The translations under genes and the position numbers were made by a program. The notes under the pieces were generated by a model. That model ran no database searches. It saw nothing but the letters and a program-made list of their open reading frames with translations, and was not told where the DNA came from. A stretch of 64,000 nt of DNA, from NCBI RefSeq assembly GCF_000266945.1, contig NC_018025.1:2542001-2606000 (forward strand), written 5' to 3'. The stretch comes from Desulfomonile tiedjei DSM 6799. GTDB lineage: Bacteria; Desulfobacterota; Desulfomonilia; Desulfomonilales; Desulfomonilaceae. Shown here piece after piece: positions 1-64,000 of the stretch; the first letter of the stretch is position 1; every line of letters begins with the position of its first letter.

Positions 1-1469
1 TCAAATCCGAACCTCACGTATCCGAAAGACTTTTGAATGACTCCGCTTCTGGAGTCTTTCGTTCCGTCTGCCGCTGGTTCCAGTCGAAGTCTCGCTCGAC
101 CGGATGGGAAGGCGCCGATTTTGGTGAGAATCGAACCGTTATGTGGATAGCCTGATACGGTGTACGTTGTGAGGTTTACGTTTGAGAAAAGTGTGTACGA
201 CGCTTGATAAGAAGATGTGGTCTTCTGATCGTAATAGGTTGCAACCACGTAGTAGGTTCCCGCCGCGAAATCAGTATCTATGCTGGCCGTAGTGGCGGAA
301 TTCGAGGTCACGAGATACGAAGATCCACCCCAGTTGTTGGACGGCGCAGCAGAATATATCATGAGGTATGCTTTGTTCGGCCAATTACCCGATAGAGTGA
401 GCTGAACCCTGGTCTTCTGAGTGAGCGTGAACTGCCATGTCTCAAAATACCTGCTCAGATTTTGGGCGCTCGTTGATTTCAACTGTCCGGTGTACTTGCC
501 CTTTATCGTCAGAAACATATCCCTGTCATAGCCGGATGAACTTTTGTAATAACCTCCGGAAGAATTGTAGTCGTTGGGATACGTTGTACTGGACTCAAGG
601 GTGGCTGGCCTCACGTAGAAATCTGCATACAGATAGGATGTGTCCTGGACACGTCTCCTGGCGCCCTGTGGTCTCAAGTAGCAATAGCTGTCATCTGAAG
701 GGCAAATCGATCGACCCCCGATCAAGGCTTTGAGGGCTGCGTCTATGCGGGAAGTGAGAACGAAATTTAAAATATTCCCGCTGATGCCGGTCTGATTACC
801 TGAGCTGTCAAGGACGAAGGTCCCGTTGATTCTCTTTACGACATATCCTGCCGTATCCGCTGTGCTGTTCCACAAAACAGTGTTGTAACTCGATGATGTA
901 ACGGTAAATGTGTTCCCGCTGATAGCCGTTACCGTGAAAGCGTTTCCGTTCAGCCCCGTGTGACTCGTCAAATCGGAAAAAGCCACGATATCGCCTACGG
1001 CAAAGGTGTGGCCTGCTGCAGTGAAGGTAATCTTGTCCGTGCCGCCGTTAGCGCTGTTCGTTACGCTATATGTGGTGACAGGCTGGGTGCTGGCGAGTTT
1101 GAAATAATCATAGGTCGTGGTCGTGGTGGATGGTACATAAACGTAATACTTGTCGGTTTCAAACGTGCCGTAATAGGAATACATCTGATCGTAGGCTTTG
1201 TAGATGCTACTCGAATAACACTCCGCAATGTAGTTGGAGAAATAACTGGAAAAGGCATTCGAGACATCGTAATACGCAGGGAATTGCATACTTCCCGAAT
1301 AATCCATTACAAGCATTACGTTGGGTCTACTGGCGGACCCTACAATAGGGGGAATGCTGCAGGGTGAATACGTAGCGGCAGTTGCCTCGCAAGTGAACAG
1401 AATCCCTGTTGCAGAGAAGAGAACCAGCAACGCCAAGATACGGAGGCCATAGTGTATTCTAATATTCAT
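1..1469 (-). CDS. PilY1-like pilus protein, N-terminal part (partial)
   Basis: The frame is open from ATG at 1469 to the left edge (about 489 codons), so the C-terminus is missing. Residues 1-31 form a signal peptide. Around residues 50-61 comes PNVMLVMDYSGSM, a von Willebrand A metal-site motif (DxSxS, D56) as in the N-terminal domain of type IV pilus tip/adhesin proteins of the PilY1 type. The rest is rich in Ser, Thr, Tyr and Asn, with a beta-rich stretch resembling a pre-peptidase (PPC-like) domain near the left edge. An AAGGAGG ribosome site lies just upstream, inside the end of the preceding gene, and the two genes overlap by 11 bases, so they are probably translationally coupled. The diagnostic PilY1 beta-propeller would lie outside the window, so another secreted VWA protein is possible. 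Confidence 0.8.
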   Translation of the reverse strand, partial: MNIRIHYGLRILALLVLFSATGILFTCEATAATYSPCSIPPIVGSASRPNVMLVMDYSGSMQFPAYYDVSNAFSSYFSNYIAECYSSSIYKAYDQMYSYYGTFETDKYYVYVPSTTTTTYDYFKLASTQPVTTYSVTNSANGGTDKITFTAAGHTFAVGDIVAFSDLTSHTGLNGNAFTVTAISGNTFTVTSSSYNTVLWNSTADTAGYVVKRINGTFVLDSSGNQTGISGNILNFVLTSRIDAALKALIGGRSICPSDDSYCYLRPQGARRRVQDTSYLYADFYVRPATLESSTTYPNDYNSSGGYYKSSSGYDRDMFLTIKGKYTGQLKSTSAQNLSRYFETWQFTLTQKTRVQLTLSGNWPNKAYLMIYSAAPSNNWGGSSYLVTSNSATTASIDTDFAAGTYYVVATYYDQKTTSSYQASYTLFSNVNLTTYTVSGYPHNGSILTKIGAFPSGRARLRLEPAADGTKDSRSGVIQKSFGYVRFGF

Positions 1470-1932
1470 TGGTCCCCTCCTTCTTTTTTAGAACGAGAAT
1501 GACGACATTACTCTTCTTCTGGCACGTGTAAACCTTGCTCTGGGATTGGACTTGGCTCAATGAGAGGGTCTGGCCCTGGTAATCGCTTATCTTCACGTTC
1601 TTGTCGGCCAGACTCAATTTCCAGGTGGTCTTACCTGTCTTGAAAATGGTAAGTGACGATCGGCCGACCTCAACGACCTCAGAAGGGCCGTCCACTGCGT
1701 ATCCTTCTTTCACGAGATCCTTCACTTTTTGGTCTATGTAGCTCGTGCTTATCTCATCCTGGGAAATGGTTGTCTGGCTGGAAGTAGATGTGGTTCCTGT
1801 TGCTCCGCCTGTACCGGTTCCGGCAGCCCAGGTTGGAGAGCATAGTGTCCCAAGAGTCAACGCGGCCGAGAGTACCAGAGCAGCGAGGTCCGAACCGAAA
1901 CAAATGGGATTTGGTTGTCTCTTTCTGTTCAT
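1459..1932 (-). CDS. small secreted protein of unknown function
   Basis: 157 residues from ATG at 1932, chosen because AGGAGG sits 7 bases upstream; a longer in-frame version would begin at 1983 without a ribosome site. The N-terminus is a basic region plus a hydrophobic stretch ending in WAA, a good signal peptide. A Gly/Thr/Ser linker follows, then a mixed domain of about 95 residues containing EVVEVGRSSLTIFKTGKTTWKLSL. No family is recognised. It overlaps the start of the PilY1-like gene by 11 bases and encodes that gene's ribosome site in its last codons, which suggests a role in the same envelope or pilus process. That role is inferred from position only. Confidence 0.75.
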   Translation of the reverse strand: MNRKRQPNPICFGSDLAALVLSAALTLGTLCSPTWAAGTGTGGATGTTSTSSQTTISQDEISTSYIDQKVKDLVKEGYAVDGPSEVVEVGRSSLTIFKTGKTTWKLSLADKNVKISDYQGQTLSLSQVQSQSKVYTCQKKSNVVILVLKKKEGTNEY

Positions 1933-1967
1933 GAAGATGCCTCCTAAATGGCAACAAAAAGAAGCAG

Positions 1968-1987
1968 TTGATTGATCGGTCAATCAA
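1968..1987. repeat. perfect 8-bp inverted repeat, possible operator
   Basis: TTGATTGA and TCAATCAA are separated by TCGG, about 35 bases upstream of the start of the small secreted-protein/PilY1-like pair. It could be an operator or a leader hairpin; nothing else identifies it. Confidence 0.4.
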
Positions 1988-2573
1988 GACAAGGCTGGAG
2001 CAATAGACGCCACGGTCCTGCTACTAATGTCATTTTGCTTTTTGAAGGGAAATACTAGAGGCAAGATGTGGAGGAAATATGGAGGAGGTGTGTTAACATT
2101 GTGGAGTGATGCATTCCTTGAGAAAAGCTGTTCTCTGCAATTTTGCACGCTGCAACGATGCTCGGCAGACGCTCTTATGAAAGAGAATGGAAAAAAGAGC
2201 GCACAGAGCGGGACTTCTTTATATAGCAAAATTCATCAGAATAACGGAGAATACCGATCTCCAGCATACAGTCGCGTCAGAGAAGCCGGACAATCGTGAG
2301 AAAACACCGGAAACGCGATCCGGACCATCTCAGCGGAGACAGATTCGGGGGGCGATTCGACTCAGAATGTGACCGAGTCACCGAGTGGGTCCCCTTTCTT
2401 CGACCAGGATACCAGGGTGATCCGGAACAATTCCTTCATGTCAGTTTTTGATTCAGCTTGCGATACCTTAAGTAGCTTCACGGAAAAGGCCACAAGGTCT
2501 CCAAGACGACCTCGCTGCCGATTCGAGCTAAGGGCGATTTCTTCGTCCAAGAAGCAACTTGAAGGAGAAGGCA
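1988..2573. other. intergenic region, no gene recognised
   Basis: Divergent region between the pilus-type pair (leftward) and the small secreted-protein gene (rightward). The short open frames on either strand lack ribosome sites and protein-like composition. No RNA gene or repeat was recognised. Confidence 0.5.
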
Positions 2574-2825
2574 ATGAAGAAAACTGTTCGGTTCATAGTG
2601 GTAATGATGGCGCTTATGACTTTTGTATCAGGTACTGTCGCTATGGCGGCGGCCGAATTCTACTTGACCAAGGATTCACAAGGCAAAGTGTCCATAGTGG
2701 ACAAGAAACCGATGGAGGCAACCTCCATAGTCAAGGGGCCTTTTGCTACCAAAGCAGAAGCCGAGAAAGCCATGAAGGATGTGCAGACTGCAAAACCGGC
2801 TACTACGCTCCCCTCAGGCAAATAA
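2574..2825 (+). CDS. small secreted protein, unknown function
   Basis: 83 residues from ATG at 2574, with GGAG six bases upstream; a TTG at 2559 in the same frame has no better support. Residues 1-26 (MKKTVRFIVV, hydrophobic core, ending AMAAA) are a clear signal peptide. The mature part of about 57 residues is charged, with EFYLTKDSQGKVSIVDKKP and a short helix FATKAEAEKAMKDV. No cysteines, no membrane anchor and no known family recognised. It stands alone on the plus strand. Confidence 0.75.
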   Translation: MKKTVRFIVVMMALMTFVSGTVAMAAAEFYLTKDSQGKVSIVDKKPMEATSIVKGPFATKAEAEKAMKDVQTAKPATTLPSGK

Positions 2826-3107
2826 TACCTGAAAGCGTCTGACGTGCTGAATTTGGGGGGAAGGCACCTTCGCGAGCGAGGCGCTTCCCCGCCAATCATC
2901 CTTGATCCAGGGTAACTCAGACTTTCTGCAGACACTCTCCAATGTAAGGGCCAATACCGAGAGCAGGGAACACGAAGCTTGCAATGTACCTGGAGTAGGA
3001 AATTAACTCGGCAATATTTCGAAAAGGCTTGTCGGAACCCTCGTCAGGTAATCGTTCAGTTACGAGCGGGCACTAGGGATTCTGCGCCCTGGAAGGACGG
3101 CGCAGTA

Positions 3108-3279
3108 GTAGCCACGGGTGTCAACCCGTGGACATGCGTCATGTCCATAAGCACGGTTCAACGACCCTGAAAGGGTCGACCAAAGGTAACTATTCCCAAA
3201 TGTCATTGGTGGACCCATTCAGGGTCTTGAAGACAAAGGCTTTGCCGTATCGCTTCCGTGGGTTTGCACCCACGGCTAC
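3108..3279. repeat. REP-like palindromic element
   Basis: GTAGCCACGGGTGTCAACCC at 3108 is mirrored by GGTTTGCACCCACGGCTAC ending at 3279, as imperfect inverted arms of about 25 bp. Inside is a further hairpin (CGACCC TGAAA GGGTCG). The arrangement resembles REP/RAYT-type intergenic repeats. No transposase is nearby. The flanks (2826-3107 and 3280-3342) hold no recognisable gene. Confidence 0.6.
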
Positions 3280-3342
3280 TATTGGGTAGCCCGCTTCAGG
3301 GCTGAAGAAAGCATTCCGATGCGTAACTGAATAGATACCTCG

Positions 3343-4809
3343 TCACAGAATATTGCCGAGACACACGTACTTGATCTCCAAGTAGTCTTCGATGCCGTAC
3401 CTGGATCCTTCCCGCCCGATCCCGGATTGTTTGACTCCTCCAAAAGGAGCAACCTCAGTGGAGATGAGTCCCGTGTTAACGCCGACGATTCCATATTCCA
3501 GCGCTTCGCTCACGCGGATAACCCTCGCCAGGTCGCGACTATACAGGTAAGCCGCAAGGCCATAAGCCGTATCGTTAGCTATAGAAATGGCATCCTTTTC
3601 TGAGGAGAATCGTATGATGGGAGCAATCGGGCCAAAAGTCTCCTCTCGAGCACAAAGCATTTGCGACGTCACTTCAGTCAATACAGTCGGCTCGAAAAAT
3701 GTACGGCCAAGTTGGTGGCGCTTTCCTCCGAGCGTAAGAGTAGCTCCCAATGTGACTGCGTCATGGATCTGCTCTTCCATTTTCTCTACAGCGGCTTCGT
3801 CGATGAGCGGCCCCACGTTCACTATCGGATCAAGTCCGTTTCCAACCTGGAGTCCACTGGCCGCAGCGACAAATTTGTTGACAAACTCATCATAGACGCT
3901 GTCCTGCACCAGAATCCGGTTGGTGCACACGCACGTTTGCCCCGCGGCACGATACTTTGACACTATGGCTCCCTCGACCGCTGAACCCAAGTCTGCGTCA
4001 TCGAATACGATGAAGGGGGAATGGCCTCCCAATTCCAGAGATATCTTCTTTACAGTTCCTGCACATTGTCGCATAAGCAGTCTTCCGACCTCGGTGGATC
4101 CGGTAAAAGTGAGCTTTCGCACGAGCGGATTTTCCGTCAATTCTCTCCCAATGATTGAAGAAGAGCCGGTCACAACGTTGAACACCCCTTTCGGAATTCC
4201 CGCCCGTTCAGCCAGTTCCGCTAGAGCCAGAGCAGAATAGGGCGTCTGGCTCGCGGGCTTCAATACCATAGTGCAGCCAGCGGCGAGAGCTGGTGCTGCC
4301 TTTCGGGCAGGCATTGCGATTGGAAAATTCCATGGAGTGATTGCCGCGCAAACACCTACGGGCTGTTTTATCACTATAATGCGGCTATCGTGCCGGTTAG
4401 AGGGAATGACATCACCATAGGTGCGTTTGCCTTCTTCTGCAAACCATTCTACAAATGCTGCAGCATAAGCCACTTCGTCTTTAGCCTCTCGAAAAGTCTT
4501 GCCCATTTCTGAAGTGAGGATCATGGCCAAGTCGTCCTGGTTCGCCATTATCAGCTCATTCCAGCGCCGGAGAATTAGGGCTCTTTCTTTTGCCGTCCGA
4601 TCGCGCCACGCCGGATATGCCGCGTACGCAGCTTCTACAGCGCGCCGCACTTCAGTCGATCCAAGGTTTGGAACTCGTCCGAGTGTCGTACCATCAGCCG
4701 GATTAGTCACTACTAAACCAGTCCCGTCGTCTGCATCGACCCACTTACCGTCGATATAGTTTTGCTGTCTAAACAGGGTTTTGTCACTGAGCTTAAGTGA
4801 TACATTCAT
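3343..4809 (-). CDS. gabD: NAD(P)-dependent succinate-semialdehyde dehydrogenase type aldehyde dehydrogenase
   Basis: 488 residues, the usual length for the aldehyde dehydrogenase superfamily. Visible are the cofactor loop TPWNFP (159-164), the FTGSTEVG turn (235-242), catalytic base E259 in LELGG and nucleophile C293 in GQTCVC. The overall pattern is GabD-like: oxidation of succinic semialdehyde (or a close omega-semialdehyde) to the dicarboxylate. AAAGGAAA precedes the ATG. It is the last gene of the minus-strand cluster holding a GABA-type aminotransferase, PxpABC and biotin carboxylase parts, separated from them by a repeat-rich 600-base gap, so it may have its own promoter. The exact aldehyde cannot be fixed from sequence; glutarate semialdehyde is the main alternative. 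Confidence 0.88.
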   Translation of the reverse strand: MNVSLKLSDKTLFRQQNYIDGKWVDADDGTGLVVTNPADGTTLGRVPNLGSTEVRRAVEAAYAAYPAWRDRTAKERALILRRWNELIMANQDDLAMILTSEMGKTFREAKDEVAYAAAFVEWFAEEGKRTYGDVIPSNRHDSRIIVIKQPVGVCAAITPWNFPIAMPARKAAPALAAGCTMVLKPASQTPYSALALAELAERAGIPKGVFNVVTGSSSIIGRELTENPLVRKLTFTGSTEVGRLLMRQCAGTVKKISLELGGHSPFIVFDDADLGSAVEGAIVSKYRAAGQTCVCTNRILVQDSVYDEFVNKFVAAASGLQVGNGLDPIVNVGPLIDEAAVEKMEEQIHDAVTLGATLTLGGKRHQLGRTFFEPTVLTEVTSQMLCAREETFGPIAPIIRFSSEKDAISIANDTAYGLAAYLYSRDLARVIRVSEALEYGIVGVNTGLISTEVAPFGGVKQSGIGREGSRYGIEDYLEIKYVCLGNIL

Positions 4810-4865
4810 TCAAATTTCCTTTGCAGATTCCTTTGCAGACGATCAAATCACTATTGATCGGTTAG

Positions 4866-5304
4866 AGCGATTGTCAAAAATTCTGGCATTTATTCCGCGC
4901 TCGAATACAACCTATTAGTCGGGACCGGCGTCTCGAGATTGTCTCAAAATTCTCGAATGCGCAAAGAAATCGTGGCACGATTGCTATCATGGGGTAGGTT
5001 GTCTCTGATTGGCACCTGAGATTCCTGATGGCCAGCGTAGGATGCGGTGACCAGCGGGAACCGCATCAGTCGAGGCCTTTCGCGACCGATGCGGTTCGCT
5101 TCGCTCACCACATCCTTGTGAGCTACAATCAGGCCGGGCAGACGATGAGAAATCGTGCCACGATCTGGGGTAGATTTCGATTTTTGAGACACTTTCTCTC
5201 TGCCTGTCCATTCCAGCGATATCATTTAATCATATGGAAGATGTGCCGGCACGGAGGCCGGCACCCACCAATATTTTAATCTTCAATCGGACATTGATTC
5301 TGAC
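4866..5304 (+). repeat. dispersed repeat, copy 1 (interrupted by a palindromic insertion)
   Basis: The two outer parts (about 4866-4934 and 5196-5304) match, in order, the uninterrupted copy at 18250-18424 on the opposite strand. Landmarks are GATTGTCAAAAATTCTGGC, CAACCTATTAGT and GTGCCGGCACGGAGGCCGGC followed by ACCCACCAATATT. About 260 bases in the middle are absent from the other copy and form the element listed next. Confidence 0.75.
4940..5191. mobile_element. MITE-like palindromic element nested in the dispersed repeat
   Basis: Terminal inverted repeats TGTCTCAAAA (4940) and TTTTGAGACA (ending 5191). Within them ATCGTGGCACGAT recurs on both sides, and a central imperfect palindrome of about 34-bp arms begins AGGATGCGGTGA and ends TCACCACATCCT. 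There is no coding capacity. It lies inside the dispersed repeat, where the copy at 18.3 kb has no insertion, which marks the boundaries. An exact target duplication is not certain; TCTC-rich sequence flanks both ends. Confidence 0.65.
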
Positions 5305-5416
5305 AATTCCTATGAATAGTGGATCCCGTGACACTCGGAACGGACAACGAGCGTTTGCTCGACAAAAAAGCGCACATGCCTCCTACGATTTTCAACGTGG
5401 AATTGATACTAGCCGG

Positions 5417-6757
5417 CTATCCGAAAGACTCCTCCAGGAATGCTGTGGTGAAGTCGCCCTGCTCGAATTTCGGATGCCCGAGTATTTTCAGATTGGCGGT
5501 AATGGTGGTTTTAATGCCCTCTATTCGGAACTCACGCAACGCGTTGATGAGGTGATTTCGAGCCTCGGTTCTGTTTTGACCTCTGGCAATCACTTTTGCC
5601 AGCAACGGATCGTAGTATGGAGGAACCGAACTGTTGGCCTGCAGTGCATGGTCCACCCTCAAATTCGTGCCTGTTTCGGGAAGTTGTAGCTCCACTATTT
5701 TGCCGGGAGAAGGAAGAAACGTTTCAGGGTCTTCAGCGTAGATTCGGGCCTCTATGGCATGGCCTCGCATCCTCACATCTTCTTGACGGAAGTGTAAGGG
5801 TTGACCGGAAGCGATTTCCAACTGACACTTCACTATATCCGTATCGGTCAACATTTCGGACACCCCGTGTTCCACCTGAAGTCTGGCGTTTACCTCCATG
5901 AAATAGTAGTTCCCGTCCTCGGAACGAAGACCTTCCAAAGTACCGGCGCCGTGATATTCCATCTTTCGAACCATTCGCCTTGCGTACTCGAAAAGCATTT
6001 GGCGCTCGTCGTCAGTCACTATGACAGAAGGAGCTTCCTCGATGATTTTCTGGTGTCTGCGCTGAATAGAACATTCCCGCTCGCCAAGCAAGACACAATT
6101 ACCGTAATCATCGGCCACGAACTGTATTTCGATGTGCCTGGGTTGATGAACGAGTTGCTCTATGTAGCAGGCTGACGATCCGAAGGCCATATTGCCGATG
6201 CTGCATGCACGCTGAAAAATTGCCTCCACCTGGTCTTCGGAATCAACTCTCTCGATACCTTTTCCGCCGCCGCCTTTGTCCAGTTTAAGGAGCAGTGGAT
6301 AACCGTGCTTGCGACCGAATACAACGACTTCTTGCGGATCGTTCACAGGGTCCATGGTCCCCGGAATAAACGGCACGTCTGCACTGTCGGCAAGGTGTCT
6401 GCAATAACATTTGGAACTTATGCGTTTCATGACCGTCGAAGACGGGCCCACCCAGGTCAGGCCGGCGTCCGAAACCGCTTGCGCAAATATGGCCCGCTCC
6501 GAGAGAAATCCGTATCCGGGATGCACCGCATCGGCATTTGTCGTTTGAGCCGCCCCAATAATCGCGTCCATGTTCAGGTAGCTCAATAGAGGGTTGGCAG
6601 GACCGATGGATACGGCCTCATCCGCAGTGCTCAGGTACGCTGCATCCCGGTCTGCTTCCGAAAACACTGCCACGGTTTTTATGCCCATTTCCCTGCAAGT
6701 CCGGGTTATCCTCGCGACGACTTCGCCCCGGTTGGCAATGAGCAACTTCTTGATCAT
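5417..6757 (-). CDS. biotin carboxylase subunit (AccC-like)
   Basis: 446 residues, matching E. coli AccC in length and numbering. It has the ATP-grasp glycine loop GGGGKG (162-167), K116, catalytic-site E288, N290, R292, Q294, V295 and E296, and R338 in EARIYAEDP. The usual MGDK before the K116 loop reads SSK, and NTRIQVEHPVTE reads NARLQVEHGVSE, so it is a divergent paralogue and unlikely to be the housekeeping AccC. It carboxylates biotin on a carrier using ATP and bicarbonate. Its ribosome site (GGAGG) lies in the last codons of the biotinyl carrier gene four bases upstream. The PxpB/PxpC neighbours suggest it serves a lactam or urea-like substrate and not fatty-acid synthesis. Confidence 0.85.
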   Translation of the reverse strand: MIKKLLIANRGEVVARITRTCREMGIKTVAVFSEADRDAAYLSTADEAVSIGPANPLLSYLNMDAIIGAAQTTNADAVHPGYGFLSERAIFAQAVSDAGLTWVGPSSTVMKRISSKCYCRHLADSADVPFIPGTMDPVNDPQEVVVFGRKHGYPLLLKLDKGGGGKGIERVDSEDQVEAIFQRACSIGNMAFGSSACYIEQLVHQPRHIEIQFVADDYGNCVLLGERECSIQRRHQKIIEEAPSVIVTDDERQMLFEYARRMVRKMEYHGAGTLEGLRSEDGNYYFMEVNARLQVEHGVSEMLTDTDIVKCQLEIASGQPLHFRQEDVRMRGHAIEARIYAEDPETFLPSPGKIVELQLPETGTNLRVDHALQANSSVPPYYDPLLAKVIARGQNRTEARNHLINALREFRIEGIKTTITANLKILGHPKFEQGDFTTAFLEESFG

Positions 6758-6761
6758 AGTT

Positions 6762-6992
6762 TTAGCCTCCGTTAGGCACTTCCAGGACCACCATCGGCGT
6801 GCCGACTTCCAGTTCGTCCCATTCCTTCGACAGAACCTTCGTTACAATGCCGTCCCACTCGGACATGACGGATATTTCCGTTTTCATGCAATTGATGACC
6901 GCCACTTCTTGTCCTTTTGCCACCTTATCCCCTTCATTCACGACAACGCGAGCACAGAGTCCCGGAACGCACGCGTCCACATTTTTTTCCAT
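6762..6992 (-). CDS. single-domain biotinyl carrier protein
   Basis: 76 residues making up only a biotinyl/lipoyl domain: PGLCARVVVNEGDKVAKGQ, then the attachment turn with K37, then a second half ending in VVLEVP. The attachment motif reads CMKTE where (A/V)MKM is usual. Position and fold still point to K37 as the biotinylated lysine. There is no N-terminal extension as in AccB. AAAGGAAAA precedes the ATG, and the gene is packed between pxpC and the biotin carboxylase, so it should ferry the carboxyl group between them. Confidence 0.82.
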   Translation of the reverse strand: MEKNVDACVPGLCARVVVNEGDKVAKGQEVAVINCMKTEISVMSEWDGIVTKVLSKEWDELEVGTPMVVLEVPNGG

Positions 6993-7048
6993 AGCGATTT
7001 TCCTTTCTCGTATCAGTCACAGTTTCCCGCACAAGAGCCTTTCCCTTG

Positions 7049-8032
7049 TTACACCACGGTGTCTTCCACAAAGAGTTTCGTCTGGTCGATACGTGCCTGG
7101 ATTGCCTCTTCTTGAGAGCACAGTTGAAATTTGATGAAGTCCCTGGCCGGTGTTCCCTGGCCGACCTTCCACAGGTCCGCATTGATCACGTTCAGAGCGC
7201 ACATATACCCGCCCAGTGTCGGACCGTCGGCAATCAGGAGCACAGGCGTGTTGCCGCAAATGTTCAAAGCTCCTCGCATTGCATACCCATGATCGATTAT
7301 GTTGGATGGATGGCTTCCTCCGACTCCGCCGTCAGCACGCGAGAAGAAGCTGTCCGGCAGTGCTTCCAATCTGTATGCGGAACGGTTGGAGGTATGCTGG
7401 ACTTTGAATGAATGAGTAAAGAGATATTCCATTCCCTCTTCGGTGGCATAATCGGGACAGGTGTTAGGCCCTGGAATGGCACGCAGAGTCCATTCACGGG
7501 AATACTCAGGGATGAACTCTTGTTTCAGCTTCCTTCCTGTCAAATCACTGAGGTTGCGTGAAGGATTGCCGAATTTCAAGACGTCGCCCGGCTGCAGCTT
7601 GCGCCCTTCAAATCCACCATAATTTCCGAATATACAGGTGGATTTGCTGCCCAGATAGGGCTGGACGTCAATGCCGCCGGCAATGCCGAGGTACCATCGA
7701 AAGCCGGTCGAACCGATATGAGAGAACTTGATAGTATCTCCCTTGTGCACTTCCACAGATTGCCACATTGCTACTGGCTGACCGTTTATCGTGGGAGGTT
7801 GAGGGGTTCCCGTTACGGCAATCACCGTGTCCGCGTTGAATTCTGCCTCGAAAAAACCTGCTGTAACCTCCAAAGCCGCCTCGCCTGGAAGATTTCCGAC
7901 GAGAAGGTTTGCGTAACCCAGGCCGACATTGTCAAAAGCACCGGACGGTGCCATGCCTTTTCCGAGAAATCCCAGCCTGCCCGGCCAATCCTCCACCAGT
8001 GTCTCGATTCCGCCTTGTTTGACTGTAAGCAT
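7049..8032 (-). CDS. pxpC: PxpC/KipA-type subunit, biotin-dependent carboxyltransferase family
   Basis: 327 residues of the AHS2 (allophanate hydrolase subunit 2, KipA) family. It shows the N-terminal LTVKQGGIETLVEDWPGR, then GMAPSGAFD, ALEVT, and GGIDVQPYLGSKST, all typical of the family. With PxpA and PxpB it forms an ATP-dependent 5-oxoprolinase in other bacteria; relatives act in urea carboxylase/allophanate systems. AAGGAG precedes the ATG. It lies 24 bases after pxpB and upstream of the biotinyl carrier. The biotin carboxylase partner genes nearby favour a carboxylation-activated lactam-opening complex; this is inference. Confidence 0.85.
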   Translation of the reverse strand: MLTVKQGGIETLVEDWPGRLGFLGKGMAPSGAFDNVGLGYANLLVGNLPGEAALEVTAGFFEAEFNADTVIAVTGTPQPPTINGQPVAMWQSVEVHKGDTIKFSHIGSTGFRWYLGIAGGIDVQPYLGSKSTCIFGNYGGFEGRKLQPGDVLKFGNPSRNLSDLTGRKLKQEFIPEYSREWTLRAIPGPNTCPDYATEEGMEYLFTHSFKVQHTSNRSAYRLEALPDSFFSRADGGVGGSHPSNIIDHGYAMRGALNICGNTPVLLIADGPTLGGYMCALNVINADLWKVGQGTPARDFIKFQLCSQEEAIQARIDQTKLFVEDTVV

Positions 8033-8056
8033 ACTCTTCGTCTCCTTATTGCAGGA

Positions 8057-9043
8057 TCACAGGCGAGGCGCCATTTTGAGACCCTGCACACGTTTGGCGG
8101 CCAGTTCCGCGATGCCCTGTTGAACCTCGGCGGAGTTGTACCAGGCCATGTAGTCTTTCACCACGATCTTTCCCTGTTCAATCCTGTATTCGTAGTCGGT
8201 TTCCACGTGGACATGTTGGTAGATGTCGACAACTTCTTCTTCGGTGACTTCGTGAAACCTCACCCGGTCGGCAGGCTTATAAAGAAAGGGGCCATCCTTG
8301 AATATCGGGTGTTTCTGGTTGAACTGAAATGTCGGAATGGTACGGCCGAAAAGCTGGTACCCGCCACCAGTTGGCGTCGTGTACGTGAAAACGCACGGTC
8401 CTCCTATTCCGGCTGCTCCCTCAGGCGTCCAAGTCCGAGGAGGATTGTACTTCGGCACGATCAGAGCGCAGCGGGGATCGGTAGGCCACAGGAAAGCTCC
8501 TCCCGGCCAGAAGCCGCCTCCGCTGTTGAACCATTCAGTGCCCAGGAACATGTCTTTGGTTTCCTGAACCGAGACCCCGTTGCACATGGCTATGTATTCG
8601 AGATTATGCCCATTAATGACATTCGGGGAGCCGGGCCGCACTTCTTTGAGATACTTGTCTATAGCCTTCTTCGTTTCGGAATCCTCAAACGCAAGCGGCA
8701 GATGAATCACCCTCGATTCCAGCACGACGTCGTCGATAGTGGGCATGGAATTTTCAGCTTCTTTGACGTATTCGATAAGCTGAGACGTCTTGAGGACAGT
8801 AGGATCGAAATGAAACAGGTTTGTTCGCAAACCCGGGACGGTTTCGATCAGCCCTGCGATCTTTTTGGAGTGGATGATATCGTTCACAGCCAACATACGG
8901 AACGAGTCCTGCAATGCCGCACGTTGCTCGTGACCGTATTCCACTTGGATAAATCCATCGCCGGCCTCCCTGAACAAGACTTCAAGCCTTGATGCGGTTT
9001 CCGGCATGGTGTCCAGTAGCACCTCATACTTGTTTCGACTCAT
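8057..9043 (-). CDS. pxpB: PxpB/KipI-type subunit (AHS1 family)
   Basis: 328 residues; AHS1/KipI proteins are usually 220-250, so this one is long, with an extended N-terminus. The characteristic core is present: NGHNLEYIAMCNGVSVQE, FWPGGAFLWPTDPR, WTPEGAAGIGGPCVFTYTTPTGGGYQLFGRT (a cyclophilin-like fold region). It is predicted to be the partner of PxpC in ATP-dependent lactam hydrolysis. GGGAG lies upstream of the ATG, and the gene follows the aminotransferase by about 90 bases on the same strand. Confidence 0.85.
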   Translation of the reverse strand: MSRNKYEVLLDTMPETASRLEVLFREAGDGFIQVEYGHEQRAALQDSFRMLAVNDIIHSKKIAGLIETVPGLRTNLFHFDPTVLKTSQLIEYVKEAENSMPTIDDVVLESRVIHLPLAFEDSETKKAIDKYLKEVRPGSPNVINGHNLEYIAMCNGVSVQETKDMFLGTEWFNSGGGFWPGGAFLWPTDPRCALIVPKYNPPRTWTPEGAAGIGGPCVFTYTTPTGGGYQLFGRTIPTFQFNQKHPIFKDGPFLYKPADRVRFHEVTEEEVVDIYQHVHVETDYEYRIEQGKIVVKDYMAWYNSAEVQQGIAELAAKRVQGLKMAPRL

Positions 9044-9130
9044 GTTTTGGTTCTCCCATTAGGGCTTTCGGACTCGACAGGCCGATACGAGATCCCCTCG
9101 ATTCGGCCGCTTTTTATCGAGCCGCCTTGG

Positions 9131-10441
9131 TCATGCGCAGCTTACCGCAGCTAGCGCTTCCTCCAGGATGTCCAGACCTTCTTCCAATTGCTCGTCAGTG
9201 ATCACCAGAGGCATTAAGGTTCTGATGACATTGCTGAATCTTCCACACGCCAGGATGATGAGACCGTGTTCGTGGGCATAACTGACTATCTTGCGTGCCT
9301 CCTCATGAGCGGGCTCCTTTGTCTTGCGATCTTTCACCAGTTCCAACGCTGTCATTGCTCCAAGACCCCGAACGTCGCCTATAAGGGGGAATCGTTCTGA
9401 CATTTTGTGAAAGCGTTGTTGGATGATCTCGCCTATCTTCTCAGCGCGGGCGCTCAAGTCTTGCTCTTCTACAAAATCGAGAACCGCCAAGGCTGCTCTG
9501 CACGAAACAGGATTGCCGGAATACGTTCCTCCTAAACCGCCAACCTGAGGTTGCTCCATTATCTCTGCCCGGCCGGTGACAGCCGCCAGGGGCATACCGC
9601 CGGCGAGGGATTTAGCTGTGATAATGATGTCCGGAGCTATGCCGTAATGCTCGATAGCAAAGAGCTTCCCTGTTCGGCATATGCCGGATTGGATCTCGTC
9701 TGCAACGAAGACGATCCCTCGCTTCTTGCATGACTCGAAAAGGATAGAAAAATACTCCCGTGGAGGTGCCACAAAGCCGCCTTCTCCGAGAACCGGCTCA
9801 ACCACCATGGCCGCAGTCTCTTCGGCAGCTACGTGATTCAAGAGGAAAGATTCAAAGTGATGTGCGCAGTACACATCGCAATTCGGATATGTAAGTCCGA
9901 AAGCGCATCGGTAGCAATATGCGTAAGGCATACGATAAATTTCAGGAGCAAACGGCCCAAAACGAAATTTATACGGCTTCACCTTGCTGGTCATAGTCAT
10001 GGTGAGCAGGGTGCGCCCGTGAAAGGCATCTTCAAAGACGATAATGGCTGGTCGCCCCGTATGGCCGCGAGCGACTTTAACCGCGTTTTCAACGCCTTCC
10101 GCTCCACTATTGACCAATATCGTCTTCTTCTCGAAGTCGCCGGGTGTAAGGCGGTTCAGCCTTGAAGCCAGCTCCAGGTACGGCTCGTACATGACGATGT
10201 GGAAGCAGGTGTGCAAGAACTGGTCGGCCTGATCCTTGATTGCAGCTACGACTTGTTCATTGCAGTGTCCCACATTGTTGACGCCTATCCCACCAGCAAA
10301 ATCCAAGTACCTTTTACCCTCCACGTCCCATATTTCGGCTCCCTTAGCTCTCGAAACAAAATAAGGGGTGACATAAAAAGGACCCCTCGGGACCTCCGAG
10401 AACCTCTCCTCCAGGAGTTCTGTATTCGACTTATTGAGCAA
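9131..10441 (-). CDS. gabT: class III aminotransferase, 4-aminobutyrate type
   Basis: 436 residues with a TTG start chosen for AGGAG seven bases upstream. Class III PLP fold: FAGGIGVNNVGH, VNSGAEGVENAVKVAR (cofactor phosphate loop), FHGRTLLTMT, VADEIQSGICRTG with the PLP-pyridine aspartate, and AKSLAGGMPLAAVTGR with the Schiff-base lysine. It moves the omega-amino group of GABA (or 5-aminovalerate) to 2-oxoglutarate, giving a semialdehyde, which is the substrate type of the dehydrogenase at 3343-4809. The region upstream (10442-10590) has no clear promoter and is followed by a dispersed repeat that separates it from pxpA. Confidence 0.87.
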   Translation of the reverse strand: MLNKSNTELLEERFSEVPRGPFYVTPYFVSRAKGAEIWDVEGKRYLDFAGGIGVNNVGHCNEQVVAAIKDQADQFLHTCFHIVMYEPYLELASRLNRLTPGDFEKKTILVNSGAEGVENAVKVARGHTGRPAIIVFEDAFHGRTLLTMTMTSKVKPYKFRFGPFAPEIYRMPYAYCYRCAFGLTYPNCDVYCAHHFESFLLNHVAAEETAAMVVEPVLGEGGFVAPPREYFSILFESCKKRGIVFVADEIQSGICRTGKLFAIEHYGIAPDIIITAKSLAGGMPLAAVTGRAEIMEQPQVGGLGGTYSGNPVSCRAALAVLDFVEEQDLSARAEKIGEIIQQRFHKMSERFPLIGDVRGLGAMTALELVKDRKTKEPAHEEARKIVSYAHEHGLIILACGRFSNVIRTLMPLVITDEQLEEGLDILEEALAAVSCA

Positions 10442-10590
10442 AACGACACTCCTCTCGCAAATTTGTTATCTGAAAAGGGTAATGCACGAACTTATCGGAC
10501 AGCGCTTATCTGCAAGCCGAGCAGTCAATGCATCCCTGTGAACGACAATGATATTCACTTTATGGGTCTGTCATGTCGAGCCTATAAAAG

Positions 10591-10796
10591 GCATATGCCC
10601 TAACTTAGAGCGGTTTTGGTTGTTTGTTCCGGAGGAACACGTGAAAATAGGCCGGCGATTCATCGCCGGTTAAGAAGAAACACCATGGATTTTCGAGTCC
10701 CAGAGGGACGACTGATACACAAATTCCCGGCAATGAATTACCGGGCTATTTTCTTTAGTCCCTTCAGGACAAAGAATTACGGCAAAGGCTCATGCC
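10591..10796. repeat. dispersed palindromic repeat family, copy A
   Basis: Shares its interior with the copy at 22781-22996: GTGAAAATAGGCCGGCGATT, then ATCGCCGGTTAAG, GATTTTCGAGTCCC, CCCGGCAATGAA with TACCGGGCTATTTTC, and GACAAAGAATT. Several internal hairpins exist. The left end GCATATGCCCTAACTTAGAG resembles the left end of copy B (GCATAGGCGCTGACTTAGAG); the right end is degraded and abuts the pxpA stop codon. Confidence 0.75.
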
Positions 10797-10797
10797 T

Positions 10798-11550
10798 CTA
10801 AAGAGGCGGCGCAGCCACAACTATCCCATTCTCGTGAAAGGCACGCCGAACAGCCGAGACAATCGCTAATGCTCCCGGTGTGTCGCCATGAACACAAACC
10901 GAGCTACCTTCAATCGCTATTTCCTCGCCATTTTCGGCGATCACTTTCCGATCCATGACCATCTTGAGAACCCGTTGGGCCACGTGAGCGGGGTCGTGGG
11001 CGCCATGTTCGCGCGTGATGACCAGATTACCTTCCGCGTCGTATCCGAGGTCTGCGTACAGCTCGAACACCGTCCGTATGCCCATATCCTCAGCGACCGC
11101 CCCGATCGCTCCCTTCTTCATGGCATAGAGATAGAGCTTCGGGTCCACGTCCTTCAGTGCCTGGCAAACGGCTCGAGCAATTTCTTCGCGACGATGAGCC
11201 ATGCCATACAGAGACCCGTGCGGCTTAACATGATGAAGACGCAGACCGCTTGCTTCGACAAAGGCTTTCAAGGAACCGATTTGATACAGGACGTCGCAGT
11301 AGACCTCGTCTGGCGTAAGATTCATTTCTCTTCTGCCGAATCCGGCAAGGTCGGGTAATCCGGGGTGAGCGCCAACCTGCACGCCGCATCGCCGGGCAAA
11401 GCCCACCGTCTTCTTCATTACGCTCGGGTCCCCTGCGTGGAAGCCGCATGCCACATTGGCTGCGGAGATGTATTGCATGAATTCTTCGTCATTGCCGAGC
11501 TTGTACATCCCGAAGCTCTCACCCATATCCGCATTGAGATCGATTTGCAT
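10798..11550 (-). CDS. pxpA: PxpA (LamB/YcsF family), lactam-hydrolase catalytic subunit
   Basis: 250 residues, normal for the family. The start is set at the second ATG (11550) because GGAG lies seven bases before it and one base before the first ATG (11556). Family landmarks: IDLNADMGES at the N-terminus, ISAANVACGFHAGDP, GVQVGAHPGLPDLAGFGRREM, HVKPHGSLYG, and CVHGDTPGA near the C-terminus; the Asp/His residues form the presumed metal or active site of this (beta/alpha) barrel. It works with PxpB and PxpC on 5-oxoproline in studied bacteria. Here it is directly downstream of the ABC permease (22-base gap), so import and ring opening are co-transcribed. Confidence 0.88.
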   Translation of the reverse strand: MQIDLNADMGESFGMYKLGNDEEFMQYISAANVACGFHAGDPSVMKKTVGFARRCGVQVGAHPGLPDLAGFGRREMNLTPDEVYCDVLYQIGSLKAFVEASGLRLHHVKPHGSLYGMAHRREEIARAVCQALKDVDPKLYLYAMKKGAIGAVAEDMGIRTVFELYADLGYDAEGNLVITREHGAHDPAHVAQRVLKMVMDRKVIAENGEEIAIEGSSVCVHGDTPGALAIVSAVRRAFHENGIVVAAPPL

Positions 11551-11572
11551 AGACATGCTCCAGTGTTTCTCT

Positions 11573-12535
11573 CTATCGGCCTTTCAAAGACAGCCGGAAT
11601 TGGTCCATGACCACAGCGAAGACCAGAAGACAGCCCATGACCACCATTTGCAAGTAAGAGCTGACATTCATGAGGTCCATCCCGTTCCTGATCAGGACGA
11701 TCAAAATGGCTCCGAAAATGGCTCCAATAACGTTCCCTTCACCTCCCCGGAGCGACACGCCGCCGATGACTGCCGCAGCTATGGACTCCAGAGGCAAGGC
11801 TGCTCCAAGATTCGGTTCACCGGAAGCCACCCGGGCGGTCAGCATCACGCCTGTCAAACCTGCAAGTGCGCCACAGAGTATGTAGGCCAGGCAATTGTAT
11901 TTTTTCACATGAATGCCCGACAGTCTGGCTGCTTCCTCGTTTCCCCCGATGGCATAAAAGTATCGCCCGACTCGCGTCCTCGTCAGCATGATGTATATTG
12001 CGATCACTACAAACGAAGCGACAAACAATGGCACAGGAATCCCACAGAGCCTACCTATGGCCAGGTACTCGTTGAACTGGTCGGGAAGATTGAAGATCGG
12101 AACCCCTCCGGAAATGAGAAGGGCCATTCCATGTGCCACTGACATCATGCCCAGGGTCACCACGAAGGGAGAAACTCGGAACAGGGAAATGGTTATGCCG
12201 TTGACAGCGCCTAATGCAGTGCCTGTGGCCACTCCCACCAGCACCCCGGCAGTAATTCCTCCCGCGGGATGCGGCAGCGATATGATGGTGTGAGCGGTGA
12301 CAATGCTGGTCAGGGCGACTGAGGACCCGACTGAAAGATCGAAACCCGCACACAATATAGTGATCATCTGCCCGCAGGTAACCATGACCAGGTATGTTGC
12401 CTGTCTACTCACCGTCATCATGTTCGACAGTGTCATGAAGCGACTTTCTGCCAGACTGAAGAGAACGATCAAGGCGACCAGAAGAAACGGGAGCACCCCT
12501 ACGGATATGAATATTCGTTTTACCGACTCCACCAA
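11573..12535 (-). CDS. ABC transporter permease, ribose/sugar (RbsC) family
   Basis: 320 residues with about 9-10 hydrophobic segments and the family motif GFDLSVGSSVALTS near the N-terminus, plus GGVSLRGGEGNVIGAIFGA and NGMDLM near the end. GTG start with GGGGAG seven bases upstream. It forms the membrane channel of the importer with the ATPase just upstream (14 bases) and the TorT-like binding protein. Family membership says little about substrate; the downstream PxpABC-type genes suggest a lactam or similar compact polar compound. Confidence 0.85.
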   Translation of the reverse strand: MVESVKRIFISVGVLPFLLVALIVLFSLAESRFMTLSNMMTVSRQATYLVMVTCGQMITILCAGFDLSVGSSVALTSIVTAHTIISLPHPAGGITAGVLVGVATGTALGAVNGITISLFRVSPFVVTLGMMSVAHGMALLISGGVPIFNLPDQFNEYLAIGRLCGIPVPLFVASFVVIAIYIMLTRTRVGRYFYAIGGNEEAARLSGIHVKKYNCLAYILCGALAGLTGVMLTARVASGEPNLGAALPLESIAAAVIGGVSLRGGEGNVIGAIFGAILIVLIRNGMDLMNVSSYLQMVVMGCLLVFAVVMDQFRLSLKGR

Positions 12536-12549
12536 CTGTCTCCCCTTCC

Positions 12550-14121
12550 TCAGTGGTATTGCGACGGTGCGCCTGCGCAGGCGGTGCGCCCGCTAAGGCC
12601 GTCCCGGATCGCTTGCTGTGTCACAGAACTTGCGAAATCGTAACCGAAACAGCCTGCCAGGACTCTTTCCTCAGTCGCTTCAGAACCGGGCATTATCGAG
12701 CACGGTGCCCCTGCGTGCATGACCATAACCGTATGACAGAGATTCAAAATTTCCGGCAATTCCGAAGAGATGAAGATTACAGCCATGCCTTTTTCCGCAT
12801 AGTCCTTCAATAACCAGTACACGTCCCGCTTGGCTCCCACGTCGATGCCGCAACTTGCCTCGTCAAAGATGAACACTTTGATATCTCTCGTTAGCCCCCT
12901 CGCGAGCATAACCTTTTGCTGATTCCCGCCACTGAGATCGTTAACGGTCTGGTCGATGTGGGGTGGGCGAATTTTGAGTCTGTCTATCAGGCTTCGAGCC
13001 GTGGATTTCTCGCGGCCGATATCTATGAACGGTCCCTTCTCGAAAAGGGGGACTGCTGCCAGTGTCTGATTTTCCCTCACCGAACGACACAGCACCAAAC
13101 CTTCCTTGTGCCTGTCCGCGGGGAAATAGAGTATTCCGTTTCTTATGGCTTTTGACGGGTTCATTTTCTCGAGCGGCCGGTCGAAGAGAAGGCTCGATCC
13201 GGCTGTAATTCTCTCCAGACCGAAAATTGCCCGCCCGACCCGTGATTTGCCTGCACCCACCAGACCGGCGATACCGAAAATCTCACCCTCCCGCACGGTA
13301 AAGCTCACGTCACGAAGCCCACTGGCCGTCGTAAGTCCTTGTACCGTGAGCACCGGTTTTCCCGGAGTGTGGGTAAGAGTTGGAAAAACCTCAGCATATT
13401 CGGTGCCGGTCATCAGGGAGATCAATTTTTTTTCATCAGCATCGGCCATCTCGAGTGTGTCTACATATTTTCCATCCCTGAAGACAGTTATGCGGTCACC
13501 TATCTTCCTGAGCTCGTCCATGCGATGAGAAATGTACACGACTCCCACACGCTCGCTTTTGAGCTTCCTGATAATCTCGAAGAGCTTTTTGACTTCCTTG
13601 TCCGTAAGGGATGCGGTGGGTTCGTCCAGGATGAGTACGGACATCTTCTCTTGAAAGGCCTTGGCAATCTCCACCATCTGACGTTCGGCCCGAGTCAAGT
13701 CTGCCACCTTGGCAGTCAGGTCGAGATCGAAGTCAAGGCGCTTCAATGACTCCTCAGCCTTTCTCTGCATGGACTCCTTGTCCAGCAAACCTCCCTTAAC
13801 GATCTCTCTGCCCAGAAAGAGATTCTCCAATACAGTGAGTTGCGGTACAAGGCTGAACTCCTGGTACACCGCAGAAATCCCTGCCATTCTTGCATCGTGA
13901 GGACTCTCGAATATCGTCTGCTCACCGTGGACGAAGATTTCTCCGCCATCCGGCTGGTACGATCCGGCTATGATTTTCGTTAACGTGGACTTGCCTGCTC
14001 CGTTCTGGCCGAAGAGAACGTGCACCTCACCTGGCAAAAGCTCAAAGCAAACACGATCCAATGCCAGCACACCAGGGAATTTTTTGGTGATGTTGACAAG
14101 TTTCAGTGCGAGATCAGGCAC
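12550..14121 (-). CDS. ABC transporter ATP-binding protein with two ATPase domains (RbsA family)
   Basis: 523 residues comprising two ABC domains in one chain. Domain 1 has GQNGAGKST, a degenerate signature LTRAERQMVEIA and Walker B VLILDEPTAS. Domain 2 has GLVGAGKSRVGRA, LSGGNQQKVMLARGL and FIFDEASCGID, where the usual DEPTRG reads DEASCG. GTG start with AAAAGGAG eight bases upstream. It powers the RbsC-type permease encoded next. The last 25 residues after VTQQAIRDGL are not conserved in the family and may be a short extension. Confidence 0.85.
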   Translation of the reverse strand: MPDLALKLVNITKKFPGVLALDRVCFELLPGEVHVLFGQNGAGKSTLTKIIAGSYQPDGGEIFVHGEQTIFESPHDARMAGISAVYQEFSLVPQLTVLENLFLGREIVKGGLLDKESMQRKAEESLKRLDFDLDLTAKVADLTRAERQMVEIAKAFQEKMSVLILDEPTASLTDKEVKKLFEIIRKLKSERVGVVYISHRMDELRKIGDRITVFRDGKYVDTLEMADADEKKLISLMTGTEYAEVFPTLTHTPGKPVLTVQGLTTASGLRDVSFTVREGEIFGIAGLVGAGKSRVGRAIFGLERITAGSSLLFDRPLEKMNPSKAIRNGILYFPADRHKEGLVLCRSVRENQTLAAVPLFEKGPFIDIGREKSTARSLIDRLKIRPPHIDQTVNDLSGGNQQKVMLARGLTRDIKVFIFDEASCGIDVGAKRDVYWLLKDYAEKGMAVIFISSELPEILNLCHTVMVMHAGAPCSIMPGSEATEERVLAGCFGYDFASSVTQQAIRDGLSGRTACAGAPSQYH

Positions 14122-14216
14122 GGTGCATTCTCCTTTTCACGTTACTGCTACTGCAGCAGGGAGGTATCGGGCGACGCTCCTGATTGAAGGAGCGGCACCC
14201 TATCGATTGCCCATTG

Positions 14217-15383
14217 CTATTTCTTGGGCTCCACCTTAAACTCCGGTCGAAAATCCCGAGGCCCAAACAACAACTCATAAGGGTATTGATCGATGTTTGC
14301 CTGGGTGAGAGTCGGGATGATCGGGCCTGCTCTGAACGGGAAATCCTTTCCCGCTTTTTGGCCGTTAAGAATCCGAACCATCATATCAACAGCCATCTGT
14401 CCTTGAGTCACCGTGAGGTCGGACGGTGCAGCGGCAACAGTGCCTTTCTTAATTTTTTCATAGAGTGGCGGGATGATATAAGTTGACACGACCTTGACGG
14501 ATTTGGTCCGGCCCGTTTCGGCAAGGGGACCTACCGCTGCGTCGGCTGCAACCGCATTTCCTACCAAATAGTCGATTGTGGGGAAGGTTTTCAGCGAGTT
14601 CTCGATGAGATCGAGTTGCACGTTCTTGCCCGTGTCTCCCCACTTGACCGCAAGCATGTTGACCTTGCCTTCAAACTGTTTGATGGCCTCGTTGAACCCA
14701 TCCAGGGTATCCGGTGCCCAACCCGACCCGGCGGGACCCGGCAAGAAAACTACATTGATTTCCTTCTTGCTCTGGGTCTTCGCATCCGATACGACAAACT
14801 CTCCTGCATGCTTACCCATGTCGAAAAACGAGACGAGCGCCTTGCCGGCTATGTCTTGAGCCTGAATATCGTTGATGACTTCTACGACAGGAATTTTCTT
14901 CTTGGTTAACTCCGCCACTGCGGGATCCAGCGCCGTATAGGAGATGGAGCCCAGGATGATCCCATCGACTTTTTGCTGCCCGAGGTTTTCCACCTGCGAG
15001 ACTTGCTTCTCGACTTCCGTATATCCACCGGCAGCGACCAGTTGAACTCCCACTCCCAACCGCTTGGCTTCGGACATGATGCCGTAGTTCACCGCAAGCC
15101 AATACGGGTCCTTCAGGTGAGGGAAAGAAACGCCAATGACATATGGTTTGTCGGCCTTTTCAGGGGGCGACCAGTCTTCCGCTTTGGGGCCGTCGAGGCT
15201 TGCAGCCGGTTTCCCTGACTTCTTCTGTTTCACATCGTACGTGCCGTAATAAGAATTCACTTTGACCGGCCACCAGGGTTTTTCCGCTGCCAGGCACATG
15301 AGGCTGTTCGCCAGAAAAATCCCGCTTACCAGCACAATTGCCGAGACCAACTTTCTCGACGACATAGATCTACCGACACCCAT
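14217..15383 (-). CDS. periplasmic binding protein, TorT-like (type 1 periplasmic fold)
   Basis: 388 residues from ATG at 15383, where AAAGGAG is well placed; the open frame extends upstream to 15605 but that part lacks a ribosome site and precedes a signal peptide (SSRKLVSAIVLVSGIF, ending CLAAE). The mature protein resembles TorT and sugar-binding type 1 proteins: FPHLKDPYWLAVNYGIMSEA, GVQLVAAGGYTEVEKQVSQVENL, and VDGIILGSI. TorT normally partners a TorS sensor kinase. Here the gene begins an ABC importer operon, so it more likely delivers substrate to the permease. The ligand is unknown. Confidence 0.82.
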   Translation of the reverse strand: MGVGRSMSSRKLVSAIVLVSGIFLANSLMCLAAEKPWWPVKVNSYYGTYDVKQKKSGKPAASLDGPKAEDWSPPEKADKPYVIGVSFPHLKDPYWLAVNYGIMSEAKRLGVGVQLVAAGGYTEVEKQVSQVENLGQQKVDGIILGSISYTALDPAVAELTKKKIPVVEVINDIQAQDIAGKALVSFFDMGKHAGEFVVSDAKTQSKKEINVVFLPGPAGSGWAPDTLDGFNEAIKQFEGKVNMLAVKWGDTGKNVQLDLIENSLKTFPTIDYLVGNAVAADAAVGPLAETGRTKSVKVVSTYIIPPLYEKIKKGTVAAAPSDLTVTQGQMAVDMMVRILNGQKAGKDFPFRAGPIIPTLTQANIDQYPYELLFGPRDFRPEFKVEPKK

Positions 15384-15655
15384 TTGTTTCTCCTTTGCAC
15401 TCAACGCATTTTCACCCGGACAACTCCCATGAGGCAGTTGTCGGAATGTTTTCCGATTGCACGAGGGCGGTTCTTGAAGTTCCCCGCGTTCGGACAGAGC
15501 AAGGCGGTCGCTCCAAACCGGCTGGCGGAACCTGTCAGAAACCTGGCGTTCACCATGCGGATTGACGACTCGTTTTCCCGACAACTCGGCAGTCCGGAGG
15601 CTCACTCATCACCGTGAAAAAGGCCACTTCTGAGAAAATGCCTTACAACCCCCTC

Positions 15656-15961
15656 TTATCGGTCGCGGTGATGGCGAGTCACTGCCTCCGGTGCAGTTTT
15701 TAGGTTGATTCCTCGAATGTTCCCGCTGAGCCCTTTTTCGATGAGTTCCAGAATCAGTTTGCGTATGTCTTCCATCAAGACCGACACGATCAGCCACTGG
15801 CGGTCATTGTCGTCAACGTGGACTATCTGGCTCTCAACTGACACTCCCCTGTTCTCGAGATACGATCGAGGGTCGAATTTCAATCCTCTCTGCGGGATCT
15901 CGATGAGTATGTGTGACAATCCCTGAGGCAAACGCTGAAGGGCGAAATCTTCCGGGCCCAT
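15656..15961 (-). CDS. small cytoplasmic protein of unknown function
   Basis: 101 residues from ATG at 15961 with a weak GGTGAG ribosome site. Alternating charged and hydrophobic segments (SQIVHVDDNDRQWLIVSV, then MEDIRKLILELIEKGL) suggest a compact alpha/beta fold. There is no signal peptide or membrane segment, and no family is recognised. It lies between the sigma-54 activator and the TorT-like gene on the same strand, so it may be co-regulated with the importer/lactam operon. The following 270 bases up to 15383 show no gene. Confidence 0.55.
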   Translation of the reverse strand: MGPEDFALQRLPQGLSHILIEIPQRGLKFDPRSYLENRGVSVESQIVHVDDNDRQWLIVSVLMEDIRKLILELIEKGLSGNIRGINLKTAPEAVTRHHRDR

Positions 15962-16139
15962 TTTCTCACCAGGACAGGCTACTTTTTCGAGCGGAGGAGT
16001 ATCAAAAAGTGGGCCAAAGGACGAATATCGGCAGAAAGAAAACGCAAGTGGTTGGAGTGATTGGAGATATTTGATATTAGTGGGGGTGGATGCGTCAGGA
16101 TTCTAGTCTACAATTTCTACTTTCCTGTAGCCGTAACCG

Positions 16140-16153
16140 ATGCAATATTGCAT
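16140..16153. promoter_or_regulatory. 14-bp perfect palindrome, candidate activator site
   Basis: ATGCAATATTGCAT lies between the sigma-54 activator gene and the small gene it precedes. Further TGCAT boxes occur at about 16199-16234 (ATGCAGAAATGCATTGAATG, then ATGCATAGGTGCAT). These could be binding sites of the adjacent activator. No convincing GG-N10-GC promoter was found between here and 15383, so the link is tentative. TTGCATAGGCGCTG here also matches the end of the repeat family copy at 22781. Confidence 0.4.
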
Positions 16154-16268
16154 AGGCGCTGTGGAAGGACGGCTTATTTTGCAGATAGGAGCTTGATTAT
16201 GCAGAAATGCATTGAATGATGCATAGGTGCATTGATCGTTCGGCCGCATCTCTCTCGTACGCGGACGC

Positions 16269-18020
16269 TCAACTTCCCAAATATTTCTTCATCTTGCGCG
16301 AAATTGTCGATTGATTGATGCCCAGGTGCGGTGCTGCTTTCTGCTGGGAACCGTACTTACGGACAGCTTCTGCAATGTGCTCCAGCTCTAATTGGTCTAT
16401 CGCCTTCTTTAGAGAGCCCTGTTCAATGGCGTTCTTTAAACGGCCGGGATCGGCATGTCCGCGTACTGATGGTGGAAGCTCGTTCAAGGTGACCACATCT
16501 CTTCTACTCAGAACCATTGCTGATTCGACAATGTTTTCAAGTTCTCGCACATTTCCGGGGTATTCGTAGTGGAGCAGTGCATCGAGGGCTTCACTGTCTA
16601 TGGATCTATCAATGCCGTGCTTGGACCTGAACTTCCTGGTGAAAAAGGTTATCAGATCCAGGATGTCCTGTGTGCGGCCTCTCAGAGGCGGAACTGTCAG
16701 AGATACTACGTTCAACCGGTAGAACAGGTCTTCTCTAAAAAGATTCTTCTTTACTTGTTCAGCCAGATCTCTGTTTGTGGCTGCTATGACTCTGGTATCG
16801 ACAGCCCGAACAGTCGACCCTCCCACACGCATGATACATTTCTCGTCGAGGAAACGCAGCAATTTCACCTGCTGACCCAGTGGAGCTTCGGATATCTCGT
16901 CGAAAAATAAGGTACCGCCCTCGGCCATTTCCACCAGTCCCGGTTTTCCTTTTGCTCCGGCCCCGGTAAAAGCGCCTTTTTCATATCCGTACAGCTCTGA
17001 CTCAAATAACGTGTCTACGATTGCTGCGCAATCAACCCTGACGAATGGCCCTTCCGATCGTTCGGACTTGTGGTGGATGAGTTTTGCCAACTGGCCTTTC
17101 CCCACGCCCGATTCTCCATTAATCAGGACAGTGGAATCGAATCGGGCCACTCTGAGTGCCCTTTCATAGATTGATTCCATCTCCCGGCTGCGGCATACGA
17201 AAAAGTTGCTCTCGAGGTCTCGAAGCTGAAAGTCCAGCAGCTCGCTTCGGTATTGATCGACCAGAGCTTTACTCTCGTCCAGTTCACGGCGGATGCGATC
17301 GAGTTCTGTTATGTCACGATCGTTTATGATGATGACATCAATTTCCCCTTTGGAATTGAGTATCGGGTTGCCGGTGGCGAGCACTCTCTTATCCGCTTTC
17401 GTAGTCTGCACCAGAGTTACAGTGGTTTTTCGCTTGAGCACCTCCATGGTGACCGATTCGTCTACGTACCCGTTCGCGACAAGCTCGGCGACGTTCCGTC
17501 CGAGGATGTCGTCGGTCTTGCATCCGGTGATCCGTTCGGCAGCTTTATTGAGCTTTACCACGTTACCCTGCCTGTCCGTGATCCACAGGCCGTCGTACGA
17601 GGATTCCATGATCGAATCCAGAAGTTGCGCCATTTCTCTGTACGATTCCAGTTCCATGGCGTACTTATCGTACACGAACACTGCTTGAAAAAAAGAGACT
17701 ACTCCTTCAATTCCGGTTTTGAAACGCAGAGGCAGATGATTGGTTATATAAAGCTTGCCTCCGATGGAACTGCGGACTCCGAGCTGTGGAGTCCCGTCCT
17801 GGAAGATCTTCGACATGTCGTCCCAGAGTGAACGTTGAATGTCCCGGGCATGGCACTTTACCAGCTCCTCTTGGGAGCTTCCCAGGAATCTGGCTGCAGC
17901 TCTGTTTGCGTACGCCACCGTTCCAGACGGTAAAACGACAATGATTCCGTCCGGCACAATGTCCGTTACGGAACCGAAGACTTCAAGAAGCTCAGAGAGC
18001 GTGTTGTGGGGTGTTTGCAT
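16269..18020 (-). CDS. sigma-54-dependent activator with two PAS domains
   Basis: 583 residues. Two PAS sensor domains (about 10-120 and 130-250; YANRAAARFLGSS and VVKLNKAAERITGC) precede an AAA+ module: Walker A GESGVGKGQ, the sigma-54 contact loop GAFTGAGAKG, GGTLFFDEISEA, and the arginine-finger region RLNVVSLTVPPLRGR. A Fis-type helix-turn-helix ends the protein (QKAAPHLGINQSTISRKMKK). There is no receiver domain, so it should respond to a small ligand through the PAS domains. It sits upstream of, and in line with, the importer/lactam cluster, its most likely target. The start ATG at 18020 has only a weak ribosome site. Confidence 0.9.
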   Translation of the reverse strand: MQTPHNTLSELLEVFGSVTDIVPDGIIVVLPSGTVAYANRAAARFLGSSQEELVKCHARDIQRSLWDDMSKIFQDGTPQLGVRSSIGGKLYITNHLPLRFKTGIEGVVSFFQAVFVYDKYAMELESYREMAQLLDSIMESSYDGLWITDRQGNVVKLNKAAERITGCKTDDILGRNVAELVANGYVDESVTMEVLKRKTTVTLVQTTKADKRVLATGNPILNSKGEIDVIIINDRDITELDRIRRELDESKALVDQYRSELLDFQLRDLESNFFVCRSREMESIYERALRVARFDSTVLINGESGVGKGQLAKLIHHKSERSEGPFVRVDCAAIVDTLFESELYGYEKGAFTGAGAKGKPGLVEMAEGGTLFFDEISEAPLGQQVKLLRFLDEKCIMRVGGSTVRAVDTRVIAATNRDLAEQVKKNLFREDLFYRLNVVSLTVPPLRGRTQDILDLITFFTRKFRSKHGIDRSIDSEALDALLHYEYPGNVRELENIVESAMVLSRRDVVTLNELPPSVRGHADPGRLKNAIEQGSLKKAIDQLELEHIAEAVRKYGSQQKAAPHLGINQSTISRKMKKYLGS

Positions 18021-18249
18021 CGGTCGGTCGCCAAGCCTGTCACTCGGCTCTGTTTCAGATTTATGTGCAATTGTTACACGTTCCCATGCGGAGACGCAAG
18101 GCTCCTGAATTTGCAGTAGCAGGCATCAACGGGAGAGAACAGGAACACATATCGAGTTTCAGGACGATCTGTCGGTGAAATTATCGATTCGAAATAGAAC
18201 CAACCCTGTTTTATGACGATTCTCTAAAGTAATAGCGGATTACTAAGGA

Positions 18250-18424
18250 TGCCAAAATTAGTGTCCGATTGAAGATTAGGAATATTGGTGGGTGCCGGCC
18301 TCCGTGCCGGCGCATCTTCCACATAGTCAATGATATCGATATAATAGACCGGCAGGGACGCCGGTCTCCACTAATAGGTTGTCTTTGAACGCGGAACAAA
18401 CGCCAGAAATTTTGACAATCGCTG
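18250..18424 (-). repeat. dispersed repeat, copy 2 (uninterrupted)
   Basis: Reverse-complement match to the two outer parts of 4866-5304, including GGTGGGTGCCGGCCTCCGTG and GGAACAAACGCCAGAAATTT. It carries internal hairpins (GCCGGC...GCCGGC, ACCGGC...GCCGGT). It fills most of the 430-base gap between the sigma-54 activator and the response regulator; the rest of the gap (18021-18249) shows nothing recognisable. Confidence 0.75.
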
Positions 18425-18453
18425 TGTGAAGAGCGACTCCTCGAAATTGGAAG

Positions 18454-19095
18454 CTATTTGTCGACAATACCATGCTTAACTGCGTAGCGGACCAACTCTA
18501 CGGAAGTCTTCAGGCCGAGACTCTCCATCATGCTGTATTTATGGAATTCAACAGTCTTCGGGGAAATACCTAAAATCGAAGCGATTTCTTTGACACTGTG
18601 ACCTTCCGCAATCAATTGCAGGACCTCACGTTGACGTCCCGTCAGTCTGGTGCTTTCGTCAAAGGGCTCCTGGGATTTCTGCTTGTGAAACTGTAGCAGG
18701 CTTCCTGCCAAGAGAGGTGTTATATAGGTTCGACCTCTGTATGCGTTGGAAACAGCAGTCACTAGTTCCGAAGAAGCAGAATGCTTCAGAACGTATCCCG
18801 ATGCTCCGGCCTCGAATGCCTCCGCAGCATACATGACATCCGTGTGCATGGTCAAAATAACCACCGCGATGTTCTTATACTTCTTCTTGAATTGGCGCAT
18901 CGCTTCGATGCCGTTAAGCAGTGGCATGGAAACATCTGCCACCACGACATCGGGCTGGAGTTTTTCCACAGCCTCGACCAGTGTTCGGCCGTCCTCAACG
19001 ATGCCTACGAGTTCGAACTCGGGTTCCAGGATACTCTTTAAGCCTTCAGCCACAATGCGGTGGTCATCTGCCAGGAGCACTCTTGCACGTCTCAT
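18454..19095 (-). CDS. NarL/FixJ-family response regulator
   Basis: 213 residues. A receiver domain (1-120: LLADDH acidic pocket, phospho-acceptor aspartate in VVADVSMP, ILTMHTD, GYVLKHSA with the conserved lysine) is followed by a LuxR-type helix-turn-helix (LTGRQREVLQLIAEGHSVKEIA, then GISPKTVEFHKYSMM). AAGGAGG precedes the ATG, and its start overlaps the end of the histidine kinase reading frame by 32 bases, the usual sign of a cognate pair. Because the kinase is split by a stop codon, this regulator may lack its normal phosphate donor. Confidence 0.9.
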   Translation of the reverse strand: MRRARVLLADDHRIVAEGLKSILEPEFELVGIVEDGRTLVEAVEKLQPDVVVADVSMPLLNGIEAMRQFKKKYKNIAVVILTMHTDVMYAAEAFEAGASGYVLKHSASSELVTAVSNAYRGRTYITPLLAGSLLQFHKQKSQEPFDESTRLTGRQREVLQLIAEGHSVKEIASILGISPKTVEFHKYSMMESLGLKTSVELVRYAVKHGIVDK

Positions 19096-19699
19096 GCGTT
19101 CCTCCTTCCAAGGGCGCTGAAAGCTCGATCACCGTTCCCATGCCCGGCTCGGAGCAGACACTGAGCTTGCCGTTTATGTAGTCCACTCGTTCTCTCATAC
19201 TTGCGAGGCCTATGCCAGGAGTCTGACGTACACCCTGCGGAACGAATCCGATGCCATCGTCTTTTATGGTAAGAACCAGGTGTCCGTCCAAACTTCGAAG
19301 AAAAATACTTACTCGTTTGGCTTTCGCATGCTTCGCTACGTTTCTCAAGCTCTCCTGGATGACTCGATAGACACACAAAGCAGCATCTTCTCGGATAAAG
19401 TCAGGGACATTTTCGTGATCGAAATCTACAGGAATGTCTTCCCGGTCGAAAAAGCGTACGCAAAGAGATGTCACGGCTCTAACCAAGCCAAGATCTTTCA
19501 GTATTGATGGATGGATTTGTCTCGATAGGGCATGCACGTCTTCAGAAAGTGCGATCAATTGGTCCTTCATGGAACCGATCTTCTTTTGTGCCGATTCCTC
19601 GATTCCGCTTCCCCGGATTTCCAGTGTCCCAGCCTCGATGGCTACGGCCGCAAGCCTTTGCACAATGTCATCGTGAAACTCGCGGGAAAGTCTGCTCAA
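19064..19699 (-). CDS. histidine kinase catalytic part (downstream fragment of a split gene)
   Basis: 211 residues from a TTG directly after a GAGGAG. HisKA_3 dimerisation/phospho-acceptor segment SREFHDDIVQRLAAVA (H8), then an HATPase with the N-box QESLRNVAKHAKA, DDGIGF and GIGLASMRER. It is in the same frame as the sensor part upstream, separated by a single TAA at 19709-19711. In relatives the sequence reads GRLISSQEEE, so one CAA-to-TAA change would explain the break. The ribosome-like purines touch the TTG without spacing, so independent expression is doubtful. With the sensor part it would be a NarX/UhpB-type kinase for the overlapping response regulator. Confidence 0.75.
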   Translation of the reverse strand: MSRLSREFHDDIVQRLAAVAIEAGTLEIRGSGIEESAQKKIGSMKDQLIALSEDVHALSRQIHPSILKDLGLVRAVTSLCVRFFDREDIPVDFDHENVPDFIREDAALCVYRVIQESLRNVAKHAKAKRVSIFLRSLDGHLVLTIKDDGIGFVPQGVRQTPGIGLASMRERVDYINGKLSVCSEPGMGTVIELSAPLEGGTHETCKSAPGR

Positions 19700-19708
19700 C
19701 TCCTCTTC

Positions 19709-20989
19709 TTACGATGAAATGAGTCTTCCGGCAAGCGTTCTGAGATCTTGACGACTTTCCAGGAGTGACATTTCAGCCCTTTTGCGTTTTTGAAGATTGA
19801 CAAAAAGTGTAACAATCAGGAGGGATTCAAGAGCAATGAGAGTGATTACTGCTATCGCCTGGGCTCGGTAGAGCTCCCAAATAGAGAGTTGACGGTATCG
19901 AATTTCACTCCCGTGCGGAAGGTCACTTTCGTTAATGTTCCACCTGCGAAGCTGGCGCCAGTCATAAGCGTCGACCATAGTGCTGGAGCCGAAATCAAAG
20001 GGGATTTCGCCGGCCGGTTTACCGCGGAGGATTTGAATAGCCATTTCTGCAGCCCTGCGGCCCTGTAGCCGAAAGCTGGTCAGCGGCCCGCCGACTATCC
20101 CATGGCCAAGGTACGATTCGTAAGGAGCGAAAACGGGGAAGCTCGCTTCACTGGATATGAGTTTGATTACATCCCGAGGAATGAAGCTTCTGCCTTTCGA
20201 GTCTACGAAAAAAGTTGTGAAGAAAACTACAGAGTCTGCCGGCAGTTTTCTTACTCTTTCAAGGAGACCTCCAATAGAAAGACCTGATAGGTCGGTTATG
20301 GAAATCTTCCCCCGAAAAGCCTCCAAAGACTTTCGCAGATCCAGAGAACGAATTTCGTCATTTTCGAATGCTCCGGAGATCAAGACTGCGTTTTTCGTGT
20401 CCGGCATGAGAGAGAGTGCTGCATGAATGAGCACGGTTCCATTAGTCGGCTCCAGCACGCAGGTGGACCTTTTTCGGAGTGGCGAAGTCTCGAGCCTGTT
20501 CCCAAGTTCCTGGGGAATTGCGCACATGACCACGGGCGTATTCGGAAAGACTTCCTCCGAATTCTCTATCAAGAAATTGGAAGCAGGAACATCGAAGCTG
20601 ATGACCACGTCTGTTGCGGAATCCGCGTATCGATGGCGCAGAAGTTCCACCAGAGCCTTTCTCTGGTTTGAGTCTCTAAATCTGGTAAGATCGAGGTACT
20701 CGACGAACAGTTGAATGTTGAGGTCAGTATTTCTTGAGATTACCTCTCGAATACCTTGCTCAGCCATTTCCGTGGCCGGAAAATCGAGAGGTTCGGAATA
20801 CAGAATCACAAGCCGCCGGGCATGGTTGATATCAGAGCCAGACTCCGCATCCGGCGCGCCGGAGAGGCTCAGCAAAACCGTCATGATCGCCACGACACGA
20901 AGGAATGGCGTAATCCACTCATTTACGGCAGCTTCTGAAGCTTCAGTATCGGTTCGATGAACACAACGCAATGAACTTTTTGGTTGCAA
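19709..20989 (-). CDS. sensor part of the split histidine kinase (periplasmic ABC-substrate-binding-like domain)
   Basis: 426 residues ending LAGRLISS at an in-frame TAA. A hydrophobic segment near residue 35 exports a domain of about 280 residues resembling ABC substrate-binding sensors (RRLVILYSEPLDFPATE, PVVMCAIPQELG, FAPYESYLGHGIVGG). A transmembrane helix near 380 (AVITLIALESLLIVTLFV) leads to a short coiled linker KRKRAEMSLLESRQDLRTLAG that should run into the kinase core. The start is uncertain: TTG at 20989 has no good ribosome site. On its own this product would be a membrane sensor without an output. Probably one gene inactivated or attenuated by a nonsense change. Confidence 0.72.
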   Translation of the reverse strand: MQPKSSLRCVHRTDTEASEAAVNEWITPFLRVVAIMTVLLSLSGAPDAESGSDINHARRLVILYSEPLDFPATEMAEQGIREVISRNTDLNIQLFVEYLDLTRFRDSNQRKALVELLRHRYADSATDVVISFDVPASNFLIENSEEVFPNTPVVMCAIPQELGNRLETSPLRKRSTCVLEPTNGTVLIHAALSLMPDTKNAVLISGAFENDEIRSLDLRKSLEAFRGKISITDLSGLSIGGLLERVRKLPADSVVFFTTFFVDSKGRSFIPRDVIKLISSEASFPVFAPYESYLGHGIVGGPLTSFRLQGRRAAEMAIQILRGKPAGEIPFDFGSSTMVDAYDWRQLRRWNINESDLPHGSEIRYRQLSIWELYRAQAIAVITLIALESLLIVTLFVNLQKRKRAEMSLLESRQDLRTLAGRLISS

Positions 20990-21216
20990 GAGAGTGCCTT
21001 TGTTGCAAAGACTGTTGCCCCGGTGTTTCCGTGCTCGCCCGAAAAAAGCTTATACTATTCGCTTTTCTTTTCATAATCCGGGAGGCTGGAAATATCCTTC
21101 GCTCCGGACGACGCAGAGCCGTCTAATCACTGCGCTCAGGACACCCCGGCCTTCGCCATCTTTTGTGCGTAACTGCGGAATGGTATTACATCTTTCTTGC
21201 TGGAATTCAAGCCATT

Positions 21217-21240
21217 GAGGAGGCCCAAGAAAGCCTCCTC
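21217..21240 (-). terminator. hairpin after the MFS gene
   Basis: GAGGAGGC and GCCTCCTC are separated by eight bases, about 30 bases past the MFS stop codon. There is no clear U-run, so it may be a weak terminator or an mRNA-end stabiliser. Confidence 0.4.
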
Positions 21241-21268
21241 ACAAATTGGGAACGCATCGACAGCGAGT

Positions 21269-22648
21269 TTATTTAATGTCCTCCAAGGACTTGCCGCCGG
21301 TACGCAAGCCCCACAGAAGGACAGGGATAATCGGCAATACGAAGAGAATCCCTACTGCATTGAAAACTCCGGAAAAACCTGCAACCTTATGGATGATTGG
21401 GATTACCGGCTGAGCCGCCGAAACTGAAAGTCGAGCCAATCCATTGTGGAACCCCGTTGCGGTATTCCGCATCTTTGTGGGGTACGATTCCGCCGTGTAG
21501 GAGAACAAAACAAAACTGACTGCCATGATGAAAACATTAAAAAGGAATCCAAAACCCACCAGCAGGGTGAAAGAATCCAAGTGAGCAAAAACAAATGCAA
21601 ATGCTGCACAAAGCGCTCCCAGACATAGCAGCGGAATTTTGCGTCCACCGAGGTCCGAGACAAACGATGCAAGGAAACAACCCACGGGCACGCCAATGCT
21701 GATGATGGTCGATGCCGTAAGGCTATCCGCCACAGTAAAGCCTTTCATTTTCAGCAATTGGGTGGTCCACGTCGTCAGGGTGAAAGTGGCCGGTGTAATT
21801 GTTATGAACAGCAGAATGAGCAGCAGGGTACGTACGATATAACTCTTTGTAAACATCCCATACAGAACTTCGGACATTCTCTCTCTGGGTGGGACCTTAG
21901 TGGCTGCTTCTGAAAGGTCTATTTTGCGGTGAGTTATGAATTCCATAACTTCTTCAGCCTCGGGCAATCTTTTTTGAGCCACAAGCCATCTGGGCGATTC
22001 TTTCAGATATTTCAATCCGAGGAAGAAACCTATGAGGCCGCATCCTCCTATGTAAAAGATTATCCGATACGCATCAGGCCCCATCGGTATGATCAGTCTG
22101 CACAAAAAAGCGATTACCGGCACTGCGCAGAATCCTACCCCAGCCACGCGACCCTGCCATTTACCTCGTGATTCTGCGGGTGCCATTTCTGCGATATAGG
22201 CCTGAGAAGTCACCATAAGGCAGAACACCCCGAATCCTGTGAGGGAACGGGAAATTATGAAAATCGTGAAGTCATTGGTAAGTCCGTTCGCTACCGATGC
22301 AACGGAAAAAATAAGTATCGAGGCCAGAAAAGTCTTACGACGCCCGATAAAATCTGAAATGACCCCTCCAAGAAAACCGCCGGAAGTCATTCCTATGAAA
22401 TACCAGAAGACAATCGTCGCAATATCTGTCATCTTCAAATGCCAGGACTCTTGAAGAGCAGGAGCAATGAAACCGAAGTTCCAATTGTCCAGTTGCTCGA
22501 AGAAATACGCCATCATAATGATATAGAAGATGAACTTGTGGACTCCGGTCACTTCAAGTCCGTCAAAGTAGTTATTAATGATCTTCCCTTCGGTCGAAGC
22601 CTTGGGAAATATCTGCTTTTCAACAGTAATCGCTGCCTCTTGTGACAT
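21269..22648 (-). CDS. MFS transporter, sugar/aromatic-acid porter type
   Basis: 459 residues with about 12 membrane segments. The loop between helices 2 and 3 carries GGVISDFIGRRKTF (the GxxxDxxGRRK signature), repeated in the second half as FVSDLGGRKIP. A central cytoplasmic loop contains KYLKESPRWLVAQKR, the PESPRWL-type motif of the sugar-porter and aromatic acid/proton symporter groups. AGAAGGAG lies ahead of the ATG. It lies just upstream (about 280 bases) of the split two-component pair on the same strand, which may sense its substrate. Uptake of an organic acid by proton symport is most likely; the substrate is not determinable. Confidence 0.85.
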   Translation of the reverse strand: MSQEAAITVEKQIFPKASTEGKIINNYFDGLEVTGVHKFIFYIIMMAYFFEQLDNWNFGFIAPALQESWHLKMTDIATIVFWYFIGMTSGGFLGGVISDFIGRRKTFLASILIFSVASVANGLTNDFTIFIISRSLTGFGVFCLMVTSQAYIAEMAPAESRGKWQGRVAGVGFCAVPVIAFLCRLIIPMGPDAYRIIFYIGGCGLIGFFLGLKYLKESPRWLVAQKRLPEAEEVMEFITHRKIDLSEAATKVPPRERMSEVLYGMFTKSYIVRTLLLILLFITITPATFTLTTWTTQLLKMKGFTVADSLTASTIISIGVPVGCFLASFVSDLGGRKIPLLCLGALCAAFAFVFAHLDSFTLLVGFGFLFNVFIMAVSFVLFSYTAESYPTKMRNTATGFHNGLARLSVSAAQPVIPIIHKVAGFSGVFNAVGILFVLPIIPVLLWGLRTGGKSLEDIK

Positions 22649-22780
22649 GTTCGGCTCCTTCTACAATACACTTCATGTGGCTCGTGATGATCTGGGCGCA
22701 GGAATCCCCTTCACCGAAATGACTCGGCTCCGCTTCGAACAGTGCTTAACGGGAAGGGTTCACTAAGTAGCTTGCCGTTG

Positions 22781-22996
22781 CATAGGCGCTGACTTAGAGT
22801 GTTTCTTTGTTCGTTGTTCCGAAGGAACAAGTGAAAATAGGCCGGCGATTCATCGCCGGTTAAGCGGTTAAGAGAAAACAAAAAGATTTTCGAGTCCCGG
22901 AGGGACGTCTGATACACGAATTCCCGGCAATGAACTACCGGGCTATTTTCTTCAGTCCCTTTGAGACAAAGAATTGGAAGAAAGTTAGCGCCTATG
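22781..22996. mobile_element. MITE-like repeat family, copy B, with terminal inverted repeats
   Basis: Ends CATAGGCGCTGACTT (22781) and AAGTTAGCGCCTATG (to 22996) are inverted repeats with one mismatch. The interior matches copy A at 10591-10796. Flanks AGCTTGCCGTTG (left) and AGCTGCCGTTA (right) look like a decayed target duplication of about 11-12 bp. There is no coding capacity. It lies between the MFS gene and the thioredoxin operon. Confidence 0.7.
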
Positions 22997-23004
22997 AGCT
23001 GCCG

Positions 23005-23307
23005 TTATGTTCCTGGTGCGTTTACATCCCCGTTGTTGAGCACTTGCCACCTCGCAAGTCTGGCTGAACAATCTTCCAGCATTGCCCTGGTGATCGGTTT
23101 TCTGACGCTGATTGTCAGTCCGTTGACCTCTAAAACAGGCACATAATCGATTTTGTTATGTCTCTGTATTTCGAGAAAACAGGAGATAGGCTGAATCTCA
23201 AAGTCTTGAACTCCGTAGGCTTTGAGACTCTTCCGCAAGGCTGACTCAGTCTCTTCAAGTTTGACAGTATCGGTATCGAAAATTCGTACAAGTATGCTCG
23301 TATCCAT
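23005..23307 (-). CDS. small thioredoxin-operon protein, unknown function
   Basis: 100 residues from ATG at 23307 with AGGGT upstream. Pattern: a beta strand (SILVRIFDT), an alpha helix (KLEETESALRKSLKAYG), a strand (IQPISCFLEIQRHN), then VPVLEVNGLTISVRKPIT with a possible cis-proline, and a final helix. This is reminiscent of a thioredoxin-like fold without a CXXC motif (a single cysteine in PISCFLE). It ends an operon with a thioredoxin-like protein and a reductase, 44 bases after the reductase stop. A redox partner or adaptor role is inferred from position. Confidence 0.65.
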   Translation of the reverse strand: MDTSILVRIFDTDTVKLEETESALRKSLKAYGVQDFEIQPISCFLEIQRHNKIDYVPVLEVNGLTISVRKPITRAMLEDCSARLARWQVLNNGDVNAPGT

Positions 23308-23351
23308 TTGATTACCCTGGGGTTATCCGTTAGTGCTATCGTCTCTTGGAT

Positions 23352-24275
23352 TTAACACCGGTCGGAGCTTATGTATCGCTCGCATGTCAATGCGGCAATC
23401 GTCCCATCGTTCATGGCCGTGGTCAGTTGTCGATATCGTTTACGATTGAGGTCTCCGGCAGAGTACACGCCAGGGATGTTTGTGCTCATATCTTCGCCGA
23501 CCAACACATAACCGTCGTCGTCCAGGTTAACTATTCCTTTCAGGAAATCCGTTTCAGGTTTCTGACCTAAAAACGCAAAGATCCCGTCCACCGGTATGGT
23601 CTCGCTTACACCTGTTACGACGTTTTCAATTACGACCTCTTTCAGTTTCTTGTTTTCGAGGATTAAGTCGACCACTCTGGTATTTGTTCGAGCCTCGACG
23701 TTTTTGTTGTGAAGCAACTCGTCTTGAACGGTTTTGGCTGCAAAAAAGCGATCAGCGACCTCAATGAGCGTGAGATGAGAAATGCCGATTCTCATGAGGT
23801 AGAGACTCTCATCAAAGCCGCTATTTCCACCTCCCAAAACGAGGACGCGCTTGCCGGCATAAGGAAATCCGTCGCATATCGAGCAATAATGAACTTGCTC
23901 ACATTCCGGGAGACTCAGGGGAATCGGCTTGCGACCGGTGGCTACGATGAGAGCTTTTCCGTGATATATGGCGTCATCACTCTCGATAATTTTCTCTGTG
24001 CCGGAAATATCCATGGACTGGATCATGCAAACTTCCTCGATAGACACCCCGAGGTGATCTACATGGTCGCGAACCTTTTGCATCAGGTCCATGCCATGAA
24101 TGGAGATGTACGAAGGAAAGTTTTCGACCATGTATGTGTAATTGCACAATCCTCCGCAAATACTCTTTTCCAGGATCGCAGTCTTAACCCGTGCTCTTGA
24201 GAGATAAATTGCGGCAGTCATCCCGGCAATGCCGCCCCCAAGTATCAAAACATCGAATGGACGGACTTCTTTCAT
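23352..24275 (-). CDS. thioredoxin reductase-like flavoprotein
   Basis: 307 residues, normal length. FAD-binding GGGIAGMTAA near the N-terminus, a redox-active disulfide C131-S-I-C134 in CSICDG, a second dinucleotide loop GGGNSGFDES (148-157) and the C-terminal FAD motif GVYSAGDLN. The NADPH 2'-phosphate motif HRRxxxR is absent: the position reads LIEVADRFFA, so NADH or another donor (as in the ferredoxin- or F420-dependent branches) is plausible. AAGAGGG precedes the ATG. It follows the thioredoxin-like gene by 27 bases; together they should form a disulfide-reducing pair. Confidence 0.85.
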   Translation of the reverse strand: MKEVRPFDVLILGGGIAGMTAAIYLSRARVKTAILEKSICGGLCNYTYMVENFPSYISIHGMDLMQKVRDHVDHLGVSIEEVCMIQSMDISGTEKIIESDDAIYHGKALIVATGRKPIPLSLPECEQVHYCSICDGFPYAGKRVLVLGGGNSGFDESLYLMRIGISHLTLIEVADRFFAAKTVQDELLHNKNVEARTNTRVVDLILENKKLKEVVIENVVTGVSETIPVDGIFAFLGQKPETDFLKGIVNLDDDGYVLVGEDMSTNIPGVYSAGDLNRKRYRQLTTAMNDGTIAALTCERYISSDRC

Positions 24276-24302
24276 CTGAACCCTCTTTTCATCGGTACCG
24301 TT

Positions 24303-24611
24303 CTAAGCGGCTTCGTAAAAAGCAGCCATTTCTCGGGGGTTCATTAACCCATTTTTCTGAGCCGAAATTTCACCCTTCTTGACCACACACACTGTCGGAA
24401 CTCGTTCCACTCCTGCCAAATCCATGGAGTTAGGACATTCCTCGCTATCCACCGTGAAAACAGGGACCCCCGGGATTATCGCTTGGAACTTTTCGAGCAC
24501 CTTCAGCATATTTTTGCAGTGTGGACAGAGTTTCTTTACAAATATGATTACTCCGGTTTCCAGACTCTGGACGGTCGATCTGAAATCCATATCTTGAATA
24601 GCCGTAAACAT
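24303..24611 (-). CDS. thioredoxin/glutaredoxin-like protein with CPHC active site
   Basis: 102 residues, cytoplasmic, with a single thioredoxin fold: strand VIIFVKKLC, active site C29-P-H-C32, helix KNMLKVLEKF, strand VPVFTVDSE, and a cis-proline in VERVPTVCVVKKG. The CPHC centre is DsbA-like in sequence, but no signal peptide is present. It lies between a sulfatase-fold gene (67 bases upstream) and the reductase that probably recycles it. Client proteins are unknown. Confidence 0.85.
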   Translation of the reverse strand: MFTAIQDMDFRSTVQSLETGVIIFVKKLCPHCKNMLKVLEKFQAIIPGVPVFTVDSEECPNSMDLAGVERVPTVCVVKKGEISAQKNGLMNPREMAAFYEAA

Positions 24612-24678
24612 GATTCACTCCACTCCGGGCAGAATTTAATGCCGAGGGCCGGGTGTCACAGCCCTCGGTCTCAACAAA

Positions 24679-26265
24679 TTACGAAGTGCGCAGCTCGCCG
24701 ATAATTGCTTTTAACTGCTGCAAGAGTTCCTTGCCGATTTCAGGTTTGTCTTCGATGATGTTATTTAGCTGAAACGGATCGGAATTCCTGTCGTAAAGTT
24801 CATCCTTCGCCGGTAACACTACTTCCGCTCCGGGAGTGCAGGTCCACATTTCTTCCTTCACTTCGACTTTTGCCGACTGCTTTCCTGCGTTGCCTCCACC
24901 CAAAGCGTCGTCATAGAAGACTTTGTGCATCTCCGAGATAGACAGGGATTCTTGGTCTTTTAGCCAGTGGATATATGTGTAGTCGTCGGTTATAAGTGAC
25001 CACGACATCCCGTAGTAGCCGGCGATGGCATAGTCCCGCACCCGGTCCTTTTCACCGTAAGCGATTGGTAACAGGCTGGAGCCCTGAATATCCATCGTGC
25101 CGAAAGTTCTGATTCCTTCATGACCTGCTTCCCGGAGAGCCTCTTCATCCAGATAGCCAAGTGCATCCAAAATAGTGGGCATGATGTCTGTGTTTTGGAC
25201 GAAGCTTCTAATTCTGCGTCCGCCTTTGACTCCTGGTACCTGCATCATGAGTGGAATGTGAACCAGCTCCTCGTATGGCCAAGGTCTGCTCTTACGCATG
25301 ATTCCATGACCGTGTTCGCCTTCACCCATGGGCTGACCGTGATCTGAACAGATGACAATGAGAGTGTCCTCCATAAGCCCCATCTGTTGTATTTGATCCA
25401 GTAGCTTACCGATCCATTTATCTACTACGGTGATCTTCTCTGCTGTGAGGGCTCGGACATGTTGGCATTCACGCTCGGTGATACGACCTTTCACATCGCT
25501 CCAGGGTGCCAGCACCAACGGATTGCCTTCATAATCAGGGTCATAAGGACACTTGAGATCCGGATCCCAGACAGAGGGCGGATCCCAGGGCTCGTGAGGA
25601 TCGAATGAATCGATCCATAAGAAAAAAGGCCTCTTAGGATTGCGCTCGAATCTGAGCCACTTTTCTGCCTCTCTCGCCACCACGGCGATATAATTGTCCG
25701 CATCGCTGCGCCAATGCTGTCTGATCTTCAGATAGCACTCTATTTCACGCAGCAGGGCTGAACTCATCTGATCTCTCAAATTACCGTTTTCATCGTACAG
25801 CATGGTGGGCGAAATATAGCTTTCGGGTTTCATGCATGGATCGAGCGGTTCGTGGTAAAAGGTTTCATGGTCCAGTTCGTGACCGCTGCAAAACTTGACG
25901 TAATCGAATCCACGGGAATAGCCGTATTTCGGTAAGCGAAGTGGTGGAGAGTCGTAAATGAGAGCCGTCTGAACATTGCGGCCCCACAAGATATCGGTAA
26001 TCGTTGTGTCCTCAAGGCCCAAAGGCTTCCATCCGCCGAAAGGTAGGGTGAAACGACCGGTCAGCAACGATCGTCTTACCGGTATAGTGGGAAGACCCTC
26101 CGAGTAGGCGTTTTCAAATAAGATCCCCTTGCGGGCGAATCGATCCAAATTCGGCGTGCTTATCCAGTCGTTTCCGTAACATCCCAGGTAGTTGAATGGG
26201 AGCGTGTCGAGCATTACAAAAATTGCGTTTCTGATTGCCTTCTTAGTCGGTGCATCCTCCGGCAT
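24679..26265 (-). CDS. sulfatase-superfamily hydrolase with threonine at the nucleophile position
   Basis: 528 residues of the alkaline phosphatase/sulfatase fold: MLDTLPFNYLGCYGN with metal-site D20, TPNLDRFARKG, then the nucleophile loop T60-I-P-V-R-R-S-L-L-T-G-R, where formylglycine sulfatases have Cys (or Ser) as the first residue. Later come DSFDPHEPWDPP and the metal motif VICSDHGQ. With Thr instead of Cys it cannot form formylglycine, so phosphodiester or phosphonate chemistry, or an altered mechanism, is more likely than classical sulfate-ester hydrolysis. It has no signal peptide. AAGGAGGAG precedes the ATG. It is first in an operon with the thioredoxin pair. Confidence 0.82.
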   Translation of the reverse strand: MPEDAPTKKAIRNAIFVMLDTLPFNYLGCYGNDWISTPNLDRFARKGILFENAYSEGLPTIPVRRSLLTGRFTLPFGGWKPLGLEDTTITDILWGRNVQTALIYDSPPLRLPKYGYSRGFDYVKFCSGHELDHETFYHEPLDPCMKPESYISPTMLYDENGNLRDQMSSALLREIECYLKIRQHWRSDADNYIAVVAREAEKWLRFERNPKRPFFLWIDSFDPHEPWDPPSVWDPDLKCPYDPDYEGNPLVLAPWSDVKGRITERECQHVRALTAEKITVVDKWIGKLLDQIQQMGLMEDTLIVICSDHGQPMGEGEHGHGIMRKSRPWPYEELVHIPLMMQVPGVKGGRRIRSFVQNTDIMPTILDALGYLDEEALREAGHEGIRTFGTMDIQGSSLLPIAYGEKDRVRDYAIAGYYGMSWSLITDDYTYIHWLKDQESLSISEMHKVFYDDALGGGNAGKQSAKVEVKEEMWTCTPGAEVVLPAKDELYDRNSDPFQLNNIIEDKPEIGKELLQQLKAIIGELRTS

Positions 26266-26905
26266 GAGTCTCCTCCTTGATTAGGTGTCACTGATGAAGT
26301 TCTCTTCGATTTGGTTGCCGCTGTGGCCGGGTATTTTGCTGGAAACTTGGGGGAGATCCCTCGAAAATCTTCCATTCTGTCGTGAAACCTGGCCCATCGC
26401 ATTATTTCCTGCGATTTTCACTCGTCGTAGTCGAATTGGACCACGTTCACACGGAGAATACACCTAGGAGGATTCCCAGGTTTTTCAGGTATTTTTTCCA
26501 GGTTTAATGGATTGGTTTTGTTTGAAGGAATGGAAACCAGGATTTGAGTGGGCTTTATCGCGCAGCGTTAGGCAAAACAAGTGTTGTTCGAAAAGGACGG
26601 CTGTCTTGGAGTGATCCAGTAACAAAAAGCCACGTTACGCGTGACTTATGTCAACTATTTCAGGACGTGACTCCACGCAGAGCAGTCAATGACCGAATCA
26701 AAATATGATTCTACATATCATAATACACTTATACAAAGGTGTCGGCTGCTCAATCCGTCCCGCAAATGCGCCGTTCATAGGTGACGCCTCATTTGGCAAA
26801 TTCATCGAGACCCAACTAGCAGTTTTTTCGGGAAGATCGGTTGTGAGTATCAGACTCTGGTGTCCGCAGGCTGGGCTAATTTCCTCATTGTCCGCCATAA
26901 CACTT
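26266..26905. other. divergent intergenic region
   Basis: Between the leftward sulfatase operon and the rightward beta-oxidation operon. No protein-like frame was found. The activator sites and sigma-54 promoter of the rightward operon lie at its right end and are listed separately. Confidence 0.5.
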
Positions 26906-26934
26906 TGTCACGGTGTGATGTTACACGTTGTAAC
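26906..26934 (+). promoter_or_regulatory. candidate upstream activator sites for the sigma-54 promoter at 27040
   Basis: TGTCACGGTGTGA (26906) is followed by GTTACACGTTGTAAC (26920-26934), whose six-base arms are perfectly inverted. The same words, TGTCACGGTG and GTTACA, recur upstream of the acyl-CoA synthetase promoter, and TGTAAC/GTTACA upstream of the acyl-CoA dehydrogenase/glycyl-radical operon. The sites lie about 105-135 bases before the -24 element, the usual distance for a sigma-54 activator. Confidence 0.6.
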
Positions 26935-27039
26935 CATCTGCCGCCATTCTTGAATTTCAGAATTCCGTGTAGAAGACGTACAACTGCTGCGGCAAAGCCT
27001 CATTGCAGTAACGAAGTTCACTAAGGATGCAATCCGGCC

Positions 27040-27058
27040 TTGGCATAGTTCGTGCTTT
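27040..27058 (+). promoter_or_regulatory. sigma-54 (-24/-12) promoter of the beta-oxidation operon
   Basis: TTGGCATAGTTCGTGCTTT has the strict GG-N10-GC spacing and a near-consensus -24 box. Transcription would start near 27067, giving a leader of about 137 bases before the fadB/J-like ATG. Confidence 0.7.
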
Positions 27059-27203
27059 CCAAACACCGATCCGGGTTCTCGAAAGAAAGGCCGGAAAAAT
27101 GGTGGAAGAAAGCCCGTCACAACGCCGGCCCGTCGCTTGTGCATACGTTGTTTGCTCGAGCAGCTTTGAACGCCAATGGGAGCTTCCCAACAGAGGAACG
27201 AAT

Positions 27204-29333
27204 ATGAAGACTGATTTCATGACCATACATGTGAAAGTACAGGATAACGTGGCGGTCCTCTTCATGAACAACCCTCCGGTAAACCAGCTATCTCAGTCCT
27301 TTGTAGATGATCTGGCTGAAGCTGTTTCCAGCGGATTCGACGACCCGACCGTCAAAGGTATTGTGCTGACGGGTACAGGGAAGAACTTCATCGCAGGCGC
27401 GGATCTTACAGAAATATACGTGCTGAAGGAAAAGGAGTCTCTGCTGCCTAGAGTAGAGGCTATGTCGGCATTCTTTCACCAGATCGAACTGGGGCCCAAG
27501 CCTGTCATTGCAGCGATCAACGGCAATGCGCTTGGTGGAGGATTAGAGCTTGCTATGGCCTGCCACTATCGTGTGGCGCTGCACGGAGTGCAATTGGGTC
27601 AACCCGAGGTCAAAGTGGGGCTCATCCCTGGTGCCGGCGGCACTCAACGATTGCCCAGGTTCGTCGGTTTGCACGATGCCTTGGAGATGATGACGGTGGG
27701 CGATCCTATCGATAGTCGAACAGCGCTCTCCAGAGGCCTTATTGACGAAGTGACTGAACCGGAACATTTCCTGCGTGTGGCCTTGTCAGCAGCAACCAAC
27801 CTTGCAGAAGGAACAATATCGCTGGAAAGCAGCCGGACCCGCAATCGGAACAATCGCCTTCCCAGTTCTGCCGAGTTGAAAGCTGTTACCAGCGCAGCAA
27901 GAGTTCAGGCCGAGAAGAAAGCCAAAGGCTACCTCGCTCCTTTCAAAGTGATCGAAGCCTTGGAAAACGGTCTGTCACCGGACATTGAAGCAGATATTCG
28001 GCGAGAAGGGGAGCTCTTTGCTGAATGCGCACTATCAGACGTGGCTAAAAACCTTATCGGCATATTCCTCAACACCAGAGCCGCGGGCCGGCTAACCCGA
28101 ATTTCACGCGTGAAACCGGCCGACACCAAACAAGTGGCGGTGCTGGGTGGCGGAGTCATGGGTTCGGGAATCGTCAACCTTTTGCTTCGCAGGGGCTTTG
28201 ATGCTGTTCTCTGGGACATCACCGAGGAAGCAGTGGATCGGGGTGTCGCGTCCGTACGGAAGACCTTCGAGCACGCCATAAAACGGAAAAAGATGCTGCC
28301 AACGGAACTGGAAACGCTCCTCGACAAACGATTGAGGGTGACCACGTCACTTGAGGACATGCAAGAAGCGGATTTGATTATCGAGGCGGTGATCGAGAAC
28401 ATGGACATCAAGCAGAGCATCTGGAAGCAGCTCGAGGAGATCTGTAAGACGGAAGCCGTGTTTGCTACCAACACCTCTGCGTTGCCGATCGCCGAAATCG
28501 CCTCAATACTGAAGGACCAGGGAAGAGCGATCGGTCTGCATTTCTTCAATCCTGCCCATCAGATGCAACTTCTAGAAATCATCTGTACGCAAAAGACTTC
28601 CGACCTGACGTTGGCTACTTCGGTAGCGTTTGCACGAGCGATCGGGAAGATACCCGTGATAGTCAATGATTCCCCTGGATTTTACGTTTCCAGACAGCTT
28701 GGAGGTTTATTGGGAGGAGCTGTCTATCTTATGGCAGACGGCGTGGACTGGAGCCGGATAGAAAATGCCATGAAAGATTTCGGCATGCCCATGGGGCCTG
28801 CTGAACTGGCCGACCTCACGGGTATTGACATCAACTATCACGTGTACAAGACCTTCGAGCAACGACTGGGTCCCAGGTACAAGATGCACCCGCTCATGGA
28901 GAGTATCTATCAAACGGGATGCTATGGGAGGAAAACCGGGATGGGCTACATGGACTACGGCGGTGATGAGCTGGTTCCCAACAAAAAGGTTCTGGACGTA
29001 ATACAAAACTACTTGAGCGACAACCATGTGTCTCCCAAAAACGTATCCGATCAGGAGATCATAGATACCATGCTTGCCCTGGCAATAAACGAGGGCGCAC
29101 TCATAATCGAGGAAGGTGTATGCGACGAGCCTCAGCATATGGATTTGGCGATGATCTACGGTACCGGTTTTCCTCCGTTTCGAGGGGGTATATTCCGCTA
29201 TGCCGACAAATGGGGCATTGCAAATGTGTACGAGACACTGATCAAGCTTGAAAGACAATTCGGGCCCCGTTTTGAGCCCTCAAATCTTCTCAAGAAGATG
29301 GTGGAGGCAGGCCGGACTTTTTATCCCGCGTGA
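27204..29333 (+). CDS. multifunctional beta-oxidation protein: enoyl-CoA hydratase / 3-hydroxyacyl-CoA dehydrogenase
   Basis: 709 residues from ATG at 27204 (GAGG upstream); the frame is open back to 27027 but that part lies in the promoter leader. N-terminal crotonase domain (about 1-190): IAGADL and NALGGGLELAMACHYR form the oxyanion hole, and GLIPGAGGTQRLPR is typical. Middle: an NAD-binding fold from GGGVMGSGI, with IIEAVIENMDIKQ and the catalytic-region HFFNPAHQMQLLEII. C-terminal HCDH domains carry GPAELADLTGID and GGIFRYAD. It hydrates trans-2-enoyl-CoA and oxidises the product, as in FadB/FadJ. The thiolase gene follows 65 bases downstream. Confidence 0.92.
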   Translation: MKTDFMTIHVKVQDNVAVLFMNNPPVNQLSQSFVDDLAEAVSSGFDDPTVKGIVLTGTGKNFIAGADLTEIYVLKEKESLLPRVEAMSAFFHQIELGPKPVIAAINGNALGGGLELAMACHYRVALHGVQLGQPEVKVGLIPGAGGTQRLPRFVGLHDALEMMTVGDPIDSRTALSRGLIDEVTEPEHFLRVALSAATNLAEGTISLESSRTRNRNNRLPSSAELKAVTSAARVQAEKKAKGYLAPFKVIEALENGLSPDIEADIRREGELFAECALSDVAKNLIGIFLNTRAAGRLTRISRVKPADTKQVAVLGGGVMGSGIVNLLLRRGFDAVLWDITEEAVDRGVASVRKTFEHAIKRKKMLPTELETLLDKRLRVTTSLEDMQEADLIIEAVIENMDIKQSIWKQLEEICKTEAVFATNTSALPIAEIASILKDQGRAIGLHFFNPAHQMQLLEIICTQKTSDLTLATSVAFARAIGKIPVIVNDSPGFYVSRQLGGLLGGAVYLMADGVDWSRIENAMKDFGMPMGPAELADLTGIDINYHVYKTFEQRLGPRYKMHPLMESIYQTGCYGRKTGMGYMDYGGDELVPNKKVLDVIQNYLSDNHVSPKNVSDQEIIDTMLALAINEGALIIEEGVCDEPQHMDLAMIYGTGFPPFRGGIFRYADKWGIANVYETLIKLERQFGPRFEPSNLLKKMVEAGRTFYPA

Positions 29334-29398
29334 AAGACATCTCACCATTTAATGATCCGCGATGACAAGAAGAAACCACGTGTGCGAGGAGACCATAG

Positions 29399-30607
29399 AT
29401 GAGAGACGCAGTGATTGCAGGATACCTCAGGACCGCTCAATCCCGATCCCGACCCAACGATCCCGCCAGAGACGTTTTTTTTAAAACCAGAGCCGACGAG
29501 CTGTTAGCCAGGCTGCTTCCGGAACTGATGCGAAGAACGGGCATCCAGCCTGAGGAGATCGACGACTTCATAGTCGGTTGTGCGACAGCGGTTGGGGAAC
29601 AATGGGCCTACGGAGGTCGGCTTCCGATCTTCTTGGCCAATTTCCCCAAAACACTTGCCGCGAAATTCGTGGACCAGCAGTGTGGCTCTTCCATGGCCGC
29701 CATTCACATGGGTTTCCTCGAGATCGCAACAAACAACGCCGACATTGTTATGGTGGGTGGGATGGAACACATGACAAGGGTTCCAATGGGGCAAATGACT
29801 ATCGGACGAGGGTTGATTTCCCCAAACCTGGCTCTGTTGTCCGCGCCCGAGTATTCGCATTGGGACATGACAACCACGCTCAACATGGGGTTGACCGCTC
29901 AGAAGTTGTTTGTCGGCACCGGTCTGACCCGAGAGGACATGGACAAGTGGGCTGTGAGATCTCATCAACTGGCAGCAGAGGCTCAGGCTGAAGGTTTCTT
30001 TGAAGGGGAGATTTTTCCCATTGAGGCGGAACAGGCTGACGGTTCGGTCATCACCGTTAAGACGGACCAGGCGGTGCGAGGAGACACGACACTTGAAGGC
30101 CTGGCAAGTTTACCGCCAGCATTCAAGAAGGATCATCAGATCACTGCAGGAAATTCGTCTCCGCTCAACGCCGCAGCCTCATCCATGATTTTGATGGCGA
30201 AAGAGACGGCAGAAGCAAAAGGAATCAGGCCATTAGCCACGATCAGGTCCATCGGCTTCGCGGGAGTCGATCCCACTGTCATGGGCGTGGGGCCTGTGCC
30301 TGCAAGCAAGAAAGCCCTTCAACGCGCGGGCCTCCGATCCGACGAGATTGACTACTGGGAAATCAACGAGGCCTTTTCTATTGTGGCTCTCAACTGCATC
30401 AAAGAACTGGGACTCGATCCGGACAGGGTCAATGTCATGGGGGGAGGAATCGCTATGGGGCATGCTCTCGGAGCAACAGGAATTCGGCTTGTAGGAACTC
30501 TCGCCCGCATATTACAGCAAAAAGGTGGACGATTCGGATGTGCGAACGCCTGTGTGGGCGGTGGCCAGGGTGTCGCTACGATCATCGAACGAACATCGGA
30601 CGATTGA
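29399..30607 (+). CDS. acetyl-CoA acyltransferase (thiolase)
   Basis: 402 residues. Catalytic C95 in QQCGSSMAA, TAGNSSPLNAAAS, EINEAFSIVALN, GGGIAMGHALGATG with the catalytic histidine, and CVGGGQG with the second cysteine. It cleaves 3-ketoacyl-CoA to acetyl-CoA and a shortened acyl-CoA, completing the round begun by the upstream multifunctional protein. ATG with GAGGAG seven bases upstream. The two genes form a FadAB-type pair in hydratase-first order. Confidence 0.92.
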   Translation: MRDAVIAGYLRTAQSRSRPNDPARDVFFKTRADELLARLLPELMRRTGIQPEEIDDFIVGCATAVGEQWAYGGRLPIFLANFPKTLAAKFVDQQCGSSMAAIHMGFLEIATNNADIVMVGGMEHMTRVPMGQMTIGRGLISPNLALLSAPEYSHWDMTTTLNMGLTAQKLFVGTGLTREDMDKWAVRSHQLAAEAQAEGFFEGEIFPIEAEQADGSVITVKTDQAVRGDTTLEGLASLPPAFKKDHQITAGNSSPLNAAASSMILMAKETAEAKGIRPLATIRSIGFAGVDPTVMGVGPVPASKKALQRAGLRSDEIDYWEINEAFSIVALNCIKELGLDPDRVNVMGGGIAMGHALGATGIRLVGTLARILQQKGGRFGCANACVGGGQGVATIIERTSDD

Positions 30608-30762
30608 CGGAAGTGTGCGCAGTGCTTTCGTCCTTCGCGACGCCAACAGACCATGGCCTGGAGAGCGAGAGTCGCATCGCTCGCCCTAAACCCATGCTTG
30701 CGGGAGGGCAGAGGAGCCCGTTCCCATGAGTCATAGTATTTGGCAAGAGTTTTGTCCGATTC

Positions 30763-31026
30763 AAATCCCCCCAACCCCCCATAGGCGTTAAAATAAGAAT
30801 GGAGCCATATCAAAATCAATGGGTTAGAAAAATCCCCCCTCGCCCCCCTTTACCAAAGGGGGGGAGCAGAAGTTGGCTTTCCGCCCCCTTTTCTAAAGGG
30901 GGTTAGGGGGATTTTGGTGAATCAAGCACGTTATTTTAACGCCTATGCCCCAACCCCCCTTTTTTAAAGGGGGGCAAAGAAGTAACTTGCAATTCCCCCC
31001 TTAGTAAAGGGGGGTAGGGGGGATTT
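30763..31026. repeat. poly-C/poly-G palindromic repeat (outer element)
   Basis: AAATCCCCCCAACCCCCC at the left is mirrored by GGGGGGTAGGGGGGATTT at the right, with AAAGGGGGG/CCCCCCTT arms inside, a widespread intergenic palindrome type. It is interrupted at 30780-30947 by the element listed next. The remainder of the 30608-31228 gap has no recognisable gene. Confidence 0.7.
30780..30947. mobile_element. MITE-like element with 17-bp perfect inverted ends and 11-bp target duplication
   Basis: Left end CATAGGCGTTAAAATAA (30780-30796) is the exact reverse complement of TTATTTTAACGCCTATG (30931-30947). CCCCAACCCCC stands immediately on both sides (30769-30779 and 30948-30958), an 11-bp direct duplication. 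The interior is itself a C/G palindrome like the host repeat. 168 bp, non-coding. The CATAGGCG tip is shared with the element at 22781-22996. Confidence 0.75.
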
Positions 31027-31228
31027 TATAAAGTCGGAAGGACGTGATCGCAGAATTAAGATTTTCTCTACCCCGTGTAACTGAATGGTTACGGTAATGA
31101 GCATAATTTACCAGATTATTCCCCTGTCTCATGCTGGAGTTCGAGACAAAGTGGTGGATCCGCTTGCTGTTGCCCTCTCCGATCAACCGGCAGGATTTGT
31201 GGAGCATTCTTGCCTCGTCTCGTTTCAC

Positions 31229-32152
31229 TCAAAGACCCCGTCCCGCCACCCGGACCTGGATTCCACAGCCCTCGGTCGCGCTGCGTAGCAGCTCCATGCG
31301 CTCATCACTTGGAGGTTCAACTTCGGTCAGTTGGTAATTCTTTCCAAGCCGCTCATAGTTCCCCAATCCCAGTTTGTGGTATGGCAGCAGCTCTATTCTT
31401 AGGAGGTTCTTCCCGAGTTGCGCCGCGAATTTTGCAGTCGCCCTTACGTTTTCTTCCGAGTCATTCAACCCGGGCACAACAGGAATTCTTACGATCAGGG
31501 GTCTTTTCTGCGCAACCTTGCGGGCGTTTTCCCGGATCGACCGATTGGAAACACCGGTAAGCCGACGGTGGACTCGGTCGTCCATGTGTTTGATATCCAT
31601 GAACACCGTATCGGTGTGCTCCAATATGTTGTCCAGGCTCTCCCAAGGGCAATAGCCACACGTCTCCATAGCTGTGTGTATGTTGCTGTCCTTGCATCGC
31701 CGCATGAACTCCGAGACGAACCTCGGCTGGAAGGTGGGTTCGCCCCCGCCTACTGTGATCCCGCCCTTTGACCTGCGGAAGAAGGCGCTGTCTCTTGTTA
31801 CCTCCCGGAACAGATCTTCAGTGCTCAGCCATCTCCCCATCAATTGCAGTGCATTTCCGGGACAGACGGTGAGGCACTTGTCGCAGCGGTCGCATAGCGT
31901 GAAATCTGCTCGTACACCGCTGTCAGGGGAAAAGGTGAGTGCTTGTGTCGGACAGGAGGCAGCGCAGGCCCCGCACTTCCGGCAGGCTGAGTAATCATAG
32001 GTGATTTGGGCGTGTGGTTCTTGGGTTTGAGGCGAAGAACACCAGAGGCATCTCAGGGGGCAGCCCTTCATAAACACGAGGGTTCGGATCCCGGGACCGT
32101 CATGCAAGGCAAATCGCTCTATTCCGAAGATCAGTCCTCGCAGTGGTTCCAT
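31229..32152 (-). CDS. glycyl-radical enzyme activating protein (radical SAM)
   Basis: 307 residues from ATG at 32152 (AAAGGAG six bases upstream); an upstream in-frame start at 32206 has no ribosome site. The radical SAM motif CPLRCLWC (CxxxCxxC) comes first, followed by two ferredoxin-type clusters CRKCGACAASCP and CDRCDKCLTVCP, then GGITVGGGEPTFQ and ETCGYCPWE. Extra clusters are typical of activases for glycerol dehydratase-, CutC- and decarboxylase-type enzymes. It abstracts hydrogen from the glycine of the enzyme encoded just upstream (109-base gap). Confidence 0.92.
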   Translation of the reverse strand: MEPLRGLIFGIERFALHDGPGIRTLVFMKGCPLRCLWCSSPQTQEPHAQITYDYSACRKCGACAASCPTQALTFSPDSGVRADFTLCDRCDKCLTVCPGNALQLMGRWLSTEDLFREVTRDSAFFRRSKGGITVGGGEPTFQPRFVSEFMRRCKDSNIHTAMETCGYCPWESLDNILEHTDTVFMDIKHMDDRVHRRLTGVSNRSIRENARKVAQKRPLIVRIPVVPGLNDSEENVRATAKFAAQLGKNLLRIELLPYHKLGLGNYERLGKNYQLTEVEPPSDERMELLRSATEGCGIQVRVAGRGL

Positions 32153-32261
32153 GACAGGCTCCTTTCTCGTGCAGATCCTGCATCCTCTGGCGCATGGGCA
32201 TGGCATTTTGCTCGAACCATGCCCATTGTTGAATCGTTAAAAAGAGTGCCTGTCCTTAGCT

Positions 32262-34763
32262 TTACAAAGCATGTTCCGTACGCGCGATGATGCTGTCCTG
32301 CAACCCCTTGGACAAATTGACAAAGTAAGCGACATAGCCGGCGACCCGCACCATGAGATCCTGGTATTCCTCCGGTTTCTCCTGCGCTGCCCTGAGTGTT
32401 GCAGAAGAAACAAGATTGAACTGGATATGGTGAATTTTCAGATCGACAAAGGTCCTCAGTAGCGCGGCAAGCCGGTAAACTCCCTCGTCGGCTGCAACCA
32501 CATCGGGGCTCAGCCTCAAATTCAGAGTTTCACCCAAGAAAATCGATGCATTATCTATCTTGCCAGCGGAATTCAAGACAGCGGTCGGACCATTGACATC
32601 GCTGCCCCGGGTGGGCGAGATCCCGTCAGACAGGGGCTCTCCCGCTTTTCGCCCTGAAGGCAAAGCTCCCATCAGTCTCCCCATCCCAACATATCCGGAC
32701 AGCGGATTTTGATAGGGTAATACGTGTCCTCCTCTGGTGTTCTTGTGCCTGATCACTTCCCTGCTAAAAACGTCCATTACCCATGCCACCAGTCGGTCGA
32801 CATAGTCATCGTCGTTGCCGAATTTTGGCGCTTTGAGCAGAAGCTGCCGAATCTCCTCTCTATCCTCGAAGTCGGTTTCCAGGGCCTCTATCAGTTGCTC
32901 CATGGTGATCCGCTTCTCCTCGAACACCAGCTTCTTGATGGCTGCGAGGGAATCCCCCACATCTGTTGCCCCCAGGGTCGCCACGCACGGTCCGAAGTTG
33001 AACCTGGCTCCACCATCCTCACGGGACACGCCTTTTTCGATGCAATCCTCAATCAGCGCAGACTGGTAAACGGTAGGGTACACCTCAGCCATGGCCAGCT
33101 CAAAGGCCCGAATAGCAGCACCGCAGTGCCCGACCATGTAGGCCAACTGTCTCTCGAAGGCCTTTAGAAGGTCTTCAAAGTTTTGGAACTCTGTCGCTTC
33201 TCCGGTTTCGAGTCCCATCAACTTCTTGTGAAAACGGCTCATCCCATTAAATAGGACCAATTCCAATACTATGGGCATCTGAAATATGGCACCCACATTA
33301 TGATCCGATTCGTAGTTGGCCACATGGGGCTCGTTGCACCCGATGGCCCCACTTGTTCGAGCAAGCTCGAGGGGGACTGGCGGACCTCCCAGGGTTCCCC
33401 GGGACAGCAGGTTTTCAACAAAAACGTCATTGTTCAGGAACATCGGGTGCCCGGTTCCCAACGAGCAAAGTCGGCACGCTTTAATCAAGAAGTCGTCCGG
33501 AGTCTTGCTGTGAATCAAAACGCCGATATTGGGTTCAATCATGCGGGTATGCATCATTCCTTCAAGAAACATGAAGGACAACTCGTTGGTTGCGTCGCTA
33601 CCGTCTGCTTTGAAGCCACCTACGTCAATATGGAAGGCGGCTCCGGAGTGTGAGACAAAAGGCGCTACGCCCTGGGCAAACCTCATGAGCCAGCAATCGA
33701 TCAATTCTTGAGCTTCGTCCTTCGTCAATCTTCCTTCACGTATATCGGATTCGTAATAGGGACGGAGGTACTGGTCAACCCTGCCCGGGGATACTGAAAG
33801 GATGAGAGGTGTCTCCCACCAGTTCATGATCTGGGTAAACCATACGGATTGTAGCGCCTCCCGAAAGGTGCGGGCTGGATGAGCAGGCACACGGTCACAC
33901 GTATCGGCAATCGTAAGGAGGTCTTTCTTTCTTGCCGAGTCGCTCTCTTCAGCGGCCATGTCCCGTGCTCGCGCGGCAAAGCGTGTGCCGATTCTCGCAG
34001 CCGCTTCCATGGCGATGATTACACCTTTCAAGAAGGCGGTTTTCTTCATGTCTTCGGGCTCGGCTACGTTCAGTCGTGCAATCCTCTCCTCAGCGTCTCT
34101 CTTTATGCCAGAGAATCCCTTCTTCAAAACCTTCTCATAGCCGAAGCAAGAATGACCGATATGATGGCGGCTCATCAGATCCGTGATAATCCCCATGCCG
34201 AGAGTTTTTACCCGACCGGGTACGTCCACGCGGGGTTGAGCCGGGGGGTTGGAGTTGGTCAGAATACCGATCTTTTCCTCTCGGGGATCCGGGTCACCAT
34301 ACAGCGCCTTTCGGGTTTCCGGGGGCAGCAGTTGATAGGCCCGGGCGAACCAGTGGCGTTTCCAGTTGCCGTCTCCCTTCCAGTAGGGGATGATTTCCTC
34401 TTGCAGAATCCTTCTGTCTTCGTCATTGATAAATCGGTAGTGATCGAGTTCAATTTCCATTCGCGAGCCCCTCTGCTCCGCGCTAATCTGCACGGACACG
34501 GGGTCACCGGCTACCCAACCGACAAAGGGTTCGTCAGGAAATATGTCCACCGGCGCCGCTTCAACAACCGCAGCAAAGGCCTTGGCCCGTCTCAGGGCCA
34601 TGGGCTCTCCTTCAGTCTGTTTCATGACTCGGGCAATCGCCAGGTCGGAAAATATATTGTAATTCGGCTCAGATCCCTTGGCTGCGTTGATATAATATGC
34701 ACGGAGCCTTTCCACTCTGGGGCTCGGCACGGTCGCATACATATCTTCAGGCGATCGTGACAT
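32262..34763 (-). CDS. glycyl-radical enzyme of unassigned specificity
   Basis: 833 residues from ATG at 34763, where CGGAGG is well placed; a TTG further up (34808) lacks one. The C-terminal radical site is RVAGYVAYFVN with G809, then LQDSIIARTEH, typical of pyruvate formate-lyase-like enzymes. The thiyl cysteine is C476 in GAIGCNEPHVAN; the C-x-E arrangement (E478) places it with dehydratases, C-N/C-S lyases and arylacetate decarboxylases and not with fumarate-adding synthases, but the residue between is Asn where Val or Ile is usual. It lies between an acyl-CoA dehydrogenase and its own activase. The substrate is unknown; the operon suggests an acid that can enter CoA-based oxidation. Confidence 0.88.
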   Translation of the reverse strand: MSRSPEDMYATVPSPRVERLRAYYINAAKGSEPNYNIFSDLAIARVMKQTEGEPMALRRAKAFAAVVEAAPVDIFPDEPFVGWVAGDPVSVQISAEQRGSRMEIELDHYRFINDEDRRILQEEIIPYWKGDGNWKRHWFARAYQLLPPETRKALYGDPDPREEKIGILTNSNPPAQPRVDVPGRVKTLGMGIITDLMSRHHIGHSCFGYEKVLKKGFSGIKRDAEERIARLNVAEPEDMKKTAFLKGVIIAMEAAARIGTRFAARARDMAAEESDSARKKDLLTIADTCDRVPAHPARTFREALQSVWFTQIMNWWETPLILSVSPGRVDQYLRPYYESDIREGRLTKDEAQELIDCWLMRFAQGVAPFVSHSGAAFHIDVGGFKADGSDATNELSFMFLEGMMHTRMIEPNIGVLIHSKTPDDFLIKACRLCSLGTGHPMFLNNDVFVENLLSRGTLGGPPVPLELARTSGAIGCNEPHVANYESDHNVGAIFQMPIVLELVLFNGMSRFHKKLMGLETGEATEFQNFEDLLKAFERQLAYMVGHCGAAIRAFELAMAEVYPTVYQSALIEDCIEKGVSREDGGARFNFGPCVATLGATDVGDSLAAIKKLVFEEKRITMEQLIEALETDFEDREEIRQLLLKAPKFGNDDDYVDRLVAWVMDVFSREVIRHKNTRGGHVLPYQNPLSGYVGMGRLMGALPSGRKAGEPLSDGISPTRGSDVNGPTAVLNSAGKIDNASIFLGETLNLRLSPDVVAADEGVYRLAALLRTFVDLKIHHIQFNLVSSATLRAAQEKPEEYQDLMVRVAGYVAYFVNLSKGLQDSIIARTEHAL

Positions 34764-34804
34764 TCGCAATCCTCCGTTTGATGCACTTCCATATGTGATT
34801 GATT

Positions 34805-36637
34805 TCAAAAATCGAATACGGCATCGGGAGCATCGAGCACTGATGTATCCCCAATTTCAATGAGTTCCGCCACGTGCCATACATTTGGAACAACATTGTT
34901 CAGGTAATAGCGAGCAGACAGGACTTTGCCCAAGTAGAAATTATAATCGTGGTTATCCGGGCTCAGTTCCTTCATCCGCGATGATGCGATAAGCGCTTGA
35001 TCCATGAGGAGGTACCCACAATATAACTGGGCCGTGGTCGTAAGAATGCGGCGTGCGTAAACCGCCATGAGTCCCAGTTTATCCGAACGCGCGTACCCGG
35101 CGATCGTCGCCTGAATGCTCCGGTAGGCTGCTAGCGCTTTTTCCAGGATCTCGAATTCCTTTTCCCGTTCGCCCCCTTTGTCTTTGTTGGCAGCGATAAA
35201 TTCTTCCACTTCTTTTAGAATACCTTCGAATATGACGCCTTTCCCCTGCGTCCATTTGCGCCCGATCAGGTCCATGGATTGGATAAAGTTTGTCCCTTCC
35301 CATATAGACCAGATTTTGCAGTCCCGTGCAGCGTTCGCCGCGGGATACTCTTCGCAATACCCGTATCCACCGTAAGATTGCAGAGACTCAGCTACTAAAC
35401 CCCAGACTTCATCGCTGGGATAGGCCTTGCACAAGGGGGTTAGCATGTCCAGCTTATTTTGTGCCCACTCTCTGCGTTCCTTGTCTGGAGCAAATTCTCT
35501 GGCATCCTCGAAAAAGTAGCACCTTGAGAGTAAAGCGCGGCATGCTTCAGTGGTGGCCTTACTGAGCATGTACATGCGTTTGACGTCTTCGTGCTTGTTT
35601 ATCGATACTCGACCTGCTTTGGGGTTGGTCAGGAGTCGGCCCTGAATCCTGTCTCTTCCGTAATCTTTGGCATTCCAGTAAGCGTTGGCGGCTACGGCCA
35701 CAGATAGACGCCCTGTGTCTAACCGTGCCTCGTTCATCATATTAAACATTTGCATAATTCCCTGCCCGACCCCCTTTTCATCAGGCGGATTCCCGATAAG
35801 CCACGCGCGGCAATTGTCGTTGTCACCCATTATAAGCTGGGTTGTGGCGCTGCCCTTAAGGCCCATTTTGTGTTCTATTCCTATGCACTGCACGTCGTTG
35901 TCTTCCAGGGTGCCATCGTCATTGACCCAGTACTTCGGCAAAATAAAGAGAGAGAGGCCTTTAGTGCCGGGCGCAGCGCCCTGAACACGCGCAAGATAAA
36001 GATGTATGACGTTCTCCACGTCGTCCCGATCTCCTGCCGTGATGAACACCTTTTGCCCCTTGATCTTGTAGAGCCCAGGGATCTCGGTGGGAAAGGCCTT
36101 GGAAAGCAAGTCTCCCACGTCAGATCCGGCAGTGGGTTCCGTCATGCCCATGGCTCCTCCCCAGACCCCAGTCAGTAAGTTGGGTAAGAACTTTTGCTTC
36201 AGCTCTTCACTTGCGTAAAGTTGAATAACGCGAGCCACCGGCCCTGCGTTCGCCACATAGGCCATGATGGCCGGGTTGGCCGCAGATAGGATTTCCCACA
36301 CCAATCCGAGAATGGTGAAGGGAAGGGTTCCTTCTCTCTCAACATCAAAATTGCTGGCTCCCCAGCCCTGGTCCTGCAAAAAGCGATGGGCCGCGGCGAA
36401 TGAAGGGGGAATGTAGACTTTTCCGGCCTCCCAGCGTGCCCCGATCGATTCCCCATCCTGGGCCGTTGGCGCCACCACTTCTTCAGCGACTTTTCTCACC
36501 TGCTCCAAGATGAGATCCACATCCTCCCTGCTGTAATTGCCTCCAAAGTGGTCGTAGCTCAGCACTTCATCGAGAGGCAGCCATTCCTTTAAGATGAACT
36601 GGATGTCTCTGGTATTATATGCATATTTGTAGGACAT
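34805..36637 (-). CDS. acyl-CoA dehydrogenase, long DmdC-like subfamily
   Basis: 610 residues from ATG at 36637, about 200 longer than ordinary acyl-CoA dehydrogenases because of a C-terminal extension, as in the DmdC-like group. FAD/substrate features: MGMTEPTAGSDVGDL, GQKVFITAGD, HKMGLKGSATTQLIMG, MMNEARLDTGRL and SYGGYGYCEEYPAA. It oxidises an acyl-CoA at C2-C3, reducing an electron-transfer flavoprotein. It is the first gene after a sigma-54 promoter and is followed 41 bases later by the glycyl-radical enzyme, so the two reactions are probably linked. Confidence 0.9.
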   Translation of the reverse strand: MSYKYAYNTRDIQFILKEWLPLDEVLSYDHFGGNYSREDVDLILEQVRKVAEEVVAPTAQDGESIGARWEAGKVYIPPSFAAAHRFLQDQGWGASNFDVEREGTLPFTILGLVWEILSAANPAIMAYVANAGPVARVIQLYASEELKQKFLPNLLTGVWGGAMGMTEPTAGSDVGDLLSKAFPTEIPGLYKIKGQKVFITAGDRDDVENVIHLYLARVQGAAPGTKGLSLFILPKYWVNDDGTLEDNDVQCIGIEHKMGLKGSATTQLIMGDNDNCRAWLIGNPPDEKGVGQGIMQMFNMMNEARLDTGRLSVAVAANAYWNAKDYGRDRIQGRLLTNPKAGRVSINKHEDVKRMYMLSKATTEACRALLSRCYFFEDAREFAPDKERREWAQNKLDMLTPLCKAYPSDEVWGLVAESLQSYGGYGYCEEYPAANAARDCKIWSIWEGTNFIQSMDLIGRKWTQGKGVIFEGILKEVEEFIAANKDKGGEREKEFEILEKALAAYRSIQATIAGYARSDKLGLMAVYARRILTTTAQLYCGYLLMDQALIASSRMKELSPDNHDYNFYLGKVLSARYYLNNVVPNVWHVAELIEIGDTSVLDAPDAVFDF

Positions 36638-36680
36638 TCTCCGGACTTTCCTTTCTCCAAGATTGCTGCGGACTCCTAAG

Positions 36681-36697
36681 GGCATGAATCATGCCAA
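36681..36697 (-). promoter_or_regulatory. sigma-54 promoter of the acyl-CoA dehydrogenase/glycyl-radical operon
   Basis: On the minus strand TTGGCATGATTCATGCC gives GG-N10-GC spacing with a near-consensus -24 box. The predicted start is about 30 bases before the dehydrogenase ATG. Confidence 0.7.
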
Positions 36698-36807
36698 TTC
36701 AGGAACGACTGGCATTGATTACTGTCATTGGGGTAGGGCGTAGCCACGGTAGTCCTCGCATACCCGTCCTGTGGGCTTGTGAGATGTGGCGAAGCCGCTA
36801 ATGGTCA

Positions 36808-36837
36808 CAATTTGTAACGTCACAACGTTACAAATTG
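36808..36837. promoter_or_regulatory. 30-bp perfect palindrome, candidate activator site
   Basis: Arms CAATTTGTAACGT and ACGTTACAAATTG flank CACA. It lies about 115 bases upstream of the sigma-54 promoter at 36681-36697 and contains the TGTAAC/GTTACA words seen at 26920. TTGTAATGTTGTGCAACGTG follows and may hold a second, weaker site. Confidence 0.65.
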
Positions 36838-36935
36838 TAATGTTGTGCAACGTGAAAACGGCAAATCCCTCCTACAGACACCGCGCCGTGTTTCCTCAAA
36901 GATAGAGATCCTCTTGTGTCCCGTCATGGCCCCGG

Positions 36936-38663
36936 TCAACAGTTTCTCTGCAATTGCTTTAAGATGATCTCCTTGAGCTCGTATTTCTTCAATTTGTTGG
37001 TGGGGGTTCGCGGCAAGTCACTTACGAACCTTATGTGTTGAGGCTGCATGAACTTGGGCATTTTCCCTTCTATCCATTGTCTGAGCTGACCTTCGTCAAG
37101 TTCTTCCCCAGGCTGTACGACGACGAATACCACGATGTCATCTTCCGCCCCTTCTGCTGCGGGGATGGGGAATGCCGCGCAACAGTTCACGGAGGGATGG
37201 CCGTTGATGATGTCCTCTATATGATAGGAAGAAATGTTCTCGCCTCTGCGCCTGATACAGCCGCTTTGCCGGTCGAGAAAGTAGAAGAATCCTTCTTCAT
37301 CCTTGAAGCCGGCGTCTCCCGAATGGAACCACTGGTTGCTGAATACTTCTGCCGTGGCTTGGGGTTTGCCGAAATATTCGTCGAAAATGGTATTGGGCAA
37401 ATGAGAGCGGAAACATATTTGACCTGCCTGTCCGGGGAGGCACTCTTGATCGTCGTCGTTGAGAACAGTCGCTTGCAGAAAGAATGGAGGCCTTCCCATG
37501 AAACCTTTCTTGAGCTCTATTTCTCCCGGAACGATGGCCGCTTCGATTTTCTCGGATAGCTCCCGCATTTCTTTGTGCGAATACCCTTTGTAGAGTTCGG
37601 GAGGGGTGCCTTCGCCTTCGCGTAACTCCTCGAAGATGCCGGCAAATCCATTCCCTGCTTCTGTCTGTCCGTATCCCGTGATGACAAAGTCAAATCCGAA
37701 CCTTCGGGCGATCTCATGATGGTTTATGGGCATCGGCTGCATGTACACCTTGTTCAGGGTATTCCGACGATCGTCCGGAGTCTCCTTGGCTTTCACCAAC
37801 CAGGGAATCATAACGTCCAGCAAAATAGCTGTAGTCGACCCGGAGACTCTAATCCTGTTCCAGAAGTCGCTTGGGCTGAACTTATCCCATACAGCGACTG
37901 TACATCCTACCCATGCCGCCCTGACCACATTCTGGAAGGCTCCCCCGATATGATACAAAGGGAGATCGGAGTAAATGACGTCTTTCTGATTGGTGAAATT
38001 TCTCCAGAAGGCGGTGTACAGATTCACGTAACGGTGTGACTGAACAACCCCTTTTGCGGGCCCCGTGGTTCCGGACGTGTAGACGATGTTGGCAGTATCT
38101 TGAAAGGTGAGGTCAGTCTTCAAATTCGAGGTTTGTCCTGTCAGGAGCGCATCGAATGACATTTCGCTGAACTTGTCGTGAAGCCCAATTCCGGAGACCT
38201 GAGGATTGTAGTCGTGGTGGCTTTCTTTGGGCGCATAGACAGCTACCGGGAAATTCCCAACTTGATGTTGTATGTCGTTGACAAGCGGAACCAGGTTTTT
38301 CTCGGTTATGATCATCTTGGGGTTGGTATCGTTGATTTGATAGGCCAGCAAGGGTCCCATGTAACTGGTGTTCACAGGGATGAATACCGCTCCAGCCTTC
38401 CAGATCCCGAACATGGCCAACGTCGTTGCAACCGGATTCTTTAGAAAGACCAATACCCTGTCGCCTTTGCCAAGCCCCATGGAGATCAGATTGTGCGCAA
38501 TACTGTTCGTGAGCTCGTTGAATTCCTTAAATGATATGTGCTCGTCTTCTTCCCCATAGAAGAAAAAGGTCTTTTCCGGAATGAGCTCCGCCCACATCTC
38601 CAACCGGTGAGCAGCGAATTCACCGTCGCTTTTTGCCAACGTGTCGATGCGATCCTTGTCCAT
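36936..38663 (-). CDS. acyl-CoA synthetase (AMP-forming, long/medium-chain fatty acid type)
   Basis: 575 residues from ATG at 38663 (AAAGGAAC upstream); the frame extends further but into the promoter region. ANL-superfamily motifs: the P-loop YTSGTTGPAKGVVQSH, YGQTEAGNG, WFHSGDAGFKDEEGF, and the hinge DRQSGCIRRRGENISS. The C-terminal lysine region is PTNKLKKYELK. It forms an acyl-adenylate and then the CoA thioester, providing substrates for the acyl-CoA dehydrogenases around it. Its own sigma-54 promoter lies about 50 bases upstream, and it is divergent from the GAF-type activator. Confidence 0.9.
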   Translation of the reverse strand: MDKDRIDTLAKSDGEFAAHRLEMWAELIPEKTFFFYGEEDEHISFKEFNELTNSIAHNLISMGLGKGDRVLVFLKNPVATTLAMFGIWKAGAVFIPVNTSYMGPLLAYQINDTNPKMIITEKNLVPLVNDIQHQVGNFPVAVYAPKESHHDYNPQVSGIGLHDKFSEMSFDALLTGQTSNLKTDLTFQDTANIVYTSGTTGPAKGVVQSHRYVNLYTAFWRNFTNQKDVIYSDLPLYHIGGAFQNVVRAAWVGCTVAVWDKFSPSDFWNRIRVSGSTTAILLDVMIPWLVKAKETPDDRRNTLNKVYMQPMPINHHEIARRFGFDFVITGYGQTEAGNGFAGIFEELREGEGTPPELYKGYSHKEMRELSEKIEAAIVPGEIELKKGFMGRPPFFLQATVLNDDDQECLPGQAGQICFRSHLPNTIFDEYFGKPQATAEVFSNQWFHSGDAGFKDEEGFFYFLDRQSGCIRRRGENISSYHIEDIINGHPSVNCCAAFPIPAAEGAEDDIVVFVVVQPGEELDEGQLRQWIEGKMPKFMQPQHIRFVSDLPRTPTNKLKKYELKEIILKQLQRNC

Positions 38664-38709
38664 TTTGTCGTTCCTTTCACTGAAGATAGACCTCGGACGG
38701 GCAACAAAA

Positions 38710-38725
38710 GCAATATGCATACCAA
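38710..38725 (-). promoter_or_regulatory. sigma-54 promoter of the acyl-CoA synthetase gene
   Basis: On the minus strand TTGGTATGCATATTGCTTTT carries GG-N10-GC with a consensus TTGC -12 box. Predicted start near 38698, about 35 bases before the ATG. Confidence 0.7.
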
Positions 38726-38765
38726 CATCAAAACGGCTAGTTCTTCGAGCCAAACCCCTCGTTGC

Positions 38766-38790
38766 AGTGTTACACTCTGTCACGGTGACA
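38766..38790. promoter_or_regulatory. paired palindromes, candidate activator sites
   Basis: AGTGTTACACT (38766-38776) and TGTCACGGTGACA (38778-38790) are both perfect inverted repeats, about 45-65 bases upstream of the -24 element. TGTCACGGTG recurs at 26906. Confidence 0.6.
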
Positions 38791-39479
38791 TGTCCCCTTT
38801 CCACAAGGGCGGGGTCTGCGACCTCTTCTGATACCAATGAGCGTTCAAAGAAGTAACATCTGGCAAATTCGGTCCCGGCATGTCTCCGAAGCGAAGTCAG
38901 GCAGTGCCGTTCGTAGCGAAGGAGATTTGCCGGGACCGGCAAATAACAGGTTTCTCAATATTCCCTCTATGAGAGCACATTGGTATGATACCGGTTCAGG
39001 AACGAATGAGTAAGATCTCGCCTGCACACCGCTACTGGCTTGTTCATCAGTGCCTTCAACCTCCTGATTCAGTCCGCTCATCCGGGTGAGTTTCCGCGTG
39101 CTCAGGGGACTGCAGAACGTCCTGGATGAGGCAGAGCCTGGGTTCGGGCCGACAAGCACCTTGACAGCCCTAAACGGATTTGCCAGGATCACACGCGGCA
39201 TATAGTGTGCAACATAGGCAGAATTGATCCCAGGTGGTATTTGAACGATCTCATACGCAAATCCGTTGAGGTAGGATTCTCCAATAACCCCCCGCACCCA
39301 ACCCGCCTCCCGGAAAAGGGAGGATGATAAGCGCCTCTTTCCCAGAACAGCGGAGAGGAGGATTAGGCGCTCTTTAAAGCCTGCCAAGGATTATTTGTGA
39401 GGAGCCTTGCGCTCAGGGAGCGGGAAACACAGTAGTTGTCGTGGAGAATATTACCACTGTCCAGGCAAAGGGAGTGAAT
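38791..39479. other. divergent intergenic region, no convincing gene
   Basis: A 180-codon frame on the minus strand (38845-39387) lacks a recognisable family and an obvious ribosome site, so it is not called. A perfect inverted repeat, ATTTGCCGG-GA-CCGGCAAAT, lies at 38925-38944. Confidence 0.45.
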
Positions 39480-41450
39480 GTGAAAAATCTTCTGAGACCG
39501 GAGACAAGGCGCGCCTTGCCCTGGGAAAAGGTTAAGCAAATCTGGAAAGATCTCCACGAAAGGCCGGATTTGCGTAAGGGCTTGCGCCCGGAAATCTATG
39601 ATTCCTGGGAACGGAGTTACCATTACAACGTGCAGCGCGGTATGCGGGAAACTACGAATTTGATCCCGGAGCGAGAGTTCGCATTCGCAAAAGAAAATTC
39701 TAAATACCTCATGGAAACCGCTGTTCCAGTTATGGAACGCTTGTCGGAATTCGTAAGAGGAACCGGATTCGTGGTTCTCTTAAGTGATGCCAACTGCGTC
39801 AGCCTCAAGACCATAGGAGATGAAGCCTCCCTGGAATGGTCCAGGCGGGCTAATGTCGTCGAACGCACCGTATGGAGGGAGGAAAAAGTCGGAACCAATG
39901 CAGGCCACCTGTGTATGTTACTGGTTAAGCCCATTTCCATATACTCTTATGAGCATTTCTGTTTGTTTGCCATACTTGGAGCAGCGTCATTCGCTCCAAT
40001 AGTAGATAAAGGACGTGTTATCGGAAGCATCGGTATGGTTGCCCCTTATGAGAGAGTAAGCCACCATACCCTCGGTATGGTGGTGGCTGCAGCAGACCAC
40101 ATTCAGTCGATCCTGGCGCTCAATCGTGTCTCCAAGTACCATCAGGTGATCACCGATTCTATGTCGGATGGTGTTATGGTGGTCGATTTGGACGGAACTA
40201 TTACCTATATGAACGAGAAGTGTTCCAAGATCTTGCGCGTGGGCTCAACTGATGTGATAGGAGCCAACATCCACAGCATATTCGGGACCAAACCTGAGAA
40301 CCAGTTTTTTGTCAACACCGTGACCCAGGGCCGAACATTGATCGATGATCTGTTGGTTCTCTATCATGGGAAGAATCAAATCCGCTGCCACATTACTTGC
40401 ACACCTCTGCATGGGACCAATCCGACGGACATGGGAACGGTGGTCATCTTCCGGGAAAGTGAGCGGATGAACAGCATCGTAGGCAAATGGATCGGCCGAA
40501 GCACCAAGATGACCTTTGACGACATTATCGGCAATAACCCTAAATTTCAACACTGCGTAAATATCGCGAAGACCACCTGCCAATCCGATTCCAGCATATT
40601 GCTGTTGGGTGAAAGCGGAACCGGCAAAGATGTCATCGCTCAGGCCATGCACAATGAAAGTCCCCGAAAAAACAATCCCTTCCTGGCCATTAACTGTGCA
40701 GCTCTGCCCCGAGAACTTATTGCCAGTGAGCTTTTTGGATACGAGGAGGGTGCTTTCACAGGGGCAAAGAAGGGCGGAAATGTTGGAAAATTCGAATTGG
40801 CCAACCAGGGCACACTTTTCCTCGATGAAATAGGGGATGTCCCCCTGGATTTACAAGTGGCCTTATTGAGGGTTCTCGAGGAAAAGAGCGTGATTCGCAT
40901 GGGAGGCAACAAGCTTGTGCCGGTGAATGTCAGAATAATTGCCGCCACCAATCGAAATCTGGAAGAGGAAATAGCCCGCAATCGATTTCGCAGAGACTTG
41001 TACTACAGATTGGGAGTGATCAGGCTGATTATTCCGCCTTTACGCGAAAGGGCTGACGATATCCCGCTCCTGGTACATCACTTCCTGGGGCTCATATGCA
41101 AAAGATTCGGCAAGCCTTTGAAAAAGGTCAGCCTCCAGGCAATGGAAGCTTTGATGAACTATGAGTGGCCCGGCAATATCAGGGAACTCCAAAACGTGCT
41201 TGAGAGCGCTATTCAATTGGCTCCGGACGATGAAATCGATTACGAATTTTTCAAGCAGAACCTGGGTTTTGAGACCCCGCTTCCTGTTACGGCTGAGAGT
41301 AACACTTCGGAAGACTCTTCCTCTGAAGAACTGCGTATATTGAGGGAAACCCTTTTGAGGAACCGCTATAACAAGAGCGCCACCGCAAAGGAGTTGGGCG
41401 TATCTCGGCAATGTATTTATCGAAGGTTGCAGAAATATAACTTGCTGTAG
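39480..41450 (+). CDS. sigma-54-dependent activator with GAF and PAS domains (AcoR-like)
   Basis: 656 residues from GTG at 39480, preferred because AAAGGGAG lies five bases upstream; GTG at 39441 in the same frame has no ribosome site. An N-terminal GAF-like sensor (VVLLSDANCVSLKTIGDE, GTNAGHLCML) is followed by a PAS domain (VVDLDGTITYMNEKCSKIL), an AAA+ core with GESGTGKD, YEEGAFTGAKKGG, GTLFLDEIGDV and a Fis-type helix-turn-helix (KSATAKELGVSRQCIYRRLQ). Divergent from the acyl-CoA synthetase gene, it is the natural activator for the three sigma-54 promoters with related palindromes in this window. Confidence 0.9.
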   Translation: MKNLLRPETRRALPWEKVKQIWKDLHERPDLRKGLRPEIYDSWERSYHYNVQRGMRETTNLIPEREFAFAKENSKYLMETAVPVMERLSEFVRGTGFVVLLSDANCVSLKTIGDEASLEWSRRANVVERTVWREEKVGTNAGHLCMLLVKPISIYSYEHFCLFAILGAASFAPIVDKGRVIGSIGMVAPYERVSHHTLGMVVAAADHIQSILALNRVSKYHQVITDSMSDGVMVVDLDGTITYMNEKCSKILRVGSTDVIGANIHSIFGTKPENQFFVNTVTQGRTLIDDLLVLYHGKNQIRCHITCTPLHGTNPTDMGTVVIFRESERMNSIVGKWIGRSTKMTFDDIIGNNPKFQHCVNIAKTTCQSDSSILLLGESGTGKDVIAQAMHNESPRKNNPFLAINCAALPRELIASELFGYEEGAFTGAKKGGNVGKFELANQGTLFLDEIGDVPLDLQVALLRVLEEKSVIRMGGNKLVPVNVRIIAATNRNLEEEIARNRFRRDLYYRLGVIRLIIPPLRERADDIPLLVHHFLGLICKRFGKPLKKVSLQAMEALMNYEWPGNIRELQNVLESAIQLAPDDEIDYEFFKQNLGFETPLPVTAESNTSEDSSSEELRILRETLLRNRYNKSATAKELGVSRQCIYRRLQKYNLL

Positions 41451-41516
41451 AGGGAAGTGACGCGGCCAAGCCGCGGTCAAACTGAAACATGTTTTGCGAC
41501 GAGAATTCACGACATC

Positions 41517-42035
41517 TCATCGGACAGTCCAACCGTAATTTCCAGGCACATCCGAACAATTGTGCAGGTTACAGTGGACATTCAAATATCTTAGTCTTTG
41601 GTTGATTGCAGTGAGTAGATTAGGCCTGATTCTTTTGAAACTCTTGTGCCCCGTTGGCGGGCGGTCTTCCTCTAGAAGCAGTATCACTTTAATGGGCCGG
41701 ACGGTCTGAGAGTAAAGGTAACTGCAAAATTCAGAAAGTTCCTGGTTTTCGTGCCTGTAAGCACCATATAATACTGCCACAGTATCTCTGACTTTCTTTG
41801 CTATTTCCAATACCAATTCATCGTTTGACATTCGTTGCTTGCTTTGTATGCGGTATCTTCTAAAGTCCTTGGCTTCGATGATGAACAGTCCATGTCCGAT
41901 GGCCAGTACATCGACAGCTTTCACGTCTACAAGTTGGCCGAACCGATTTCGATAAAAAACGCAGTCGTCGTATTTGATAGTCAACCATGAGTCTGGGAAT
42001 TCAAACGTAAAAGTATCAACTCTTTGCGTCGTCAT
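41517..42035 (-). CDS. PD-(D/E)XK-type nuclease-like protein paired with an ATPase
   Basis: 172 residues. The core DVLAIGHGLFIIEAKDF fits the PD-(D/E)XK nuclease fold (D42, E54, K56), as in NERD and restriction-type nucleases. The C-terminus (YLYSQTVRPIKVILLLEED) looks like the remaining strands of the fold. Its ATG overlaps the stop of the upstream ATPase gene by four bases (ATGA), so the two products are made together. Probable role: a nuclease effector in an ATPase-gated defence system. Specificity unknown. Confidence 0.7.
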   Translation of the reverse strand: MTTQRVDTFTFEFPDSWLTIKYDDCVFYRNRFGQLVDVKAVDVLAIGHGLFIIEAKDFRRYRIQSKQRMSNDELVLEIAKKVRDTVAVLYGAYRHENQELSEFCSYLYSQTVRPIKVILLLEEDRPPTGHKSFKRIRPNLLTAINQRLRYLNVHCNLHNCSDVPGNYGWTVR

Positions 42036-43195
42036 TGCATTTCCTCCAGAATGGAGGATTGTTCTCTATCATCCTGGCTCAAGACTTCGTCCAATGCAAC
42101 TATGGTTTGAAGATCTTCGAGAAGTTCGCCTTCTTCCAGTGCTATACCACCTTCCTCTAAGCGCAAGCTGAAAAAGCGAGCAGGAATTTGTTTCTTGGAA
42201 CGCTCCACCAATAATGACAATTCCTTCATGACAAACAGACTATGTGTCGCCAGTATTACTTGAACGCCTTTGTTGGCTAATTCGGTAAGCGTTTTTGCTA
42301 GACTGGTGATTATTTTCGGATTCAAATTAGCTTCGGGTTCATCCCAAAAAAGGATGCCTTTGTTGGTTAATGAGCCATTCGCTGCAAGATATGCCAATGC
42401 AGCGACTTTTCTTAATCCTTCAGCAATCAGAGAAATCTCCATTTTCCCTTGACCACGAAGATGCAAATAAAACCGTCCGGAGTCTACTCTGACGAATCCA
42501 CCCATTATCTCTGTCAAAGGTTTCACAATGTCAGCTATTTCACTAGCGTACTTGCCTCTCAACAAAGGTACACTCAACAATTTACAAAGATCATAATAGG
42601 TTTCATCTATATGTATTTCACGTTGCTCATAAAGACTAGCGAAACCTGGATAAAAGGACATAACCTCTTTAGGAGGAAAAAATATTGGAGCATCGTGCGG
42701 AGCATTAGCTGGTGACCTTAGAAGAACTACGTCCTTCTGGCTGTTCGAAGCAAAAGAGAAATTCAAATCTCCAGGCGGCCCAAAATCAGCGAAGATCTCA
42801 GTCCGAGAACGACCTATACCCCGGCGGCACAAACGACCTAAAGAATCAGGTCTGAATACTCCTACTAATTTTTCGGCAATACGGCGTTGGAACCAAGATT
42901 TACTCGACCCTGCCAGCAAGTGCCCTACTGCTTCATCACTGGTCCTTCTAGACTCATGTAGGACGTATGCGACAACATACGCCAATTTCAAAAGATGACT
43001 TTTTCCCGTAGCGTTCTCGCCAATTATCACGTTCAGTCCGGGAGAGAAATCCATCTTCAGTCGGGAAAATGCAGTGAAATTGAAGAGACTCAATGAACTC
43101 AGGGACACAGTAGTCCTCCAAGGCGAGTGATCAATTACTGGGACTTCAAACCCGGTAACTTTTGCTTGATTAGAGCACATGAAGTTTTTCATCAC
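42032..43195 (-). CDS. AAA-family ATPase (RecF/OLD-like, AAA_15/21 type)
   Basis: 387 residues. N-terminal strand LSLFNFTAFSRLKMDFSPGLN, Walker A GENATGKSH, a long insertion, then EGLRKVAALAYL in the signature position, Walker B ILFWDEPEANLNP and the switch histidine in VILATHSLFVM. This is the SMC-like ATPase type found in OLD, PtuA and similar phage-defence proteins; no TOPRIM nuclease domain follows. The nuclease is instead the overlapping downstream gene. Local sequence is AT-richer than the flanking catabolic genes, which suggests acquisition. Confidence 0.78.
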   Translation of the reverse strand: MMKNFMCSNQAKVTGFEVPVIDHSPWRTTVSLSSLSLFNFTAFSRLKMDFSPGLNVIIGENATGKSHLLKLAYVVAYVLHESRRTSDEAVGHLLAGSSKSWFQRRIAEKLVGVFRPDSLGRLCRRGIGRSRTEIFADFGPPGDLNFSFASNSQKDVVLLRSPANAPHDAPIFFPPKEVMSFYPGFASLYEQREIHIDETYYDLCKLLSVPLLRGKYASEIADIVKPLTEIMGGFVRVDSGRFYLHLRGQGKMEISLIAEGLRKVAALAYLAANGSLTNKGILFWDEPEANLNPKIITSLAKTLTELANKGVQVILATHSLFVMKELSLLVERSKKQIPARFFSLRLEEGGIALEEGELLEDLQTIVALDEVLSQDDREQSSILEEMQ

Positions 43196-43351
43196 AAGCT
43201 CTTTCTCTGAACAGGCCGTAGGTGCTTTTCAATTTTAGTTTCTTTTCATTCTATAATTTCCCACTCGCAACCCATATTTCCGAGGGGTCATCCTAAGGGG
43301 GCAATCTTAAGTGATCACTTAACGGGACTTACGGGTTAGTCTGCCCTTGAC

Positions 43352-43579
43352 TCATGTTGGAGTCTCCTGATTATTGTGTGAGCATGTGGCAGCCTTTACG
43401 CATTGAATATCAAAGCCTTCGGGATATTCAACTACAACTGTGTGAGCAGCGTGGATTGTCGCATGAACAATGAGATCAAAAGGGAGGCGAGCATCCCAGG
43501 CGAATAGAGCGTATCGAGCGAAAGCTCCGTATGAGCAGGCCTGACCCCAGGTTTCCGGGTTTAGCTTAGTTATATCCAA
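43352..43579 (-). CDS. hypothetical protein, probably a gene remnant
   Basis: 75 residues with natural composition (TKLNPETWGQACSYGAFARY, then PFDLIVHATIHAAHTVVV) but no normal start: the called start is TTG with no ribosome site, and the same frame stays open upstream to a stop near 43635. No family recognised. It may be the 3' end of a decayed gene in the defence-like island. Confidence 0.35.
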   Translation of the reverse strand: MDITKLNPETWGQACSYGAFARYALFAWDARLPFDLIVHATIHAAHTVVVEYPEGFDIQCVKAATCSHNNQETPT

Positions 43580-43642
43580 TTCAAGAGCTATTTGTACACG
43601 GTTAGCTGCAATTAGACGGGCTGTTATGCTGGCAGTCAGTCA

Positions 43643-43662
43643 CAACATCGCGTACGATGTTG
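43643..43662. repeat. perfect 8-bp inverted repeat
   Basis: CAACATCG and CGATGTTG flank CGTA, between the membrane-protein gene and the remnant gene. It could be a hairpin terminator-like structure or an operator; no U-run follows on the minus strand. Confidence 0.35.
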
Positions 43663-43709
43663 CATTCAAGACATATCTTTTCGCTGCGCAACCCACAGTG
43701 GATTGGAGG

Positions 43710-44357
43710 CTACGTGCTGAGGACATTCCAGAGGACAGGCACAACGAAGCCAGGCACGACGAAGTAATGAAGTAGAAGCACCGACACAAAGGTTAGAAGC
43801 CACGCTATCCGGAACAGCGTCGTCCGATTAATCACTACAGTAATCATTTTGTCCAGATGGTCTTCAGCAGCTTTGACACCCCTATCCAGGGAGCTGAGAT
43901 TCTGATCTTGATGCGGAGGCTGTAATTCACCCCAGATGAACCAGTTAGCGCCCACGAGACAGAAGAAAGTCGTCGCGAACCAGAGCGGGGCTAGCCAAGC
44001 AAGACCCTCGAGTGATAAGGGTTGGATCTTCTGCTCCCCTATGCGAAGAAGAAGCCCTGCAGCCACCGCAAGAAGCGCCTGAAACTGCAATAAGCTTGCG
44101 AACTTTGCGTCGAGAACCTGAAGATGACCGGCTATGAACTTGATACCACTGACGACCGCATCGGCTTTCGTGCTGGGGCCAAATCGTGTTTTACAGTTTT
44201 CGAGTTGAGTGAAGACCTCTACATGACGTCGCCAACGAGCCTTCCGGTCATCGAGTTCAATGAATGGAAATAGAAGGCGCATGACTGGTTGAAATACGTA
44301 GAGAACCTCACGGATATTCGTTTCTACCAGATATGGGAGCCCGCCAGGACTAAACAT
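43710..44357 (-). CDS. membrane protein with Pycsar-effector-like topology
   Basis: 215 residues from ATG at 44357 (GGAGGG seven bases upstream). An N-terminal soluble part is followed by two close membrane segments (SLLQFQALLAVAAGLLL and APLWFATTFFCLVGANWF), a charged helix of about 35 residues (DRGVKAAEDHLDKMITVVINR) and a final hairpin of membrane segments (IAWLLTFVSVLLLHYFVVPGFVV). The DAKFASLL...RTTLFRIAWLL pattern recalls membrane effectors of cyclic-nucleotide defence systems. No nucleotide cyclase gene is nearby, so the assignment is tentative. Confidence 0.55.
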   Translation of the reverse strand: MFSPGGLPYLVETNIREVLYVFQPVMRLLFPFIELDDRKARWRRHVEVFTQLENCKTRFGPSTKADAVVSGIKFIAGHLQVLDAKFASLLQFQALLAVAAGLLLRIGEQKIQPLSLEGLAWLAPLWFATTFFCLVGANWFIWGELQPPHQDQNLSSLDRGVKAAEDHLDKMITVVINRTTLFRIAWLLTFVSVLLLHYFVVPGFVVPVLWNVLST

Positions 44358-44654
44358 CGTCGAACCCTCCAGGTCAAGTTGCACGCGTATGCAGCGCAAG
44401 CGGCCACTGAAACTCTAGCTGAATTCTCGACTACAATCCACACTCACCGAGCTGGCAACCTCGTTATCCGATCCCGTTTCCGGTCCACGATAATACGAGC
44501 CGGGTTGGAGACTTAGCTGTCCGTCGGAGTCTGACCACGTGCACAGCACGTGGATTGCTACGCCTCACCAAATACGACCCATTTTCTTGGCCCACAAGCG
44601 AGGGGAAAACCGGGAGTAGATTCGAGATTCGACATCGTTTAGGAGACGAATTCA

Positions 44655-46457
44655 TCAGTCCCAAAACAGTGAATCGTTCATCCTTACGGTCAAGCCGTCT
44701 GCTTCGAGAAGGCGTTTCACGAGGCCTTCTGTTTTCGGCAGTTCGTAGTGGAAGAAGTACTTGGACGTGAAGATCTTGCCCTCGTAGAACTGCACATCCT
44801 GCTCCGGGAGAGGACCTTCCAGTTTGATCGTTGCTGCCATCGCCTGTAAGAGCCATTGCCAGCCCACACTGATGATCCCGAATAGCTCCAGATACAGGGT
44901 GGCGTCAGCAAGAAAAACTTCAGTATCTCTCTGCTGACCCATCTGCGCCAGAACCGACGTGACCTCCTGGAGACTATTCAAGGCAGCTTCCAGTCTTTCA
45001 GCGTAGTTGCGGAGGTTCGGATATCCCATAGCCGCTTGCGTTGCTTTTTGCACTTCTGCAACGAACAGACGAAAACCCGCTCCGTTTTTCATGACCACTT
45101 TCCTGCCGAGCAAGTCAAGTCCGTGGATTCCGGTGGTGCCCTCATGTATGGGATGGATGCGAGCATCTCGGAAGAATTGCTCCACAGGGAACTCATCGCA
45201 GTACCCATACCCTCCCAGGCACTGAAGCGCTTGACTCACTGCCAAAATCCCCATTTCAGATGGGTAGGTCTTGGCCACCGGAACGAGAACGTCGAGCAAT
45301 AGAGCATACTTCTCCCGCTCCTCTCCTTGTGTGACCCTGGCCAGGTCCGCATACTTCGAGCACTGAAGGAGGAGCGAAAGGCCGCCGTCGACCACTGAAC
45401 GCTGGAAAAGCAGCATGCGCTTGACGTCAGGGTGTTCGATGATAAGGACGGCCGGTTTAGCAGGGTCTGTTTCCGTAAGCTTTCGTCCCTGCTGTCTCTC
45501 ACGGGTGTATTGAAGCGCGGCATAGTACGCGGCAGAGGCGATTCCTGCTGCCCCCACTCCAACCCCGATGCGGGCCTCGTTCATCATCTGGAACATGTAA
45601 GAGAGGCCTTTGTGAGGCTCGCCCACCAAATATCCTCGGCAGTCGTCGTTTTCTCCCATGCTGAGCTGCGCAATCGGGGCTCCCCGATAACCCAGTTTGT
45701 GATAGAGACCCGCCACGTTGACGTCGTTGGGTGTCAAACCTCCTTGTCCGTCCGGTCGCAGCTTGGGAACCACGAAGAGCGAAATGCCCCTAACGCCGGG
45801 AGGGGCGCCCTGTATTCTGGCAAGCATCAAATGAACAATATTCTCCACTCCATCGTGATCGCTGGCCGATATGAAGATCTTTTGCCCGCGAATCCTGTAA
45901 TATCCCGCGTCCGTAGGTTCCGCCTGAGTGGTGATCTCAGCCAATGAACTGCCTGCCTGCGGTTCGGTCAGCGCCATTGTTCCTTGCCACTGGCCGGCAA
46001 ACATTTTGGGCACAAATGTCTCAATGAGTTCGGGGTTGCCGAAGGCTTCTATGAGATGCGCTGCTCCCGTGGTGAGCATCGGGTAGACGCTCGCGGAGTA
46101 ATTGGCTGCACTAAAAATAAAGAGACAGGAATTGGTTACTATCGTGGGAAGTTGTTGTCCTCCCAGTTCGAATGGCGCATTGGCCGCAATCCAGCCTCCT
46201 TCACCGCACTCCCTCATATATGTTTTCACAATGGGGTGAACTTTGACTTGTCCATTCACCATCGCAGGTGGAATCCGATCCATTTCTTCTAGATGTGGCA
46301 GGAGCATGTCTCGTCCCATTTTCAGGGCGGTCTCCAAGACCATGTCGAACGTCTCCCTGTTGTGCTCCTGGAAATACTCATATTGCGTGAGCGATTCAGT
46401 GTCCAGGACCTCGTATAGGAGGAACCTGAGATTTCGCTCACTGACAAATTTCCTCAT
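44655..46457 (-). CDS. acyl-CoA dehydrogenase, long DmdC-like subfamily (second copy)
   Basis: 600 residues with the same architecture as the enzyme at 34805-36637 and clear similarity: MALTEPQAGSSLAEI, GQKIFISASDHDGVENIVHLMLAR, KLGYRGAPIAQLSMGENDDCRGYL, MMNEARIGVGVGAA and CLGGYGYCDEFPVEQ. AGGTG precedes the ATG. It follows the Liv-type binding protein by about 140 bases on the same strand and is probably the last gene of that transport/catabolic operon. The substrate acyl-CoA is not determinable. The stretch 44358-44654 after it shows no gene. Confidence 0.9.
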   Translation of the reverse strand: MRKFVSERNLRFLLYEVLDTESLTQYEYFQEHNRETFDMVLETALKMGRDMLLPHLEEMDRIPPAMVNGQVKVHPIVKTYMRECGEGGWIAANAPFELGGQQLPTIVTNSCLFIFSAANYSASVYPMLTTGAAHLIEAFGNPELIETFVPKMFAGQWQGTMALTEPQAGSSLAEITTQAEPTDAGYYRIRGQKIFISASDHDGVENIVHLMLARIQGAPPGVRGISLFVVPKLRPDGQGGLTPNDVNVAGLYHKLGYRGAPIAQLSMGENDDCRGYLVGEPHKGLSYMFQMMNEARIGVGVGAAGIASAAYYAALQYTRERQQGRKLTETDPAKPAVLIIEHPDVKRMLLFQRSVVDGGLSLLLQCSKYADLARVTQGEEREKYALLLDVLVPVAKTYPSEMGILAVSQALQCLGGYGYCDEFPVEQFFRDARIHPIHEGTTGIHGLDLLGRKVVMKNGAGFRLFVAEVQKATQAAMGYPNLRNYAERLEAALNSLQEVTSVLAQMGQQRDTEVFLADATLYLELFGIISVGWQWLLQAMAATIKLEGPLPEQDVQFYEGKIFTSKYFFHYELPKTEGLVKRLLEADGLTVRMNDSLFWD

Positions 46458-46594
46458 CGTTTCACCTCATGTGCAATTGCCTGATGCATTTCCCGCAAGG
46501 AAGATCGGGGAGGGGGCTATTGAAGAAAAGTCTCTCCCCGACCGATTTTCGGCAACTTCCAGCGACTGTGCAGTCGCCTCTTCGGAACTGCCGA

Positions 46595-47812
46595 TTACTT
46601 CTTCATCCATGGCGGCAACATGTATTCCCCAGTGGCCACGTTGGCAGGCCACACTACTTGACGGCTGCCGTCTTCCCTCCACTGTACCATGGGCAGTTCT
46701 CGGTACCCGGGGCCGTACTTGGCGTTGTGAAGGTCATCGAAGACCCATCTTCCCACGACGCCGACCTGATCGGTTTTTTCCAATACGGGGACAAGCTTGG
46801 CCGAGTCGCTAGTCTTGGCCTTCTCCACGGCATTCTTGTATATGTACAGAGCGTCGTAGGTATAACCGGAAGTATAACCGGGTGCCTCATTGAAGAGCTG
46901 CTTATATTTGTCAAAAAATTCGACAGATTTTGGGGTCAGCGGGACTCTAAAGGAGCCCATTGCCACCAGTGTCTCTCCAACAGCCTTTCCTCCGCTGTCT
47001 TTCCAGTAGCGGTCCGATGCACCGGTGCCTGAGACACCCCCGATCATGGGACCCTTAAGGTCGTACCACTGCTTTATGTACAGCGCACCATCCACATGGG
47101 CCGAGATCTCATAGATGTAGTCCGCTTTGGCATTCATGATCTTGGTGAAGACAGGGGTGAAATCCTTTGTCTCACCATCGAAGAATTCAGAGTAAACGGT
47201 TTCGACACCCTTTTGCTTAAAGAACTCCTCGGCAGCTTTGACCATGTCTCGAGTCCAGAGGGCATTTTCAGCCATAATTGCCATCTTCTTGGCCCCCATC
47301 TTCTGGATAGGCAGTTCCCACATGAATTGTTGGAGAGCGTCTATCAAGTCTCCCGACTGATGCATGACTCTGAACCAGTACTTGTATTTCTCCTTATCTG
47401 ACTTGTACTGATCGGCCAGGGCTTCGGAAGCCGCCCCGGTAGAGATGAACAAAACCTTGTAGCGCCCCATCTGGTCCATGACTGATTTTGCCACTCCGGA
47501 TGAACACGTTCCGAACACCACCTGGCATTTGTCCTCGATCACCAGCTTCTTGTAGGCCGTGGCGCCGACCTGCGGCTTGTACTCCGTATTGGCAGTGATC
47601 AACTCAACTTTCTTCCCCATGATGCCGCCACTGGCATTGATTTCATCGACGGCCATCTTGGCTCCATTCAGAAGACTTTCCCCGGAGGGGGTCTTGAACG
47701 GTGCAATAACCCCGATCTTGATCGTCTCCGCAGCCGCGGCGATGCCGACAGACAGCAATACCAGCAAGCTCAATACCGAGAGCGCAAAGCCCCACCACAT
47801 CCTTCCTCTCAT
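46595..47812 (-). CDS. livK: branched-chain-type ABC transporter substrate-binding protein
   Basis: 405 residues with a signal peptide (GFALSVLSLLVLLSVGIAAAAE) and a type 1 periplasmic fold: IKIGVIAPFKTPSGES, GAKMAVDEINASGGIMGKKVELI, VVFGTCSSGVAKSV. GTAGGAGGAG precedes the ATG. It belongs with livF, livG, livM and livH just upstream. Members of this family also bind aromatic or fatty acids and amides, so the ligand here may be the carboxylate handled by the surrounding CoA enzymes and not leucine. Confidence 0.88.
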   Translation of the reverse strand: MRGRMWWGFALSVLSLLVLLSVGIAAAAETIKIGVIAPFKTPSGESLLNGAKMAVDEINASGGIMGKKVELITANTEYKPQVGATAYKKLVIEDKCQVVFGTCSSGVAKSVMDQMGRYKVLFISTGAASEALADQYKSDKEKYKYWFRVMHQSGDLIDALQQFMWELPIQKMGAKKMAIMAENALWTRDMVKAAEEFFKQKGVETVYSEFFDGETKDFTPVFTKIMNAKADYIYEISAHVDGALYIKQWYDLKGPMIGGVSGTGASDRYWKDSGGKAVGETLVAMGSFRVPLTPKSVEFFDKYKQLFNEAPGYTSGYTYDALYIYKNAVEKAKTSDSAKLVPVLEKTDQVGVVGRWVFDDLHNAKYGPGYRELPMVQWREDGSRQVVWPANVATGEYMLPPWMKK

Positions 47813-47948
47813 CTTCTCCTCCTACTCTGGTGAATGGTTGGTTGAAAGCGATGTCCCTAATGGGACTCCGCAGCGGTTTATGAATGCTTGCACGGCCAGA
47901 CATAGCCTGCCGCACGGCTTCATCACGGAGTCAAGATCCGGGAGCGAT

Positions 47949-48659
47949 TTAATCCATGCCAAGATAAGCCTGGAGAATGGATTTCTTGGTGGAAAGCCCG
48001 ATGCTCAGGCCTTCATCCACGATTCGGCCTTCTTCGAGGACGTAAGCAAATCTACTGAACTCAAGTGCCAACGATGCATTTTGCTCAACCAGCAGGATAG
48101 TTACTCCTTCGGCATTCAGGCGTTTGATGACCTCGAAGATGGCATTTACCACGAGCGGTGCCAGCCCGAATGAAGGTTCGTCCAGGGTCAACAGCCGGGG
48201 ATGCCCCATGATCGCCCTGCCGATAGCAACCATTTGCTGTTCGCCTCCGGAAAGGGTTGCAGCCCACTGGTTCTTCCTGTTGGCCAGAGTAGGAAGATAG
48301 TCGTAGACTCTTTCCAGGTCTTGTCTGACCCCATCCGTGTCGCGTCTGAGAAACGCTCCCATCATCAGATTCTGGAGCACGGTCATCTCCGGGAACAGCA
48401 GCCTACCTTCGGGGCAGTGAACGATCCCCTGTCTGACGCAATCTCTCGGTCTTGAACGGACCATGTCCTGTCCGCCGAAAAGGATGCTCCCCTGAACGGC
48501 GATCAGCCTTGAAATGGAGCGAAGTAGTGTGGTTTTTCCAGCTCCATTGCTGCCTATCACTGCGACGAAGTCACCCTCGTCCACACGGAGATCGAGTCCA
48601 TGGAGAACCTCGGTACCATGATAGAAGGCCTTGAGATCTCGTATTTCAAGCCAGGCCAA
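47949..48659 (-). CDS. livF: branched-chain-type ABC transporter ATPase LivF
   Basis: 236 residues, LivF length. Walker A GSNGAGKTTLL, signature LSGGEQQMVAIGRA, Walker B LLTLDEPSFGLAP and the switch VEQNASLALEF typical of LivF. TTG start with AAAAGGAG six bases upstream, overlapping the livG end by 14 bases. It works with LivG on the cytoplasmic face of LivH/LivM. Confidence 0.9.
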   Translation of the reverse strand: MAWLEIRDLKAFYHGTEVLHGLDLRVDEGDFVAVIGSNGAGKTTLLRSISRLIAVQGSILFGGQDMVRSRPRDCVRQGIVHCPEGRLLFPEMTVLQNLMMGAFLRRDTDGVRQDLERVYDYLPTLANRKNQWAATLSGGEQQMVAIGRAIMGHPRLLTLDEPSFGLAPLVVNAIFEVIKRLNAEGVTILLVEQNASLALEFSRFAYVLEEGRIVDEGLSIGLSTKKSILQAYLGMD

Positions 48660-49398
48660 GATCGACTCCTTTTCTTCCCAGATAGGCCTCGATAACCTGC
48701 GGTTCCTTTACCACCTCAGCGGGAGTTCCCTGGGCTATCTTTCGACCGAAGTTGACCACCACGACTTTGTGCACCATCTTCATCAGTTCACGTAATCGAT
48801 GCTCTATAATCAGCACAGTAAGACCGTCACTGTTGAGAGCCTGCACTGTGGCCGATATTCTGGCGATTTCTCTGTGCGACAAACCGGAAAACGGCTCATC
48901 CAGCAGGAGGATTAAAGGATTGGTCACCATTGCTCGAGCAATATCCAGCAGGCGCAATTCACCCTGATTGAGATTATCTACCCAGTCGTCGAGCCGATCC
49001 GTCAGGCCAAGTGATTCCGCTGTGCGGGCGATGCGGGATTCTACGTCGTCAGAAACTTCCGGAGAGGATCTTGAACGTCGGCAATACGATGGTACATAGA
49101 GAGCCTCGATCACCCTCATTCCGAAGAAAGGGCGTACCAGTTGCCAGGTTCGTGAAAGGCCGTGATTCACAATTTCGTGAGGTTTCTTGCCCCTCAGCGG
49201 CGTGCCGGACAATGTTATAGACCCGGCATCAACGGCGGTAAATCCTGTGATGCAGTTGAACGCTGTCGTCTTTCCGGCGCCGTTCGGCCCGATTATGCCT
49301 GCAATTTCACCCTGCTCCACCGAGAAACTGAGATCGGAGAGAGCCATGAGACCGCGGAAACGTTTGACGAGGCCGTTGACTTCAAGCAGACTCATCAC
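48646..49398 (-). CDS. livG: branched-chain-type ABC transporter ATPase LivG
   Basis: 250 residues. Walker A GPNGAGKTTAFNCITGF, LSGTPLRGKKPHEI, the degenerate signature LNQGELRLLDIARA and Walker B LLLLDEPFSGLS. The start is GTG at 49398, overlapping the livM stop by four bases; the next codon, ATG at 49395, is equally placed relative to AGGAG. Partner of LivF. Confidence 0.9.
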   Translation of the reverse strand: MMSLLEVNGLVKRFRGLMALSDLSFSVEQGEIAGIIGPNGAGKTTAFNCITGFTAVDAGSITLSGTPLRGKKPHEIVNHGLSRTWQLVRPFFGMRVIEALYVPSYCRRSRSSPEVSDDVESRIARTAESLGLTDRLDDWVDNLNQGELRLLDIARAMVTNPLILLLDEPFSGLSHREIARISATVQALNSDGLTVLIIEHRLRELMKMVHKVVVVNFGRKIAQGTPAEVVKEPQVIEAYLGRKGVDLGLA

Positions 49399-50369
49399 AT
49401 CTTCTCCTGCCCGTGAAAGAGGAAAGAAAGCATCTTGGATCTCTTGACGAAGCGCAGGTTGACAAGACCTTCGGGGGCCAAATATATTAAGAGGATTAGC
49501 AATCCGCTATATATAACTATCCGATACTGCTCTATAACTCTCAAATAGTCGTTGACGAGAGACAGGGCGATGGCCCCGATAAGCGGCCCTACAATGGTCC
49601 CCATCCCACCGATCATCGCCAGCAGGACCACAAGGATGGAGATGTGTCCGGAAAGCATCGTAGGCCCGACCTGCATTTGGGAGTGAGCGAAGACAGCTCC
49701 TCCAATTCCCCCGAGAAAACCGCTCAGTGCGAACGCTTCTATCTTGTAATAGGCAGTGTTGATTCCGGAGGACTGAGTGGCGTCCTCGTCGGCACGAATA
49801 GCCTTAAGTATGCTCCCATGCTTCGATTTGGCGTAAGCCCGGAGCAGCAGATACACAGCCGTAGTAATTACCCACACAACCAGGAAGTCATGGCGAGGGT
49901 CGGAGGTCAGTCCGGTCAACCCGGAAATCCCTTCTTCTCCTCCTGTATAGGAATAGAGGAGAAAGGCCAGCTTGAAGAGAATCGATGCAAAGGCAAGCGT
50001 AACCATCGCAAAGTACGGCCCTTTGAGACGGAGAGTCAGATAACCGACAATTATTCCCGCAATCCCGGCGGTTAGAGCGCCCAGAGGGATAGTTAGAGCA
50101 GGAGACAAGCCAAGACGAAGATTGGCGATGCCCGAAATGTATCCTGCTCCGCCTACAAAGAAAGCAAACCCGAAATTCACATCATGCGTGTAACCGGTAA
50201 GTATGTCCCAGCTCATCGCGAACACGGCATAAATTGCAGCCAGAGTCATAATTTCAATGTAGAATATCTGATCCGACAGCACGCCGAAGATGAAACCCGC
50301 CGCCAACACAATCAGTCCTGCGGGGGCCTCGTTGCGAAACCAGGAGAGAAACCAGGATTTAGCTTTCAT
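49395..50369 (-). CDS. livM: branched-chain-type ABC transporter permease LivM
   Basis: 324 residues, about 9 membrane segments. Family features: NFGFAFFVGGAGYISGI, GYLTLRLKGPYFAMVTLAFA, the EDATQSSGINTAYYKIEAFALSG region, and GGMGTIVGPLIGAI near the end. It begins three bases after the livH stop. Forms the channel with LivH. Confidence 0.9.
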   Translation of the reverse strand: MKAKSWFLSWFRNEAPAGLIVLAAGFIFGVLSDQIFYIEIMTLAAIYAVFAMSWDILTGYTHDVNFGFAFFVGGAGYISGIANLRLGLSPALTIPLGALTAGIAGIIVGYLTLRLKGPYFAMVTLAFASILFKLAFLLYSYTGGEEGISGLTGLTSDPRHDFLVVWVITTAVYLLLRAYAKSKHGSILKAIRADEDATQSSGINTAYYKIEAFALSGFLGGIGGAVFAHSQMQVGPTMLSGHISILVVLLAMIGGMGTIVGPLIGAIALSLVNDYLRVIEQYRIVIYSGLLILLIYLAPEGLVNLRFVKRSKMLSFLFHGQEKM

Positions 50370-50372
50370 CGA

Positions 50373-51236
50373 TCATCTCATTTTCTGTCCCAGGATTCCG
50401 GACGGCTTTACAATGAGAACCAGGGCAATGACTACAAGTGCGAGCATTTCGCTCAGGTGCTCGCCTATTAAGAAAGAAGTGAAGACTTCCGCATATCCCA
50501 TGAGAAAAGAGGCTATGACTGCACCGACGAGGGAACCCATGCCGCCGAGGATAGCAATGGCAAAGGCCTTAATCAGCGGGAAAAGCCACATGTCAGGGAC
50601 TACCGAAGATACCGGCGCAATCAGGATGCCCGCACAGGCGGCCATGACTGCGCTCAACGAATAGGTCATGAGCAGAGCGCGATCCGCGTCTACTCCGGCG
50701 AGGATTGCTGCGAGCCTTTGTTGAGCTACTGCATCTATTCCCTGTCCCATCCTGGTCTTTTTCAAGAAGAGCCAGAGTCCAGGCAAGATGCAGAGAACCA
50801 CCGGGATCAGGACAAGTTGTTGATTGACTACTTTGACACTCCCGATACGGGTATTGCCTTCTACGAGGCTGGGAATCGATGCTCCGGAGACCCCGAAAAG
50901 AAGTGACATGATCTCGCTTGCAAAAAGGGCCAGGGCCAGGGTCATGACCATGACATACGTCACGGACTGAATATTGGGCCTGAGCAGGACCTGGTAGACC
51001 AGAGCGGCGATCAACCCGACTGAAAGCAAGGATAGAGCTGCAGATAGTAGCAACCCGCCCGTGCTCGCACTTTGAAAGACCAGAGAACAGAAGATAAACG
51101 TCAGATACGCTCCCAACATGTAATAGGTGCCGTGAGCAAGGTTGAGGATGCCCCCCACGCTGAATACAAGCACAAAGCCCACCGCGATGAGGGAGTACAA
51201 AGCCCCGCGCACGAGTCCCAGTATCAAGATTTCCAT
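50373..51236 (-). CDS. livH: branched-chain-type ABC transporter permease LivH
   Basis: 287 residues, about 8 membrane segments. LivH landmarks: LVRGALYSLIAVGFVLVFSVGGILNLAHG at the N-terminus, RRxx-type loop AVAQQRLAAILAGVDADRALLMTY, and AIAILGGMGSLVGAVIASF. AAGGCG precedes the ATG. First of the transporter genes after the SDR gene, 30 bases downstream of it. Confidence 0.9.
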   Translation of the reverse strand: MEILILGLVRGALYSLIAVGFVLVFSVGGILNLAHGTYYMLGAYLTFIFCSLVFQSASTGGLLLSAALSLLSVGLIAALVYQVLLRPNIQSVTYVMVMTLALALFASEIMSLLFGVSGASIPSLVEGNTRIGSVKVVNQQLVLIPVVLCILPGLWLFLKKTRMGQGIDAVAQQRLAAILAGVDADRALLMTYSLSAVMAACAGILIAPVSSVVPDMWLFPLIKAFAIAILGGMGSLVGAVIASFLMGYAEVFTSFLIGEHLSEMLALVVIALVLIVKPSGILGQKMR

Positions 51237-51266
51237 CGCCTTGCATGAACCTTTCCCGGATTGTTC

Positions 51267-52031
51267 TCAGAGATATCCGTAGGCGCTCCATCCGCCGTCT
51301 ACAGGTATGACGGCACCGGTCATAAATGAGCTTTCGTCGCTTGCAAGAAGCACGGCAATGCCCAGAAGGTCGTCGACCTCCCCGATGCGTCCTTGAGGGG
51401 TCCTCTTCTGAATGGCACCCACAGGGAGCATGCCCTTGTCTATGATGCCTTGCACCAGTTCGGTCCGGATGTAACCCGGTGCTATAGCGTTGACGCGAAT
51501 GTTTTTTGCAGCCCACTCGCAGGCGAGGAGCTTGGTCAGCATGTTAGCGCCGGCTTTGCTGGCGCAATAGGCTGCCCGCATGGGAGCAGCGATAATTCCA
51601 TACATAGAGCTAATGTTGATGATGCAACCGCCGCTTGCCTGGCTCAGCATCTGTCGAGCTGCAGACTGGCAGCCATAGAAGACGCCGAAGAGGTCTGTTT
51701 CAAGCGCTCTTTGCCAGTCTTCCGGCTTGAGGTCCTCCGATGGGTGTACCATGGAAATACCTGCGTTGTTAATCATGATGTCCAAGCGACCGAACTCGCT
51801 TGCGGTCTTCCTGACTACAGCTTCGAGGCTTTCCGGACGTCTCACATCGACGGTCAGCGCGAGGGCTCGGCCTCCGGAATCCTGTATCCGGCTAGCGATG
51901 GAGGCCAACAGATCTTCCGAGCGACTGGCCAACACGACGGTTGCCCCTTCCTCGGCATAACGAATGGCTATGCTCTTGCCGATGCCCTTGCTGGCGCCCG
52001 TTACGATCGCGACTTTGTCTTTGAGTTTCAT
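51267..52031 (-). CDS. short-chain dehydrogenase/reductase
   Basis: 254 residues, classical SDR. Cofactor loop TGASKGIGKS (T-G-x3-G-x-G), VDVRRPE, NNAGIS, catalytic Ser in INISSMYG, YCASKAGA with the Tyr-x3-Lys pair, and IAPGYIRTE. An R following ASRSED suggests NADP(H). It probably oxidises or reduces a hydroxyacyl/ketoacyl intermediate (FabG-like) of the pathway encoded around it. AAGAAAGGG precedes the ATG. It lies between the TetR regulator and the Liv genes. Confidence 0.88.
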   Translation of the reverse strand: MKLKDKVAIVTGASKGIGKSIAIRYAEEGATVVLASRSEDLLASIASRIQDSGGRALALTVDVRRPESLEAVVRKTASEFGRLDIMINNAGISMVHPSEDLKPEDWQRALETDLFGVFYGCQSAARQMLSQASGGCIINISSMYGIIAAPMRAAYCASKAGANMLTKLLACEWAAKNIRVNAIAPGYIRTELVQGIIDKGMLPVGAIQKRTPQGRIGEVDDLLGIAVLLASDESSFMTGAVIPVDGGWSAYGYL

Positions 52032-52073
52032 AAAGCCCTTTCTTCGAATTCAGTCGAGTCAATCCTTTGTCGG

Positions 52074-53312
52074 CTAGTCTCGAACAGTCTGCACTGTCAC
52101 AGCCGATGCGAGCAGGTCAGTCACCTCATTTATCTCCTCCATCCTGTCAGTGTCGGTGGATTCGCGCACGATGAGCCAACGCAGCGCCAAGTGGCTGAAT
52201 GCACCCAGAAACATGTTTCTGAAGACCCGTTTGTTGACCGCCGAAGAGAAAATACCCGCTTCTTTTCCTTCTTGGATTACATCCTCAATCACGCTGTAGT
52301 ATGAACGGAACGCGTCGAACGCTTTTGACCCGTAGAAGCATCTATTGAGCTGGAGCTGCAATAGAAAGATCTTCAAGAATTCGCGTTCACTGAGGAAGAT
52401 GCCGAAATGGTACTTGATCAACCTGCGAAGCTTGCGGACCGGGTCCTTGATTTCGAATACGTTTGAAACATCCAGCAAGTAGGTGTCGAAGCGCTTGGCC
52501 GCGAGGGACAAGAGTATGTCTTCCTTGTTCCGAAAATACTCGTACACGGTAGCGTCCGAGATGCCGACCAGCTTGGCTATTTCCGAGATCCTGGCCTGGC
52601 GGTAATCCTTCTCCGCAAACACCTTCTGAGCGGCATTCATGATTGCGTCCATCCTGTTGACTCTCCCGGTCTCTTGAGGCTCATTCAGGCCGATCATGGC
52701 GTCCACCAGAGTCATAATGTCTTCGAAATCCGCCTCACTGTCCGGTATCTCGCCGCTTGCAAGAGACCCTACGGCTTCCATATCCAGTGTCCCCAAAATG
52801 ACGTCTCGGACGAGTTTGGTTTGAACGTCCGCTCGAAACTTGCCTTCCTCGACACCCCGCTCGATTATGGAAGAAAGAATGCCCGAGTACTCCCGGACCA
52901 ACGAATAGGCAGGCGTATCGTAAAAAGCGTTGGATGAGCGGCACTCCAAGAGTAAGAGTCGTGCATAACCTCTGTGGGTGTCGTTGTACCTCAGATGAAA
53001 CCAGATCATCTTTCGTAACTGACTCTGCACGTCCTGAATACCGGTGAGTTGTTCCACCAGGATGGCCAAAACCTCCTTCATCCTTTCTCCGGGCACAGAA
53101 AAGAGGAGATCCTGTTTCCCTTTGAAGTACTGATAGATGACGGAATCGGCCACTCCAGCCTTTCGAGCTATCTCCGAAATGGATGACCCGGCAAGCCCTT
53201 TCTCTGACATGACCTCCTCGGCCGCGCACAAAATCCTCGACCTGGTACCGGATACCTCAGTGTCTCCGGTGTCACGCACAGGGTTCCCCCTATGACCACT
53301 TAGCGCCTGCAT
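52074..53312 (-). CDS. double TetR-family regulator (two TetR modules in one chain)
   Basis: 412 residues, twice the usual TetR length. Two complete DNA-binding domains are visible: residues about 24-70 (ISEIARKAGVADSVIYQYFKGKQDLLF) and about 220-270 (ISEIAKLVGISDATVYEYFRNKEDILL), each followed by a helical ligand-binding half. It looks like a tandem duplication and fusion, so one polypeptide could act as its own dimer. ACGAGGAG precedes the ATG. It sits inside the thiolase-HBD-SDR-Liv gene string and probably represses it, perhaps through the TGACA-N7-TGTCA sites near 56.1-56.4 kb. Confidence 0.88.
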   Translation of the reverse strand: MQALSGHRGNPVRDTGDTEVSGTRSRILCAAEEVMSEKGLAGSSISEIARKAGVADSVIYQYFKGKQDLLFSVPGERMKEVLAILVEQLTGIQDVQSQLRKMIWFHLRYNDTHRGYARLLLLECRSSNAFYDTPAYSLVREYSGILSSIIERGVEEGKFRADVQTKLVRDVILGTLDMEAVGSLASGEIPDSEADFEDIMTLVDAMIGLNEPQETGRVNRMDAIMNAAQKVFAEKDYRQARISEIAKLVGISDATVYEYFRNKEDILLSLAAKRFDTYLLDVSNVFEIKDPVRKLRRLIKYHFGIFLSEREFLKIFLLQLQLNRCFYGSKAFDAFRSYYSVIEDVIQEGKEAGIFSSAVNKRVFRNMFLGAFSHLALRWLIVRESTDTDRMEEINEVTDLLASAVTVQTVRD

Positions 53313-53325
53313 GTCGTCTCCTCGT

Positions 53326-53571
53326 CTACTTGCCGTACATCTTACGAAGCACAGATTTCAGTATCTTGCCTGTACCGCCTTTAGGCAGCTCCGGCACTAT
53401 TTCTGCTTCTCTCAGGGTTTTGAAATGAGCCATTCGTTCCCTTGTAAAGTTCACGATGTCCTGCGAGGTCAACTTTGAACCCGGTTGAAGCACGACGATC
53501 CCTTTCGGTATCTCACCCCATTTCGGATCTTCCTTAGCTATAACAGCGCACGGTGTTAGAGTAACATTCAT
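53326..53571 (-). CDS. orphan C-terminal domain of an AMP-forming acyl-CoA ligase
   Basis: 81 residues matching only the last domain of acyl-CoA synthetases: CAVIAKEDPKWGEIPKGIVV, TRERMAHFKTLREAEIV, and the catalytic-lysine motif PKGGTGKILKSVLRK. The N-terminal adenylation domain is absent upstream (the HBD gene lies 27 bases away). A good AAGGAG and ATG exist, so it may be translated. It is either a relic of a deleted ligase or a stand-alone domain that completes a ligase encoded elsewhere. Confidence 0.75.
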   Translation of the reverse strand: MNVTLTPCAVIAKEDPKWGEIPKGIVVLQPGSKLTSQDIVNFTRERMAHFKTLREAEIVPELPKGGTGKILKSVLRKMYGK

Positions 53572-53598
53572 AGTCCGATTCTCCTTCCAAGCCGGGAG

Positions 53599-54471
53599 TC
53601 ACAATTTGCCGTACTTGATCCAGCCTATTCCGGCCTTTCTGCCCAGATGCCCTGCGTAGACTTTTTGCTTCAAATTCGGACGCGGCATGAATCGCTCGCC
53701 ATAGTCTTGGTACAGTATCTCCTGGACCTGCAGACAGAGGTCATTTCCGGCCAAGTCCATGAGAGTGTAGGGACCTATAGGATGTCCGAGGCCCAGCTTG
53801 CAGGCGATGTCACAATCCTCTACGGTGACCACCTCTTCTTCGACCAAGCGGCAGGCTTCTATTAACATCGCATGAAGAATCCGGTTAACTGCGAAGCCGG
53901 GCACGTCCTTAACCCGAATCGGAGTCTTGCCGATCTTACGGCAGATCTCGAGGGCCTGCGCCGCTGTCTCTTCGCTCGTCTCGAGTCCCACGATGACTTC
54001 TACTAACAGCATCACGGACACGGGAGCAAAAAAATGCGTGCCGAGAAAACGGGAGCGGCGTTGAAGTTGCACAGTGGAAGCGAGCTGCGTAATCGGGATA
54101 CTGGAGGTATTGGTGAAGAGCAGGCATTCGGGCTTGCACACTCGATCCAAGTTCTTGAACACCTCACTTTTGACCTGGAAACTCTCAAAAACTGCTTCTA
54201 CGACCACCTTTGCTTCCTCGAAAGGATCCCATGCGTCGACGGGAACGATGCGAGCCAGGGTGGCTTCCTTGTTTTGCTGTTCGAATCGTCCCTTGGCTAT
54301 GTTCCGATCGAGAACAGAACTCAATCGATCTATCCCGCGTTTGGCTAACTCCAAGGAGGCATCCTTCAACATTACTCGGCTGCCTGAAATCGCGAAGCAC
54401 AGCGCTATCTCAGAGCCCATCAGGCCAGCCCCAACAACTCCCACCTTTTCAAGATTATTCATCGGAGACAT
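53599..54471 (-). CDS. 3-hydroxyacyl-CoA dehydrogenase (HBD type)
   Basis: 290 residues, normal for HbdA-type enzymes. NAD fold VGVVGAGLMGSEIA, VVVEAVFESFQVK, NTSSIPITQLAS, the catalytic region THFFAPVSVMLLVEVI (FFAPV where FFNPV is usual, so the Asn that orients the catalytic His is changed), and the C-terminal GHPIGPYTLMDLAGNDL. Oxidises an (S)-3-hydroxyacyl-CoA. GGGGAG precedes the start; ATG at 54471 or 54462 are both possible. It follows the thiolase by about 110 bases. Confidence 0.88.
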   Translation of the reverse strand: MSPMNNLEKVGVVGAGLMGSEIALCFAISGSRVMLKDASLELAKRGIDRLSSVLDRNIAKGRFEQQNKEATLARIVPVDAWDPFEEAKVVVEAVFESFQVKSEVFKNLDRVCKPECLLFTNTSSIPITQLASTVQLQRRSRFLGTHFFAPVSVMLLVEVIVGLETSEETAAQALEICRKIGKTPIRVKDVPGFAVNRILHAMLIEACRLVEEEVVTVEDCDIACKLGLGHPIGPYTLMDLAGNDLCLQVQEILYQDYGERFMPRPNLKQKVYAGHLGRKAGIGWIKYGKL

Positions 54472-54580
54472 CTCTCCCCGCAGACGCGTGACCCGCCTGC
54501 ACCGGCCAAGTTAATGAGAATTCCCTCAAAACCGTTCAAGCCTCGAATGAAAATCCGATGGCAAAGTCGGAGTGCCACCT

Positions 54581-55792
54581 CTACGAAACCTTCAGTACAC
54601 ATGCATCACCCTGAGCTAAACCTCCGCAGATGGCGGCCAATGCATAGCCGCCGCCAAGGCGCCTCAATTCGTACATGAGATTCATGATAAGTCTGGCCCC
54701 GCTCGCTGTGTTAGGGTGGCCCGTGGCTATCGCACTTCCGTTCACGTTGGTCTTGGCACGTATAGCTTCCGCTTTGGTCTTGTCGTTTCCAGCCAGAAGG
54801 AGCGTCGAGACAAGAGGCACGGCAGCGAACGCCTCGTTGATCTCTATGAGCTTGATGTCGTCCAGGGTGAGATCGGTCAGGTCCAACACCTTTCGAATGG
54901 CTTTTGCCGGAGCCTCCGGAAGACGATTCGGCAGGATTGCGACAGAGGTCATCGCCACGATTTCGGCCAGCGGCTCCAACCCTAAATCCTTGGCCTTTGT
55001 CCGCGTCATGAAGAGCAGGGCAGCGGAGCCGTCATTCAATCCCGGTGCATTGCCCGCAGTTATGCCTTTGCACCCGTAGATGCCGGGAAGAGCGGCAAGT
55101 TTCTCCATTGTCACATCACGCCGGAACTGCTCGTCGATGTCGAGAATTTTGGGTTCCCCACCTTTCTGCGGTATCTCGATGGGCATCATTTCATCGCTGA
55201 ATTTGCCATCATCCCACGCCCGACCATAATTCCGATGGCTTCTCAATGCCCAGGCATCCTGTTCTTCACGAAAAATCCCATGCTCCGCTGCCACGTTATC
55301 GCTGTCCACCGAGACAGGGTTGAAGTCTTTGTATCCCAGGGCCAAAAGCGGATCTTCCATAGCCACGTTTCCCATGCGAAACCCTTTCCAGCGAAGGCCC
55401 CTGACAATGAGCGGCTCCTGGCTAAAAGAGGTCGCCCCACCTGCGATGGCGGTTTGGATCTCTCCCGCGGCAATAGCCCTACAACCGTAGTGAACAGCGG
55501 ACATAGCCGATACGCATGCCTTGTCCAGCGAAACCGAAGGAGTCTCAGCAGGCAGGCCAGCCTTGAGCAACGTTTGGCGCGCTGCAACAGGAGTGTAGAC
55601 GTCTTTGCATACAGAGGTATCGCCCACTCCCCACCAGAGCTCGTCAATCGCGTCCCCTGGCAAGTGCGCTCGGACCAAAAGCTCCCTGATCGGCAGAGCG
55701 CCGAGATCGTAGTAATCAAATTCTTTCAGTGCTCCGCAGTATCGCCCGAATGGGGTTCTGACTGCTCCGACAATTACGATTTCCTTATACAC
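54581..55792 (-). CDS. thiolase (acetyl-CoA acyltransferase)
   Basis: 403 residues from GTG at 55792, selected because GAGGAGG lies seven bases upstream; the frame is open to 56023 but that part is leader. Catalytic C93 in LDKACVSAMSA, GNAPGLNDGSAAL, EINEAFAAVPLV, ATGHPNTASGARL with the catalytic histidine (usual GHPIGASG), and a C-terminal AICGGLAQGDA cysteine. It completes the second CoA-oxidation module with HBD and the SDR. A sigma-70-type promoter lies about 260 bases upstream. Confidence 0.9.
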   Translation of the reverse strand: MYKEIVIVGAVRTPFGRYCGALKEFDYYDLGALPIRELLVRAHLPGDAIDELWWGVGDTSVCKDVYTPVAARQTLLKAGLPAETPSVSLDKACVSAMSAVHYGCRAIAAGEIQTAIAGGATSFSQEPLIVRGLRWKGFRMGNVAMEDPLLALGYKDFNPVSVDSDNVAAEHGIFREEQDAWALRSHRNYGRAWDDGKFSDEMMPIEIPQKGGEPKILDIDEQFRRDVTMEKLAALPGIYGCKGITAGNAPGLNDGSAALLFMTRTKAKDLGLEPLAEIVAMTSVAILPNRLPEAPAKAIRKVLDLTDLTLDDIKLIEINEAFAAVPLVSTLLLAGNDKTKAEAIRAKTNVNGSAIATGHPNTASGARLIMNLMYELRRLGGGYALAAICGGLAQGDACVLKVS

Positions 55793-56048
55793 TCTGAAGC
55801 CTCCTCGGATCTTCAAATGCTGCCCACATGGAGTCTCGGCCAGAAAGATCCGAATAGTGTCAGTTGCTCCACGTTTCGGAATCGAAATAAGACCCCGGTA
55901 GGATCGCGCCAGAACGAAGTGGTTCAGGCAGAGCATTCTTGTCGAACTTCCGGATATAGGTCCAACGGCCTTCGAGTCGCGTCTACCCTCCGGTTGACTT
56001 GCGACGGAGATGATCGAATCCAAAGAAATACTCGAACGACGTGACTAT

Positions 56049-56078
56049 TCTATAGCGAGCGGTCAGAATTATTGTCAA
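56049..56078 (-). promoter_or_regulatory. sigma-70-type promoter with overlapping operator-like site
   Basis: Minus strand TTGACA (56078-56073), 18-base spacer, TATAGA (56054-56049). TGACAATAATTCTGACC (56077-56061) overlaps the -35 and spacer and resembles the two sites listed next. It should drive thiolase, HBD, the ligase fragment, TetR, SDR and possibly the Liv genes. Confidence 0.6.
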
Positions 56079-56093
56079 GTTATTTTTAATTGC

Positions 56094-56110
56094 TGACATA
56101 TATTCTGTTG
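56094..56110. promoter_or_regulatory. operator-like site 1 (TGACA-N7-TGTTG)
   Basis: TGACATATATTCTGTTG, one of three related sequences near the thiolase promoter. The 5-7-5 inverted layout fits a TetR-type operator. Confidence 0.45.
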
Positions 56111-56858
56111 CCCCCTAATCCCTATCTTCGGCGGCAAAACCGTTCATGACTAGCAACCGCGTGGATATCGCGCTGGCTTTAAGAGGCAGGTTTCCAAATG
56201 TTTTTGATATATCCTATCTCGCCAGCGGGTAAGCATAAGAGTTATGTACCTGATCTACGAGCAGTGATGGAACATCGAGCCCCTGACTCCCGGTAAGCAT
56301 CAGTCTAGACCTGTCAGCGATTGGCGGACCGTTTGTTTTTCCGCATGAGAAGCGGGGGATAACGGTCAAATCACCGGGGGGCTGTCAGGATCATAATTTG
56401 TATCGTAGCTTATTTTTTCTTGACAAATATTCTGTCACCCTCTACTCTACTGTTAAGCTAGTGCCCCGCGATAAATTACGTTTCCTTTGGTCATGATCCG
56501 AGTGACTGCCGATCGGCTGCATCCGCTTACCGTCGATCTCGCTGAGGCAGACTTAGGGGCAGAGCAGACGCCACAATGTGAGTCCCGCCCAAAAAGCTTC
56601 GCAGATGGCTCACGGCTTTGATGTTTAACCTATCTCATTTTAACCAGTATTCCGATAGTTATTCGTTTGACAGATCGAGGAATGAGATCACAGCGGAGGC
56701 CGCAAGAGGTGCCCTTGTTTTATGACCCTCAGCAATTATCCATAAGATGGGGTGACTTCCTTAAGGTTACCTTCGGACAGAAATACTTCATAATTGTAGA
56801 TCAGCCTTTGGACGACTGCTCCGGCCAATCTGGTTGAACCCGACAAAATTTCGTCCAT
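56111..56858. other. long intergenic stretch, no gene recognised
   Basis: About 750 bases between two leftward genes with no protein-like frame on either strand. Apart from the operator-like site at 56421 nothing is identified; it could hold a decayed gene or an unrecognised RNA. Confidence 0.45.
56421..56437. promoter_or_regulatory. operator-like site 2 (TGACA-N7-TGTCA)
   Basis: TGACAAATATTCTGTCA has perfect 5-bp arms. Together with an upstream T it forms a TTGACA box followed at 17 bases by TACTCT, so it may also be part of a rightward promoter with no gene behind it. Confidence 0.45.
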
Positions 56859-57437
56859 TCATTCTTTAGGTTCAGATGGCTCCTTGGCGACGCTTTTCCT
56901 CCTTTTTCGATCCTTGAGTTGGCTGTGCTCATAGACTTTCAGTGCGAAATCCTGAAATAGGTTTTCGCAAGTCTTTATTTTTTCTGCGGCTGCCTCGCGC
57001 AAGGGTGCTTCCACGATGTCCCTTTTTTCTACCTTTTTCAGCCACAGTTTTAGCTTTTCAAGCTCCTCTTCGTTTTCTTCGACTTCGGCAAAAATGAAAT
57101 TCTGCCTGCTTATCTCAAATTCGATTTCTTTCGCGTAATCTTCGCATTTACCTATGATCTCACGGTATTCTTCGTCTCTCGATTCTACGAATTCCCTGTT
57201 GATCCGATCTTCCTGGTCTCTGTTCAAGACTTTGCCGTCGATGAGCAGACCTTCACCCTTCCAGTTCTCAATATCCTCTATGAGCTTTTTGACTTCATTG
57301 ACGCGCTCGCTCGAATAAGGAAGAACCCAGACGGATTGGTAATTGACCGCTCCGAGCTTCTTGATCTGCCTCCAAACGGAGACCCTTGCTCGTGACGGGC
57401 GTGACGGAAGTGTATATGAAAAAAAGAGCCATCTCAT
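56859..57437 (-). CDS. ChrB N-terminal-domain-like protein
   Basis: 192 residues. The opening RWLFFSYTLPSRPSRARVSVWRQIKKLGAVNYQ and SVWVLPYSSE matches the ChrB N-terminal domain found in chromate-responsive regulators. The remainder is highly charged and helical (EEVEENEEELEKLKLWLKKVEKR), probably coiled-coil, with a basic tail. There is no Shine-Dalgarno: the ATG overlaps a GTAAC/GTTAC palindrome, so a leaderless, autoregulated transcript is likely. It lies 60 bases after the MFS gene, whose promoter has the same palindromes. It is probably the regulator of the pair. Confidence 0.75.
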   Translation of the reverse strand: MRWLFFSYTLPSRPSRARVSVWRQIKKLGAVNYQSVWVLPYSSERVNEVKKLIEDIENWKGEGLLIDGKVLNRDQEDRINREFVESRDEEYREIIGKCEDYAKEIEFEISRQNFIFAEVEENEEELEKLKLWLKKVEKRDIVEAPLREAAAEKIKTCENLFQDFALKVYEHSQLKDRKRRKSVAKEPSEPKE

Positions 57438-57466
57438 GTAACCATTGTTACCCGGAGTAACATGAG
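57433..57466. promoter_or_regulatory. operator palindromes at the chrB-like start codon
   Basis: GTAACCATTGTTAC (GTAAC-N4-GTTAC) and a further GTAAC half, bounded by CTCATG and CATGAG, make an imperfect 34-bp palindrome covering the start codon. The same GTAAC-N4-GTTAC motif occurs twice upstream of the MFS gene. Confidence 0.65.
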
Positions 57467-57499
57467 AGTCAATGGGAACTTTCTTTCATCGTCATATGA

Positions 57500-58714
57500 T
57501 CAGTGTCTGAATTCCTTTTTAGCCGTCAGGAGGATTGGAACAGAAATGAGTTGCGATGCCATTGAGAACACAATGAGGCTGCTCACGGAAAAATCGTACA
57601 GGATGCCCATGAGCGCACTTCCCAGAAACCAGAACAATCCGTAGCCTGTATTAAACACCCCAAAAGCAAAGCCGAGCCTGTTCCTTGGAACCATGCCCGC
57701 GATGGCAGCCCTCATTACGGACTCTTGGGCTCCCATGCCTACGCCCCACAAAGCCATTCCTGCGAGAGCCCAATAGAATCCACCCATGAATACCAGAGGA
57801 GCAAAAAGCGATGACAGCAGGATGGCTACGACCATCACCGAAAAGCCCAGCCTGTCAAAGAGCCGCCCCAAAAGTAGGGCAGTCAAGGCATCAACACCCA
57901 TTGCCACAGCATAAAAGATCGGAATCCAGTAATCCGGAACTGCGGCTACTTTCTTGAAGTGATAGGCTATCAGAGGAAAATCAGCGAATCCGGCTGCAAC
58001 GCAGCCGATGGCAATCACGTAAAACCAGTACGTCTTGGGGAAGCCATTGCTCTGCAACTTGACCGATGCCGGTTCGAGATCCTGGGGATTGGGGTACAGC
58101 TTATATGCGGTGAAAAGCACGCTTAATGCAATAAGAGCCGGGATCAGCAATAACCCGAATCCGGACTGATAGTCGCCTCTGAAATGAAAAACAGCAGCCA
58201 CGACCAACGGGCCGAGAATGGCTCCTATCTGGTCCAAAGCCTCATGCAGACCGAATCCCCATCCCCTCCCAATCCGATCGGAAGCGCAGGAAAGCATCAC
58301 ATCACGGGCTGGCGTTCTGACTGCTTTGCCCATTCTTTCCGCGATCATCAGAACCGCAGCTAGTTCCCAGTGGCCAGCCAGCGCCAAAAGAGGCACTGCC
58401 AACAGGTTCATGCCATAGCCCAGGAACACGATAGTCCAATACTGTCGTGTTTTGTCAGCAAAGTAGCCTGACGCAAGTCGCAACGCATATCCGATGAGTT
58501 CGCCAAATCCAGCTACTACCCCAACAACTGTTGCGCTTGCTCCTAACATGGCCAGGAACGGTCCAGTTATACTTCGAGCGCCTTCATACGTGAAATCCGA
58601 AAACAGACTGACGACCCCGATCAGGACCACGAACTTCGTTGCGCTCATCGGTGAAATGTCGCAGGATTGTCTTGATGCATGTAATTGGCTTTTCATGAGT
58701 TTCTGATCGCCCAT
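57500..58714 (-). CDS. MFS efflux-type transporter
   Basis: 404 residues, about 12 membrane segments. N-terminal FSDFTYEGARSITGPFLAMLGAS and LASGYFADKTRQYW, then ERMGKAVRTPARDVMLS and GFGLHEALDQIGAILGPL, a pattern typical of a subgroup of MFS proteins seen beside ChrB-like genes. AGGAGGG seven bases before the ATG. Its promoter (TTGACA/TAACAT) carries two GTAAC-N4-GTTAC palindromes, one over the -10 box. Export of a toxic anion or metal compound is plausible but not shown. Confidence 0.82.
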   Translation of the reverse strand: MGDQKLMKSQLHASRQSCDISPMSATKFVVLIGVVSLFSDFTYEGARSITGPFLAMLGASATVVGVVAGFGELIGYALRLASGYFADKTRQYWTIVFLGYGMNLLAVPLLALAGHWELAAVLMIAERMGKAVRTPARDVMLSCASDRIGRGWGFGLHEALDQIGAILGPLVVAAVFHFRGDYQSGFGLLLIPALIALSVLFTAYKLYPNPQDLEPASVKLQSNGFPKTYWFYVIAIGCVAAGFADFPLIAYHFKKVAAVPDYWIPIFYAVAMGVDALTALLLGRLFDRLGFSVMVVAILLSSLFAPLVFMGGFYWALAGMALWGVGMGAQESVMRAAIAGMVPRNRLGFAFGVFNTGYGLFWFLGSALMGILYDFSVSSLIVFSMASQLISVPILLTAKKEFRH

Positions 58715-58740
58715 AGGAAATCCCTCCTATCTGAACCAGT

Positions 58741-58802
58741 ATATGTAACCAATGTTACATATAGAAAAGCCAGTGTCAAGCAACTCGAGTAACCATCGTT
58801 AC
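58741..58802 (-). promoter_or_regulatory. promoter with two GTAAC-N4-GTTAC operators
   Basis: Minus strand -35 TTGACA (58779-58774), 16-base spacer, -10 TAACAT (58757-58752). One palindrome (58741-58762, arms ATATGTAAC/GTTACATAT) covers the -10 box; a second, GTAACCATCGTTAC (58789-58802), lies just upstream of the -35. The layout is that of a repressible promoter. Confidence 0.65.
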
Positions 58803-58898
58803 AACCGATGAGATCGTGCTAGGCATTCATTCCAGTCAGAAGAAATGAGAGCATTGTATTTCATAACTATTCCCTTCAAACACGAGACGCGAGCTTGA

Positions 58899-59321
58899 TC
58901 ACTTCACGATCAGGACAGAGCACGGGGAAAACCTTGCAATATTTCGAGAAGTCCCTCCCCATATACGTTCGAAAATGCGGCTATGGCCGGTGAAGCCCAC
59001 CACGACAAGATCGAAACCTTGCGATTTGCAGAACTCCACGATCCTATCGACCGCATGACCGGCGACAACATGCCGCTTTATCATCGTTTTTCCAGCCTTA
59101 GCCAATTCCCGGGCTTCTTCGTTGAGCTGTTCGAAATAGGCATCCTTCTGGAGTTTAACCTCCTCGAACTCACCGACTGTGGCAACGTATTTCGGGAGGT
59201 CGACCTCTACGGATATCGAATGGAGTTCCGCCTCGAAAGCGGAAGCCAGTTCGATAGCCTTCTTCAATGCAATACGAGAGCCTTCAGATCCATCAAATGC
59301 AACCAATATTTTCTTAAACAT
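58899..59321 (-). CDS. universal stress protein (UspA family)
   Basis: 140 residues from ATG at 59321 (AGAGG five bases upstream); GTG two codons earlier is possible. KKILVAFDGSEGSRIALKKA at the N-terminus and the ATP-binding signature GFTGHSRIFERIWGGTSRNI near the end show a nucleotide-binding UspA domain. It ends the gene string that begins with the fluoride riboswitch, 27 bases after the antiporter. UspA genes are among the known fluoride-riboswitch targets, so it is probably part of the fluoride response. Confidence 0.88.
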   Translation of the reverse strand: MFKKILVAFDGSEGSRIALKKAIELASAFEAELHSISVEVDLPKYVATVGEFEEVKLQKDAYFEQLNEEARELAKAGKTMIKRHVVAGHAVDRIVEFCKSQGFDLVVVGFTGHSRIFERIWGGTSRNIARFSPCSVLIVK

Positions 59322-59347
59322 CTTCACCTCTTAGCCAATGCCCGAAT

Positions 59348-60493
59348 TTATTTCTGCCAATCTCCATTTACTTCATGATGCTCGGGTTCGAAGAACCATT
59401 GAGCAATGAGTGTGGGGATTACTGCGCTCCCGATTACCACGGTAACTAAGACCGTATACTGTTCCTGCGTTATGATGCCTCGGGTGTAACCGAACAGGGC
59501 GGAAATACTGCCAAATGTGAGACCTGTACTCATCAGCAATGTTGTGTACATGCCTATCTTCCGGGAAAAACGAAATGCTGAGGTCAGAGGAAAAACTCCG
59601 ATAAATTTCGCAGACACCTTAACCACTAGCAAGACAATAATCAAACCGATGCTGGTTAGAATGGCCGGAAGGGATACTATTGTCCCGGCTTTGAGGAAGT
59701 AGAAGGGCGTGAGCAGAGCGAACGTTGCAGTGCGAAGATGCCGCACCATTTCCTTGTGATCCTTAAATAATCCGGCCACTACCAGGCCCAGCAGATATGC
59801 AGGCAAGACTGCCTCGCTATTTGCGTGTGTAGCAAGCCAGCCCAAACCAAACAGCAGAAAGAAGAGGAGCTTGATTTCCGGCTCGCTTACATGACCGCTG
59901 AATACCCTAAAAAACCACCTTGTGAACCATGGCGTGACGATGAGGACTATCGTGGTCACAACGGCAAATATGATTAACCACAAATCGTAATGCGCAAACA
60001 GAATACCCAGCGCAACAACGGTCCCAAGATCGGTGACGAAACACGCCGCCAGGATAAGCTTGCCCAATTCTTCCTTGTTCAAGCCTGTTTCCACCATTAC
60101 TGCATAAACCACTGCAACAGACGTTGTTGACAGTGCTATGCCGCAAATCATTGAAGCTTCGAGGGTCCATTTAGCCACATACAATGCGTAAGCCATTGCA
60201 CCCAAGAATGGCAGCAAGAAACTGAGAAAACCTATGCTGATGCTCTCTTTGCCGTACTTGCGAAGAACATCGGGTTCGATTTCTGCTCCAGCCAAAAAAG
60301 TGAGGAGAATCGCTCCGAAACCCGCCAGAAAACTTATCCATTCTGTTTTGGGGTCCAGCCCCAGAAAGTTTCCGCCTATGACGCCGACACAAATTTCAAC
60401 GAGAGCTACTGAAATGGCGGTTCGCATCGAGATGACGCTTGCCAGGAGCGCCAGTCCGATCCAAACCGTGGCTATATACCAAGTGTTGTCCAT
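59348..60493 (-). CDS. cation/proton antiporter (CPA2-like)
   Basis: 381 residues, 11-12 membrane segments. Features: FLAGAEIEPDVL, GIALSTTSVAVVYAVM, and the ion-site helix ACFVTDLGTVVALG (TD where NhaA-like antiporters have DD and KefB-types ND/QD). TPFYFLKAGTIV in the second half is typical of CPA2 antiporters. ACGGAGG precedes the ATG. It follows the GTPase/enolase chimera by about 55 bases under the fluoride riboswitch. A sodium or fluoride-linked ion homeostasis role is inferred; Na+/H+ antiporters are known riboswitch targets. Confidence 0.85.
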   Translation of the reverse strand: MDNTWYIATVWIGLALLASVISMRTAISVALVEICVGVIGGNFLGLDPKTEWISFLAGFGAILLTFLAGAEIEPDVLRKYGKESISIGFLSFLLPFLGAMAYALYVAKWTLEASMICGIALSTTSVAVVYAVMVETGLNKEELGKLILAACFVTDLGTVVALGILFAHYDLWLIIFAVVTTIVLIVTPWFTRWFFRVFSGHVSEPEIKLLFFLLFGLGWLATHANSEAVLPAYLLGLVVAGLFKDHKEMVRHLRTATFALLTPFYFLKAGTIVSLPAILTSIGLIIVLLVVKVSAKFIGVFPLTSAFRFSRKIGMYTTLLMSTGLTFGSISALFGYTRGIITQEQYTVLVTVVIGSAVIPTLIAQWFFEPEHHEVNGDWQK

Positions 60494-60548
60494 AAAGCCT
60501 CCGTGAGTCGTGCAGAATTACTTACGAATTCTAAGCGTGACTATATCC

Positions 60549-61883
<1,335 letters not shown>

Positions 61884-61921
61884 TCAGATCCTGCGACAAA
61901 ATCAAAGATTTCACGCCAAAT

Positions 61922-61945
61922 AAAAAACCCACCTTTCGGTGGGTT
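61922..61945 (-). terminator. intrinsic terminator of the fluoride riboswitch
   Basis: On the minus strand AACCCACC-GAAA-GGTGGGTT forms an 8-bp stem with a GAAA loop, followed by TTTTA. It sits between the aptamer and the first gene, as expected for transcription-attenuation control. Confidence 0.88.
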
Positions 61946-61959
61946 CCACTTATGCCGAT

Positions 61960-62032
61960 CTCCCACCGCACAATCTGTAGCGGTAGGAGTCATCAGCTCA
62001 TTACGAGCATTTTGGGGGGACTCCATCCCCGT
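61960..62032 (-). ncRNA. fluoride riboswitch (crcB motif)
   Basis: Minus-strand transcript: the aptamer begins GGGGAUGGAGUCCCC (62030-62016), continues with an A-rich joint and a small hairpin (UGCUC..GAGCU), and ends CUGAUGACUCCUAC (61996-61983). These are the conserved crcB elements, with GGAG/CUCC able to form the pseudoknot. Downstream GCGGUGGGAG (61970-61961) can pair with either the aptamer's CUCCUACCGC or the terminator's CCCACC strand. Ligand-bound aptamer would free GGUGGG to block the terminator, so fluoride turns expression on. It controls the GTPase/enolase chimera, antiporter and UspA genes. Confidence 0.93.
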
Positions 62033-62046
62033 CATCTGTATAATTT

Positions 62047-62075
62047 CTTGTAAAATTTTTTGCTGTGAAAGTCAA
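62047..62075 (-). promoter_or_regulatory. promoter of the fluoride-riboswitch operon
   Basis: Minus strand TTGACT (62075-62070), 17-base spacer, TACAAG (62052-62047). The start would fall near 62040, immediately before the aptamer. Confidence 0.6.
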
Positions 62076-62250
62076 GACGCTGCTGTGAGCTGTTTACAGA
62101 ATTTCCATGAATCTTCCTCATTATTGTCATCACAGATGCACAAACCGATGGTATGTTGAGCTCTGGGGGAGAAAGGCACTAGGCGGTTGTTTACGCCCTA
62201 GATCGGTGAAGAGACAGAGTGTAATCGAACAACGAGCTGGGGACTAAGCC

Positions 62251-63519
62251 ATGAAGATACATACCCTTGTTCCAGGCATATTTCTTCTTCTCATAATTAC
62301 CGGAAACATCCATGCGGCTAGCTTTGACTGTGAGAAAGCAACATCTGAAGCGGAGAAACTTATCTGCGCAGACCAGACACTCTCCAAAAGCGACGAGGAC
62401 CTGGCAGCGTTATACGCCGAAACATTGAAACGAGCGGCAGATCCGTTGCTGCTGGAGAGGCAACAGCGAGCGTGGCTTAGCAACGTCCGTGACCAATGCA
62501 TTGATCCGTCGATCCTTAAGGATGCATACGTGACACGGATAAAGCAGCTTTCATCGGTGCTCAGAACAATGTCACGTGGAACAGCCAAGACGATAAAGTC
62601 CGACGCCGAAGCTTGTCAAGTTGTGGTAGATTTCGTTCTCGACAACCTTTCAGTGCCGCCTGAGGACTCTCAGCCAACGATGGAGGAGCTCGAACGTATC
62701 TTCGGCAAAGATACACTGGGTACACTCTACGGTTGTAGCCCATCGTATTGGCGTCACGACTTCAACAACGACGGTACCCCCGACCATCTGATCATCTCGG
62801 TTCAGGGAACCGCTCACGTGAGCGTTGGCTACGTGCTTTCAGGCAAGAAAGGGTCCGCCGTGCAAGAGGTTGGCGACTATGAATGTTACGACCTCTCGGT
62901 TCTCAATGTGGGTACACGATATTATGTCCTCTCTCATCACGGCGGCCGGCTGGGCAAGCTTTGGCGACTCTCCAGAAGCGGGGAATTCATGCCAGTGTGC
63001 AAGTTTAGCCCACGAAAAGAGCCGATGGTCGAACTCGTTGCGGGAAAGGAAAACGGAGTTTGTTTGGAAGCCCGTCTGGGCCGTGTTCATCATGCCAGAT
63101 ATGGCCTGACGCACGGGCTTGGGCCTTTGCCCCTGGGAGCCCCAAACTTGTCAAAAGACCCGATAGAAGGGCTGGCTCTTGTGGATATCAATAACGACGG
63201 GACACCAGACAACGTGGTCCGTATTGACTTCTCACGTGTTGGAGGACGCGGTTGCAAAGGGAGAGACCTAGCGGTTACGGACGCAACCCGCACCAAGATC
63301 CCCGACACGAAACTGAATGAGATTCTGATTGATAGAGCTGAATGTGACTCAAATATGGATGTCTTCGTGTATGAGGGAATTGCATACGTGGATTTGCAGG
63401 ACGACTCCGGCAACCGTCAGATCTATCGAATTAGAGGCGAAAAGATCGAAACGATCTGCGAATTTAGTGGCCACCTCCTCTATGATGTGGTTGACGTTGT
63501 CGAGAAATCAGAGGAATGA
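62251..63519 (+). CDS. secreted LprI-N-domain protein with repeat-like C-terminus
   Basis: 422 residues. Signal peptide (IHTLVPGIFLLLIITGNIHA), then an LprI N-terminal (DUF1311) domain at about 22-110: FDCEKATSEAEKLICADQTLSKSDEDLAALY, RQQRAWL and four cysteines in the family layout. The C-terminal 300 residues contain two FG-GAP/VCBS-like turns, DFNNDGTPDHLI and DINNDGTPDNVV, suggesting a beta-propeller-like or calcium-binding part. It acts outside the cytoplasm; LprI relatives inhibit lysozyme, but this architecture is different and function is unknown. The ATG at 62251 has GGGGA upstream. It is divergent from the fluoride operon. Confidence 0.78.
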   Translation: MKIHTLVPGIFLLLIITGNIHAASFDCEKATSEAEKLICADQTLSKSDEDLAALYAETLKRAADPLLLERQQRAWLSNVRDQCIDPSILKDAYVTRIKQLSSVLRTMSRGTAKTIKSDAEACQVVVDFVLDNLSVPPEDSQPTMEELERIFGKDTLGTLYGCSPSYWRHDFNNDGTPDHLIISVQGTAHVSVGYVLSGKKGSAVQEVGDYECYDLSVLNVGTRYYVLSHHGGRLGKLWRLSRSGEFMPVCKFSPRKEPMVELVAGKENGVCLEARLGRVHHARYGLTHGLGPLPLGAPNLSKDPIEGLALVDINNDGTPDNVVRIDFSRVGGRGCKGRDLAVTDATRTKIPDTKLNEILIDRAECDSNMDVFVYEGIAYVDLQDDSGNRQIYRIRGEKIETICEFSGHLLYDVVDVVEKSEE

Positions 63520-63668
63520 AGGCGCTTCTTCTACTCATCGGGAACCTTATGCTATGGATCGGTATTTCTTCGTGTGTGAATCGAGAAATGGATAACTCGG
63601 ATAGGTAAATGCGGCACTAATCCTTTACATACTGGTTATGAGACTTCTGGAGCGGAATCCCATCCGAG

Positions 63669-64000
63669 TTATGTGCCTCTTGAAACTTCCGAAACTGGTT
63701 TCGGAAGTTTATCGTTCTTCAAGTCAGTCCTTTGTCCTTGCCGATTTCCCATCTCCCGTTCCAATGCTGCCGCTATTGCGACCCTCTCACTTTTAGTAAA
63801 ATCTTTCCGCATCTCGTTTTCGGCGTATTCACCCTCAAGGATGCTGAGGACAGGGGCCATACTTGAAAGAGATTCTTTTAATAGGCAGAGTCCTCTTGAT
63901 TTTTCATTACCTATGACGTAAAGTGTTTTCAGGTATGGATAGGAAATGGATATAGATTTCAAGTCTAAGAAATTGATGAAGATTTTCAACTCAGAGGAAC
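63669..64000 (-). CDS. ParB-like protein, C-terminal fragment (partial at right edge)
   Basis: The frame is open to the right edge, ending at 63669. The stretch ENEMRKDFTKSERVAIAAALE followed by NRQGQRTDLKND resembles the segment after the ParB/Sulfiredoxin-like nuclease core of phage or plasmid ParB-like proteins. The preceding part (SISISYPYLKTLYVIGNEK) does not look like the rest of the domain, so the gene may be frameshifted or decayed. Its end runs into a 13-bp inverted repeat. Confidence 0.45.
   Translation of the reverse strand, partial: SSELKIFINFLDLKSISISYPYLKTLYVIGNEKSRGLCLLKESLSSMAPVLSILEGEYAENEMRKDFTKSERVAIAAALEREMGNRQGQRTDLKNDKLPKPVSEVSRGT
63683..63710. terminator. 13-bp perfect hairpin between convergent gene ends
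   Basis: AAACTTCCGAAAC and GTTTCGGAAGTTT flank TG. It overlaps the 3' end of the ParB-like frame and faces the end of the LprI-type gene. No strong U-run follows on either side, so a bidirectional terminator is possible but not certain. Confidence 0.45.

Follow-up and report, generated by a model that had tools for sequence, protein, structure and literature searches.

Fluoride riboswitches are a standard model of cotranscriptional switching, and in the published mechanism one strand is shared between pseudoknot and terminator. The accepted platform is a terminator that directly overlaps the pseudoknot strand (PMC11077080), and a 2026 survey likewise has this direct overlap (PMC13273304). In the riboswitches of the B. 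cereus and Thermotoga petrophila type, the 3' strand of the aptamer forms part of the terminator stem, which gives two states (PMC11077080; PMC13273304). A description from 2010 had stated that terminators often overlap the motif (PMC2864571). The survey covers 1901 sequences with long extensions tested, and its covariation model for assay-validated sequences has post-aptamer lengths of 5-40 nt (PMC13273304).

Here, we analysed a riboswitch locus on the minus strand of a 64-kb stretch of the Desulfomonile tiedjei DSM 6799 genome, hereafter the window. Like the B. cereus and T. petrophila type, it has an aptamer, a pseudoknot strand as the switching element, an intrinsic terminator, and the expected ON logic. 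In the window, however, the signal appears to pass through an additional strand to a distal terminator, which lies clear of the aptamer. As the published platforms overlap the aptamer directly, the relay is a variant of a known riboswitch class, and this variant appears to be undescribed; literature searches joining fluoride riboswitch and antiterminator gave no such platform in titles and abstracts. The relay takes up about 53 nt of post-aptamer sequence, more than the 5-40 nt of the survey model. Relay leaders may be among the measured sequences of PMC13273304. As a compact natural ON switch working through a third strand, the window element lets two platforms be compared cleanly on the same aptamer, and mutants of the four strands are simple to design. 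SAM-I acts through P1 and is switched OFF by its ligand. Terminator/antiterminator platforms of the SAM-I type resemble that of the window riboswitch in that the antiterminator strand has two alternative partners, an aptamer strand and one arm of the terminator, whereas in the window riboswitch ligand binding would set the antiterminator strand free and switch transcription ON.

The initial annotation had read a promoter, a crcB-type aptamer, and an intrinsic terminator, in this order, on the minus strand. The Rfam search of the window returned a single match, the fluoride (crcB) aptamer RF01734 at 62039-61977 (-), with a score of 56.1 bits (gathering score 34; E 7.1e-13 over 64 kb) along the full model (1-64). 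P1 (GGGG/CCCC), P3 (GCUC/GAGC), and the pseudoknot (GGAGU/ACUCC) are present. The model match confirms the segment as a genuine fluoride-riboswitch aptamer at the sequence level, and we infer that it binds fluoride. It sits in the 5' leader of antiporter, universal stress protein (Usp), and MFS genes in an operon order shared with relatives. The terminator was also recovered and is strong. It lies at 61947-61924 and consists of a 10-pair stem with a GAAA loop followed by T6; 61880-62200 yielded no other terminator, with 0.2 expected. For the promoter, the TTGACT -35 is present and common to related leaders at the same place, but the -10 is weak and an automatic scan favoured a different weak site. 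The features are listed in Table 1.

Table 1. Riboswitch features and downstream genes in the window (all coordinates refer to the window)
Feature	Position	Strand	Basis or remarks
Promoter (putative)	62047..62075	-	-35 TTGACT 62075-62070, 17-nt spacer, weak -10 TACAAG 62052-62047; read by eye
Fluoride (crcB) aptamer RF01734	61977..62039	-	56.1 bits, E 7.1e-13
Pseudoknot 5' strand GGAGU (P1 loop)	62020..62024	-	Partner ACUCC 61990-61986; sequence and alignment conservation
Strand A, aptamer 3' strand CUCCUACCGC	61980..61989	-	Helix conservation and folding
Strand B, GCGGUGGGAG, acting as anti-aptamer or antiterminator	61960..61969	-	A:B and B:C pairing over 12 leaders
Strand C, AACCCACC, terminator 5' arm	61938..61945	-	Conservation, terminator call, complementarity test
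Strand D, GGUGGGUU 61933-61926, then U tract 61927-61922	61922..61933	-	C:D pairing over 12 leaders
Mosaic ORF, 433 aa	60549..61850	-	One frame matching Pfam Dynamin_N and Enolase_N; relatives have three separate genes
CPA2-type cation/proton antiporter	59348..60493	-	PF00999 9e-41, TIGR00932
Universal stress protein	58899..59327	-	PF00582
MFS transporter	57500..58714	-	PF07690; order shared with G005, G006, G008
ChrB N-terminal domain protein	56859..57437	-	PF20229; order shared with G006, G008

The platform consists of four strands. In folding calculations, A:B forms 10 pairs (-17.8 kcal/mol), B:C forms 7 pairs (CGGUGGG with CCCACCG, -10.6 kcal/mol), and C:D forms 8 pairs (-13.5 kcal/mol). 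B:C is incompatible with both A:B and C:D. A:B and C:D can coexist, which corresponds to the OFF state, and the pseudoknot GGAGU/ACUCC can coexist with B:C in the ON state. The central claim of the initial annotation, that B pairs with either A or C, holds: the helices are conserved in relatives, and B:C exceeds the pairing of B with unrelated terminators (p 0.013 for the window leader alone; the controls are described below). Some details needed revision. B had been placed one nucleotide off (61970-61961 instead of 61969-61960), and the proposed GGUGGG:CCCACC pairing is present within a helix that is longer, at 7 bp. The three helices had been called mutually exclusive, which is true of B:C against the other two but not of A:B and C:D.

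In the proposed mechanism, B would capture A in the absence of fluoride. With A:B formed, C would be free for D, and RNA polymerase would terminate at the U tract. When fluoride is present, A would be locked in the aptamer pseudoknot, B would stay free, and it would grab C as soon as C is made. D would then emerge too late for the terminator, as the polymerase would already be past.

We folded the window transcript stepwise, imitating the ligand by blocking the pseudoknot strands and ignoring the pseudoknot energy. With A free, the probability was 1.0 for A:B and 0 for B:C. With A blocked, B:C reached 0.95-0.98 from 61936 to about 61930, until D was made. At full length, C:D was favoured at equilibrium (0.97-0.99) even with A blocked. 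As C:D wins at equilibrium even then, antitermination must be a kinetic trap, and as C:D dominates in both cases once D is made, the switch must act while the polymerase crosses the U tract. The trap itself we infer from the folding model. The annotated direction, ON with fluoride, survived this analysis, as B:C formed at 0.98 only with A blocked and not at all with A free. That fluoride prevents termination stands in a narrower form: the B:C antiterminator forms with A blocked, but the terminator displaces it at equilibrium, and the effect would be kinetic only. Overall, we consider it likely that the locus is a transcriptional riboswitch turned ON by fluoride, with a platform in which four strands form a relay, and that it drives a fluoride-resistance operon.

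Conservation was assessed over 12 leaders, namely that of the window and 11 from seven Desulfomonilaceae members and the more distant genome G054. All four strands are kept in the 11 further leaders. Standard pairs occupy 92.5% (A:B), 94.0% (B:C), and 96.9% (C:D) of the cells, and 29-63% were paired in slid-helix controls. In G012a and G017a, the strands change together: A from UACC to UGCC, B from GGUGGG to GGCGGG, C from CCCACC to CCCGCC, and D from GGUGGG to GGCGGG. In G008, C has become CCUGCC and still pairs with GGUGGG via G-U pairs. C:D shows strong covariation, with 4 pairs changed on both sides and a score that 0 of 500 shuffles reach. For A:B it is good (2 of 500 shuffles), and for B:C, with one pair changed on both sides in family A5, it is modest (34 of 500). 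The modest value for B:C is partly explained by B and C each being tied to another partner. The leader G012b (L029) is a hybrid in which the A:B hairpin is followed by U6 directly behind B and a relay-type terminator lies downstream; it is possibly an evolutionary intermediate.

Similar platforms occur in other lineages. We sorted 123 distinct leaders by script, using compact hairpins; they come from 80 dynamin-gene loci and the riboswitch loci of the phylum, and the sample is biased towards dynamin-linked switches. In 36 of the 123, which include some doubtful or Shine-Dalgarno types, the A:B hairpin stands directly before a T-rich tract. In another 25, A:B is combined with a separate downstream terminator, as in a relay. 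As a control, B was paired with 446 terminators from the same loci, away from aptamers. B:C beats these at p<=0.05 in 17 of the 25 relay leaders; the combined p is 1.6e-19, or 4e-13 with one Desulfomonilaceae leader. The own B:C pairing is -14.4 kcal/mol against -11.2 kcal/mol with C swapped among leaders, a difference reached in 0 of 5000 permutations. The records with relay leaders carry the labels Phycisphaerae, Anaerolineae, Clostridia, Bipolaricaulota, and several Desulfobacterota. In several of them, the terminator arm copies the aptamer strand, e.g., UCCUACCAGG in L097 and GCUCCUGCCA in L092. The window leader belongs with this group, as one of its strands can pair either with that of the aptamer or with the 5' arm of the terminator, and this pairing is conserved and exceeds chance. 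In sister-family leaders (L008, L010, L012, L016, L018, L019), the aptamer 3' strand can pair with a Shine-Dalgarno-like AGGAG before the start codon, which suggests translational control of dynamin.

The relatives carry, in order, the riboswitch, a dynamin-like GTPase of about 610-670 aa, a 243-260-aa gene, enolase, a 139-aa gene, the antiporter, Usp, MFS, and ChrB; not every genome has all of these genes. The two conserved proteins of 243-260 aa (L061 5812-6561 (-)) and 139 aa (L063 1633-2052 (-)) beside dynamin and enolase gave no Pfam match. In the window, the switch would drive the CPA2 antiporter, Usp, MFS, and ChrB-like genes, presumably as one transcript, and these would confer fluoride resistance. 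Enolase and Na+/H+ antiporters are reported fluoride-riboswitch partners (PMC11139923). As in the fluoride-resistance operons described there, the window has an antiporter behind the riboswitch, and its relatives have an enolase gene. The operon of the window family differs from them in being led by a dynamin-like GTPase, and the genome covered here has no Fluc or CLC match.

The gene directly behind the riboswitch, on which the initial annotation is silent, is a mosaic. Residues 1-308 are the GTPase part of a dynamin-like protein, residues 310-387 (60923-60690) are a fragment of the enolase N-domain, and residues 388-430 (60689-60561) are the later half of the 139-aa protein, with a frameshifted tail after them. 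By coordinates, about 4.2 kb in G011 correspond to 0.43 kb in the window. On the simplest account there were three deletions, of which the first two happened to stay in frame. We also weighed a functional gene fusion: the first two junctions are in frame, but the third break shifts the frame, enolase lacks its catalytic barrel, and for two deletions to be in frame the chance is 1 in 9, so that decay is preferred over fusion. Relaxed selection was not seen on the enolase fragment (dN 0.145-0.163 vs 0.128 between intact genes; dS is saturated). As the fragment looks constrained like intact genes, the deletions are probably recent, and the ORF is probably a recent deletion scar of three genes. 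It may also be an assembly error. In solved structures, the GTPase profile of the leading gene has BDLP (2J68) as its nearest match and IniA (6J72) among the next ones; unlike these, the window copy has the GTPase part only, fused to the enolase and third-gene fragments. The same genome holds an intact dynamin paralogue at C1:6196.2 kb. No aptamer is detectable in its leader, the TTGACT promoter remains, and its same-genus orthologue has a partial aptamer without most of P1 (the two leaders are covered by L070 1750-2230 and L069 180-560). On this comparison of loci, the window locus kept the switch and lost the gene, and the paralogue kept the gene and lost the switch.

Other explanations of the platform were weighed against the relay. 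C:D could be an unrelated constitutive or polarity terminator which B matches by chance, with A:B regulating weakly or not at all. C:D is indeed thermodynamically dominant whether A is free or blocked, but the B:C complementarity is kept in the family, lies above that with unrelated terminators, and is leader-specific in the swap tests, which makes this reading very unlikely. A third reading, that we see here the relic of a switch in decay, is also very unlikely. The first gene downstream is broken, its 433-aa ORF being a deletion mosaic, and the aptamer is undetectable before the intact paralogue and only partial before the same-genus orthologue; the window aptamer, however, matches the model end to end with 56 bits, all platform strands are intact, and so are the antiporter, Usp, MFS, and ChrB frames, at 77-84% identity to their best relatives.

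A two-state platform in the B. cereus and T. petrophila style, in which the A:B hairpin itself terminates and displaces the pseudoknot and the distal hairpin is incidental, is very unlikely for the window. PMC11077080 and PMC13273304 describe no other architecture for transcriptional fluoride riboswitches, it occurs in the 36 script-sorted leaders given above with their doubtful or Shine-Dalgarno types, and the U6 directly behind B in the G012b hybrid fits it. The window has AUCGGC instead of a U tract behind B, and the separate C:D hairpin at 61947-61924 is the only terminator, so that the direct-overlap platform was rejected. A translational platform with Shine-Dalgarno sequestration was also rejected, as the ORF start at 61850 lies 110 nt downstream of B. 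We keep the four-strand relay as the preferred reading.

Beyond the window, dynamin-like genes accompany fluoride riboswitches widely. We picked 80 dynamin loci (L072-L151) by the dynamin gene alone, regardless of RNA; a fluoride aptamer lies within 400 nt upstream of dynamin in 61 of them and elsewhere in the surrounding DNA in 11 more. The loci with dynamin behind a riboswitch span many bacterial phyla and methanogenic archaea. Literature searches joining fluoride riboswitch and dynamin found nothing. Tentatively, and with slightly less than even confidence, we propose that relay platforms make up a second class of transcriptional fluoride riboswitches and are widespread. This class, in which the terminator arm copies the aptamer 3' strand, would have arisen more than once, have been missed by short post-aptamer alignments, and commonly govern a fluoride-inducible dynamin-like membrane GTPase so far unrecognised in fluoride defence.

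In the genome covered here (a 6,500,104-bp chromosome and a 27-kb second contig), a second RF01734 match lies at C1:869588-869519 (-), upstream of another CPA antiporter. One of the two riboswitches is thus directly before a CPA-type antiporter, and the other has an antiporter as the next intact gene. The genome gave no match to PF02537 (Fluc/CrcB) or PF00654 (CLC), whereas most control genomes did. D. tiedjei carries two fluoride riboswitches, and yet neither of the known families of fluoride exporters was detected in it. That riboswitch and dynamin are paired across phyla hints that the response to fluoride may include membrane remodelling.
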